Of a DNA stretch of 38,735 nucleotides, positions 1-38,735 are shown piece by piece. The notes beneath the pieces are model-generated. The model searched no databases and was not told the origin of the DNA. It was given only the letters and a program-made list of their open reading frames with translations. Source of the DNA: an uncultured Leptolinea sp. (GTDB lineage Bacteria; Chloroflexota; Anaerolineae; Anaerolineales; Anaerolineaceae); NCBI GenBank assembly GCA_903828565.1, contig CAIKMQ010000007.1, positions 1 to 38,735 on the forward strand. The letters are read 5' to 3'. How positions within the stretch are numbered: the first letter of the stretch is position 1; each line of letters begins with the position of its first letter. Position numbers and translations under genes: made by a program.

Positions 1-96
1 AGAGGGGAGTTAGTAGAATAGTAGTTCCGCGTGGTGTAAAGTAGGAATCTATTCACTTAATCGTTCTACACTGACCATCTTTCGTATTTTTAATAC

Positions 97-128
97 AAAA
101 AAAGGCAGCCGGGAGAATCCCGGCTGCC
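97..128 (-). terminator. Rho-independent terminator of the TerC gene
   Basis: A perfect 11-bp stem (104-114 with 118-128) and a 3-nt loop lie 21 bp past the stop of the minus-strand TerC gene. Seven A residues at 97-103 on the plus strand become the U tract on the minus-strand transcript. This is seen directly. Confidence 0.9.
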
Positions 129-148
129 TGAGTGTACCTGATGGTAAC

Positions 149-1027
149 CTAATCTACAACGGAAGGCTGGATCTTACGCGTTGCAAGGCGGATCAATCTG
201 AATGGGGCTTTGATCAACCAGACTATGGGTTGGAATAACCAATCCATTACCGCGTCAAAATGCGCCATCCCTTCACCCACCCACAACAAGGCAGGAGACA
301 ATTTCTGCAAGAGGGACGAATGGGCATACAGGATGGATAGGAGAATAATACCCATCGATATTCCAAAACGGGTAAAGCCATTCATCTCAAAATGATAGAT
401 CTCTGCTGCGATCAATTCCAGGCCGATCACAAAAACCAGGATGTACGCCGCATTCTTCAGGATTGGTTCTTTCTCCACCGCATAACTGAATAAACCAGCC
501 GCAAAACGCATCATCAAAATACCAATGGCAACCCCGACTAATACCACCCAGAGCTTATCCGAAAGGGTGACTGCTACAACCACATTGTCGAGGCTGAATA
601 TCAGGTCAGTCAACTCGATTGTGACAACGATGCTCCAAAAATTCGTCTTTTCCAGGTGGTGGACATGAGCCTGTTCTTCTGTCTCGCCCATCTCCGGTTT
701 GCCCAGATTGTTACACGCCAGTTTGATCAGGTAGATGGCACCGATGATCTTCAGCCAGGGATTGCTGATGACAAAGTTGGCAACAACGAGCATCAGACCG
801 CGGCCAAGATAGGCGCCCAACAAACCAACTCGCAGCGCGGCGGTCCGCTGAGGCCCGATGAATCCGTGGATCTTTTCGCCAAAACGGCGCAACCCTGTCG
901 GCCAGACGATTGCCCGGTCATCCGGCAAATGGGATACCATAGCACCCAGCACAGCGGCATTGTCTATGGATAGGATGCCTTCCATGAATATCAGTTGAAG
1001 AATGATCAGGGGAATAGTCGGATCCAT
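149..1027 (-). CDS. TerC-family integral membrane protein
   Basis: This 292-residue multi-spanning membrane protein belongs to the TerC family, whose members are implicated in metal-ion export, particularly manganese, and in metal loading of secreted proteins. Two copies of the family's acidic signature are visible: EGILSIDN near residues 16-23 and ELTDLIFSLDN near 138-148, each in a hydrophobic helix. A His-rich cytosolic loop (HVHHLEK) follows the third helix. Start: GAGG lies a few bases upstream of the ATG, and a TATAAT box on the minus strand (1084-1079) would give a leader of about 45 nt. The leader is too short for the yybP-ykoY manganese riboswitch often found before this family. It is a single-gene unit with its own terminator. 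The substrate cannot be assigned from sequence. Confidence 0.88.
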   Translation of the reverse strand: MDPTIPLIILQLIFMEGILSIDNAAVLGAMVSHLPDDRAIVWPTGLRRFGEKIHGFIGPQRTAALRVGLLGAYLGRGLMLVVANFVISNPWLKIIGAIYLIKLACNNLGKPEMGETEEQAHVHHLEKTNFWSIVVTIELTDLIFSLDNVVVAVTLSDKLWVVLVGVAIGILMMRFAAGLFSYAVEKEPILKNAAYILVFVIGLELIAAEIYHFEMNGFTRFGISMGIILLSILYAHSSLLQKLSPALLWVGEGMAHFDAVMDWLFQPIVWLIKAPFRLIRLATRKIQPSVVD

Positions 1028-1180
1028 GTTACCTCGTTATTCGTAGGTTTGGCCTTGCACACCCGTTGGGCTTTCATAATTATAGGCAGCCCCTCTATCC
1101 CGGTAAGATAGCTTTCGCCACAATTCCCTTGATACCTGTCACCCTTCTTTTATTACTTTTATCATCAATGGAATATTGAA

Positions 1181-1186
1181 TATAAT
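1181..1186 (+). promoter_or_regulatory. Candidate -10 box of the sigma/anti-sigma operon
   Basis: A TATAAT lies 20 bp before the ATG of the ECF sigma gene, and GAGG (1198-1201) serves as a short-spaced ribosome binding site. No good -35 is seen 16-18 bp upstream. Confidence 0.4.
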
Positions 1187-1205
1187 TGCATTATGATGAG
1201 GATCT

Positions 1206-1808
1206 ATGGATGAGATCGCACTGATTGCCGCTGCCCGTCAGGGTGACCCGGATGCCTTTAACCGGTTGGTGCTGGCGTACCAGGATATGGCTTACAACCT
1301 GGCATATCGAATGCTAGGAGAAGAAAGCCGCGCCGAGGAATGCACGCAGGATGCCTTCTTTGCGGCTTACCGCAACTTGAATTCCTTTCGCGGCGGCTCT
1401 TTTAAGTCCTGGGTGCTGCGGATGGTCAATAACGCCTGTATCGATGAACTACGCCGCCGGAAGCGCCGTCCGCTGATCCCATTGGAACCACTCCATGATG
1501 ATGAAGAAGTAGAATCTCCGGCCTGGCTGGCAGACACTGGGCCAACGCCGGAAGAAACTGCTGCCACACACGAGCTGGATCAGGCGATCACACACTGCCT
1601 GCAAACTCTAACACCCGATGCCCGCTCTGTGATTGTTCTGGCAGATGTCGAAGAACTCGGATATGAAGAAGTCGCTGCTGCGCTGCATACCCCGTTGGGT
1701 ACCGTGAAAAGCCGCCTGGCCAGAGCCAGGCTAAAAATGCAGGACTGCCTGCAAGGGTTCATGGAACTTCTCCCTACCATTGAGCGTCTTGAAGGGGAGG
1801 GTAAATAA
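1206..1808 (+). CDS. ECF-type RNA polymerase sigma factor
   Basis: The 200-residue protein is a sigma-70 family, extracytoplasmic-function sigma factor that directs RNA polymerase to a stress or envelope regulon. Region 2 spans about residues 10-85: FNRLVLAYQD, LAYRMLGEESRAEECTQDAF (the -10 recognition helix) and SFKSWVLRMVNNACIDELRR. Region 4 spans about 125-185, with a helix-turn-helix ending in GYEEVAAALHTPLGTVKSRL. An acidic linker (HDDEEVESP) joins them, as in SigW/RpoE-like proteins. The stop overlaps the start of the next gene by one base (TAATG), so sigma factor and membrane partner are translationally coupled. That is the usual arrangement of an ECF factor and its anti-sigma. The inducing signal is unknown. 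Confidence 0.93.
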   Translation: MDEIALIAAARQGDPDAFNRLVLAYQDMAYNLAYRMLGEESRAEECTQDAFFAAYRNLNSFRGGSFKSWVLRMVNNACIDELRRRKRRPLIPLEPLHDDEEVESPAWLADTGPTPEETAATHELDQAITHCLQTLTPDARSVIVLADVEELGYEEVAAALHTPLGTVKSRLARARLKMQDCLQGFMELLPTIERLEGEGK

Positions 1809-2569
1809 TGCGCAGCCAGGTGAACCTTGATCGTTTGATACTGTTCTCAGAATACCTGGACGGCCGCTTGCACGCGAAAGACCAGGCTGGTGTGGACGCT
1901 TTGCTGGCATCGGATACCGGAGCAAATACCGAGATGGCCGCAATACGCTCCGCCCGCCAGCTGCTGCGGTTGGCTCCCCATCGGCCAGCCCCGCGGAATT
2001 TTACGCTGCAACCAGCCATCGCCAGAACGATCCGCAGGGATCGCCGGGCAATCCCACTGCTCGGAACGTCCGGGCTTCTTTCAACCAGTCTTGCCCTGGC
2101 ATTATTCCTGTTCGCCTATTTTCCACAAGCCATCCAACCGGAGCCGGTAGCTGTCTCCAGCTTTGCCGTAGAGATGGCTCCGGCAGCCCCGGCCCCTGCT
2201 GCGTATACAGTTAATGGTGAACCGATCATCATTACCTGGGGTGTCCCAGCTGCCGGGGGAAGAGGAGGCGGAGGAGGGGCTGTGGAGCCGGCAGTTGCTG
2301 CCGAAACCTACAGCCTGAAAAGCCCTGCTGCAGGAGCCCCAATCGAGCAGGCTGCACCGCAGGCAGACACACTGGCAGTCAGTGATTATCCACCCATCAC
2401 CGGCTCCGGCCCAATCCTGGGTGTCTTTGAATCAAACACGGCAGAGAATAAAACCGCCCGCGGGGCCACTGCAGTAAATTACCGCGGCATCGGCATCAAC
2501 ATTCTGCTGCTGTTCGGTTTGGCGTTATCTACAGCGGCATATCTGCTCAGACGGAGACGATACCAGTGA
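1808..2569 (+). CDS. Membrane anti-sigma factor-like protein (no zinc motif)
   Basis: By position this 253-residue protein is the anti-sigma partner of the upstream ECF factor. Its N-terminal ~75 residues (LILFSEYLDGRL, LLASDTGANTEM) resemble the helical anti-sigma domain. A transmembrane helix follows at about 90-110, then a low-complexity Ala/Pro/Gly-rich extracytoplasmic stretch with a poly-Gly run. A second hydrophobic helix lies near the C terminus and is followed by RRRR. It contains no cysteine, so the HxxxCxxC zinc site of ZAS anti-sigma factors is absent. It starts on the TAATG overlap and ends in a GTGA overlap with the Nudix gene. The assignment rests mainly on context; an unrelated membrane protein co-transcribed with the sigma factor is possible. 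Confidence 0.65.
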   Translation: MRSQVNLDRLILFSEYLDGRLHAKDQAGVDALLASDTGANTEMAAIRSARQLLRLAPHRPAPRNFTLQPAIARTIRRDRRAIPLLGTSGLLSTSLALALFLFAYFPQAIQPEPVAVSSFAVEMAPAAPAPAAYTVNGEPIIITWGVPAAGGRGGGGGAVEPAVAAETYSLKSPAAGAPIEQAAPQADTLAVSDYPPITGSGPILGVFESNTAENKTARGATAVNYRGIGINILLLFGLALSTAAYLLRRRRYQ

Positions 2570-3057
2570 TAGAACCTGCCTACTGCCTGCTATGCGGCAT
2601 CCATCTCAACATTACCATTTACGAAGATGGCCACCCGCACCCGGTTTGCCCGGGTTGTGGCTGGGTGTACTTTCCGGATCCCAAGGTGGCGGCAGCAGTC
2701 CACCTGATACGGGATGACAGAGTGCTTCTGGTTCGGCGGATCTTTGACCCGCACCGGGGAGAATGGACACTGCCGGCTGGTTATGTGAATGCGGGAGAAG
2801 ACCCGGCAGAGGCAGCTGCGCGGGAATGCCTGGAAGAGACCGGGGTATCCGCCAGGATCACCGGTTTACGCCTCGTGATCACAGGCCGCGAACATCCCCG
2901 CGGCGCGGATATTGTACTGGTATACAATGCCGAATATATATCCGGTGACGTGTGCGCGGATGATGATGCCGATGAGGCTGGCTTCTTTCCCCTCAATGCG
3001 CTCCCTCCACTCGCGTTTCGCGCCACCCGTTCAGCACTCGGGATCGAAGAAGCCTGA
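2566..3057 (+). CDS. Nudix hydrolase with N-terminal zinc ribbon
   Basis: The 163-residue protein hydrolyses a nucleoside diphosphate linked to another moiety. The Nudix box is complete: G72, E78, R86-E87, E90-E91, G93 (GX5EX7REUXEEXGU), which coordinates the catalytic Mg2+. An N-terminal zinc ribbon is formed by C7/C10 and C28/C31, as in NudC-like and many ADP-ribose or NADH pyrophosphatase-like proteins. The start codon is GTG, overlapping the TGA of the preceding gene by four bases. It is the third gene of the sigma/anti-sigma operon. Whether it serves that regulon or is only co-transcribed is open, and the exact substrate cannot be deduced. Confidence 0.9.
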   Translation: MIEPAYCLLCGIHLNITIYEDGHPHPVCPGCGWVYFPDPKVAAAVHLIRDDRVLLVRRIFDPHRGEWTLPAGYVNAGEDPAEAAARECLEETGVSARITGLRLVITGREHPRGADIVLVYNAEYISGDVCADDDADEAGFFPLNALPPLAFRATRSALGIEEA

Positions 3058-3083
3058 TGGATTAGTATTAATATTTAATATAA

Positions 3084-3107
3084 CAGCCTGACCTTCCGGT
3101 CAGGCTG
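3084..3107. terminator. Hairpin terminator between convergent genes
   Basis: A perfect 10-bp stem (3084-3093 with 3098-3107) with a TTCC loop lies between the Nudix gene (plus) and metK (minus). A T-rich stretch follows on the plus side (ctttcgtgttt) and an A/T-rich stretch on the other side. It probably serves both genes. Confidence 0.75.
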
Positions 3108-3128
3108 CTTTCGTGTTTCTCAATGGAA

Positions 3129-4340
3129 TTACAGACCGGCAGCGGCTTTTAGTTCAGCAGCCTTGTTCGTCTTTTCCCAGGTGAAATCTGCTTCTTCGCG
3201 GCCAAAATGACCGTAGGCAGCAGTCTGCTGGTAGATCGGACGGCGCAAGTTCAGGTCACGCAAAATTGCTCCCGGGCGCAGATCGAAGATCTGCGCAACC
3301 AGATCTGCTATCTTGCCATCATCGATCTTGCCTGTTCCAAAAGTTTCCACATTGATGGAAAGGGGATGGGCGACACCGATGGCATACGCCACCTGGATCT
3401 CACAGCGATCCGCCAGTCCGGCAGCCACAATATTTTTGGCAACCCAGCGGGCTGCATACGCGCCGGAGCGATCCACTTTTGTGGGGTCTTTACCGGAAAA
3501 AGCGCCGCCACCGTGACGGCCCATGCCACCGTAGGTATCCACAATGATCTTGCGGCCGGTGACGCCTGCGTCACCCATTGGTCCGCCGATCACAAACCGG
3601 CCGGTGGGATTGACGAACACCTTCAAGCCATCATCCACCAGATCTTCGGGGAGAACTTTATTGATGATGTACTCGCGAACGGATTCGCTTATCTCAGCGT
3701 GAGAAATCTCGGGGCTGTGCTGGGTGGAGATCAGTACTGTATCAATGCGTTTTGGTCTTCCATACTCATACTGCACGGTTACCTGGCTCTTGCCATCCGG
3801 CCGCAGCCAGGGCAGTTCCCCACTCTTACGGGCGATGGAAAGCTGACGGGTAAGCTTGTGGGCATAATGGATCGGGGCGGGCATGAGTTCTGGGGTTTCA
3901 TTGCACGCAAAACCGAACATCATCCCCTGATCGCCGGCGCCAATCTTTTCGATCTCGGCTTCGCTCATTTCGCCAGCTTTAGATTCGAGAGCATTATCCA
4001 CACCCAGGGCAATATCATGGCTCTGTTCTGCAATCGCCACCTGGACGGCACAGGTATTGCCATCAAAACCTTTATCGGTATGATCGTATCCGATACCGCG
4101 GACAACATCTCGCACCAGCTGATCGAAATTGATATCCGCATGGGTAGTGATCTCTCCCAGGACCATGACGAAGCCGGTTTTGGTGGCAGTTTCGCATGCC
4201 ACACGGCTGAAGTTGTCCTCGCGCAGGCAGGCATCCAGTACGGCATCGCTTACCTGGTCGCACAGTTTATCCGGATGCCCTTCAGTGACCGATTCTGATG
4301 TGAACAGGTACTTCGGGGAGGACATAAATGTGGTTGTCAT
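3129..4340 (-). CDS. metK: S-adenosylmethionine synthetase
   Basis: MetK makes S-adenosylmethionine from methionine and ATP in the cytosol. The 403-residue length is typical. Signature segments are visible: [19 protein letters not shown] near residues 19-37 (His and Asp of the active site), [12 protein letters not shown] near 134-145 (methionine/ATP loop), and [20 protein letters not shown] near 278-297 (P-loop-like and K+ site). GGAG sits 9 nt before the ATG. The long leader (about 200 nt) carries a SAM-I riboswitch with a transcription terminator, so the product shuts off its own gene. The gene stands alone on the minus strand. Confidence 0.98.
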
Positions 4341-4353
4341 CTTGTTTCTCCTT

Positions 4354-4395
4354 AAAAAAGTAGTTTGCCCATGTTGAAACTCGCGAGGGCAAACT
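4354..4395 (-). terminator. Riboswitch-controlled terminator of metK (OFF structure)
   Basis: On the minus strand a 9-bp stem (4395-4387 with 4370-4362) is followed by a U run (4359-4354), just before the metK ribosome binding site. A competing anti-terminator pairs 4412-4406 with 4391-4385. The anti-terminator uses bases needed both for the terminator and for the 3' side of riboswitch helix P1, so the two states exclude each other. Confidence 0.88.
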
Positions 4396-4409
4396 GATTC
4401 TCGGCTGCC

Positions 4410-4519
4410 CTCTCATCTTCCAGATATTTGTCTGCCGGAATTGGCACCGGTGAAACGGTTTCCCGTCTCCGGTTGTCGAGGCATCGCAGGGCCGGTCCCT
4501 CCGCCTCTCTGGATAAGAG
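4410..4519 (-). ncRNA. SAM-I (S-box) riboswitch
   Basis: Read on the minus strand, the leader of metK matches the S-box core: P1 formed by CTCTTATC (4519-4512) and GATGAGAG (4417-4410), then AGAGAGGCGGAGGGA, GGCCC, GACAACC, and the conserved GGTGCCAATTCC segment before the final helix. These are the hallmark bases of the kink-turn and SAM pocket. It binds S-adenosylmethionine; bound SAM stabilises P1 and releases the terminator strand. This is a direct match to a well-known class. Confidence 0.95.
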
Positions 4520-4548
4520 TGCCGCTATGGGCTATGTAATTGCTTGCG

Positions 4549-4557
4549 ATTATACCA
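4549..4557 (-). promoter_or_regulatory. Extended -10 promoter of metK
   Basis: TGG-TATAAT reads on the minus strand, with the hexamer at 4554-4549. Transcription would start near 4542, about 20 nt before riboswitch helix P1. No strong -35 is seen, as expected for an extended -10 promoter. Confidence 0.6.
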
Positions 4558-4591
4558 TACCAGCGCAAGGTTATTCCCCTGCTTATACAGC

Positions 4592-5296
4592 CTAAAGTTC
4601 CGTTTGAAGGCGCTTAGAGCGGAAGGGCTTCACGGAACGCAACGTGCCTGCCAGTAAGAGGATAGCACCGGCCATTTCGAAAAAGTACAACCCTTCGGGA
4701 TACCCCAACCTGTTCAGGGTGCCCCCCATCGCCGGGAAAAAAGCTCCAAGCGCGATCAGGGCTGTTCCAACCGCACGGTGAGGTAGCGATCTTTTTCTCC
4801 ATAATCCAACGGCCGAGTAGATCGCTCCGCCTATCAGAGCCAGTGTCCCATAAATATTGAAGAATGGAGTCAACGTTCGAACTCCAGGTGAGGTGATGAC
4901 TGCTCCGCTGAGCAATCCTGTTTCTGCAGATAAAAGATTCGGATCTAGCTGAGCGGTGAAAATACGCCACGCAGCAAATATGGAAGCAAGGAGCAAAACT
5001 ATGGAAAGGATGGCCGCAATCTTCCTTCGCACTAATAGGAGTATTGTTCCCTGGCCCAGCCAGGCAGCGACCAGTATTGCTCCACAGAGATACCAAATAC
5101 GAAAGATCCATTCACGCCAGCCAAGGAGAATATAGAGGGCTTCTGCCAGGCTTCCCGCGGCATAAAGAAACATTCCAATCGCCCAAAACAAGTGTTGGGT
5201 GCCGTGTTTTTGTAAATACTTCAAAAACATGAATGCTGCAGTAATGATAGCGAGAACAAATGATGCAGAGGGTACCAACCACAAGAAACTGATCAT
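4592..5296 (-). CDS. Unknown multi-spanning membrane protein
   Basis: I do not recognise a specific family. The 234 residues hold about seven hydrophobic helices with short loops: an N-terminal helix (LWLVPSASFVLAIITAAFMF), then pairs near 35-60, 65-85, 90-115, 130-160, 170-195 and 200-225. This resembles sensor-type 7TM domains, but no attached kinase, cyclase or effector domain is present. A good ribosome binding site (GGAG) lies 7 nt before the ATG. It ends just upstream of the metK promoter with no obvious terminator, so read-through into the riboswitch leader is possible. The function is unknown. Confidence 0.75.
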   Translation of the reverse strand: MISFLWLVPSASFVLAIITAAFMFLKYLQKHGTQHLFWAIGMFLYAAGSLAEALYILLGWREWIFRIWYLCGAILVAAWLGQGTILLLVRRKIAAILSIVLLLASIFAAWRIFTAQLDPNLLSAETGLLSGAVITSPGVRTLTPFFNIYGTLALIGGAIYSAVGLWRKRSLPHRAVGTALIALGAFFPAMGGTLNRLGYPEGLYFFEMAGAILLLAGTLRSVKPFRSKRLQTEL

Positions 5297-5487
5297 ATCA
5301 TCACTCCTTTATTGGAATCTGATAAGGGAATCGCCTAGCTGATTATATCGAATAATACATACTGAAATTAAGACTCTCATCCGGCATTAATTATCCTGGG
5401 CAGGGCGGTATAGCGATATTGGTTCTCACTAAACTATAGACAGGAGGGTTACAATTAACCATCGATCATTACCATTTATGGAGAAAA

Positions 5488-6597
5488 ATGCCATCTCTCA
5501 CGCATGAAATATTGACCCTGCTGAAAAGCAGCCAGAGCGTTGTGCTTGCCACGATCGTCAGCCGCAATGGGTCTGCCCCACGGGCTTCCGGGGCACAGAT
5601 GATCATTCTGCCGGATGCCAGCATCCGCGGCACAATCGGCGGCGGACTGCTTGAAGCACGGGTAATCGAGCAGGCTTCACAGGTTTACAGCAATCAGGCT
5701 GCCCGCGTATCCATTTTCCATTTTACCGGGCGCGACGCAGCTGCCAGCGATATGATCTGCGGCGGTTCGCAGGAAGTCCTGCTGGAATATCTGGATGCTC
5801 AGGACGAGGGTTTGGTAAAAACATGGCAGGCAGCCAGCGATGAACTTCTGGCGCGGAAACGGGGCTGGTGGTTAATAGCGCTGCCCGAGGCCGATGCAAA
5901 TCAGCGCGACCTTCCACGCTGGTTCATCTCCGGGGCAGGGAAGGTTACCAGCCGTCCTGCCAATTGCGGATACCTCGTGCAGGCATCAATGTCATCCACT
6001 ACCAACCCGGCGCTGCTGATAGAAGTGGATAAATCTCTGGAACACGTGGATCTTCACAGCCACCCTTACACGATTCGCATTGGAAAACGCCAATTCTTTT
6101 TGGAACCGCAACCGCAGCCTGGCACTGTCTACATCTTCGGTGCCGGACACGTATCGCAACAGTTGGCCAAAGTTACCAGCCTCGTGGATTTCCGCACGGT
6201 AGTTCTGGATGACCGGACTGAATGGGTAAACTGCGAGCGTTTCCCCGATGCGGATGAGATCATCCTGTTGCCGGATAATGAGAGCGCTTTTCAATCTATA
6301 CAGGTGGATACCGGCGCATATATCGTAATCGTGACCCGCGGCCATCTACATGACCATACCATCCTGCGTCAGGCACTGCGATCACAGGCTGCCTATATCG
6401 GCATGATCGGCAGTAAACGCAAACGGGATGAGATCTATAAAGCATTGATGGATGAGGGATTCAGCCGGGCTGATCTGGCGCGGGTGCATTCGCCGATTGG
6501 GCTGCCGATCGAGGCCGAGACACCTGAAGAGATCGCTGTCAGCATTGCCGCTGAACTGATCCAATTCCGCGCCCATCCGCCTGATACCGGTGTTTGA
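5488..6597 (+). CDS. XdhC/CoxI-family protein
   Basis: This 369-residue protein belongs to the XdhC/CoxI family, which handles molybdenum cofactor sulfuration or insertion for xanthine-dehydrogenase-type hydroxylases. The N-terminal domain (about 1-110) carries the family signature RNGSAPRASGAQMIILPD, GTIGGGLLEARV and the Cys-containing DMICGGSQEVLLEYL. The C-terminal Rossmann domain (about 205-360) begins VYIFGAGHVSQQLAKV and contains GMIGSKRKRDEI. GGAG lies 4 nt before the ATG. It is monocistronic and converges on the next gene. No molybdenum hydroxylase is encoded in the window, so its client enzyme must lie elsewhere. Confidence 0.9.
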   Translation: MPSLTHEILTLLKSSQSVVLATIVSRNGSAPRASGAQMIILPDASIRGTIGGGLLEARVIEQASQVYSNQAARVSIFHFTGRDAAASDMICGGSQEVLLEYLDAQDEGLVKTWQAASDELLARKRGWWLIALPEADANQRDLPRWFISGAGKVTSRPANCGYLVQASMSSTTNPALLIEVDKSLEHVDLHSHPYTIRIGKRQFFLEPQPQPGTVYIFGAGHVSQQLAKVTSLVDFRTVVLDDRTEWVNCERFPDADEIILLPDNESAFQSIQVDTGAYIVIVTRGHLHDHTILRQALRSQAAYIGMIGSKRKRDEIYKALMDEGFSRADLARVHSPIGLPIEAETPEEIAVSIAAELIQFRAHPPDTGV

Positions 6598-6605
6598 GTT
6601 TAAGC

Positions 6606-7040
6606 TTAAGCAGGGTCTGACATCCGGTAGGCTCTTCGGTGTTCTGCCGCTTTCTTCCAGCCCTCCTCAGGGACCAGTGCTTTCAATACCGCAAATAATG
6701 CCAGAACCGGGCCTCCGGTGATCCCTGCCGGGATCTTGAAATATTCCCCCCCATAAATACCAGTTACCCAGTCGCGGGAATTACCCGTATCATCTTCACG
6801 GAATACACAATCACAATGGCTGAGGTGGTAAGCAGCAGAAATGCGGCTCGCCACCTCTTCTGCCGGGATCTCGAACTGCAGGCACAACTCGTGGCAACCG
6901 CTCACCGGGTAATCGGGCCAGTAACACAACTCAACGCCGCTGGTATTCAGCCGGATCTCATACTCCATGTGGCCTGGCGGAGGTACGCTGGCATCACAAT
7001 GGAAATAGGTAAGCGAATCTCCCACCTGCAAGGTTTCCAT
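6606..7040 (-). CDS. Conserved-looking protein of unknown function
   Basis: No family is recognised in these 144 residues. It is soluble, with no signal peptide or membrane helix, and has seven cysteines including CDCVF, plus several aromatic residues. A segment near the C terminus (GGEYFKIPAGITGGPVLALF) looks structured. It lies 13 bp downstream of the DUF3592-type gene on the same strand, suggesting one transcript; GGAG is only 2 nt from the ATG. It converges with the XdhC-family gene with an 8-bp gap. Confidence 0.65.
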   Translation of the reverse strand: METLQVGDSLTYFHCDASVPPPGHMEYEIRLNTSGVELCYWPDYPVSGCHELCLQFEIPAEEVASRISAAYHLSHCDCVFREDDTGNSRDWVTGIYGGEYFKIPAGITGGPVLALFAVLKALVPEEGWKKAAEHRRAYRMSDPA

Positions 7041-7053
7041 CTCTCCACTTTTG

Positions 7054-7563
7054 TTAGAAAAAGTTCAATGCCATGAAACCAATCGTCCCGATCACGCCCG
7101 AGCAGGCAGATACTACCAGGAAGACAACGCCAATGATCAGCATGGTTTTTGAGGATGCTGCGCGCCTTTCCAAAACTACTTCTTCAGGTTTTTCAGGGTT
7201 GTAATACACAGTTACCTGAGTGCCAACCGGATAGTTCGCAATGGTCTGCTGCGCGCTCTTATAATGACCGGTTGAACCACCCCCGAAGGCGATCTGATCC
7301 CCGGTGAAAGTACTGCCAACCACCTGATAATTGTATTTTACGACGGGTTTGAAATGGGTCTCGCGATGGCCGTCTTCATCCCGTGAATACGATTCTTCGA
7401 TTGTACTTTCGGTGATCGTCCCCACTGTAGATGGCCAGGATGTGCTGGCTTCGGCCTTCTTTCGGTCTCTTATAGCTTTGATGATTAATACGACCCCTAC
7501 GATAAAGAAAATCCCAACAAAACATACGCCGATCAATAGCCCGACCCACAAGGAAGTGTCCAT
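7054..7563 (-). CDS. DUF3592-type membrane protein
   Basis: The 169-residue protein has an N-terminal transmembrane helix (about 5-28) and a C-terminal hairpin of hydrophobic segments (about 142-168). Between them is a beta-rich extracytoplasmic region with the DUF3592 pattern: WPSTVGTITES, VVKYNYQVVGSTFTGDQIAFG and YPVGTQVTVYYNPEKPEEVVL. This domain occurs in many bacterial membrane proteins and has no known biochemical role. GGAGG lies 6 nt before the ATG. It heads a likely two-gene transcript with the unknown protein downstream. Confidence 0.85.
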   Translation of the reverse strand: MDTSLWVGLLIGVCFVGIFFIVGVVLIIKAIRDRKKAEASTSWPSTVGTITESTIEESYSRDEDGHRETHFKPVVKYNYQVVGSTFTGDQIAFGGGSTGHYKSAQQTIANYPVGTQVTVYYNPEKPEEVVLERRAASSKTMLIIGVVFLVVSACSGVIGTIGFMALNFF

Positions 7564-7614
7564 GGAATCCTCCTTTTGAAATATATTACAACAAAATTAT
7601 GGATTCACCAAATA

Positions 7615-8952
7615 CTAATTCTCGGCGTGGATCTCTTCAAGTGACTTCCCCGTCGTTTCCCGCTTGACCCATGCCAGGGCAGCTGTCGTTGAAAATGGGG
7701 CAGCAGCCAGGATCAGGAAGATGACCGGCAGGCTGGCGCCCGCCTGAACAGCCGCACCGACCACCAGCGGAGCAGCTACTCCTCCTAAGCGTCCGATACC
7801 GGATGCCCAGCCATTGGCCCTTCCGCGGATCCGCGTCGGGTATAGTTCTGCGGTAAACGGATGCCCCAAACCCATCGACATACCGTTGAACATCATAATA
7901 AAGAAACCCAAGGTCAGGATATACCAGGAGGCATCCATCAACGGAAATAGCGCTGTCGACAGGCCCACCAGTACCTGAGAAATGATCAGTAAATACCGCC
8001 GGCTGAACCGGTCTGCCAGAAAGGCTGCCAGAAAGGTACCAGGCACCTGCCCCAGGCTGATAAACAATGTAACCTGATAAGCATGTGAAACACCTGCCTG
8101 TCCATCGGAGAGTAAAGTAGGCAACCACACATACACTCCCTGGTACAGGAAATTTAATGAGATCCACAGATACCAGAGCGCTACGGTGACCGGAGCGTAT
8201 TGCCGGGACCAGATGCCTGCCCGGCTTCCACTTTCCTCTATTACCGGATTTTGCGAGATCTTCCCGAGGTGAGGGGCTACCCCTTCACTTTCAAGATCGA
8301 TCCTGGCATCCTGTTTGAGCACTTCCTGCTGGTACCCTTTTTGCCACAGGTAGCGGAAGGATTCGGGCAGATACACGCGAACCAGGATGGCACACAACCC
8401 CGCCAACCCCCCAAACCCCATGGCCAAGCGCCAGCCGGCGTTGATGACAATGAGGTATCCCACCAGAGCAGCCAGGGTAGCCCCAAATGCCCAGAAAGTA
8501 TTCAGTAAAACCATCAGCATACCGCGGATGCGGGTGGGAGAGAACTCGGAAACCAGCGTGCCGGCAACCGGTAAGGCAGCTCCTAAACCGATCCCCAGGA
8601 AGAAACGCAGCCAGAGGAGCTGCTGGTAACTTTGCGCCAGGGCCGAAAGCAGAAAAAGCACTGCCTGGACCAGCATGATGCGGATCAGCACCTTCCGCCG
8701 GCCGTACCTGTCCGCCAGCCAGCCGGCAGTCACAGCGCCAACGAGCATCCCCAGCATACCCCAACCTGCCAGTAAGCCGAGCGCACTGGCTGTTATGCCC
8801 CACTCATCTTTCAGCGAAGGAATGATGAAACCAATAATGGTGACACCGTAAGCCACCCAGATCCAGGTAGAGCCAGCTGCCAGCATCAATTTAATGTGAA
8901 AACGCCCGGGATGGGCGGTATCATAGCGGTTGATAATCTGCGTCATTTCCAT
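7615..8952 (-). CDS. Major facilitator superfamily transporter
   Basis: The 445-residue protein has 12 predicted membrane segments, the usual MFS length. The loop 2-3 signature reads GWLADRYGRRKVLIR near residue 80, and its repeat in the second half reads AAFLADRFSRRYLLI. The motif PTRIRGRANGWASGIGRLGG after helix 10, and its N-half counterpart SPTRIRGMLM, point to the sugar or aromatic-acid/organic-acid symporter branch (SP or AAHS-like). The cargo cannot be named. It stands alone. A TATAAT box on the minus strand (8966-8961) is only 8 nt from the ATG and there is no Shine-Dalgarno sequence, so the mRNA may be leaderless. Confidence 0.92.
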   Translation of the reverse strand: MEMTQIINRYDTAHPGRFHIKLMLAAGSTWIWVAYGVTIIGFIIPSLKDEWGITASALGLLAGWGMLGMLVGAVTAGWLADRYGRRKVLIRIMLVQAVLFLLSALAQSYQQLLWLRFFLGIGLGAALPVAGTLVSEFSPTRIRGMLMVLLNTFWAFGATLAALVGYLIVINAGWRLAMGFGGLAGLCAILVRVYLPESFRYLWQKGYQQEVLKQDARIDLESEGVAPHLGKISQNPVIEESGSRAGIWSRQYAPVTVALWYLWISLNFLYQGVYVWLPTLLSDGQAGVSHAYQVTLFISLGQVPGTFLAAFLADRFSRRYLLIISQVLVGLSTALFPLMDASWYILTLGFFIMMFNGMSMGLGHPFTAELYPTRIRGRANGWASGIGRLGGVAAPLVVGAAVQAGASLPVIFLILAAAPFSTTAALAWVKRETTGKSLEEIHAEN

Positions 8953-9269
8953 TAGGCGGAATTATAGCCGAGCACGTACTTTATGGAGAAACGGAAACAT
9001 TCAAGGTGTATATCAAAATGCGGAACAAAGGTTTTTTGCTTATGATCCCAGGTGGAAATAGTTAATTGTTCAGCCCTTTACCGGCAAGGATCTGCGGCAG
9101 AAACTACTCTATCCGTGACAGCCGGGGTTTTGACTGCGCGGGGGATGAAAAATAATGTTTGTGTATTCATTCACGGATGGATCGCATTAATCAACCAAGT
9201 GACAAGATACAACGGGGATGAACGACACTCGTTCGAGTGTGCTCATCCCCGTGCAGGTCCTACTTGATC
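8953..9269. other. Intergenic region of 317 bp
   Basis: It holds the minus-strand -10 box of the MFS gene (8966-8961) at one end and a long hairpin (9212-9252) at the other. A 71-codon open frame at 9052-9267 has no ribosome binding site, runs through the hairpin and has no recognisable features, so I do not call it a gene. I see nothing else here. Confidence 0.6.
9212..9252 (-). terminator. Long hairpin, probable terminator of the copper lipoprotein unit
   Basis: A 10-bp outer stem (9212-9221 with 9243-9252) and a 6-bp inner stem (9225-9230 with 9235-9240, loop GTTC) lie 18 bp past the minus-strand stop. The following minus-strand sequence is only moderately T-rich, so termination strength is uncertain. 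Confidence 0.6.
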
Positions 9270-9794
9270 TTAGCGCTTACCATCCTGCCAGGTCATAAAC
9301 GGCATATTGACAACCACCCCGGATATTTCCAAAGTAAGTTCACCGGAAGTGAGCCGTGTAAGGATATCGGCTTCCGACTTCAATTCAAGCGGAGCAGTTC
9401 CATCGACCCAGGTCACAAAGTGGATCTTGCGCAGCGGGGTGTACCCCTCAGTGCCGGGTGGGGAGGGGAATACGTCCGGCTGGAAACCCAACGGGCCCTT
9501 ACCAGCAATACCATTGGTGAAGACATATACCGGAGCCAGCATGGAATCCGGCGCTTCGGCCAGAGATGGAACTACCAGCACCGGGGATTTCATCATATTG
9601 CTTAGCTTTTCAGCCACACCGGGGTCAGAAGTTTCGGTGTGTGAAAAATAGATCTCCTGGCCTTCGGAATAAGCCCTGCCGGCGGGGATGGACGCATACG
9701 GGATGCTGGATGAAGCCTGGGTTGCTGAGCAGGCAGTCAATAAACCAGTGACGAGCATCAACCCGACTACAATACTAATCAATTTTTTATTCAT
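9270..9794 (-). CDS. Lipoprotein of unknown function next to copA
   Basis: The 174-residue protein has a clear lipoprotein signal peptide: positive N terminus, hydrophobic core and lipobox LTAC with the modified Cys near residue 22. The mature part has conserved-looking segments (EGQEIYFSHTETSD, MMKSPVLVVPSLAEAP, VYVFTNGIAGKGPLGFQPDV, KIHFVTWVDG). It has no Cys beyond the anchor and few His, so it is not an obvious metal chaperone, although the MM and Met-containing segments could contribute. It lies 50 bp downstream of copA with its own ribosome binding site (AGGAG) and may be co-transcribed. A role in copper handling is inferred only from position. Confidence 0.8.
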   Translation of the reverse strand: MNKKLISIVVGLMLVTGLLTACSATQASSSIPYASIPAGRAYSEGQEIYFSHTETSDPGVAEKLSNMMKSPVLVVPSLAEAPDSMLAPVYVFTNGIAGKGPLGFQPDVFPSPPGTEGYTPLRKIHFVTWVDGTAPLELKSEADILTRLTSGELTLEISGVVVNMPFMTWQDGKR

Positions 9795-9844
9795 TCTTAT
9801 CTCCTATGATCGGCCCCGCAATGAAATTCAATGCGGGTGAATAT

Positions 9845-12268
9845 TCAAACCCTGGCATTACGCAGGCGCAGGCTGTTCGTGACCACAAACACACTGCTCA
9901 TGGCCATGGCAGCAGCTGCCAGTATCGGTGACATGATACCCACCGCTGCTGCGGGTATCAGGATGATGTTGTATATGAAAGCCCAGAAAAGGTTCTGACG
10001 GATGGTTTTCAGAGTCTTGCGTGATAGTTGGATTGCCCGGGGAACACCGCGCAGATCTCCACTGATCAACACCACAGGGGCGGATGCAATGGCAACATCC
10101 GTTCCGGTGCCGATGGCGATACCTACATCCGCCTGTGCCAGTGCTGGCGCGTCATTGATACCATCACCCACCATCGCGACAACCTTGCCGCTTTGCTGAA
10201 GTTCTTTCACCCTGGCGCTCTTCTCCCCAGGAAGAACCTCCGCCACCACATGGTCCACACCAGCCTGACGGCCAATAGCTTCTGCCGTCTGGCGGTTATC
10301 CCCGGTCAACATGACCACTTCCAGACCCATCGCCTGCAGCGATCTGACCGCCTCTGCGGAACCTTCTTTAATGGTATCCGCCACAGCAATGATCCCGGCA
10401 AGAGCACCATCCACGGCCACAAGCATGGCAGTTTTTCCACCGGCCTGCAGGCTCTCTATCCGGCTTGTGTATAGCTGGATGGATACGCCGGCTTCCCGCA
10501 TCATTTTGCTGTTGCCGATCGATATCATCCGGCTATCTACTTCTGCTGTCACACCGTACCCGGCTTTCGCCTCAAAGCGTGCCGTTGGTTGCAGGGTAAT
10601 CTCGCGCTCACCGGCAGCTGCAACGATTGCCTCTCCCAGGGGGTGTTCACTGGCCTTTTCAACGGATGCAGCCAGGCGTAACAGGTCGTTCTCTTTCCAG
10701 CCATCGACAGTGGTGATATCCGTCACTGTTGGCTGTCCGCGGGTGATTGTGCCGGTCTTATCCAATACCACGACACGTACATGACCTGCCCGTTCCAGGG
10801 CTTCACTGGATTTCAGCAGAATGCCTGTTTCAGCACCCTTGCCGGTACCCACCATGACTGCAGTCGGTGTTGCCAGGCCCATGGCACAAGGGCAGGCGAT
10901 CACCAGGACGGCCACCATTTTGATCAACGCGCGGGTGAATTCATTTACATCCGAGTTTACCGAAAGCGGCGGCCCAAACAGCATCCACCCCGCGAAGGTC
11001 AACAGCGCAATGCCAATAACAGCCGGTACAAAGACCGCCGATATTTTATCTACCAGTTTCTGAATAGGCGCTTTCGAGCCCTGCGCTTCTTCCACCAGGC
11101 GGATGATCTGCGATAAGGCAGTCTCTCGGCCTACACGCGTGGCTTCAAAGCGGATACTACCTAAGCGGTTCATGGTTGCGCCGATTACGGGGCTGCCGGC
11201 AGACTTTTCAACCGGGAGCGACTCGCCGGTCAGCATGGATTCATCCACCGAGGTGTTGCCGTCCAGTACCACACCATCCACAGGGATCTTTTCTCCCGGC
11301 TTCACAATAACCACATCACCGACTACCACATCTTCCACCGGCAAAGTCATCTCGCGGCCATCCCGGATGACCAGTGCCTGTTTCGCGTGCAATCCCATTA
11401 GTTTCTTGATCGCTTCGCTGGTTTTTCCTTTGGCGCGGGCTTCCAGAAATTTACCCACTTTGATCAATGTGATGATCACAGCCGCGGTCTCAAAATAGAC
11501 ATGTCCGCGGAAGAGCCCAAAAGTTACCGGCAGAGAATACAGGTAAGCCGCCGAAGAACCCAGGGCAACCAGAACATCCATGTTCGCTGACCCATTACGC
11601 AGCGATTTATAAGCGCCATTGTAGTATTGCCAGCCGACATAGAACTGCACCGGTGTGGCCAGTGCCAGCATCACCCAGTTCATCCACGGGGCATGTGAAA
11701 TGCTCATGGGGATGATCCCCAGGTCATTGGCCATAGACAAAAGGAACAATGGGACTGTAAAGAGAAGCCCCACGCGTAAGAGATGCCGCTGCTGATCGAT
11801 CTCGTGCTGCCTGGCACGGGCTTCTGCATCCTCACTATTCGCGCCAAGCTCCAGCGCTTCGAACCCCGCTGCCTTGATTGCGACCCGGATCTCTTTCTGG
11901 CTGATGATCGTCGGGATGTATCTGGCGATTGCTTTCCCGGTGACCAGGTTGACCGTTGCGCTCTCTACGCCCTCCAGGGTAAGCATGGCTTTTTCCACCC
12001 GGCGGACATCGTTATCATCCCCCAGGCTGCTGATCTGAAGTTCCGCTTCCGCTTCGGCCACGTTATATCCCGCATTCTTAACGCGGGTGATCATCGCCGG
12101 CAGACTGGCAAGGGAGGGATCGAATTCCACTGTCGCTCTTTCATTAGAAAGATTGACCACCGCCTGTGTGACACCATTCACTTTCTTTAAACTACGCTCT
12201 ACAGTGGAGACGCAATTTGCGCATGTCATCCCTGTGATGGGTAGTGTGATCAATTTGGTTTCTGCCAT
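9845..12268 (-). CDS. copA: Copper-exporting P1B-type ATPase
   Basis: CopA pumps Cu(+) out of the cytosol using ATP. Domains in order: a heavy-metal-associated domain (residues 1-75) with GMTCANC (C16, C19); a second HMA-like fold (about 78-150) lacking the CxxC; eight transmembrane helices; the actuator TGES loop; the metal-site CPC at 459-461; the phosphorylated DKTGT (D503); the HPLGEAI nucleotide-binding motif; and [18 protein letters not shown]. The YN of FIYNIILIP and the MSS of AMAMSSVFV mark the Cu(+) subclass P1B-1. GGAG lies 4 nt before the ATG. The promoter (TTGAGG, 17 bp, TATAGT) faces away from the TauE/cupredoxin gene, and a dyad lies between the two promoters. Confidence 0.97.
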
Positions 12269-12309
12269 ATTGCTCCTTTTTACCGGGTCAGACCCGTTTC
12301 AATGACACA

Positions 12310-12338
12310 ACTATACTCTTCGATGTTGACATCCTCAA
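12310..12338 (-). promoter_or_regulatory. copA promoter
   Basis: On the minus strand, TTGAGG (12338-12333) and TATAGT (12315-12310) are spaced by 17 bp. Transcription would begin near 12303, giving a leader of about 35 nt. The -35 overlaps the edge of the dyad at 12336-12357. Confidence 0.6.
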
Positions 12339-12357
12339 TAGGTATTAATACTCATTG
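12336..12357. promoter_or_regulatory. Candidate operator shared by the divergent copper genes
   Basis: This 22-bp interrupted palindrome has a perfect 10-bp core GTATTAATAC and outer arms CAAT and ATTG separated by 2-bp mismatches. It overlaps the -35 of the copA promoter on one side and the first bases of the -35 of the plus-strand promoter on the other. It does not resemble the CueR, CsoR or CopY sites known to me. The binding protein is unknown and no regulator gene is nearby. Confidence 0.5.
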
Positions 12358-12383
12358 CCCGGATTCATGCGTATCGGTAGAAT
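12355..12383 (+). promoter_or_regulatory. Promoter of the TauE/cupredoxin and copZ genes
   Basis: TTGCCC (12355-12360), a 17-bp spacer and TAGAAT (12378-12383) predict a start near 12390. That excludes the earlier in-frame ATG at 12388 and supports the ATG at 12415. Confidence 0.55.
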
Positions 12384-12414
12384 TTGAATGCTTATACATA
12401 GAAATGGAGTGAAT

Positions 12415-13644
12415 ATGACAGAGTATATCGTTGCCTTTGTTACCGGCCTGACTACCGGCGGATTAAGCTGCCTGGCGGTTCAGGGTGGGCTGCTGGCCAG
12501 TTCCCTGGCCAGCCAGGTTGAACAGGATGTTCGTGAAAGCGGAAACCCGCACAAGGCGCGGGTAGCTCAGCCGATCCTTTGGTTCCTTTTAGCCAAGTTG
12601 ATCGCCTATACAATCCTGGGTTTCATGCTGGGCTGGCTCGGATCCGTCCTGCAGCTGAACCCGATCACCCGCGCGGTTCTGCAGATAGCCATAGGTATAT
12701 TTATGGTCGGGCAAGCTTTGCGCATGTTGAATGTGCATCCCATATTCCGGTATTTTAATATTGAGCCGCCTAAATTCATCACCCGCTTTATCCGCCGAAA
12801 GGCAAAGAACGGGTCCGGCGTGGTCACTCCGCTCTTCATGGGAGCACTGACCGTCCTCATTCCCTGCGGTATCACCCAGGTGATGATGGCATCCGCCATC
12901 ACGACAGGGAACGCCGTTACCGGTGCGCTGTTGATGTTCTCTTTCATCCTCGGTACCAGCCCGATCTTCTTCATTGTTGCGTATTTCACCACGCGCCTGG
13001 GTGAGAAGCTGGAGAAATACTTCATGCGGTTCGTTGCAGTCGTTGTACTTGTTCTTGGATTGATCACTGTCAATACCGGCTTGAACCTGATGGGCTCCCC
13101 CCTCGCTTTTGGGAACCTGGTCAGTGCTGTTACCGGGCCGCGTGTAGTTCAGGCCCAATCTCCGGCAGATACATCACCTGCCGCTGCCCTCAGTGACACC
13201 TCTCCGGTTTGCACCCTGCAGGCGAATGGAAACAACGGTTCCGGATGCGGATCGGCCGCTGCCGGCGGTTGCCCGATGATGTCGGGTGGTAACCGCAGCG
13301 CTGTTGGTTCTGCCATCACCGCGCCATCGACCGTCACTCAAGCCCCAACCGCCATCCCCGTAGTGGAAGAACAGGCACAGGAGCTTGTGATCCAGGTTGA
13401 AAACAACGGCTACAGCCCTGAAGTTACCCATGCCCTTGCTGGGGTGCCAACCCGGCTGGTGCTGGTTTCTAATAATGTCCGTTCCTGCTCACTGGCTTTT
13501 GTCATCCCCTCCCTGAATGTTCAGGTACTGCTCGAGCCGACAGGCAGCCACACCATTGAAATCCCCGCCCAGCAGGCAGGAACACGCATACCCTTCTCTT
13601 GCTCCATGGGTATGTATACGGGCGTGATTATTTTCGATAAATAA
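12415..13644 (+). CDS. TauE/SafE (UreH/DsbD-like) membrane protein fused to a cupredoxin domain
   Basis: The 409-residue protein joins two modules. The N-terminal ~235 residues form a six-helix membrane domain of the DsbD/UreH-like TauE-SafE type, with Cys in GGLSCLAV and in LIPCGITQVMMASA. A periplasmic linker of about 75 residues is Cys/Met-rich (GSGCGSAAAGGCPMMSGG). The C-terminal ~85 residues are a cupredoxin-like domain (VIQVENNGYSPEV, GVPTRLVLVSNNVRSC, IPFSCSMGMYTGVI) with a Cys/Met pair of the kind that binds copper. I chose the ATG at 12415 because GGAG lies 5 nt before it and the promoter lies just upstream. Divergent from copA and followed by copZ, it probably handles copper at the outer face of the membrane. 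Confidence 0.85.
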   Translation: MTEYIVAFVTGLTTGGLSCLAVQGGLLASSLASQVEQDVRESGNPHKARVAQPILWFLLAKLIAYTILGFMLGWLGSVLQLNPITRAVLQIAIGIFMVGQALRMLNVHPIFRYFNIEPPKFITRFIRRKAKNGSGVVTPLFMGALTVLIPCGITQVMMASAITTGNAVTGALLMFSFILGTSPIFFIVAYFTTRLGEKLEKYFMRFVAVVVLVLGLITVNTGLNLMGSPLAFGNLVSAVTGPRVVQAQSPADTSPAAALSDTSPVCTLQANGNNGSGCGSAAAGGCPMMSGGNRSAVGSAITAPSTVTQAPTAIPVVEEQAQELVIQVENNGYSPEVTHALAGVPTRLVLVSNNVRSCSLAFVIPSLNVQVLLEPTGSHTIEIPAQQAGTRIPFSCSMGMYTGVIIFDK

Positions 13645-13671
13645 TTTCAACCCACTCAAGGAGATGTAATA

Positions 13672-13878
13672 ATGAAGATCACATATACCATCCCTGATAT
13701 GCACTGCGGCAATTGTGCCATGCGCTTGGAAGCCCTCGAAGATGAATTGCAGGGTGTCACAGCGGTCGATGCCAGTTATCACAAACAGCAAATGGTAGTG
13801 GATTTCAACCCAGAGATCATCACTGAGAGCGAGATTAAAGCCGCTATCGCCCGCAAGGGATATTCGGTCGGTGAGTAA
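13672..13878 (+). CDS. copZ: Copper chaperone, HMA domain protein
   Basis: The 68-residue protein is a single heavy-metal-associated domain that carries Cu(+) in the cytosol and delivers it to CopA. The metal site is MHCGNC near residues 11-16, after the first beta strand, as in CopZ and Atx1. The rest keeps the ferredoxin-like pattern: AMRLEALEDELQGV helix, VVDFNPE strand, ITESEIKAAIARKGYSV helix and strand. AAGGAGATG lies before the ATG. It is 27 bp behind the TauE/cupredoxin gene, in the same transcript, and a strong terminator follows. Confidence 0.93.
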   Translation: MKITYTIPDMHCGNCAMRLEALEDELQGVTAVDASYHKQQMVVDFNPEIITESEIKAAIARKGYSVGE

Positions 13879-13894
13879 AACCGGCTGATCACCA

Positions 13895-13932
13895 CAGCCC
13901 CGCTGCCTCCTCCGGCGGGGCTGTTCTTCTTT
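13895..13932 (+). terminator. Terminator after copZ
   Basis: A 9-bp GC stem (13895-13903 with 13915-13923) with an 11-nt loop is followed by TTCTTCTTT. It separates the copper operon from the selenoprotein gene. Confidence 0.85.
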
Positions 13933-13948
13933 AAGGCTGCATATCGGT

Positions 13949-13954
13949 TATAAT
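13949..13954 (+). promoter_or_regulatory. Candidate -10 of the selenoprotein-trpS-dtd unit
   Basis: A perfect TATAAT lies 27 bp before the selenoprotein ATG and just past the copZ terminator. No convincing -35 is present. It would give a leader of about 20 nt. Confidence 0.5.
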
Positions 13955-13981
13955 CTTGAAAATCACAATGGAAAACCTCCT

Positions 13982-14224
13982 ATGAAACATACCATTTCGA
14001 TCACATACTGTGCGGTTTGACACTACACACCCCGGGCGGTCAGCCTGGCAGGTGAGATACTGGCATCCATCGAAGGTAAGGTGCAATCCATCACACTCGT
14101 GCCGTCCGATGGCGGGCGGTTTGAAGTGGAAGTGGATAAACAGCTGGTTTACTCCAAACTTAAATCAGGTGTTCACCCTGCTCCCGGGGAAGTATTAACC
14201 ATCATTCAGGATTATTTACGGTAG
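13982..14224 (+). CDS. selW: SelW-like (Rdx family) selenoprotein with in-frame UGA
   Basis: Reading TGA at 14018-14020 as selenocysteine gives an 80-residue protein that starts MKHTISITYCAVU and ends at TAG 14222-14224. The CxxU redox motif (C10, U13) lies right after the first beta strand. It is followed by HYTPRAVSLAGEIL, VQSITLVPSDGGRFEVEV and LVYSKLKSGVHPAPGEVLTI, the pattern of SelT/SelW/SelH thioredoxin-like proteins, whose length also fits. The proposed role is thiol redox or antioxidant function. A stem-loop directly after the UGA fits a bacterial SECIS. The gene ends 6 bp before trpS. No clear Shine-Dalgarno sequence precedes the ATG (only GGAAAA). TGA serves as a normal stop elsewhere here, so general UGA reassignment is unlikely. 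The alternative is a pseudogene with a nonsense mutation, but the frame is intact on both sides and the UGA falls exactly at the catalytic position. Confidence 0.88.
14028..14054 (+). promoter_or_regulatory. Candidate bacterial SECIS element
   Basis: The upper stem CCGGGC (14032-14037) pairs with GCCTGG (14043-14048), one pair being G-U, and closes a GGTCA loop. After a 2-nt bulge (CA, 14049-14050) the lower stem CACC (14028-14031) pairs with GGTG (14051-14054). The loop begins 17 nt after the UGA and starts with G, which matches the published general bSECIS model as I recall it. SelB would bind here. The fold was worked out by eye. Confidence 0.75.
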
Positions 14225-14230
14225 GAACTC

Positions 14231-15229
14231 ATGGCTATAAAAAATCGTGTCTTTTCGGGAGCGCGTCCCACTGGACGGCAGCATCTTGGTAATTATCTGG
14301 GAGCCATTCAGAACTATGTGGCGCTGCAGCAGGGGAACGACTGCGTTTATTGCATTGTGGACATCCATGCCCTGACGACCGTGGAGGATACGGTCAACCT
14401 GCGCCAGAACATCCTGGAAATGGCATTGGACTGGCTGGCAGCCGGTATTGACCCGAAGGAACAAATCATGTTCGTTCAATCCATGGTGCCGCAGGTGACA
14501 GAACTGCACACGATTCTTTCCATGGTGACACCGCTTGGCAAGCTGACGGATCTGCCAACCTTCAAAGAGAAGGCGCGTGAGAATCCCAATAATGTGAACT
14601 ACGGGCTGGTGGGATACCCGGTGCTGATGGCAGCGGATATTGTCCTCTACAAGACCAACCTGGTGCCTGTCGGTGTCGATCAAGCCCCACATATTGAATT
14701 CACCCGCGAAATTGTGCGGTCTTTCAATTACCGCTATCACTGCACCGCTTTGCTTGAACCGCAAATGAAGGTTACCCAGGTACCCAAAGTGCTTGGTATC
14801 GACGGTGTACAAAAAATGGGTAAAAGCCTGGATAATCATATTGAGATTGCCGGCACCCCGGAAGAAACACAAAAACGTGTGATGATGATGGTGACCGACC
14901 CGGCGCGCATCAAGCGGACCGATCCCGGAAACCCGGATGTGTGCAACGTGTTCAGCATGCATAAGATCTTTTCCAGCCCGGAGGAAGTTGCAAGCATCCA
15001 TACCGAATGCCGCAGTGCCGGTATCGGCTGTGTGGATTGTAAAAAACTGTATGCAAAGAATCTCAATCAGCGGCTGGAGCCTTTCCGCGCTGAACGGGCA
15101 CGGTTCGCCGCGAATCCGCAGGCAGTTTGGGAGATTCTCGAAGACGGGGCCAAACGCGCCCGCGTGATCGCCAGCCAGACCATGGCGGAAGTACGCGAAG
15201 CGATTGGCCTGCCAAAACTGGATTATTAA
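14231..15229 (+). CDS. trpS: Tryptophanyl-tRNA synthetase
   Basis: This class I synthetase charges tRNA-Trp. The 332-residue length is normal. The HIGH-type signature appears as PTGRQHLGNY (13-22), and the KMSKS-type loop as KMGKSLDN beginning at K195. The segment VDIHALTT and the specificity region LMAADIVLYKTNLVPVGVDQ are typical of bacterial TrpRS. It starts 6 bp after the selenoprotein stop, and its stop overlaps the dtd start by one base (TAATG). The three genes are therefore probably one transcript. Confidence 0.97.
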   Translation: MAIKNRVFSGARPTGRQHLGNYLGAIQNYVALQQGNDCVYCIVDIHALTTVEDTVNLRQNILEMALDWLAAGIDPKEQIMFVQSMVPQVTELHTILSMVTPLGKLTDLPTFKEKARENPNNVNYGLVGYPVLMAADIVLYKTNLVPVGVDQAPHIEFTREIVRSFNYRYHCTALLEPQMKVTQVPKVLGIDGVQKMGKSLDNHIEIAGTPEETQKRVMMMVTDPARIKRTDPGNPDVCNVFSMHKIFSSPEEVASIHTECRSAGIGCVDCKKLYAKNLNQRLEPFRAERARFAANPQAVWEILEDGAKRARVIASQTMAEVREAIGLPKLDY

Positions 15230-15666
15230 TGCGCGCCGTCCTTCAGCGGGTCAGCAATGCCAGCGTTGAAGTTGAAGATCAGGTCGTTGCCAGCATTGGC
15301 AGCGGCCTGTTGATTCTCGCAGGTATGGGACATGGCGATTCCAGCGAAACTGCCGCGGCCATGGCTCATAAGATCGCCCGACTGAGGATCTTTGCGGATA
15401 CCGCCGGGAAAATGAACCTCAGCGTGCTGGATATCGCTGGCGAGATCCTGGTTGTTTCTCAATTTACCCTATTCGCGGATGCCCGCAGGGGAAACCGCCC
15501 GTCGTTTACAGACGCGATGGAGCCTGGGGCCGCCAGCCTATTGGTGGAGCATTTTGCAGAGGCCCTCAGCCGGGAAGGGCTGAAAGTATCGCAGGGAGTT
15601 TTTGGCGCGGATATGAAAGTTCGATTGCTTAATGATGGTCCGGTGACCATCCAGCTGGAAAACTAA
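15229..15666 (+). CDS. dtd: D-aminoacyl-tRNA deacylase
   Basis: Dtd removes D-amino acids wrongly attached to tRNA. The protein starts MRAVLQRVSNASVEVEDQ, the family's standard N terminus, so I place the start at the ATG 15229 that overlaps the trpS stop (145 residues), not at an earlier in-frame ATG inside trpS. The chirality-proofreading motifs are present: LVVSQFTLFAD (SQxT) near 76-86, and NDGPVT near the C terminus in place of the usual NxGPVT. Coupling to trpS makes sense because D-Trp is a known mischarging substrate. The last 38 bp overlap the end of the convergent minus-strand gene. Confidence 0.96.
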   Translation: MRAVLQRVSNASVEVEDQVVASIGSGLLILAGMGHGDSSETAAAMAHKIARLRIFADTAGKMNLSVLDIAGEILVVSQFTLFADARRGNRPSFTDAMEPGAASLLVEHFAEALSREGLKVSQGVFGADMKVRLLNDGPVTIQLEN

Positions 15667-16417
15667 TTCCCCCGCTCCACAAGACAGTATCCAATTTAAC
15701 TGCCAACGCTCCGGCTTGTAAAAACAGGTCGGCTTCTCTTACGCTGTAGACACCACCCGCGGCGATGACCGGCAGCCCGTGACAGCGCGCCGCCCGCAGC
15801 CAGTACATGGATTGCGGGAAAATGCCCGGCCCGTAGATGCGCCCGCCGGCCAGGTTCTGCGCATCTACGGCAGCAGCATTAGGCACCACTCCTCGCAGCG
15901 GCGCGCAGCATACAGCCGCCACATCACAGGATACCAGCCCCGGCAAGATCCGGTCTGACTGATGAATATCCAACTCAATAACTACAGGCCATTCGCGAAC
16001 AGAAAGCCGCGCACATTCGAGAACATCCTCTATCGCGGCTCCGGGGTGGAAACTGAGTTCCAGGCCGGAAAGTCCATCGACACCGTCCAGCATCTGCAGG
16101 CATTCGCACAACCCGGCTACATGCTCCACCATCAGGTGCAGCAGCACTGGCAGCGGTGACTGCCGCCAGGATCGGGCATTTTGACGGATGACAGCAGATA
16201 AACCGGGGTTGGGGAAGCCGGTATGCACCAGCGATCCACCCGCAAAGTGGGCTGCAGTACGGCTTTCTGCCGGGGAGCGTGGTAGCCGGCTGACCGGGTT
16301 CGTAATAAAACAACCAAGTTGTGCTGTTTGAGGAAACCGCCGCAGGTCAGGGGTATACCCCAGCATTCCAGCCGCATTCATTACCGGGGTGTGGAATGCC
16401 AGATCCTGTTTTGGCAT
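15629..16417 (-). CDS. Divergent dihydroorotate dehydrogenase-like (PyrD-type) protein
   Basis: The 262 residues look like a TIM-barrel flavoprotein of the dihydroorotate dehydrogenase group. FHTPVMNAAGMLGYTPDL matches the first strand; ITNPVSRLPRSP and HTGFPNPGLSAVI match the equivalents of the usual NxIGLPNPG segment; and IAAGGVYSVREADLFLQAGA followed by AVKLDTVLW matches the FMN phosphate-binding end. It is shorter than normal PyrD (about 300 residues) and lacks the expected Lys-containing KLTPN strand; VIELDIHQSD stands there instead. Activity as a true DHODH is doubtful. It starts 9 bp after cysS with AAGG as ribosome binding site, so it is probably co-transcribed. Confidence 0.7.
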   Translation of the reverse strand: MPKQDLAFHTPVMNAAGMLGYTPDLRRFPQTAQLGCFITNPVSRLPRSPAESRTAAHFAGGSLVHTGFPNPGLSAVIRQNARSWRQSPLPVLLHLMVEHVAGLCECLQMLDGVDGLSGLELSFHPGAAIEDVLECARLSVREWPVVIELDIHQSDRILPGLVSCDVAAVCCAPLRGVVPNAAAVDAQNLAGGRIYGPGIFPQSMYWLRAARCHGLPVIAAGGVYSVREADLFLQAGALAVKLDTVLWSGGISFPAGWSPDHH

Positions 16418-16426
16418 TTGTCTACC

Positions 16427-17809
16427 TTATTTTCTCGCTTTCACCACCGGACCGGCAGGTGAATCTTCCACATCGTACCCCAGGGCTGCGATCTGCCCGC
16501 GGAGTTTATCCGCATCCGCCCAGCGTTTTTCAACGCGGGCTTTGGTGCGTTCTTCCACCAGCGCCTGTACATCAGCCGGAACTGCCCCTTCAGTTTTTGG
16601 TTTCCATTCCATCAAGCCCAGGCCAAGAACAGTATCAAAAACAGCCATGGTCGCTTTTCGTACACCTGCAGGCAGGCTGCTGCGCGCCATATCCCAGGTG
16701 ACAGCCAACGCGCGGGGTAAATTCAAGTCATCATTGATGGCTGTTTCAAACTGGGCTACAAAGCCGGCATCCGGTTCACCAGATGGAGCGCCCCATTCAT
16801 AGACTGCCTTGCGCAATCTCTCCAAAGATGTGGCTGCGGCATCAATTCCATCCCAGGTGAAGTTCAACTTCGCGCGGTAAAGCGCTGACAGGCAGAAGAA
16901 GCGGTAGACCAGCGGGTCATATCCGCGCTCAATCAATGTTTCCAGACGGATGAAACCGCCGCCTGATTTTGCCATTTTCTCTTCGCCCAGCTGCAGGAAG
17001 TATCCATGCATCCAGAAATTTGCCAGGCGGGTGTGATGGCAGGCTTCAGTTTGGGCAATCTCATTGGTATGGTGGACCGTGATATGGTCTTCACCACCGC
17101 AGTGGATGTCGAAATACTTGCCGAGGTAGCGCGCGGACATCGCGGAGCATTCTATATGCCAACCGGGGAATCCTTTACCCCACGGGCTATCCCATTCCAT
17201 CTGGCGCTGCCTGTCTTTCGGGCTGAACTTCCACAACGCAAAATCGGTCGGATTGCGTTTTTCCCCCATGTCAATCCGCATCCCGGCTTGCAGCCCTTCA
17301 ATATCCAGCCGCCCCAGGTAGCCGTAATCGTCCAGCCGCGAAGTATCAAAGTAGATACCATCGGATGTTTGATAGGTGTAACCGTTCGCTTCGATACAGC
17401 GGATGGTCTCGATCTGATCTGCTATATGGTCGGTTGCCCGGCACCAGATCGTGGGCGGGAGGATGTTCAGGCGCTCCAGATCCTGTTTGAAAGCCAGGGT
17501 ATAGAATTCAGCAATCTCCCAGGCTGTCTTGCCGGTTCGCGCTGAACCTTTTTCCATTTTATCTTCGCCTTCATCAGCATCTGATACCAGGTGGCCGACA
17601 TCGGTGATGTTCATCACGTGTTTGACATCAAAATGATTCCAATCCAGCACCCTGCGTAGAAAATCTTCAAAGATGTAAGTTCTCAGGTTACCTATATGGG
17701 CATAATCATAGACCGTCGGGCCGCAGGTATAAAGCCCTACCTTCGGGGGATCCAGCGGCTCAAAAGTCCGCACAGAACGGGTATAGGTATCAAATAATTG
17801 TAGGGCCAT
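16427..17809 (-). CDS. cysS: Cysteinyl-tRNA synthetase
   Basis: This class I synthetase charges tRNA-Cys. At 460 residues it is of normal length. The N terminus has GLYTCGPTVYDYAHIGNLR, which holds both the zinc ligand C29 and the HIGH motif (HIGN at 38-41). The KMSKS loop is KMAKSGG starting at K278. Further zinc-site residues are seen in GWHIECSAMS and the following His-rich HTNEIAQTEACH. GGAG lies 5 nt before the ATG. It is divergent from the GT39 gene and is followed by the DHODH-like gene. Confidence 0.98.
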   Translation of the reverse strand: MALQLFDTYTRSVRTFEPLDPPKVGLYTCGPTVYDYAHIGNLRTYIFEDFLRRVLDWNHFDVKHVMNITDVGHLVSDADEGEDKMEKGSARTGKTAWEIAEFYTLAFKQDLERLNILPPTIWCRATDHIADQIETIRCIEANGYTYQTSDGIYFDTSRLDDYGYLGRLDIEGLQAGMRIDMGEKRNPTDFALWKFSPKDRQRQMEWDSPWGKGFPGWHIECSAMSARYLGKYFDIHCGGEDHITVHHTNEIAQTEACHHTRLANFWMHGYFLQLGEEKMAKSGGGFIRLETLIERGYDPLVYRFFCLSALYRAKLNFTWDGIDAAATSLERLRKAVYEWGAPSGEPDAGFVAQFETAINDDLNLPRALAVTWDMARSSLPAGVRKATMAVFDTVLGLGLMEWKPKTEGAVPADVQALVEERTKARVEKRWADADKLRGQIAALGYDVEDSPAGPVVKARK

Positions 17810-17860
17810 TCTTCTCCGATCGGCGGCTTCCGGTAGTCAGCCACGGGGGTTGATTGCCAT

Positions 17861-17866
17861 TATAAT
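17861..17866 (+). promoter_or_regulatory. Candidate -10 box of the GT39-type gene
   Basis: TATAAT lies 12 nt before the ATG at 17879, which has no Shine-Dalgarno sequence. The predicted leader would be only about 5 nt. Confidence 0.4.
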
Positions 17867-17878
17867 AAACGCTGTTGC

Positions 17879-19714
17879 ATGCAGAGTCAAATACCGATGC
17901 CTGATCCTACCCCTTTCCGCACCAGGAAAACCAGTCCCCTGCCCAGTGTGATCGCCTATGCAGTCCTTGCGCTCCTTTTCCTGGCAGGCAGCCTGATCCC
18001 ATATTCTTCCCTCGTTAGTTGGATGAGCCGCTTGCTTTCTGACGGCATATTCGAATCGCTCTCAGCGGGGGAGTACCTCGGGCTACAGTGGGGTGTACGC
18101 GCTGTTTCTCTCCTCCTGCTGGCAGCCGCCGGCATACAGATCGCATGGCCGGAGCGCTTTGAAGCAGCCAGAGATCAGCTGAAGGCAATTCGGGCGAAGG
18201 TGCACCTCCGGAAGGAAATGCAGGGAATACTCCGGGCAACCTTCCCGGCAGAAGATCGCTCGTTCCTGTTTACCCTGGGGTTGATTACACTTCTCGGCCT
18301 GGCGATCCGCCTAATCGATTATGCCCACCCGGTGGGTTATGATGAAGCGTACACGTACATCCATTTTGCCTCAAAATCACTGCGCACGATCCTGGCAGAT
18401 TACTCAGCCCCCAATAACCATATCTTCCATACACTGCTCGTTGCGCTAGCAGACCGCATCTTTGGAAATTACCTGTGGGTATTGCGCCTGCCCGCGTTGA
18501 TTGCGGGAGTTCTCTGCATTCCTGCGGTCTACGCGGCCGGTCGCTCCCTCTACAACCGAGGTGCGGGGATTTTGTCTGCTGCGCTGCTCTCCCTTGCACC
18601 CCTGCTGGTGGACTACTCTACAAATGCCCGTGGGTACAGCCTGATCTGCCTGTTTTCCCTGCTGATGCTCTGGCAGGCGGGTATCTTGAGGAGATCTTCG
18701 ACCTTCAGCGGCTGGTTGCTGCTGGGAACATTTGCCACATTGGGTTTCTACACCATCCCTGTGATGGTCTATCCTGTTTGCGGGGTCTATCTCTGGCTGC
18801 TGCTTTCCTGGCTGATCCGGGATACCTTCCAGAGTGATCGGCGGCATTTCATCTACAACCTGCTGTCATCAGCAGTAGGCACGATCCTGATGACGCTGGT
18901 GCTCTACACGCCGGTCTTCCTTTTTGGTACCGGCCTGTCATCCATCACAGGGAATGAATTCGTCCGCTCGCAAACCTGGGGGGATTTTATACAGTCTGTG
19001 GCTGTCAGGATCCCGACGGTCTGGTCTGATTGGAACTCGCAGGTTCCGCCGGCGCTTGCCATTTTCATTGCCATCGGCATGCTAGCCTCCCTACTGCTGG
19101 AATGGAAACAGGCTGCACACCGGATGCCACCCTGGCTGGCGGTAGTTCTGGCGGTCAGCCTCCTGTTGATCGCACAACGGGTTGCCCCCCTGACCCGGGT
19201 CTGGCTTTTTCTGCTTTGTTTCTACCTGCTTTTCTCTGCAAACGGGTGGCAGATGCTCTTTCACCTGGCTGCCGGGAAATTATCTCTCAAACGTTATCTC
19301 ACCACCCTGACTCTCGGTCTATTGACCTTTGCTGTCTTCTGGGGATTCTGGTCCCTCCAGTCCCATGCGTTGCACTCCGACCAGGATGTGGACCGCTACC
19401 GCGCTCCGGCACAGTTCACAGCTTCTATCCTTAAATCGGATGACACCCTGGTGTCGGTTTCACCGATTTCGATCCAGGTGGGTTACTACCTGGCGCAGGA
19501 AGGTGTGCCTTTCTCGAGGTTCTTTGACAAAGTGCGGCGTGGAGAGATCAAGCATGCCATTATCATCCTCTCAAACCATTCTAAATTCCCTACCGTGCAG
19601 AGTGTCGTGGATTTTCAACTTCTGCAGACAACGCTGGATGCCACAAAGACGGAGTTGCTGTTCGAACACGGCTACCTGCAGGTTTTCTCTGTGCCGGTTT
19701 TGACACAACCTTAA
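17879..19714 (+). CDS. GT39/ArnT-type membrane glycosyltransferase
   Basis: The 611-residue membrane protein has about 12 helices and belongs to the GT-C fold family that moves sugars from lipid-linked donors to proteins or lipids on the outer face of the membrane. The acidic first-loop motif is clear: HPVGYDEAYTYIHF near residues 150-163 (DE pair), followed by SAPNNHIFHTLLVALADRIFG and LRLPALIAGVLCIPAVYAAG, typical of PF13231-type enzymes. An N-terminal extra helix pair and a charged cytosolic segment precede the core. The start could also be the Met seven codons in (17897). The acceptor is unknown. It is followed by small membrane proteins but probably has its own promoter. Confidence 0.85.
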   Translation: MQSQIPMPDPTPFRTRKTSPLPSVIAYAVLALLFLAGSLIPYSSLVSWMSRLLSDGIFESLSAGEYLGLQWGVRAVSLLLLAAAGIQIAWPERFEAARDQLKAIRAKVHLRKEMQGILRATFPAEDRSFLFTLGLITLLGLAIRLIDYAHPVGYDEAYTYIHFASKSLRTILADYSAPNNHIFHTLLVALADRIFGNYLWVLRLPALIAGVLCIPAVYAAGRSLYNRGAGILSAALLSLAPLLVDYSTNARGYSLICLFSLLMLWQAGILRRSSTFSGWLLLGTFATLGFYTIPVMVYPVCGVYLWLLLSWLIRDTFQSDRRHFIYNLLSSAVGTILMTLVLYTPVFLFGTGLSSITGNEFVRSQTWGDFIQSVAVRIPTVWSDWNSQVPPALAIFIAIGMLASLLLEWKQAAHRMPPWLAVVLAVSLLLIAQRVAPLTRVWLFLLCFYLLFSANGWQMLFHLAAGKLSLKRYLTTLTLGLLTFAVFWGFWSLQSHALHSDQDVDRYRAPAQFTASILKSDDTLVSVSPISIQVGYYLAQEGVPFSRFFDKVRRGEIKHAIIILSNHSKFPTVQSVVDFQLLQTTLDATKTELLFEHGYLQVFSVPVLTQP

Positions 19715-19735
19715 CGGTTCGGTCACCGGCTGTGC

Positions 19736-19741
19736 TAAAAT
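19736..19741 (+). promoter_or_regulatory. Extended -10 element, possible leaderless promoter
   Basis: TGC-TAAAAT (hexamer at 19736-19741) lies 6 nt before the ATG at 19748. There is no Shine-Dalgarno sequence, so transcription would start at or next to the start codon. Confidence 0.4.
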
Positions 19742-19747
19742 ACATAC

Positions 19748-20200
19748 ATGGCAGATCAATTACCTCCCCCAATTGCTCCGCGGAACCCGGCAACCCACCG
19801 AAGTCATCAGCGGCAGGTGTTTGCTCAGATCCTGCTGCCGATGCTGACAGCTCTAGCCGGAGCGGTGATACTGGCCATCCTTTCCACCACCAGCGTGGCA
19901 GGCAGCGCACCGCAGACTGCCCTATGGGCACACATTTCCACGATATTTATGGCAGTTCTGGCAATTTCCGCAGGTCTGGGGGTATTGATCGTCCTGATCG
20001 CCATGATCTTTGGAACCGGATGGGTATTGAATAAACTCCCCGGTTATTCCTACATCGGTCAATTGTACGCACAGATCATCCAAATACGGGTGAAGCAGAT
20101 CGCTGATCTTTCCAGCCTGCCGGTCATTCAACTCAAGACTGGCTGGAAGGCGCTTTCTGCTTTCTCGACAGCAATCCGAAAACAACTGGGAGGCAAATAA
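19748..20200 (+). CDS. Small membrane protein, unknown function
   Basis: The 150-residue protein has a Pro-rich N terminus, two transmembrane helices (about 28-50 and 63-88) and a C-terminal amphipathic region (VKQIADLSSLPVIQLKTGWK). I do not recognise the family. It is followed after 5 bp by another small membrane protein, and both resemble accessory envelope proteins. The start is chosen for the -10 element 6 nt upstream and because no other in-frame Met precedes the first helix. Confidence 0.65.
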   Translation: MADQLPPPIAPRNPATHRSHQRQVFAQILLPMLTALAGAVILAILSTTSVAGSAPQTALWAHISTIFMAVLAISAGLGVLIVLIAMIFGTGWVLNKLPGYSYIGQLYAQIIQIRVKQIADLSSLPVIQLKTGWKALSAFSTAIRKQLGGK

Positions 20201-20205
20201 CATCC

Positions 20206-20415
20206 ATGGAAGAACAGAATAACTGGAAAGTACGAACCTATGTGATTGGTGGAGTGGTCGGCTTGATAGCCGGCCTCGGTGCAGCCTATATGATCACCCG
20301 CCGCGCCGAAGAGACTCAACAACCACCCCGGTTAACGACCGGTGACGGTGTGAAGATCGGCATGAGTTTGGCCAGTGTCTTCAAAATGATTACTGACCTG
20401 GTATCCCCCCGTTAA
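20206..20415 (+). CDS. Small single-span membrane protein
   Basis: In 69 residues there is a short polar N terminus, one Gly-rich transmembrane helix (YVIGGVVGLIAGLGAAYMIT, about 12-31), then RRAEE and a soluble tail. The Gly-rich helix resembles YtxH-type small proteins such as the one at 23645. The role is unknown. It is 5 bp behind the preceding gene and 20 bp before the ABC permease, so all three may share a transcript. Confidence 0.65.
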   Translation: MEEQNNWKVRTYVIGGVVGLIAGLGAAYMITRRAEETQQPPRLTTGDGVKIGMSLASVFKMITDLVSPR

Positions 20416-20435
20416 CCCACAACGGATTTTGTTAC

Positions 20436-21557
20436 ATGCCCGGTCGATTGTGGACCATCGTTCGCAAAGAATTCATCCACATCTTCCGCGATATCCGTAC
20501 CCTCAGCCTGATCGCATTCTTACCGGTATTAATGCTGCTGCTGCTTGGTTATGCGGTAGCCAATGATATCGAAAATATTCCCCTGGTAGTTCTAGACGCA
20601 GCCAGTACAGATTCCAGCCGGGCTTACATCCAGCGCTATACCAATTCCGGCATGTTTGACTGGAAGTACACTGCCAGCAGCGAATCTGAGGTTCTGGCAT
20701 TGATCGATGCGGGGAAAGCTCAAGCCGGACTGCAAATCCCCATTGGATTCGATGATCCGCGGCACGGGAATTCATCAATCCTGGTGTATGTGGATGGCTC
20801 AGACCCTGCCATTGCCCAGGTGGTACAACTGGCTGTTGAAACGATTCATGCCAGACGGGTAGCAGGCATCTCCGCACCCCTCCTCCTGTCAGGCAAGGGG
20901 TCCATGCCTCTGAACACAACCGGCGTAACCCTGAAATTCCTCTATAACCCCGATATGCGACGGATCAATTTTCTCATTCCAGCTCTCGCTGCCGCCATCT
21001 TGCAGGTGCAGACGCTGTTGCTGACCGGTTTCGCCATCGTCCGTGAACGGGAACAGGGGACACTGGAGCAGCTGATCGTCACCCCGATCCAACCCTGGGA
21101 ATTGATGCTGGGGAAGATCCTGCCTTTCATCCTGATCGGTTTCATCAACCTATGGGCTACGCTCTGGTTGGGAAGCGCCTGGTTTCATGTGCCGCTTCAC
21201 GGCTCGATGCCCCTGCTGGCAGCCGTTAGCCTTTTGTTCATTCTCGGATCCCTCGGGTTGGGTATTCTGATCTCTGTGGTGGCACGCTCACAGGTGCAGG
21301 CCATGCATATTGCCATGTTTATCAACCTGCCGTCACTAATTCTGTCAGGTTTTATTTTTCCACGGTATAACATGCCGCTGCTGGCTAATATCGCCAGTTA
21401 TTTTCTTCCCCTGACCTATTTCATCGAGATCATTCGCGGGATTGCATTGAAAGGCGCCAATGCAGCTCAACTTTGGCCATCCATCTGGCCGCTGGCGGTT
21501 TACAGCCTGATCGTCTTCTCTGCTGGTGTCCTGCTTTTCAGAAAACGGTTGGAATAG
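20436..21557 (+). CDS. ABC-2 type transporter permease
   Basis: The 373-residue protein has the layout of YbhR/YbhS/YhhJ-type permeases. It opens with VRKEFIHIFRDIRTLSLI and a first helix (LPVLMLLLLGYAVA). A large extracytoplasmic domain follows (about 45-165, KYTASSESEVLALIDAGKAQ, SILVYVDGSDP). Five C-terminal helices include the family signature REREQGTLEQLIVTPIQPWELMLGK near 197-221. Such permeases export drugs, lipids or polymers and need a separate ATPase, but none is encoded nearby. No strong Shine-Dalgarno sequence is seen. Its stop lies 3 bp before the next gene. Confidence 0.9.
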   Translation: MPGRLWTIVRKEFIHIFRDIRTLSLIAFLPVLMLLLLGYAVANDIENIPLVVLDAASTDSSRAYIQRYTNSGMFDWKYTASSESEVLALIDAGKAQAGLQIPIGFDDPRHGNSSILVYVDGSDPAIAQVVQLAVETIHARRVAGISAPLLLSGKGSMPLNTTGVTLKFLYNPDMRRINFLIPALAAAILQVQTLLLTGFAIVREREQGTLEQLIVTPIQPWELMLGKILPFILIGFINLWATLWLGSAWFHVPLHGSMPLLAAVSLLFILGSLGLGILISVVARSQVQAMHIAMFINLPSLILSGFIFPRYNMPLLANIASYFLPLTYFIEIIRGIALKGANAAQLWPSIWPLAVYSLIVFSAGVLLFRKRLE

Positions 21558-21560
21558 CCT

Positions 21561-22589
21561 ATGCCACCCCGTGAACAGCCGATTCATCCCAAGTATGTCA
21601 TCGCGGGTAATTTCACCCGCGATTTCATCGTCACTGCCAGCCACCAACCCTGCCTGGATATTATGGGCGGCAGCGCCCCCTTCGCTGCCGCTGGTTGCTC
21701 GCTCTGGGATGGCCCTGTGGGGATTCTGGCCCGCGTGGGAGAGGATTATCCTGCTGATTGGCTTGCCAGCCTGGCCGAATGGCGCATGGATGTTCACGGG
21801 GTAAAAATACTCCCGCACAGCCTGGAGGGCCGCCGTTTCTACGGCTATTCGCAGGAAGATACATTCCAGACCAACAGCCCGGCACGTTTCTTTGCCGAGA
21901 TGGATTACCCGCTGCCTGTGGCATTAATGAACTACAATCCGCCGGCAGTTGATGCAGCGGATGACCTGCACAGCCGCAGGCAATCCTCACCGATGATCGG
22001 CGATGCACCGCCGGATTACCATGATGCGATCGCCGCCCACCTCTGCCAGCTGGACTTTATCTCTCACAGTGTGCTGCAGACGATGCTGCGTACCGGGCAG
22101 ATCAAGACCATCACCCTGGAGGTGGACCCGGGGTATTTACTGCCTGAGCACTGGAATTCTATGCGCAATGTACTGGCTGGCCTTTCCTGCGCCAGCGTAG
22201 ATGAGAGTGCCGCCCGGGCTTTCTTTCGCGGGCGAACAAATGACCTTCGTGAGATTACCACCGGATTGGCTGCTTTTGGTTGCGAGCACGTGGTGATACA
22301 CCAGCAGGACGGCCAAAAGCTACTGCACCAACGCTCCACCGGTAGATTCTGGCAAGCTCCGGCATATCCTGCTCCACGGATTAACCTCCATTCATCCAGG
22401 CATGCCTTTGGCGGTGGCTTTCTGGCAGGGTACCTGTTAACCTATGATCCGGCTCGCGCCCTGGCTTATGGAGTGGTATCTGAGCTTATGGCTGGAGACA
22501 GCCTGCGTCCCGGTGAGCTGTTTTCAGGTTTACCGGGTTTGGCTGAAGCGCGGCTGAAGGTGCTTTTTGAGAAGATAATTCCAATTTAA
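21561..22589 (+). CDS. PfkB-fold (ribokinase-like) protein lacking the catalytic GAGD motif
   Basis: The 342-residue protein has the shape of the PfkB/ribokinase family: YVIAGNFTRDFIV at the first strand, GGSAPFAAAGCSLWDGPVGILARVGEDYP at the substrate-binding end (split here only for description), EVDPGYL and a central ATP-side region. The C-terminal signature normally reads DTTGAGDAFxGGFLAG. Here it is NLHSSRHAFGGGFLAG, with H281 in the place of the catalytic Asp and SSR instead of the GAG anion hole. A normal kinase reaction is therefore doubtful. It may be a substrate-binding pseudokinase. It is tightly coupled to the ABC permease upstream (3-bp gap). Confidence 0.75.
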   Translation: MPPREQPIHPKYVIAGNFTRDFIVTASHQPCLDIMGGSAPFAAAGCSLWDGPVGILARVGEDYPADWLASLAEWRMDVHGVKILPHSLEGRRFYGYSQEDTFQTNSPARFFAEMDYPLPVALMNYNPPAVDAADDLHSRRQSSPMIGDAPPDYHDAIAAHLCQLDFISHSVLQTMLRTGQIKTITLEVDPGYLLPEHWNSMRNVLAGLSCASVDESAARAFFRGRTNDLREITTGLAAFGCEHVVIHQQDGQKLLHQRSTGRFWQAPAYPAPRINLHSSRHAFGGGFLAGYLLTYDPARALAYGVVSELMAGDSLRPGELFSGLPGLAEARLKVLFEKIIPI

Positions 22590-22610
22590 TCTCAACACAG
22601 AGGAGAAAGT

Positions 22611-23600
22611 ATGGAAGCCTTACAATCAATAGAAGTTCAATGGATCGCCATTCTTCAAGGTTGGCTGCATGGGAGCAGCGGCATCTTCAATGCCATTACC
22701 TTGCTGGGTAGTGAAGATTTCTTTATCCTGGTCATGCCGGTGTTGTACTGGTGCGTGGATGCAGCACTCGGCTTGCGTGTCGGGATCATCCTAATGCTCA
22801 GCGGTCATTTGAACGGTGTGTTCAAGCTATTATTCCACTCACCCCGGCCGTACTGGGTCAGCGCGGATGTACTTGCCGGTTCCACAGAGACTTCTTTTGG
22901 TATGCCTTCCGGTCATGCCATGAACACGCTCAGCATCTGGGGGCTGACGGCTCGGCTGTTATCAAAACCCTGGTTCACAGCCCTCTCTGTGGCGGTGATC
23001 ATCCTGGTCGGTTTCTCGCGGATTGTCCTCGGCGTCCATTTCATCTCGGATGTCATTGCAGGTTGGCTGCTTGGCGGAATACTTCTGGTTTTATTCATCA
23101 AACTAAATACCCCTGTTACCTCCTGGCTGAAGGGTTTAAGCACCCGTGGTCACGTCCTGCTGGCCTTTGGCAGCACCATGATCCTGATACTCCTCGGCAT
23201 ACTGCCGGCGAGTTTGACTCTGCCAGCACCGCTGCCCGCCGACTGGATCGCAAACGCCACCCGCACTTCTGTGGAAGCCCCTGTGCCATACGAGATCAGC
23301 GGACTGTTCACCACTGCCGGTACCTGGCTTGGGATGACCCTCGGAGTTGCAATACTCTACCGCAAGGGCGGGCTGAAATCGACAACCAGCAACCTGCACC
23401 GCCTAATGAGATACATCATCGGGCTGGTTGGCTTGTTCCTCTTCTGGTATGGGCTTAAGCTGGTCTTTCCGGATGGAGAAACCTGGCTGCCGTTATTCCT
23501 CCGCCTGATCCGTTACGCGCTGGTTGGGCTGTGGATTGGCCTCGGTGCTCCGCTGGTCTTCCATCAGTTAAAGTTATTTACCAGCAAGGTGGTTGATTAA
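22611..23600 (+). CDS. PAP2-family membrane phosphatase
   Basis: The 329-residue integral membrane protein belongs to the phosphatidic acid phosphatase 2 superfamily, which dephosphorylates lipid phosphates or undecaprenyl pyrophosphate at the outer face. All three catalytic motifs are present: KLLFHSPRP (K72 to P80), PSGH (99-102, catalytic His 102) and SRIVLGVHFISD (S136, R137, nucleophile H143, D147). Additional helices after residue 165 make it longer than minimal PAP2 enzymes. The ribosome binding site GGAG is 5 nt from the ATG. It lies behind the PfkB-like gene and may be in the same transcript. Confidence 0.93.
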   Translation: MEALQSIEVQWIAILQGWLHGSSGIFNAITLLGSEDFFILVMPVLYWCVDAALGLRVGIILMLSGHLNGVFKLLFHSPRPYWVSADVLAGSTETSFGMPSGHAMNTLSIWGLTARLLSKPWFTALSVAVIILVGFSRIVLGVHFISDVIAGWLLGGILLVLFIKLNTPVTSWLKGLSTRGHVLLAFGSTMILILLGILPASLTLPAPLPADWIANATRTSVEAPVPYEISGLFTTAGTWLGMTLGVAILYRKGGLKSTTSNLHRLMRYIIGLVGLFLFWYGLKLVFPDGETWLPLFLRLIRYALVGLWIGLGAPLVFHQLKLFTSKVVD

Positions 23601-23644
23601 TAAGGGAGAAAATAATATAATTTTAATCATTCAGGAGGATCAGA

Positions 23645-23854
23645 ATGAAGAAGTTTATCAGTTTTCTTTCCGGGGTGGTGGTAGGCGGCCTGGTTGGTGC
23701 TACCTTTGCCTTGCTTTTCGCACCGTCATCCGGTAAACAGCTGCAGGAACGTTTAAAGCTCAACGCCGAAGAGCTGAAGAACGAAATCTCACTGGCTGCC
23801 CGGAATCGCCGCAACGAATTGCAGGCGCAGTTAGATAACTTGCGCCAGATGTAA
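23645..23854 (+). CDS. YtxH-domain small membrane protein
   Basis: The 69-residue protein has a Gly/Val-rich N-terminal transmembrane helix (FLSGVVVGGLVGATFALLFA) followed by APSSGKQLQERL and a charged helix, the standard YtxH (gas vesicle-like, general stress) pattern. Its biochemical role is not known. GGAGG lies 6 nt before the ATG. A terminator follows. Confidence 0.88.
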   Translation: MKKFISFLSGVVVGGLVGATFALLFAPSSGKQLQERLKLNAEELKNEISLAARNRRNELQAQLDNLRQM

Positions 23855-23872
23855 ACCGAACCAAATGAGCGT

Positions 23873-23902
23873 AAAGGCCCCGTTTCGGGGTCTTTATTTT
23901 TA
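23873..23902 (+). terminator. Terminator after the YtxH gene
   Basis: A 10-bp stem including one G-U pair (23873-23882 with 23886-23895) with a TTT loop is followed by ATTTTT. It reaches the stop of the convergent minus-strand peptidase gene at 23900. Confidence 0.88.
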
Positions 23903-25939
23903 ATGGACCGTAAGTTGGTAGGCTGCCGGGGTGGTGATGTAGCGAGTTGCGCCAGAAATGATCAGAGCAATTTTGGGGGAGACTCCAAAATCCAATGGGA
24001 TACTGAGCCTGGCACCTGCGGGCACTTCAAGGGGTGTTACTCTGGTTTCTTTACCGAACTCAATCAGGGTGATCAGGTACTTCTGAGGCATTTGATTGCG
24101 GATGCGGGTAAAACCGGCTCCCTGCCACCCGCCATCACCACTTTCAAAATCCTCGTCATATCCGATCGCAGGAATTTGGATGTCATCCACCAGGAACCCT
24201 TCGCCATTGATCGCCGCATCCGTGACGTACTCAAAACGCAGCCAGACCTGTCCGCCGCGAAAATCGCTTAGATTAACCGTTTCCACTTGCCAGCCACGGC
24301 TTTGGCCATTGTAACCAAACCCATAATTACTGCCGGTCTTATTCGCATCTGTCCCGCCGGGCGTCTGGAGTATCTGCCAAACGCGCCCATCCCGTGAGGC
24401 TTCCACATAGACATAATCGAAATCCGTTTCGAGGTCATACCAGGTTTTATATGAAAGAAGTACATCACCACCAACCTGGCTCAGGTCAAACTGACGCGTA
24501 AGGGTCGTATCTGATTCATCGCCCCGGAAAGACCAGAAGGCAAATTCACCGGATGCCGGCTGAACAGGCAGGATCGGCACATCTGTTGTTCCCTGAAATT
24601 CCAGGGTGTTCTTACCCCGGCAGGTAAACTCATAGATATCCACCCCAAACTGGGATACTTCGGATGCCAGCTGGTAGCTCCCGCAGGAAGTAATGAGAGC
24701 TGTAGGCTCTGTCCCGATCAAAGATGGGAGAGAACTGTAAGAATACCGCCCATCCGCTACTGTTGGATCATTCAAGTAGGTGGCAGTTGCCCACTCCGCA
24801 AAGACGTCCTCTGCTGTATAGGCAGTACCATCCGCCGGGTTCACCAAACTTTCGAGTGTCAGCTGGTCATCGACTGCTGCCAGTCCATTCGATTGCAAAC
24901 CAGGTAAGGCTTGCGCAAAACCCTCTCCAAAGCGGTCCAGCAGGTAAGTAAAAAACAGGTAGCTAGCTCCGTAATGCGCGCCGTTGCTGCCTTCTTCTTC
25001 CCAATCAGTTAGCTGGGTATCTGAGTGGCGGGTGTAGCGTTGGGCAAACACTGTTTGCGGGTATCCATTGATGAGCGCTGAAAGTTCTGCCAGTCCTTCG
25101 TTGAACCAGGTTTCTTCATTGATATCCTGATACCAGTGGATCATATGCTGGAATTCATGCGCCAGCACAGCCAGGGTGAACTCACTGCCCGGGGTCAATC
25201 CATCCGCATTCATTACAAACAGTTCCCGCGCATTTGAGCGCGGGTTGACTGCGGGGGTGTATTCATCTGTAGAGGATGAATAACCGGCCAATCCATTACC
25301 CAACCCCGAGGCGAATAACACATGCAGGCGCGGATCATTGTCAACCCCAGGTGTCCATTCGCTTCCGAAAAATGCCCGCGTCCGGGGATAGATCTGACTT
25401 TCGAATATATTGGCCATGGCTGCATAAGCCGGTCCGTCATAAGGCACACCGGCCTGCGTCCAGAAATAACTATGGTCAGTGATCACTCGCAATATCGCAC
25501 GAACCTGAAAGGCTTCATGGGTGTCAGAATTGCTTACCCAGAAGGTCTCCTCATCACCGACCTCGAGGGGTACTTCCCTGAACGGGATCGACAATGGCAG
25601 GCCGTACTCACCCGTCAATCGTCCCACCAGGTCCACAGGGTTGTGGATGGGTACATCCAATGCTGCCAGGCTGGCCAACTGTTCTTCAGCCTGTGTCATG
25701 GACTGGTGGGAAGATGCCACTTCAGGTTGTAGGGTTGGCAGGAGGATCGCTTCGGCAGGTTTGTTTGCTGGAACAACGGTGGCTTGTAACGCTGTTGCAG
25801 CCTCCTCAACGACAGGCGATGGAAGTAGTTGTGATGGCACTGGCAGACCTTCCAGGAACCAGGTGATATAAAATCCACCTGCCACGAGGAATATCGCCAA
25901 CACGGTTTTTAACCAGGTGGGAGTGTGCCGTTTCATCAA
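23900..25939 (-). CDS. Membrane-anchored extracellular zinc metallopeptidase
   Basis: The 679-residue protein begins with a signal-anchor helix (about 9-29) and a Pro/Ala-rich spacer. The catalytic site is HEFQH (261-265), followed at 278-285 by WFNEGLAE, the gluzincin-type arrangement in which the downstream Glu is the third zinc ligand. The region after about residue 420 has the beta-sandwich look of the C-terminal part of immune-inhibitor-A-type (M6-like) proteases (VLLSYKTWYDLETDFDYVYV, FLVDDIQIPAIGYDEDFESG). It is expected to act outside the cell on proteins. It lies 21 bp downstream of a lipoprotein gene. Its peptidase family number is uncertain. Confidence 0.82.
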   Translation of the reverse strand: MMKRHTPTWLKTVLAIFLVAGGFYITWFLEGLPVPSQLLPSPVVEEAATALQATVVPANKPAEAILLPTLQPEVASSHQSMTQAEEQLASLAALDVPIHNPVDLVGRLTGEYGLPLSIPFREVPLEVGDEETFWVSNSDTHEAFQVRAILRVITDHSYFWTQAGVPYDGPAYAAMANIFESQIYPRTRAFFGSEWTPGVDNDPRLHVLFASGLGNGLAGYSSSTDEYTPAVNPRSNARELFVMNADGLTPGSEFTLAVLAHEFQHMIHWYQDINEETWFNEGLAELSALINGYPQTVFAQRYTRHSDTQLTDWEEEGSNGAHYGASYLFFTYLLDRFGEGFAQALPGLQSNGLAAVDDQLTLESLVNPADGTAYTAEDVFAEWATATYLNDPTVADGRYSYSSLPSLIGTEPTALITSCGSYQLASEVSQFGVDIYEFTCRGKNTLEFQGTTDVPILPVQPASGEFAFWSFRGDESDTTLTRQFDLSQVGGDVLLSYKTWYDLETDFDYVYVEASRDGRVWQILQTPGGTDANKTGSNYGFGYNGQSRGWQVETVNLSDFRGGQVWLRFEYVTDAAINGEGFLVDDIQIPAIGYDEDFESGDGGWQGAGFTRIRNQMPQKYLITLIEFGKETRVTPLEVPAGARLSIPLDFGVSPKIALIISGATRYITTPAAYQLTVH

Positions 25940-25960
25940 TTATCCGCGGGTCTTCCGATA

Positions 25961-26758
25961 CTATGGCGTCGCGGTTTGCAGGGACATGGGTACGAAATAC
26001 TCATACCCGGCTGCCTGACGAATGAAATTCACGATTACCAAGTTCTTTCCGCAATCCGCATAGGTATTGACAGCCACTTTGGATGTCAGGGCTTTTCCCG
26101 CCAGGTCGAATAATTGCACCGTGACCGTACCGGTACTATTCACAGCCGTAGCACCCAGCTGGATCTCATACCCGCCAGTGCCGTATGCCAGCGCGGAGCC
26201 TGTCAGCCCCATGCCGAGCAGATTGGAGGTAGTGCCATTCCATGTGCCAGCGGCACGCACGACCAGGTTCAGCACAGGGGATCCGCTATCATCAAATACC
26301 TGGCCGGCAATTCCCTGCCAGCCGCAACCGGAAGCGTTGGCATAATTGACCATGTAGACCGGAGAGCCGGGCTGTACCAGATAGGTATACGCAACAGCCG
26401 TTGGGGTGGAAGTTGGCGGGATAGGTGTGGCTGTTGGTGAGACCACTGTCGGAGAAGGTAAGGTTGTGGTTACTGTTGGCGTCCCAGCGGGCGAACTGAC
26501 AGTGGCTTGCGGTGTCACCCCTAATTGAACGGCGGATACCAGGAATGTCGGCAGGGGAGTTGGATATGCGGGAAAACCGGATTGGGTGACCAGGGCTTTC
26601 TCCAGCGCATCTGAACCCTCGCCTTTCTGAAGCAATGCTGTCGGGGTGGCTTCAAAGAGGGATGCCTTTGCACCTGCTTCAGGTAATGGACGCCCTCGCA
26701 GGCAACCGGTAAGCAGGCTGGCAAGCAGTATCAGGATCAGGTATTTTTGGTTCCGCAT
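25961..26758 (-). CDS. Lipoprotein with Pro/Thr-rich linker
   Basis: The start is set at MRNQKYLILILLASLLTGC: a clear lipobox (LTGC, modified Cys near residue 19) and GGAG 5 nt before the ATG. An earlier in-frame ATG at 26818 would bury the signal peptide. The 265-residue product has a Pro/Thr/Val-rich linker (PTPIPPTSTPTAV) and a C-terminal Ig-like or beta-sandwich domain (about 150-260) with two Cys that may pair (CGWQGIAGQVFD, YADCGKNLVIVNF). The function is unknown. It shares the transcript direction with the peptidase and the flippase-like gene. Confidence 0.82.
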   Translation of the reverse strand: MRNQKYLILILLASLLTGCLRGRPLPEAGAKASLFEATPTALLQKGEGSDALEKALVTQSGFPAYPTPLPTFLVSAVQLGVTPQATVSSPAGTPTVTTTLPSPTVVSPTATPIPPTSTPTAVAYTYLVQPGSPVYMVNYANASGCGWQGIAGQVFDDSGSPVLNLVVRAAGTWNGTTSNLLGMGLTGSALAYGTGGYEIQLGATAVNSTGTVTVQLFDLAGKALTSKVAVNTYADCGKNLVIVNFIRQAAGYEYFVPMSLQTATP

Positions 26759-26821
26759 GTTTTCTCCGGGGGAATTGGCGGGGCCTCCCCATCCAAATCT
26801 CCAGTTCATTCTGTGCAATAA

Positions 26822-27829
26822 TCAGACCAGCGAAGTATCCTGTTGTTTTTTATTGATCTTTCCGGCTCCCAGAAGCCAGAGACCCGGCAGACCCCAGAGA
26901 ACCACTGCGGCAACTATGGTGGCTTGTAATACCAGGATATAAGATAAGGCTGCCGTCCGGGTCACGCCAAATACCGGCAGGAGTGTGGTTGCCACGAATT
27001 GATAAATGCCAATATACCCCGGCGTGGATGGTATGGCGGAGGACAATCCCATTGCAGCCAGTGTCAGTAAAGCCTGCGGATAGGTCATGTCCCATCCGAG
27101 AGCATGGCTGACGGTCACGGCAGCTGTGGCATCCATGAACCACACCAGAGCTGAGAACGCCAAAAATCCAAATGCCCTGCCGGGATGGATAAATGCAGCT
27201 GCGCCTTCAAAGAACTCCTGCAGCAGCTGGCTCGCTCGCTGATGCACAGATTGCGGTAACGGCAGGCGGGAGAAGGTGCGCAGCACCCAGCCACTGATTC
27301 GTGGAAGGATCAGCAAGCCTAAAATAGTGACACCGCCCAGTATTCCCATCCACCGCATCGCCTGAGGCAGCCAATCGGGCATATCCCCGATGCCGGGAAT
27401 GACTACGACTGCGATCAGTACCAGTGTGACCGCGTCAAAGATGCGCTCGGTGATGGCTGTGGCAAAGGTGAATGATTTAGGAATATCTGCCTTACGCCCG
27501 AGCAGGAGCGAACGCAGCACCTCGCCGGCACGGGCAGGCAAAAATGTGTTACCCAGGTAACCTACAGCTGTGGCGAAGAACATTACCCAGGCAGGCACCT
27601 TCTTTTGCGCGCTGATCAATACACCCCAACGCAATCCTCTGAGGAAGATCGAGATGCTGCCGTAGAGAATGCTCAACACCAACAGGACGGGGTTGGCTTG
27701 TTTCAAAATACCCAGCATTTCGGTCCAGGAGATCCCGCGGATAGCCAGGGTAAGGAAAACCGCTGCCAGAATCACACCAGCCAGCAGAGAAATCCATTTG
27801 AAGAGTGTCTTCTTACGCTCAGTCTCCAT
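26822..27829 (-). CDS. Flippase-like membrane protein (LPG synthase TM / UPF0104 type)
   Basis: This multi-helix protein (335 residues from the proposed start) resembles the membrane domain of MprF and the AglD/UPF0104 proteins that move lipids across the membrane. Typical segments are SILYGSISIFLRGLRWGVLI, AVGYLGNTFLPARAGEVLRS and AAMGLSSAIPSTPGYIGIYQ, the last with the family's SxPSTPGYIG-type motif. I place the start at 27829, not at 27868, because a TGC-TATAAT extended -10 box (27842-27837) lies between the two and would make the earlier Met untranscribed. The mRNA would be leaderless. It heads the lipoprotein and peptidase unit. Confidence 0.87.
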   Translation of the reverse strand: METERKKTLFKWISLLAGVILAAVFLTLAIRGISWTEMLGILKQANPVLLVLSILYGSISIFLRGLRWGVLISAQKKVPAWVMFFATAVGYLGNTFLPARAGEVLRSLLLGRKADIPKSFTFATAITERIFDAVTLVLIAVVVIPGIGDMPDWLPQAMRWMGILGGVTILGLLILPRISGWVLRTFSRLPLPQSVHQRASQLLQEFFEGAAAFIHPGRAFGFLAFSALVWFMDATAAVTVSHALGWDMTYPQALLTLAAMGLSSAIPSTPGYIGIYQFVATTLLPVFGVTRTAALSYILVLQATIVAAVVLWGLPGLWLLGAGKINKKQQDTSLV

Positions 27830-27836
27830 AGATGAG

Positions 27837-27845
27837 ATTATAGCA
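27837..27845 (-). promoter_or_regulatory. Extended -10 promoter, leaderless start
   Basis: TGC-TATAAT on the minus strand ends 7 nt before the ATG at 27829. Together with the mirror promoter at 27900-27908 it forms a divergent promoter pair. Confidence 0.55.
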
Positions 27846-27899
27846 TGCTGAACTGCGGGAAATTTCACGGAATGCTGACACCGTGCCCGGTCTGTTCTT

Positions 27900-27908
27900 T
27901 GCTATAAT
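27900..27908 (+). promoter_or_regulatory. Extended -10 promoter, leaderless start
   Basis: TGC-TATAAT (hexamer 27903-27908) ends 7 nt before the ATG at 27916, the same spacing as in the divergent gene. It rules out the in-frame Met codons at 27883 and 27907 as starts. Confidence 0.55.
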
Positions 27909-27915
27909 GGCGGAT

Positions 27916-30063
27916 ATGAAACAATTACTCCAGAGCATGAAAACCGGTACATCCATCGTGGAGGAAGTCCCTATACCCTCCGTTAAGCCAGGCTGCGCAT
28001 TGGTGCAGACAGCAGCCTCGCTCGTTTCCGCTGGCACCGAGCGGATGCTGGTTGAATTCGGCCAGAAGAACCTGCTGCAGAAAGCCCGCTCCCGGCCGGA
28101 TCTTGCCCGGCAGGTGGTGGATAAAGCGCTGCGGGAAGGGGTTGTCACCGCATTGGAAGCTGCTTTTAGCCGGCTTGACCAACCCATGACGATGGGGTAT
28201 TCATCCGCCGGTGTGATCCTCGAGGTGGGAACTGGCTTGAAAGGATTCAAACCTGGTGACCGGGTGGCGTGTGCCGGGGGCGGATATGCCGTCCACGCGG
28301 AATACGCTGTCGTCCCTGCCAACCTGCTGGCACATGTACCGGAAAATGTGACTTTAGATGAAGCAGCCTTCACAACCCTGGGAGCTATCGCCATGCACGG
28401 TTTCAGGCTGGCTCAACCGCAAGTCGGTGAACGGGTGGCTATTATCGGGTTGGGGCTTCTCGGCCTTCTGGCTTGCGGGATAGCCCGCGCTGCCGGTTGC
28501 GAGGTTGCTGGTATCGATGTGGATGCGGGGCGGGTGAAGCTGGCTGCCAGCCTGGGATACCCTTCCGCTGTGCGGGCAGACGCTGAAGCTTTTCTTTCCG
28601 AACACTCCGGAGGTATGGGGTGGGATATCATCCTCATCTGTGCGGATACCCCCAGCAGCGACCCGGTAGAACTTGCCGGGAAAGTGGCTCGTGACCGCGG
28701 ACGCGTGATCGCGATCGGCGCTTTCGGGCTGAACATGCCACGTAAACCTTACTATGATAAAGAATTAACTTTCATGGTCTCCCGCTCTTACGGGCCTGGC
28801 CGATATGACCCGCAATACGAAGAGCAAGGGCAGGATTATCCCGCCGGCTATATTCGCTGGACGGAAGGACGGAACCTGCAATCTGTTCTCGACTTGCAGG
28901 GAAAAGGCCTGCTGGATGTCAAACCATTGATCTCGCATCGCTTCCCAATCAACGATGCTCTGGCTGCCTATGACTTAATCACGGGAAAAACCGGTACGCC
29001 TTTCCTGGGAGTTTTACTGACTTACCCTGAAGCTGCTGCTGAAATGACGCCTTCGCGTACCGTACCCAACCCTGTCGGGCTGACCACCAGCGGATTACCC
29101 GGATTGGGTGTGATCGGCGCAGGGATGTATGCCAACTCCACCTTTTTACCAGCTGTCCACAGGGTGGGCGGGGTAAGCCTGGTGGGTGTTGCCTCTGGCA
29201 CCGGTTTGAATGCCAGGTACGCCTCTCGCAAATATGGTTTCGCTTACAGCACCAGTGACACCGGCCAGATATTGGCAGATCCTGCCGTCCATATGGTGGC
29301 CATCCTCACCCGGCACGATCAGCACAGTAGGCAGGTGATTGCCGCGCTGGCAGCCGGAAAGCACGTCTATTGCGAAAAACCGCTGGCGATCGACACTGCC
29401 GGCGTGGAAGCGGTAATGCAGCAACTGGAAAAGCCCACGCAACCTTTATTGATGGTCGGTTTCAACCGCCGCTTTGCACCACTGGCCGCCCGGCTGCACG
29501 AGTTCATTGCTGGCAGCAGCGAACCGCGGATGGTGCATTACACGGTCAATGCCGGCGCCATCCCATTGACACACTGGACGCAGGACCCTGAGGTTGGCGG
29601 CGGGCGTATCATCGGCGAAGGCTGCCACTTCATTGATCTCGTCACCTGGTTGGCAGGCAGTCTGCCTGTCTGTGTGGTGGCACATGCCCTGCCGGATGGG
29701 AAACAATACAGGCAGGATAATGTCAGCCTTACGATCACCTATGCGAATGGTTCGGTCGGGGTGGTGGATTACCTGGCCAACGGTGATAAAGCCCATCCCA
29801 AAGAGCGCTGTGAGGTTTTCTGCGCCGGCCGGGTCGGCATCCTGGATGACTTCCGCTCGCTCAGCCTGGCATTCCACGGCCAAAAGCAGACATTCCGCAG
29901 TCCGTTGCGCCAGGATAAAGGCCACCGCTCTGCCTGGCGGGCATTTCTCTCAGGGATCCAGACCGGGGTAGCGCCCATCCCCTATGCAGAGATCCATGCT
30001 GTCAGCCTGACTGCCATTGCGGCAGTTGCATCGATACAGACAGGCAAGCCAATCCATCTTTAA
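27916..30063 (+). CDS. Bi-domain oxidoreductase: MDR-type dehydrogenase fused to Gfo/Idh/MocA
   Basis: The 715-residue protein joins two NAD(P)-binding enzymes. The N-terminal ~370 residues are a medium-chain dehydrogenase (PMTMGYSSAGVILEVGTGL, GFKPGDRVACAGGGYA, RVAIIGLGLLGLLACGIARA) without the structural four-Cys zinc loop or the usual GHE zinc site. The C-terminal ~320 residues are a Gfo/Idh/MocA oxidoreductase: GLGVIGAGMYANSTFLPAV, GKHVYCEKPLAID and GEGCHFIDLVTWLAG. Such fusions are known in polysaccharide or nucleotide-sugar gene sets. The reaction is unknown. A perfect 12-bp terminator follows. Confidence 0.92.
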   Translation: MKQLLQSMKTGTSIVEEVPIPSVKPGCALVQTAASLVSAGTERMLVEFGQKNLLQKARSRPDLARQVVDKALREGVVTALEAAFSRLDQPMTMGYSSAGVILEVGTGLKGFKPGDRVACAGGGYAVHAEYAVVPANLLAHVPENVTLDEAAFTTLGAIAMHGFRLAQPQVGERVAIIGLGLLGLLACGIARAAGCEVAGIDVDAGRVKLAASLGYPSAVRADAEAFLSEHSGGMGWDIILICADTPSSDPVELAGKVARDRGRVIAIGAFGLNMPRKPYYDKELTFMVSRSYGPGRYDPQYEEQGQDYPAGYIRWTEGRNLQSVLDLQGKGLLDVKPLISHRFPINDALAAYDLITGKTGTPFLGVLLTYPEAAAEMTPSRTVPNPVGLTTSGLPGLGVIGAGMYANSTFLPAVHRVGGVSLVGVASGTGLNARYASRKYGFAYSTSDTGQILADPAVHMVAILTRHDQHSRQVIAALAAGKHVYCEKPLAIDTAGVEAVMQQLEKPTQPLLMVGFNRRFAPLAARLHEFIAGSSEPRMVHYTVNAGAIPLTHWTQDPEVGGGRIIGEGCHFIDLVTWLAGSLPVCVVAHALPDGKQYRQDNVSLTITYANGSVGVVDYLANGDKAHPKERCEVFCAGRVGILDDFRSLSLAFHGQKQTFRSPLRQDKGHRSAWRAFLSGIQTGVAPIPYAEIHAVSLTAIAAVASIQTGKPIHL

Positions 30064-30088
30064 ACCTGGATAATTAACGACCTCTTGT

Positions 30089-30128
30089 AAGCGCGCCAGG
30101 ATCTGCAGAACCCTGGCGCGCTTCTTGA
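30089..30128 (+). terminator. Terminator after the bi-domain oxidoreductase
   Basis: A perfect 12-bp GC-rich stem (30089-30100 with 30112-30123) with an 11-nt loop is followed by a modestly T-rich tail (CTTGATTT). Confidence 0.8.
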
Positions 30129-30147
30129 TTTCCCATCAGCCTGCAGG

Positions 30148-30156
30148 TGATATAAT
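30148..30156 (+). promoter_or_regulatory. Extended -10 promoter of the 2-oxoacid oxidoreductase operon
   Basis: TGA-TATAAT (hexamer 30151-30156) predicts a start near 30163, with a leader of about 31 nt and GGAGG at 30184-30188. A TTGATT at 30125-30130 is 20 bp away, too far for a normal -35. Confidence 0.55.
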
Positions 30157-30157
30157 A

Positions 30158-30188
30158 CCTCCGTAGCACTCATATCATGCAACGGAGG
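30158..30188. promoter_or_regulatory. Inverted repeat spanning transcription start and Shine-Dalgarno
   Basis: CCTCCGT (30158-30164) and ACGGAGG (30182-30188) are perfect complements, extended inward across an A/A mismatch by GCA (30166-30168) and TGC (30178-30180). The right arm contains the ribosome binding site of the ferredoxin subunit. If transcription starts near 30163 this is more likely a DNA operator than an RNA hairpin; an upstream start would make it SD-sequestering. Confidence 0.5.
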
Positions 30189-30193
30189 AATGA

Positions 30194-30430
30194 ATGCCCC
30201 CCAAGGGACGAATAGTTGTTGATGACCGCTATTGCAAAGGTTGCGAACTGTGCATTGTGGAATGCCCACAGAATGTCATGGAGCTCGATTTGAGCCGTCT
30301 GACACCCAAAGGCTACCACCCCGCGCATCTCAAAACCGAAGGCTGCACCGGTTGCGCTGTCTGCGCTCTCGTCTGCCCTGAAGCCGCTATCACTGTCTAC
30401 CGCGAAACGGTACAGCGAGGTGAATCATGA
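30194..30430 (+). CDS. Ferredoxin-type delta subunit of 2-oxoacid:ferredoxin oxidoreductase
   Basis: The 78-residue protein carries two [4Fe-4S] clusters: C14, C17, C20, C24 (CKGCELCIVECP) and C51, C54, C57, C61 (CTGCAVCALVCP). It passes electrons from the thiamine-containing catalytic subunits to ferredoxin. It is the first gene of the operon and overlaps the alpha subunit by ATGA, as in KorDABC and VorDABC clusters. GGAGG lies 5 nt before the ATG. Confidence 0.93.
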   Translation: MPPKGRIVVDDRYCKGCELCIVECPQNVMELDLSRLTPKGYHPAHLKTEGCTGCAVCALVCPEAAITVYRETVQRGES

Positions 30431-31533
30431 CACGCGAATTACTTAAAGGAAACATCGCGATCGCCGAAGCGTCCATCCGCGCCGGATTGGATGCCTATTT
30501 TGGTTATCCAATCACCCCGCAGACTGAATTGCTTGAATGGATGTCTGCCCGCATGCCAGAACTTGGACGCGCTTTTGTTCAGGCTGAAAGCGAGCTGGGA
30601 GCCATCAATATGGTCTATGGCGCTGCCTGCACAGGCAAACGCGTGATGACCTCCTCTTCCTCTCCTGGCATCAGCCTGATGATGGAAGGTATCTCTTATA
30701 TTGCCGGCACTGAAGTACCCATGGTACTGGTGGATGTCATGCGCGGCGGCCCCGGGTTGGGGAATATTTCTCCTTCTCAGAGCGATTACAACCAAATCGT
30801 TCACGGCGGCGGACACGGTGATTATCACACCATTTGTCTGGCCCCATCGACAGTACAAGAAGCAGTCGATCTGACCGTGCTGGCTTATGACCTGGCCGAT
30901 AAATACCGCGCCATTGCAGTCGTCCTTACAGAAGGCTCCCTGGGGCAGATGATGGAACCTGCTGAGCTACCCCCGTTTCAGCCTCTCAAAACCACCTTCC
31001 CCGATTGGGCTGTTTCAGGTGCAGAAGGCCGCGATCGCCGCTTCCTTAGCTCCATCTACCTGAATCCACCGGATGAAGAAGTAACCAACTTACGGTTACT
31101 GCGCCGCTGGCAGCAGATTCAGGCTAACGAAGTGCGCTATAAAGAGTATTACCTGGATGATGCCGATTTTGCAGTCATTGGGTTCGGTTCCACCGGCCGG
31201 ATTGCATTGACCGCTGTCCGCGCCGCGCGGGCGGAAGGCATCAAAGTCGGCCTGCTGCGACCGATCACCGTCAGCCCCTTCCCGATCAAAGAAGTGGAAG
31301 AATTATCAAAACGCGTCAAGGGTATCCTGGTCACTGAGATGAACTCTGGCCAGATGCTGGACGATGTCAGCCTGGCCGTCATGGGCCGCACCCCGGTGGA
31401 ATTCTTTGCCCGTCTGGGTGGGGTGATGCCCTTCCCCGATGAGATCCTTGCCGAGATCCGCCGTATGTCCACTTCAGACCTGAAGCTGGAAGGTAACCCG
31501 CGCGACCGCTGGCTGGCTCGCATGGCTGCCTGA
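30427..31533 (+). CDS. vorB: 2-oxoacid:acceptor oxidoreductase alpha subunit (VorB/KorA type)
   Basis: This subunit takes part in the oxidative decarboxylation of a 2-oxoacid to acyl-CoA, CO2 and reduced ferredoxin. The 368 residues show the [29 protein letters not shown] start typical of VorB/KorA (split here only for description), the segment [25 protein letters not shown], and [19 protein letters not shown]. Domain order is pyrimidine-binding domain (about 1-220), then the transketolase C-terminal-like domain (about 250-365, [17 protein letters not shown]). Closest-looking annotated proteins handle branched-chain 2-oxoacids or 2-oxoglutarate, and the sequence alone does not decide. It is separated from the beta subunit by 13 bp. 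Confidence 0.92.
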
Positions 31534-31546
31534 TGAGGAGAGAAGA

Positions 31547-32317
31547 ATGACAACCGCAGAAACTCTGGTTTATTCCCGCCCCAAATCTTTTACCGACGTG
31601 CAGAGCCACTATTGCCCTGGCTGCACGCATGGTGTGGCTCACCGCCTGGTAGCTGAAGTGTTGGATGAGATGGGTATGCGTGAGCACACCATCGGCGTCG
31701 CTTCAGTCGGCTGCTCGGTCTTTGCCTACAACTATTTCAATATGGATTTCGTGCAGGCACCGCACGGCCGCGCCCCCGCTATGGCTACCGGCGTCAAGCG
31801 CGTGTACCCCGACCGTCTGGTCTTCACCTACCAGGGTGATGGCGATATGATCTCCATCGGTTCCGGTGAGATTGTGCATGCCGCTGCCCGTGGTGAGAAC
31901 ATCACTGTGATCTTCCTTAACAATGCCAACTACGGCATGACGGGCGGACAGATGGCACCCACCACGCTGCCGGGCATGAAGACCACCAGCTCCCCCAACG
32001 GCCGCGATGTTGAAACGACCGGGTTCCCAATTCGCGCAGCCGAAATGCTGGCTTCGTTGGATGGAGCCAGCTATGTCGTGCGCCGTTCTTTACACGACCC
32101 GAAGAACACCCGCCTGGCCAAGAAAGCCATTCGCACCGCGTTCGAGACACAAGCCCGCGGGTTGGGCTTTTCTCTGGTGGAACTGCTCTCGAGCTGCCCG
32201 ACCAACTGGGGTATCAATCCGGATGATTCTCTGGATTTCATCGAACAGAAAATGATCCCGTATTACCCGCTGGGTGATTTCAAAGTCTCCCCCTTAGTGG
32301 CTGAAGCCAAAATATAG
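31547..32317 (+). CDS. 2-oxoacid:acceptor oxidoreductase beta subunit (thiamine diphosphate-binding)
   Basis: The 256-residue beta subunit binds thiamine diphosphate. The cofactor motif is complete: [12 protein letters not shown] from residue 97, followed after about 25 residues by [15 protein letters not shown] at 23-26 is the conserved N-terminal Cys pair of the family. [16 protein letters not shown] and [13 protein letters not shown] are also characteristic of KorB/VorA-like subunits. GAGGAG precedes the ATG. It cooperates with the alpha, gamma and ferredoxin subunits. Confidence 0.94.
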
Positions 32318-32325
32318 GAGCCGCC

Positions 32326-32865
32326 ATGCAAACTGAAGTGATCGTTTCAGGTTTTGGCGGACAGGGTACCCTGTTTGCCGGTCAGTTGATCTCGTATGCC
32401 GCCATGGAAAGCGGAAAGAATACTACGTGGATTCCATCCTACGGGCCGGAAATGCGCGGCGGTACAGCCAACTGCACCGTTGTTGTCTCGGATGACGAGA
32501 TTGGATCTCCCCTCGCGCGTAACCCCGAAGCTGTGATTGCCATGAACCTGCCTTCCATGGATAAATATGAACCGCTGGTCAAACCGGGTGGTATTCTCGT
32601 GGTCAATCAGTCCATGGTGGACCGTAAGGTCAAGCGCACGGATATCAAGGTCGTATACATCGAAGCCAATAAGATCGCGGAAGAACTGGGCAATAAGCGC
32701 CTGGCGAACATGGTCATGGTTGGCGGTTTACTAGCCAACCACCCCTTCCTGAAAACGGAAGATATGGAAAAAGCCCTCAAAGAGCATCTGCCTGCTAAAC
32801 ACGCAAAATTGCTGGATGTGAACTACCAGGCACTCCGCCGCGGAGCTGGCCATAAAGCCGCCTAG
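32326..32865 (+). CDS. 2-oxoacid:acceptor oxidoreductase gamma subunit
   Basis: The 179-residue gamma subunit has the N-terminal [14 protein letters not shown] motif (from residue 9), then [24 protein letters not shown], the CoA/partner contact region, and a C-terminal helical tail. GGAG lies 5 nt before the ATG and 8 bp separate it from the beta subunit. It completes a four-subunit enzyme (ferredoxin, alpha, beta, gamma). A strong terminator follows. Confidence 0.94.
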
Positions 32866-32893
32866 TGATATCCTCCATTGTTGGAAATAACGT

Positions 32894-32920
32894 AAACGGG
32901 CGCTTACGCGCCCGTTTTCT
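32894..32920. terminator. Terminator after the 2-oxoacid oxidoreductase operon
   Basis: A perfect 10-bp stem (32894-32903 with 32908-32917), loop TTAC, with T residues in and after the 3' arm (GTTTTCT). It probably also serves the convergent PPOX gene. Confidence 0.88.
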
Positions 32921-32946
32921 ACTCCTTCGATCTATCCAACGGCAAT

Positions 32947-33438
32947 TCAAGCCGGATTACTTTTCATCAATTCAGTGGCGACTTTACCAGTCAGGTGCTC
33001 AATCTGTACTTCAACAGCCACGAACCTCTCGCGATCATCCTGTATAGCCTTCCGGGCTGCGTCCATATAACCCGGCGAGAACCTGGCAGCCAGCAATTCC
33101 ATTGCATGCTGGATCTCAGAGGGATCGGTCAATACTCTGGCTACACCAAAGGCAATCACGCTGCGGTAATGCGTGGTGAGCGCTGGCGGCTGTACATCAT
33201 CCTGCGAGATCACGCAGAAAGATACTTTGCTGTTATTACGAATGCCAGCCAGTTTGTGTCCATCCACCGCACTATGGAAGTACAATTTGCCACCCGTAAA
33301 GACGTGGCTGACCGGCACCGCGTAGGGATATCCATCATCCCCATGTACCGCCATTACCCCGGCGGTGGCAGACCGGAGGATGGCTTCAGCTTCAGCCTGC
33401 GGGATCTGTTGTTTTTTTCTGCGCATTTCTCTGAACAT
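32947..33438 (-). CDS. Pyridoxamine 5'-phosphate oxidase-family flavoprotein
   Basis: The 163-residue protein has the split-barrel FMN-binding fold of the PPOX/NimA-like family: AILRSATAGVMAVHGDDGYPYAVPVSHVF (described in parts), KLYFHSAVDGHKLAGIRNNSKVSF and HYRSVIAFGVARVL. These proteins include nitroreductase-like NimA and FMN or F420-dependent reductases, so the reaction is open. GGAG lies 5 nt before the ATG. It ends beside the shared terminator and is separated from the CoA-transferase genes by 76 bp. Confidence 0.9.
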   Translation of the reverse strand: MFREMRRKKQQIPQAEAEAILRSATAGVMAVHGDDGYPYAVPVSHVFTGGKLYFHSAVDGHKLAGIRNNSKVSFCVISQDDVQPPALTTHYRSVIAFGVARVLTDPSEIQHAMELLAARFSPGYMDAARKAIQDDRERFVAVEVQIEHLTGKVATELMKSNPA

Positions 33439-33514
33439 TTTCGCTCCAATACCTACTGAACCATCGCATTATATTGATGGAGTATGAGATGATCCACTCG
33501 CATGGCGCAGAAAT

Positions 33515-34276
33515 CTACCGATAGGTACCCTGCGGATCTAATTCTTCACGTAAAATACGCAGCTCACGCTCCGTAGGTGGATCGGTGTGCTTGAGGTCAG
33601 GTGCGGATCTCAGCGGCCAGCCGGTGTTTTCGCGCGCCTGCTCCAGGGTGGAGCCTGTGTGCAGCGCGGTGAGCACCAGTTCGCCATTTTCATCCGGTTC
33701 CAGCAACCCCAGGTCTGTCACCACGCATTGCGTACCACCACCGCGCGCTCCGGTAGCCAGGCGCTGCTGCCTGCCGCCCAGAAAACCGGCAGAGGTGATG
33801 AAATCACACTTCTCAGGGAAGCGCCTTTTCTGGTGCGGTGTCATCACATAACAACGATTTGCCCACCCGGCGATCTCCATGGACCCGCCGGACCCCGGCA
33901 TGCGTACTTTGGGGTGCTGGTAATCGCTGCCGATGACAGTCGCGTTGATGTTGCCGTAGCGGTCGATCTGCGCCCCGCCTAAAAAGGCTACATCCACATT
34001 ACCGCGCTGCAGGTAGAGAGAAAAGATCTCGTACATACTGGTGACAGCTGCCGCGCCGCTCACCAGGGTGGGGTCGCCAATGGAAAGGGGCAGACGGGAT
34101 GGGCGCGAGCCAACCACGCCTGCTTCGTAGATCATCAGCAGGCTGGGAGCGTGTGTACGCATGGCCAGGTTGCAGGCTAAATTCGGGCTGCCGACACCCA
34201 CAAAAACGGTATCACCGTCCTTCAAGAGGCGGGCGGCATTGATGATCAGGAGTTCAGAAGCAGTGTATTCCATCAT
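33515..34276 (-). CDS. CoA-transferase beta subunit (GctB/IpdB type)
   Basis: This is one half of a two-subunit class I CoA-transferase. The catalytic Glu lies in the MIYEAGVVG segment at E51, aligned with the Glu of GctB from Acidaminococcus. Other conserved parts are VDVAFLGGAQIDRYGNINATVIG, GSGG, HQKRRFPEKCDFITSAGF and the C-terminal ENTGWPLR with LREELDPQ. At 253 residues the length is typical. It starts 5 bp after the alpha subunit, with AGGA as ribosome binding site. The related IpdB protein hydrates rather than transfers CoA, so the reaction needs checking. Confidence 0.88.
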   Translation of the reverse strand: MMEYTASELLIINAARLLKDGDTVFVGVGSPNLACNLAMRTHAPSLLMIYEAGVVGSRPSRLPLSIGDPTLVSGAAAVTSMYEIFSLYLQRGNVDVAFLGGAQIDRYGNINATVIGSDYQHPKVRMPGSGGSMEIAGWANRCYVMTPHQKRRFPEKCDFITSAGFLGGRQQRLATGARGGGTQCVVTDLGLLEPDENGELVLTALHTGSTLEQARENTGWPLRSAPDLKHTDPPTERELRILREELDPQGTYR

Positions 34277-34281
34277 TCCTC

Positions 34282-35184
34282 CTAATACTCACCGTAATCC
34301 ACCGGGGCGGCCAGGCGTTGTTTCACCTGCAACCGCTCACGCGTTTCGGCAGGTAGTTTCTGCCAGTAGGCTTCGCGATCTTTCACACCATACACCCATT
34401 CATCCAAGTACGCTTTGACCCGTGCAGGATCTTCGGTGATACGGTCCCATTCCAGGTAAAAGGCATTATCGCGGTCGTAATAACCCTGGGTATATGAGGG
34501 ATGGCTGGCATAGGGGACATGGCAAACCGCATCCACAATGAAAGCCGGAATGACCGTGCGGTTCGGGTCGGAGCGGATGACGCTCTCATCCACGATTTCT
34601 TCAGTGGTGAGGATGACATGCTCGGCAGCAAATGCCGCCTCTTTCTGCTCACCGATGATGCCCCAGATCTGGGCGTTGCCTTCAGCATCGCAGCGCTGTA
34701 CATGGACGATAGCCACATCAGGTTTCAGCGGTGGCACAACCACCACCTCGACACCGGTATAGGGATCCTTCACCCGGCGATACTGCGGGTTTGCTTTTTC
34801 CAGGTCTGTGGCTGCTGTCTGGTTCATGGGCATGAATGGCAACCCGGTTGCACCAGCCTGCAGACGACAGATCATACTGAAGTGGGAGTATTCCTCCCAC
34901 TCCAGGGAACCGTTTTCCAGTTGTTCGCGGATGATGCGTAAGGAACCCACACCTGGGTTACCCACATACGAAAAGATCAGTTTCCGGGCGCAGCCTGCCG
35001 CTACCATCATCTCGTAGATCAGATCCGGTGTGGCGCGCGCCAAGGTGAGGTCCTTGCGTCCCTGGCGAATGATCTCGTGACCCGCGGCAAAGGGGATCAT
35101 GTGGGTAAAACCGGCCGCGTAGACCGTATCGCCGTCTTTGACATAGCGCGCTACAGCGTCTTGCAATGTGGTCAGTTTGGTCAC
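34282..35184 (-). CDS. CoA-transferase alpha subunit (GctA/IpdA type)
   Basis: The 300-residue alpha subunit aligns along its length with glutaconate CoA-transferase GctA: TLQDAVARYVKDGDTVYAAGF, AATPDLIYEMMVAAG-like core, GLPFMPMNQT, VEVVVVPPLKPDVAIVHVQR and IIGEQKEAAFAAEHVILTTEEI. It acts with the following beta subunit to move CoA between carboxylic acids. The start codon is GTG, 2 bp after the stop of the aldehyde dehydrogenase gene, implying coupling. The acid pair is not predictable from sequence. Confidence 0.88.
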   Translation of the reverse strand: MTKLTTLQDAVARYVKDGDTVYAAGFTHMIPFAAGHEIIRQGRKDLTLARATPDLIYEMMVAAGCARKLIFSYVGNPGVGSLRIIREQLENGSLEWEEYSHFSMICRLQAGATGLPFMPMNQTAATDLEKANPQYRRVKDPYTGVEVVVVPPLKPDVAIVHVQRCDAEGNAQIWGIIGEQKEAAFAAEHVILTTEEIVDESVIRSDPNRTVIPAFIVDAVCHVPYASHPSYTQGYYDRDNAFYLEWDRITEDPARVKAYLDEWVYGVKDREAYWQKLPAETRERLQVKQRLAAPVDYGEY

Positions 35185-35186
35185 AA

Positions 35187-36773
35187 CTACCCCCGCTTCA
35201 TGTGGGTCTGGATCTGCTCATGCATATAAAGCGGCAGATAATAATACCCGCCGGCATTCTTCCCGCTGGAGCCAGAGCCTTTCCAACCGCCAAATGGCTG
35301 GAAACCCGGCCAGGCACCAGTTGTGGCACCCTGTGGACGATTGGCATACGTCACCCCGGCTTCGATCTTATCAAAGAACCAGGTGACTTCTTCTTCGCTG
35401 CCGTAGAATCCGGCGGTGAGCCCGTACTGCACATCATTGGCTCGCTGCATGGCTTCTTCCAGGATATCAAATGGGGCTGCCATGGTGATGGGCAGGAACA
35501 TCTCCTCCTGCCACAGGCGGTGATCCGCCGGCACATCCACCGCAATGGTGGGGGCGCAGAAGTAACCGTTAGCCAGTGCGCCTTCTGTTAATACTTTACC
35601 GCCGGTGAGAATGCGGCCGGCTTTCTCTAACTCGGCACAGAATGCCTGGTAATCCCGATATCCGGCCTTGTTCACCACAGGGCCGGTATAGACCTTACGA
35701 TCCAGCGGATCACCAATGACGAGTTTGGATGTCAGATCTACCAATTTACCCAACACTTGTTCATAGACGGGACGCTCAATAAAGATGCGCGAGCAGGCAG
35801 AGCATTTCTGCCCCTGTAAGCCAAACGCGGATCGCATCAAACCGATGGCAGCGTCATCCAGATTGGCATTCTTGCTGATGATGGCGGGGTTCTTGCCGCC
35901 CAGTTCCAATATTGCCGGGCGAACCCACCTGCCGCTGCTGAAATCGCGCCCGATCTTCATGCCCACATCGAATGAACCGGTGAAGGTGATGCCGGCTACC
36001 CGCGGGTCATCGATCAACGCCTGGCCGAGTGAGCTACCTGGGCCGGTGACATAGTTGTACACGCCGTCTGGGATTCCCGCTTCACGGAAACATTCAGCGA
36101 TGCAGCGGGCAGTCCAGGGAGTATCGGTGGCTGGTTTCATCACCAGAGTATTACCGGTCACAAGCGCCGCACCGGCAGGTCCGCCAGTGAGCGCGGCAGG
36201 GAAGTTGAAGGGTGAAATGACCAGCCAGACGCCGTACGGCCGGAGGATGGACAGGTTGCGCGAAGTGAAGCCTACCAGCGGATCACGGCCCATTTCAGCA
36301 ATGAAGCCGTTATTGGCTTCCATGCGGTCGCAACTGTAGCGCAACAGGTCGGCGGTCTCGGCGATATCTCCCAGGCCTTCCATGCGGTTCTTTCCGACTT
36401 CTAGCGAAACGATCACTCCCATCTCGTAGGTGCGCCGGTCCATGATCTCGGCTGCCTTGCGCACCAGGCGGACACGCTCCTGCCAGGGGGTGTGGCTCCA
36501 GACCGGGAATGCGCGCGCCGCGGCATCCATCGCCAGGTGCGCATCTTCGGCTGTGCCTTTCTGGAAGACACCGAGCAGAACGCTGGTATCGGCCGGTGAG
36601 CGGTCTTCAAATTTTTCGGTCGAGAAATGCTCTTTGCCATCGATGATCATGCCATACTCACGGCCGAGCCTGCCTTTGAGTTCAGCAGCTGCCAGGTCGA
36701 ACTGAGTGTGCAATTCTTCGGGGGGGTTGAACATGGTGGCATAAGTGAGCTTGAAACCGGTATCAGGTGTCAT
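35187..36773 (-). CDS. pruA: L-glutamate gamma-semialdehyde (P5C) dehydrogenase-type aldehyde dehydrogenase
   Basis: The 528-residue protein oxidises an aldehyde with NAD(P)+. It resembles RocA/PruA: the active-site segment GLQGQKCSACSRIFIE with catalytic C324, the ELGGKNPAII loop with its Glu, and the N-terminal LTYATMFNPP, typical of P5C dehydrogenases that finish proline degradation to glutamate. I place the start at 36773, with GGAGG nearby, rather than at 36851, because the promoter TTGACT-17 bp-TATACT lies between the two. The gene leads a transcript with the CoA-transferase subunits. A different semialdehyde could be the true substrate. Confidence 0.85.
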   Translation of the reverse strand: MTPDTGFKLTYATMFNPPEELHTQFDLAAAELKGRLGREYGMIIDGKEHFSTEKFEDRSPADTSVLLGVFQKGTAEDAHLAMDAAARAFPVWSHTPWQERVRLVRKAAEIMDRRTYEMGVIVSLEVGKNRMEGLGDIAETADLLRYSCDRMEANNGFIAEMGRDPLVGFTSRNLSILRPYGVWLVISPFNFPAALTGGPAGAALVTGNTLVMKPATDTPWTARCIAECFREAGIPDGVYNYVTGPGSSLGQALIDDPRVAGITFTGSFDVGMKIGRDFSSGRWVRPAILELGGKNPAIISKNANLDDAAIGLMRSAFGLQGQKCSACSRIFIERPVYEQVLGKLVDLTSKLVIGDPLDRKVYTGPVVNKAGYRDYQAFCAELEKAGRILTGGKVLTEGALANGYFCAPTIAVDVPADHRLWQEEMFLPITMAAPFDILEEAMQRANDVQYGLTAGFYGSEEEVTWFFDKIEAGVTYANRPQGATTGAWPGFQPFGGWKGSGSSGKNAGGYYYLPLYMHEQIQTHMKRG

Positions 36774-36816
36774 ACGAACATCGCCTCCAGATAGGTATAT
36801 TGCCGCATGGACAATT

Positions 36817-36832
36817 GGTATCAGTATATACC
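36817..36832. promoter_or_regulatory. Palindrome over the -10 of the pruA operon
   Basis: GGTAT (36817-36821) and ATACC (36828-36832) form a 16-bp interrupted dyad that includes the -10 hexamer. This is a possible repressor site; no other copy is known. Confidence 0.35.
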
Positions 36833-36851
36833 AGCTGAGCGGGCAAGTCAA
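36823..36851 (-). promoter_or_regulatory. Sigma-70 promoter of the pruA/CoA-transferase operon
   Basis: TTGACT (36851-36846), 17 bp, TATACT (36828-36823) on the minus strand give a leader of about 43 nt before the ATG at 36773. This is the best -35/-10 pair in the window. Confidence 0.75.
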
Positions 36852-37062
36852 AAGAATGGGATCGCGCGGGGAAGAGGATGTAGCTCTATCGGCTATTGAA
36901 GACGCAGTTGATCTCCCCGCGGGTAAAGTTTCTTCAACCGCCCCTACCTGCTAATTCATCTATGCAGGGAATCCTGCCGGGGTCTGCGTGCTAGAAGCAA
37001 AACTGGATGCTGGTACCATGCAGAAGATCGCATTCGCTGCCGGCATAGCAATGTACAATATC

Positions 37063-37100
37063 AAAAAACCTGCTAAGGAAATCCATAGCAGGTCTTTTTT
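37063..37100. terminator. Bidirectional terminator after nfeD
   Basis: An 8-bp stem (37068-37075 with 37086-37093) is flanked by six A residues on the left and six T residues on the right. It therefore ends transcripts from either side, mainly the minus-strand nfeD gene. Confidence 0.9.
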
Positions 37101-37113
37101 GATCTGTATTCTA

Positions 37114-38439
37114 TTATTTTCGTTCCACCATCAGTTTCAAGCCCCTCACCTCCACCACCCGCACGCTTGAGCCGGCAGGGATGGTTTCACCGGTCACCGA
37201 CTCGGCTGTCCACATCTCAGCATTGAGCTGCACACTTCCGACCGGGTCCAGGCGCTTTTTCACCACGCCCTCGCGCCCGGGGACAGACTCCCTCCCGGTG
37301 AGGATGGGTTTCCGCTGCGCCCGGATGGCAAAACCGACAATGGCGCCGAAGGTGGCAGCAGTCACCAATCCGGTGGCTACTACCAGGGGAACCGAGACCC
37401 GCTGGAAGGACGGGATGGATGGTGAATTGAACAAGATCAAACCGCCGGCGATAAAACTGCCTACGCCCGCGGCAGTCAAGGCTCCATGCGTGGGAGCTTT
37501 GATATCTACGATGAAGAGAACGAAGGACATCAGCAGAAAGACCAGACCGAACCAATTCACCGGCAGGATGCCGAGGCCGTAGGTAGCCAGCGCCAGGCAA
37601 ATGACACCGATGAACCCTGCCACCCAACCGCCCGGGCTGGAAAGCTCTATCAGCAGAGCCTGCACGCCCACGGATAGCAACAGGAAAACAATGTTCGGGT
37701 TGGTGAGCATACCCAGCAGTTGCTCCAGTAATGTGGTTGGGAGGGGTACAGGCACCGCAGATGCACAGTGCAGGATGATCTCGCCATCTATGGTGTGAAT
37801 CTGCCTGCCGTCCAGCTGCTGCAGTAAGTCTGGAATATCCTCGGCGATTAGATCCACCAGCCCGGCATCCAAAGCCTCAGTGGATGTGACTGCGCGGGCG
37901 TTCTCGATGGTATCTTCCGCGAGCGAAATGGCCTCCGGTGTGCGTCTTTCTGCCAGAGAGCGGGCAGTGGCTTTCAATATCTCTTTGGCTTTGGCTTCCA
38001 TGGTCTCACCAATATCTTCCCCCTGGGAGCCTACAGGGGATGCCGCGCCAATGGCCGTTTCGGGGGCCATGGCAGCCACATGCCCGGCCAGGGTCAGCAC
38101 AGTGCCAGCACTGCCGGCGATCGCACCACGGGGAGCGATATAGACCACCACCGGTACATGGCTGGCGCGTACGGCGCTTACCATGCGATTAAGCAGTTCG
38201 ATCTCGCCGCCGGGGGTGTTCAGTTGCAGGATCAGAAGGCCGCACTGTTGATCTTCAGCTGATCGGATTCCGCGGTTCAGGTATTGCAGCATGGCTGGTG
38301 TTAGCGCTCCCGTCGCTTCGAGTACCAGGGCGCAGGGGTCTGAGACTGCCACGGCTGTTGCCTGTACAGGCGCGGTCAACACTGTCAGCAGGAACATCAG
38401 GGTGATGAGTATTAGAACGAATCCGCGGATTATTTTCAT
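37114..38439 (-). CDS. nfeD: NfeD-type membrane serine protease (stomatin-operon protease family)
   Basis: The 441-residue protein has a signal peptide, an extracytoplasmic ClpP-like serine protease domain (about 35-225), four transmembrane helices (about 240-375) and a C-terminal OB-fold NfeD domain (about 380-441). The Ser nucleophile is S110 in PRGAIAGSAGT; the Lys of the catalytic dyad is probably in EAKAKEILK (K152 or K156). LQLNTPGGEIEL is the substrate-strand motif. Such proteases cleave membrane proteins such as stomatin; no stomatin gene is adjacent in this window, though it could lie nearby. Confidence 0.92.
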   Translation of the reverse strand: MKIIRGFVLILITLMFLLTVLTAPVQATAVAVSDPCALVLEATGALTPAMLQYLNRGIRSAEDQQCGLLILQLNTPGGEIELLNRMVSAVRASHVPVVVYIAPRGAIAGSAGTVLTLAGHVAAMAPETAIGAASPVGSQGEDIGETMEAKAKEILKATARSLAERRTPEAISLAEDTIENARAVTSTEALDAGLVDLIAEDIPDLLQQLDGRQIHTIDGEIILHCASAVPVPLPTTLLEQLLGMLTNPNIVFLLLSVGVQALLIELSSPGGWVAGFIGVICLALATYGLGILPVNWFGLVFLLMSFVLFIVDIKAPTHGALTAAGVGSFIAGGLILFNSPSIPSFQRVSVPLVVATGLVTAATFGAIVGFAIRAQRKPILTGRESVPGREGVVKKRLDPVGSVQLNAEMWTAESVTGETIPAGSSVRVVEVRGLKLMVERK

Positions 38440-38525
38440 CTCTTATTCTCTTACATCTATTATATACACAGTCCATCGCTTGTGATCAGCGCCGGAATGC
38501 CCTCGTCAACGCGCACAGGTTGTGA

Positions 38526-38531
38526 TAGAAT
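38526..38531 (+). promoter_or_regulatory. Extended -10 promoter of tRNA-Glu
   Basis: TGA-TAGAAT (hexamer 38526-38531) places the start about 6 nt before the tRNA 5' end. Confidence 0.5.
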
Positions 38532-38543
38532 CTCTGTCGCCCT

Positions 38544-38616
38544 GCCCCCATCGTCTAGTGGCCCAGGACGTGGCCCTCTCAAGGCCAAAACGGGGATTCG
38601 AATTCCCCTGGGGGCA
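38544..38616 (+). tRNA. tRNA-Glu (anticodon CUC)
   Basis: A full cloverleaf can be drawn: acceptor GCCCCCA/TGGGGGC, D stem GTC/GAC, anticodon stem TGGCC/GGCCA with loop CTCTCAA (anticodon CTC), T stem GGGGA/TCCCC with loop TTCGAAT, discriminator A. CCA is not encoded. A T-rich stretch follows (CTTTTTCTTTT), probably its terminator. It matches bacterial tRNA-Glu in overall sequence. Confidence 0.96.
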
Positions 38617-38646
38617 CTTTTTCTTTTAATTACACAGATCTGATTT

Positions 38647-38670
38647 CCAAAAATGGGATTCGAATTCCCC
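38647..38670 (+). repeat. Second copy of the tRNA-Glu anticodon-arm/T-arm segment
   Basis: A 24-bp stretch matches 38585-38608 inside the tRNA at 22 of 24 positions, including 16 identical bases across the T arm. It lies 62 bp downstream and is not part of a full tRNA. It may be a remnant of a tRNA duplication or an attachment-site repeat. Confidence 0.75.
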
Positions 38671-38674
38671 AGCC

Positions 38675-38735
38675 CCCTGCGGGGGTGCTACGCGGCTCCC
38701 TGCGGGAGTGCTACGCGGCTCCCTGCGGGAGTGCT
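38675..38735 (+). repeat. Tandem repeat, 23-bp unit, at least 2.6 copies
   Basis: Units at 38675-38697, 38698-38720 and 38721-38735 (cut by the window end) share CCCTGCGGGAGTGCTACGCG and GCT. The first unit differs only by G for A at one position. Each contains a small hairpin (CTCCC/GGGAG). No open frame runs convincingly through it. Confidence 0.92.

Follow-up and report, generated by a model that had tools for sequence, protein, structure and literature searches.

A putative SelW-family selenoprotein gene with an in-frame UGA upstream of trpS and dtd

Within the window, the 38,735-nucleotide stretch of DNA analysed here, a short frame directly upstream of the tryptophanyl-tRNA synthetase gene trpS is interrupted by a single TGA. 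The locus raises the question of whether this codon is read as selenocysteine (Sec), marks a broken gene or is decoded in some other way, and whether the position of the frame before trpS carries a functional meaning. We consider it very probable (roughly 95%) that this frame is a genuine gene for a SelW (Rdx) selenoprotein, with Sec at UGA13, and that it opens a selW-trpS-dtd unit. This reading draws on comparison and covers family membership, the predicted fold, the UGA/Cys codon, the hairpin behind it, the Sec machinery, the gene order and the iron-sulfur motif of the tryptophanyl-tRNA synthetase (TrpRS); whatever else the protein may do, apart from incorporating Sec and taking part in thiol redox chemistry, is inferred. 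The features of the locus are as follows.

13894..13924, + strand: terminator-like hairpin of 12 pairs, after the gene at 13672-13878 and before selW
13949..13954, + strand: TATAAT, a possible -10 box, with no partner hexamer by the rule of the promoter scan
13982..14224, + strand: selW, putative SelW/Rdx selenoprotein of 80 residues with C10-A-V-U13 (profile, fold, homolog comparison)
14018..14020, + strand: in-frame TGA at codon 13, read as Sec (homologs, Sec machinery)
14028..14054, + strand: bSECIS-type hairpin of 10 pairs with a 2-nt bulge and the apical loop GGUCA at 14038-14042 (folding, conservation)
14231..15229, + strand: trpS, tryptophanyl-tRNA synthetase (TIGR00233, 299.4 bits, cut-off 176.75)
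14942..15040, + strand: codons of C-x21-C-x6-C-x2-C in trpS, the [4Fe-4S] pattern (Cys 238, 260, 267 and 270)
15229..15666, + strand: dtd, D-aminoacyl-tRNA deacylase (TIGR00256, 169.1 bits, cut-off 101.5)

Family and predicted fold of the selW product

The frame begins with an ATG at 13982 and ends with a TAG whose last base is 14224; with the TGA read as Sec, the N-terminus of its product is MKHTISITYCAVUHYTPRAV. The first-pass annotation had described an 80-residue, SelW-like frame with one TGA at the SelW catalytic position, and both parts of this description held, as the TGA is codon 13 in a CAVU motif and the product scored above the cut-offs of the Rdx/SelW profiles and has a predicted SelW fold. 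In particular, the protein matched Pfam PF10262 (Rdx) with 73.6 bits (1.5e-20, cut-off 22.6) and TIGR02174 with 57.5 bits (cut-off 34.2), and it was the only Rdx match in its own genome at an E-value of 0.001. It shares with the bacterial SelW-like proteins (Rdx, PF10262; TIGR02174; NF041051) the profile, the CxxU, the size, the fold and a UGA with a bSECIS-type hairpin. In contrast to that family, it fell below the cut-off of NF041051, the SelTWH equivalog profile (81.4 bits, cut-off 88), and within this taxonomic order its gene stands beside trpS-dtd.

The AlphaFold model of the protein, with Cys in place of Sec, had a mean pLDDT of 95.2. In a fold search of the PDB, ranks 1-21 were all SelW-family entries, with TM-scores (query) of 0.86-0.93 and rmsd values of 1.1-1.3; the top score of 0.93 belonged to 2FA8, a SelW-related crystal structure. 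Across the crystal structures 2FA8, 3DEX, 2OBK, 2OKA, 2P0G and 2OJL, the model reached TM-scores of 0.86-0.93 at sequence identities of 24-36%. The protein is thus predicted to adopt the thioredoxin-like SelW fold. In the model, Cys10 ends the strand of residues 3-10 and residue 13 precedes the helix of residues 16-33, which places residues 10-13 between strand 1 and helix 1. Both columns of the CxxU were invariant in an alignment of 36 sequences in which U was written as C. The Cys10/Sec13 pair could form a selenenylsulfide, and the protein would then act as a thiol-disulfide oxidoreductase.

A similar gene occurs in Campylobacter jejuni, which we take to belong to another phylum than the organism of the window. 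Its SelW (CJnc60), like the window selW, has 80 residues and an internal UGA, and full-length translation past this UGA has been reported from Ribo-seq and proteomics (PMC11955535). The selenoprotein itself belongs to a long-known and abundant bacterial family (PMC1088965, PMC1794560, PMC2398784). SelW-like proteins with a CxxU outnumbered every other selenoprotein family in the Sargasso Sea set, in a paper of 2005 that considered the function of SelW in bacteria unclear (PMC1088965), and an ocean survey counted 427 SelW-like proteins (PMC2398784). That SelW genes can be overlooked by annotation has likewise been reported (PMC4607533).

The codon at residue 13, the hairpin and the Sec machinery

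Among 88 homologous loci, 81 have TGA at the codon aligned to residue 13, and the remaining 7 have TGC (Cys). The set was assembled from the top matches to a query in the Sec form and is therefore biased towards Sec forms; it also includes five duplicate pairs. The homologs keep the site as UGA or Cys in 88/88 loci; a lack of conservation among close homologs was what the first-pass annotation had named as speaking against recoding. Within the family, 52 of 147 genomes carried a selW homolog; in 45 of these it contains a single in-frame TGA, and in the other 7 it has no stop. A class-wide sample contained a homolog in 178/396 genomes, with at least two homologs lacking the TGA (G466 and G292) among the matches listed. 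A previous survey states that Cys homologs of SelW-like proteins in Sec-using bacteria are very few or none (PMC1794560), and the seven Cys-form selW genes of the relatives are exceptions to that statement. SelA and tRNA-Sec were also found in the seven Cys-form genomes of the family.

If a Cys-type SelW gene had been turned into a pseudogene by a nonsense mutation in codon 13, it would also present a lone in-frame stop. However, the TGA occupies the same codon in 81/88 loci, the frames behind it stay open for 62-83 codons, and the TGA-form proteins of the family are 35-64% identical to the window protein and occur in genomes with SelA or tRNA-Sec. Given this conservation of the codon-13 TGA across genera, we rejected the pseudogene, whose probability we regard as negligible.

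The own genome contained a tRNA-Sec with 70.8 bits, which ARAGORN also called tRNA-SeC with the anticodon TCA, together with SelA, SelD and a SelB above its cut-off. The proposed search for selA, selB, selC and selD thus recovered selA, selB, selD and the tRNA-Sec gene, rather than the absence of selB and selC that had been named as counting against recoding, and the prediction that the organism uses selenocysteine agrees with this set of tRNA-Sec, SelA, SelB and SelD, which gives it the means to do so. The selD gene of the same genome (L015:1501-2433, - strand) has one in-frame TGA of its own, in the context NCAG-U-ASKL near the N-terminus. We take this to be the catalytic Cys/Sec place, and SelD is probably a selenoprotein too.

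Across the 45 TGA-form genomes, tRNA-Sec was found in 40 (at 1e-9) and SelA in 44 (at 1e-40), with at least one of the two in 45/45. The five genomes without tRNA-Sec at 1e-9 all contained SelA (5/5); upon recheck, their best tRNA-Sec matches scored 45.4-48.7 bits, three of the five lying just over the cut-off of 47, and the two matches examined with ARAGORN were tRNA-Ser. Two genomes, G036 and G142, combine a TGA-form SelW and SelA with no clear tRNA-Sec and are 99% complete. The TGA form was present in 0/26 genomes lacking both selA and tRNA-Sec (Fisher 2.4e-5, with kinship ignored), at least 14 of these 26 being one genus.

UGA might instead be read as Trp, by a near-cognate tRNA or under a changed code, or as Cys, by a tRNA with a UCA anticodon. 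Bacterial UGA is leaky for tRNA-Trp, and Cys replaces UGA in 7/88 loci. Against this, a Trp codon occupied the site in 0/88 loci, and a Sec-type tRNA with a UCA anticodon is encoded in the genome alongside SelA, SelB and SelD. UGA is also a stop, in line with the description of TGA as an ordinary stop elsewhere in the window: it ends copA, while the other ten of 11 window frames checked end in TAA or TAG, and it is the terminal stop of 38/81 TGA-form selW genes, so that UGA would be read in two ways within such genes. For these reasons, we rejected a Trp or Cys reading of UGA13 and consider it very unlikely, if somewhat less so than the pseudogene.

A stem-loop had been placed 17 nt after the TGA. 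This distance holds for the apical loop GGUCA, which begins with G as described, but not for the stem, which begins 7 nt after the TGA (14028), so that the 17 nt evidently referred to the loop. The stem pairs 14028-14037 with 14043-14054. Folding of 14018-14060 (43 nt), as the first-pass annotation had suggested, gave a single hairpin of -16.0 kcal/mol (z -2.16; 5/200 shuffles were as good). The energy was unremarkable in three longer cuts of 55, 58 and 79 nt (z -0.08 to -0.46), and the support for the hairpin therefore stems from the comparison with relatives. Spacing limits for the hairpin test follow general knowledge of bSECIS elements. As expected of a bSECIS, a small apical loop containing G sits in a hairpin just behind the UGA, the loop-G rule being that given in PMC1088965.

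The relatives fit two registers: register A, which includes the window, has CCGGGC/GYCUGG with the loop NGUNA, and register B has GCYGUC/GGCRGC with the loop RGUYU four bases further on. Counted by register, a fitting hairpin was present in 64/76 genes, against a mean of 8.7 and a maximum of 16 among recodings. This count is partly circular because the registers were picked after inspecting the data, and a register-free test was therefore made, which required a perfect stem of six pairs with up to two G-U pairs, a loop of 4-7 bases and a G as the first or second base of that loop. Such a stem was found in 63 of 76 distinct genes, whereas 200 sets of synonymous recodings averaged 13.6 and never exceeded 21, and the hairpin behind the UGA thus exceeds what the protein sequence demands. 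Seven control positions gave 0, 0, 5, 6, 7, 9 and 16 real stems; the control at +30, with 16 stems, was above its own recodings (mean 8.1, maximum 15), and the other six were not above theirs.

Folding energies agreed with this test more weakly. The mean z at the hairpin was -1.33, with p up to 0.05 in 23/76 genes and a z of -1.96 for the window itself, and mean z at ten control positions ranged from -0.62, reached by one control, to 0.12. Additionally, the third-base pair at offsets 20 and 32 from the U of UGA had the top mutual information (0.57, the next being 0.51) among 1596 third-position pairs in 75 genes. These offsets are the wobble bases of two Ala codons that are paired in register B, and their combinations in 76 genes were C-G in 38, T-A in 20, C-A in 9 and others in 9. 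From these comparisons, the hairpin looks selected.

Because the frame belongs to the SelW family, the Sec machinery is present, TGA or TGC is conserved and the hairpin rises above synonymous recodings, the window selW, which belongs to a bacterial family already described (PMC1088965, PMC2398784), is almost certainly recoded locally, with its UGA read as Sec. On reaching UGA13, the ribosome would meet SelB that carries Sec-tRNA and is bound to the hairpin immediately downstream, and insertion of Sec at UGA13 would yield the thioredoxin-like protein.

Transcription signals and gene order around selW

The first-pass annotation had given selW its own -10 box. A TATAAT is indeed present at 13949-13954, but a scan for promoters with both hexamers gave no site before selW on the + strand, and we rejected such a promoter. 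As a terminator-like hairpin lies between the upstream gene and selW, selW may begin a transcript. The gap between selW and trpS is 6 bp, as reported (trpS ATG at 14231), and the trpS stop and dtd start overlap by 1 nt (TAATG) in the window; dtd lies downstream in many relatives too.

Upstream of selW, 9845-13878 of the window encodes a P-ATPase of the copper type, a putative membrane protein and a small protein that resembles copper-binding domains but scores below cut-off. The membrane-protein frame (12388-13644) had no NCBIfam match, and the small metal-binding-like protein (13672-13878) scored 44.9 bits against a cut-off of 62; in the 88-locus set, these two genes precede selW elsewhere only in L018, from the same genus. 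Downstream, the protein of 15629-16417 had sub-threshold dihydroorotate dehydrogenase matches alone.

We found trpS directly downstream of selW on the same strand in 50/52 SelW genomes of the family (44/45 plus 6/7 genomes, the loci L036 and L074 being one genome). The same arrangement was present in 21/21 loci fetched from three further families within the taxonomic order, in 12/15 loci on contigs of named genomes and in 0/6 loci of other orders. The proposed tie to a synthetase/tRNA-proofreading transcript was thus borne out as conserved gene order, in the family (50/52) and in the other families (21/21). The family exceptions were G033 (L072) and G017 (L122), and in L122 a dtd-like frame follows selW directly. 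The seven Cys-form selW genes also precede trpS. A long downstream frame was present in 81/88 loci, with its start within 30 nt or overlapping in 66/81; the commonest spacing was a 4-nt overlap (26/81), and in three of the 81 (L086, L088 and L091) the frame was other than trpS. By eye, in three frames over 320 nt before trpS, no degenerate selW was seen in 14 SelW-less genomes. In L122, L061 and L048, a dtd-like gene comes immediately or shortly after selW and trpS is missing, and the selW-dtd link may therefore reach further than the selW-trpS link. L086 and L088, from another order, have selW, then a frame of 278 codons (MEIAF...), then a dtd-like gene.

In L039, a T-box leader (1784-1996, - strand; 148.3 bits) immediately precedes selW-trpS. 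Since this was the only such leader among the 60 selW-trpS loci scanned at the gathering threshold (54 TGA, 6 TGC; L080 and L104 have fewer than 200 bases before the UGA), we rejected the idea that a T-box generally precedes selW; at the same threshold, none was found in the window. Two SelW-less genomes of the same genus as L039 have a T-box before trpS (L110:1225-1452, + strand; L111:2544-2773, - strand). A UGG occupies the same aligned place in all three T-boxes, and from T-box anatomy we take it to be the specifier. Among other RNA elements, the window contains a SAM riboswitch at 4410-4519 (- strand, 79.9 bits), and Rfam cspA thermoregulator matches lie a little more than 2 kb downstream of selW in L050, L051, L053, L058 and L062.

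The partner TrpRS and the possible meaning of the pairing

The closest solved relative of the window TrpRS was 2G36 from Thermotoga maritima (5.3e-81), which we take to be the structure entry of the report PMC2954223. That report describes the Thermotoga maritima enzyme as a TrpRS with a [4Fe-4S] cluster and gives the motif as C-x(21-24)-C-x6-C-x2-C; words beginning with 'seleno' were absent from its text. The window TrpRS resembles 2G36 in having Cx21Cx6Cx2C in the anticodon-binding domain, with Cys 238, 260, 267 and 270 all within the aligned stretch, and its cluster is predicted from this motif. Read in the fetched loci only, the motif was present in 76/78 SelW-linked TrpRS copies and in 6/6 more, and the partner TrpRS is thus assigned to the [4Fe-4S] type by motif. 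In L073 and L082, Asp replaces the last Cys. By title, no published pairing of selW with a [4Fe-4S]-type TrpRS was found in the open-licence literature.

A TrpRS at least 66% identical to that of the window, our definition of the Fe-S type, was present in 86 family genomes (3/86 from partial matches of 141-215 residues), 51 with and 35 without SelW. Among the matches listed, 44 family genomes had a divergent TrpRS alone, and SelW was found in 0/44; four of these (G042, G048, G078 and G083) have further TrpRS matches beyond those listed. The co-occurrence of SelW with the Fe-S-type TrpRS gave a Fisher value of 3e-13, with kinship ignored. G017 is a SelW genome with no TrpRS match. The motif was absent from 6/6 divergent TrpRS copies read and present in 8/8 Fe-S-type copies read from SelW-less genomes, from which it follows that SelW is not required for such a TrpRS.

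These counts bear on whether the pairing is merely an inherited gene order with no functional meaning, which would leave the selenoprotein unaffected and to which we give about even odds. Consistent with simple inheritance, 35/86 genomes with the Fe-S-type TrpRS lack SelW, selW lies elsewhere in G033 and G017, none of the six other-order loci has it beside trpS, and the Cys forms keep the same place before trpS, which counts against a link to TrpRS. On the other hand, four families of this taxonomic order keep the arrangement with tight spacing (one locus each in two of them), the 4-nt overlap recurs in 26/81 loci, the arrangement is shared by Sec and Cys forms, and SelW was found in 0/44 genomes with only a divergent TrpRS among the matches listed, with the lineages clumped.

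As selW opens a compact, presumably co-transcribed selW-trpS-dtd unit, SelW is probably made together with the [4Fe-4S]-type TrpRS. Tentatively, we infer a redox link in which SelW might keep the thiols or the cluster of its partner TrpRS, or those of nearby tRNA enzymes, functional; we regard this as possible but hardly the favoured outcome. It is more doubtful still that UGA13 also serves as a regulatory gate by which trpS output follows selenium status while SelW guards the TrpRS cluster. Under such a gate, ribosomes would halt at UGA13 whenever selenium or Sec-tRNA is scarce and would miss the trpS start, which coincides with the last codons of selW or lies close to them (the 4-nt overlap noted above); in L039, the T-box with UGG before the whole unit would add control by tRNA-Trp.

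With a SelW selenoprotein as the preferred reading of the frame, the part worth following is the pairing with an iron-sulfur-type TrpRS, which is more interesting than the selenoprotein itself. Kept in most of the SelW-bearing family genomes examined, this pairing offers a concrete candidate partner for SelW.
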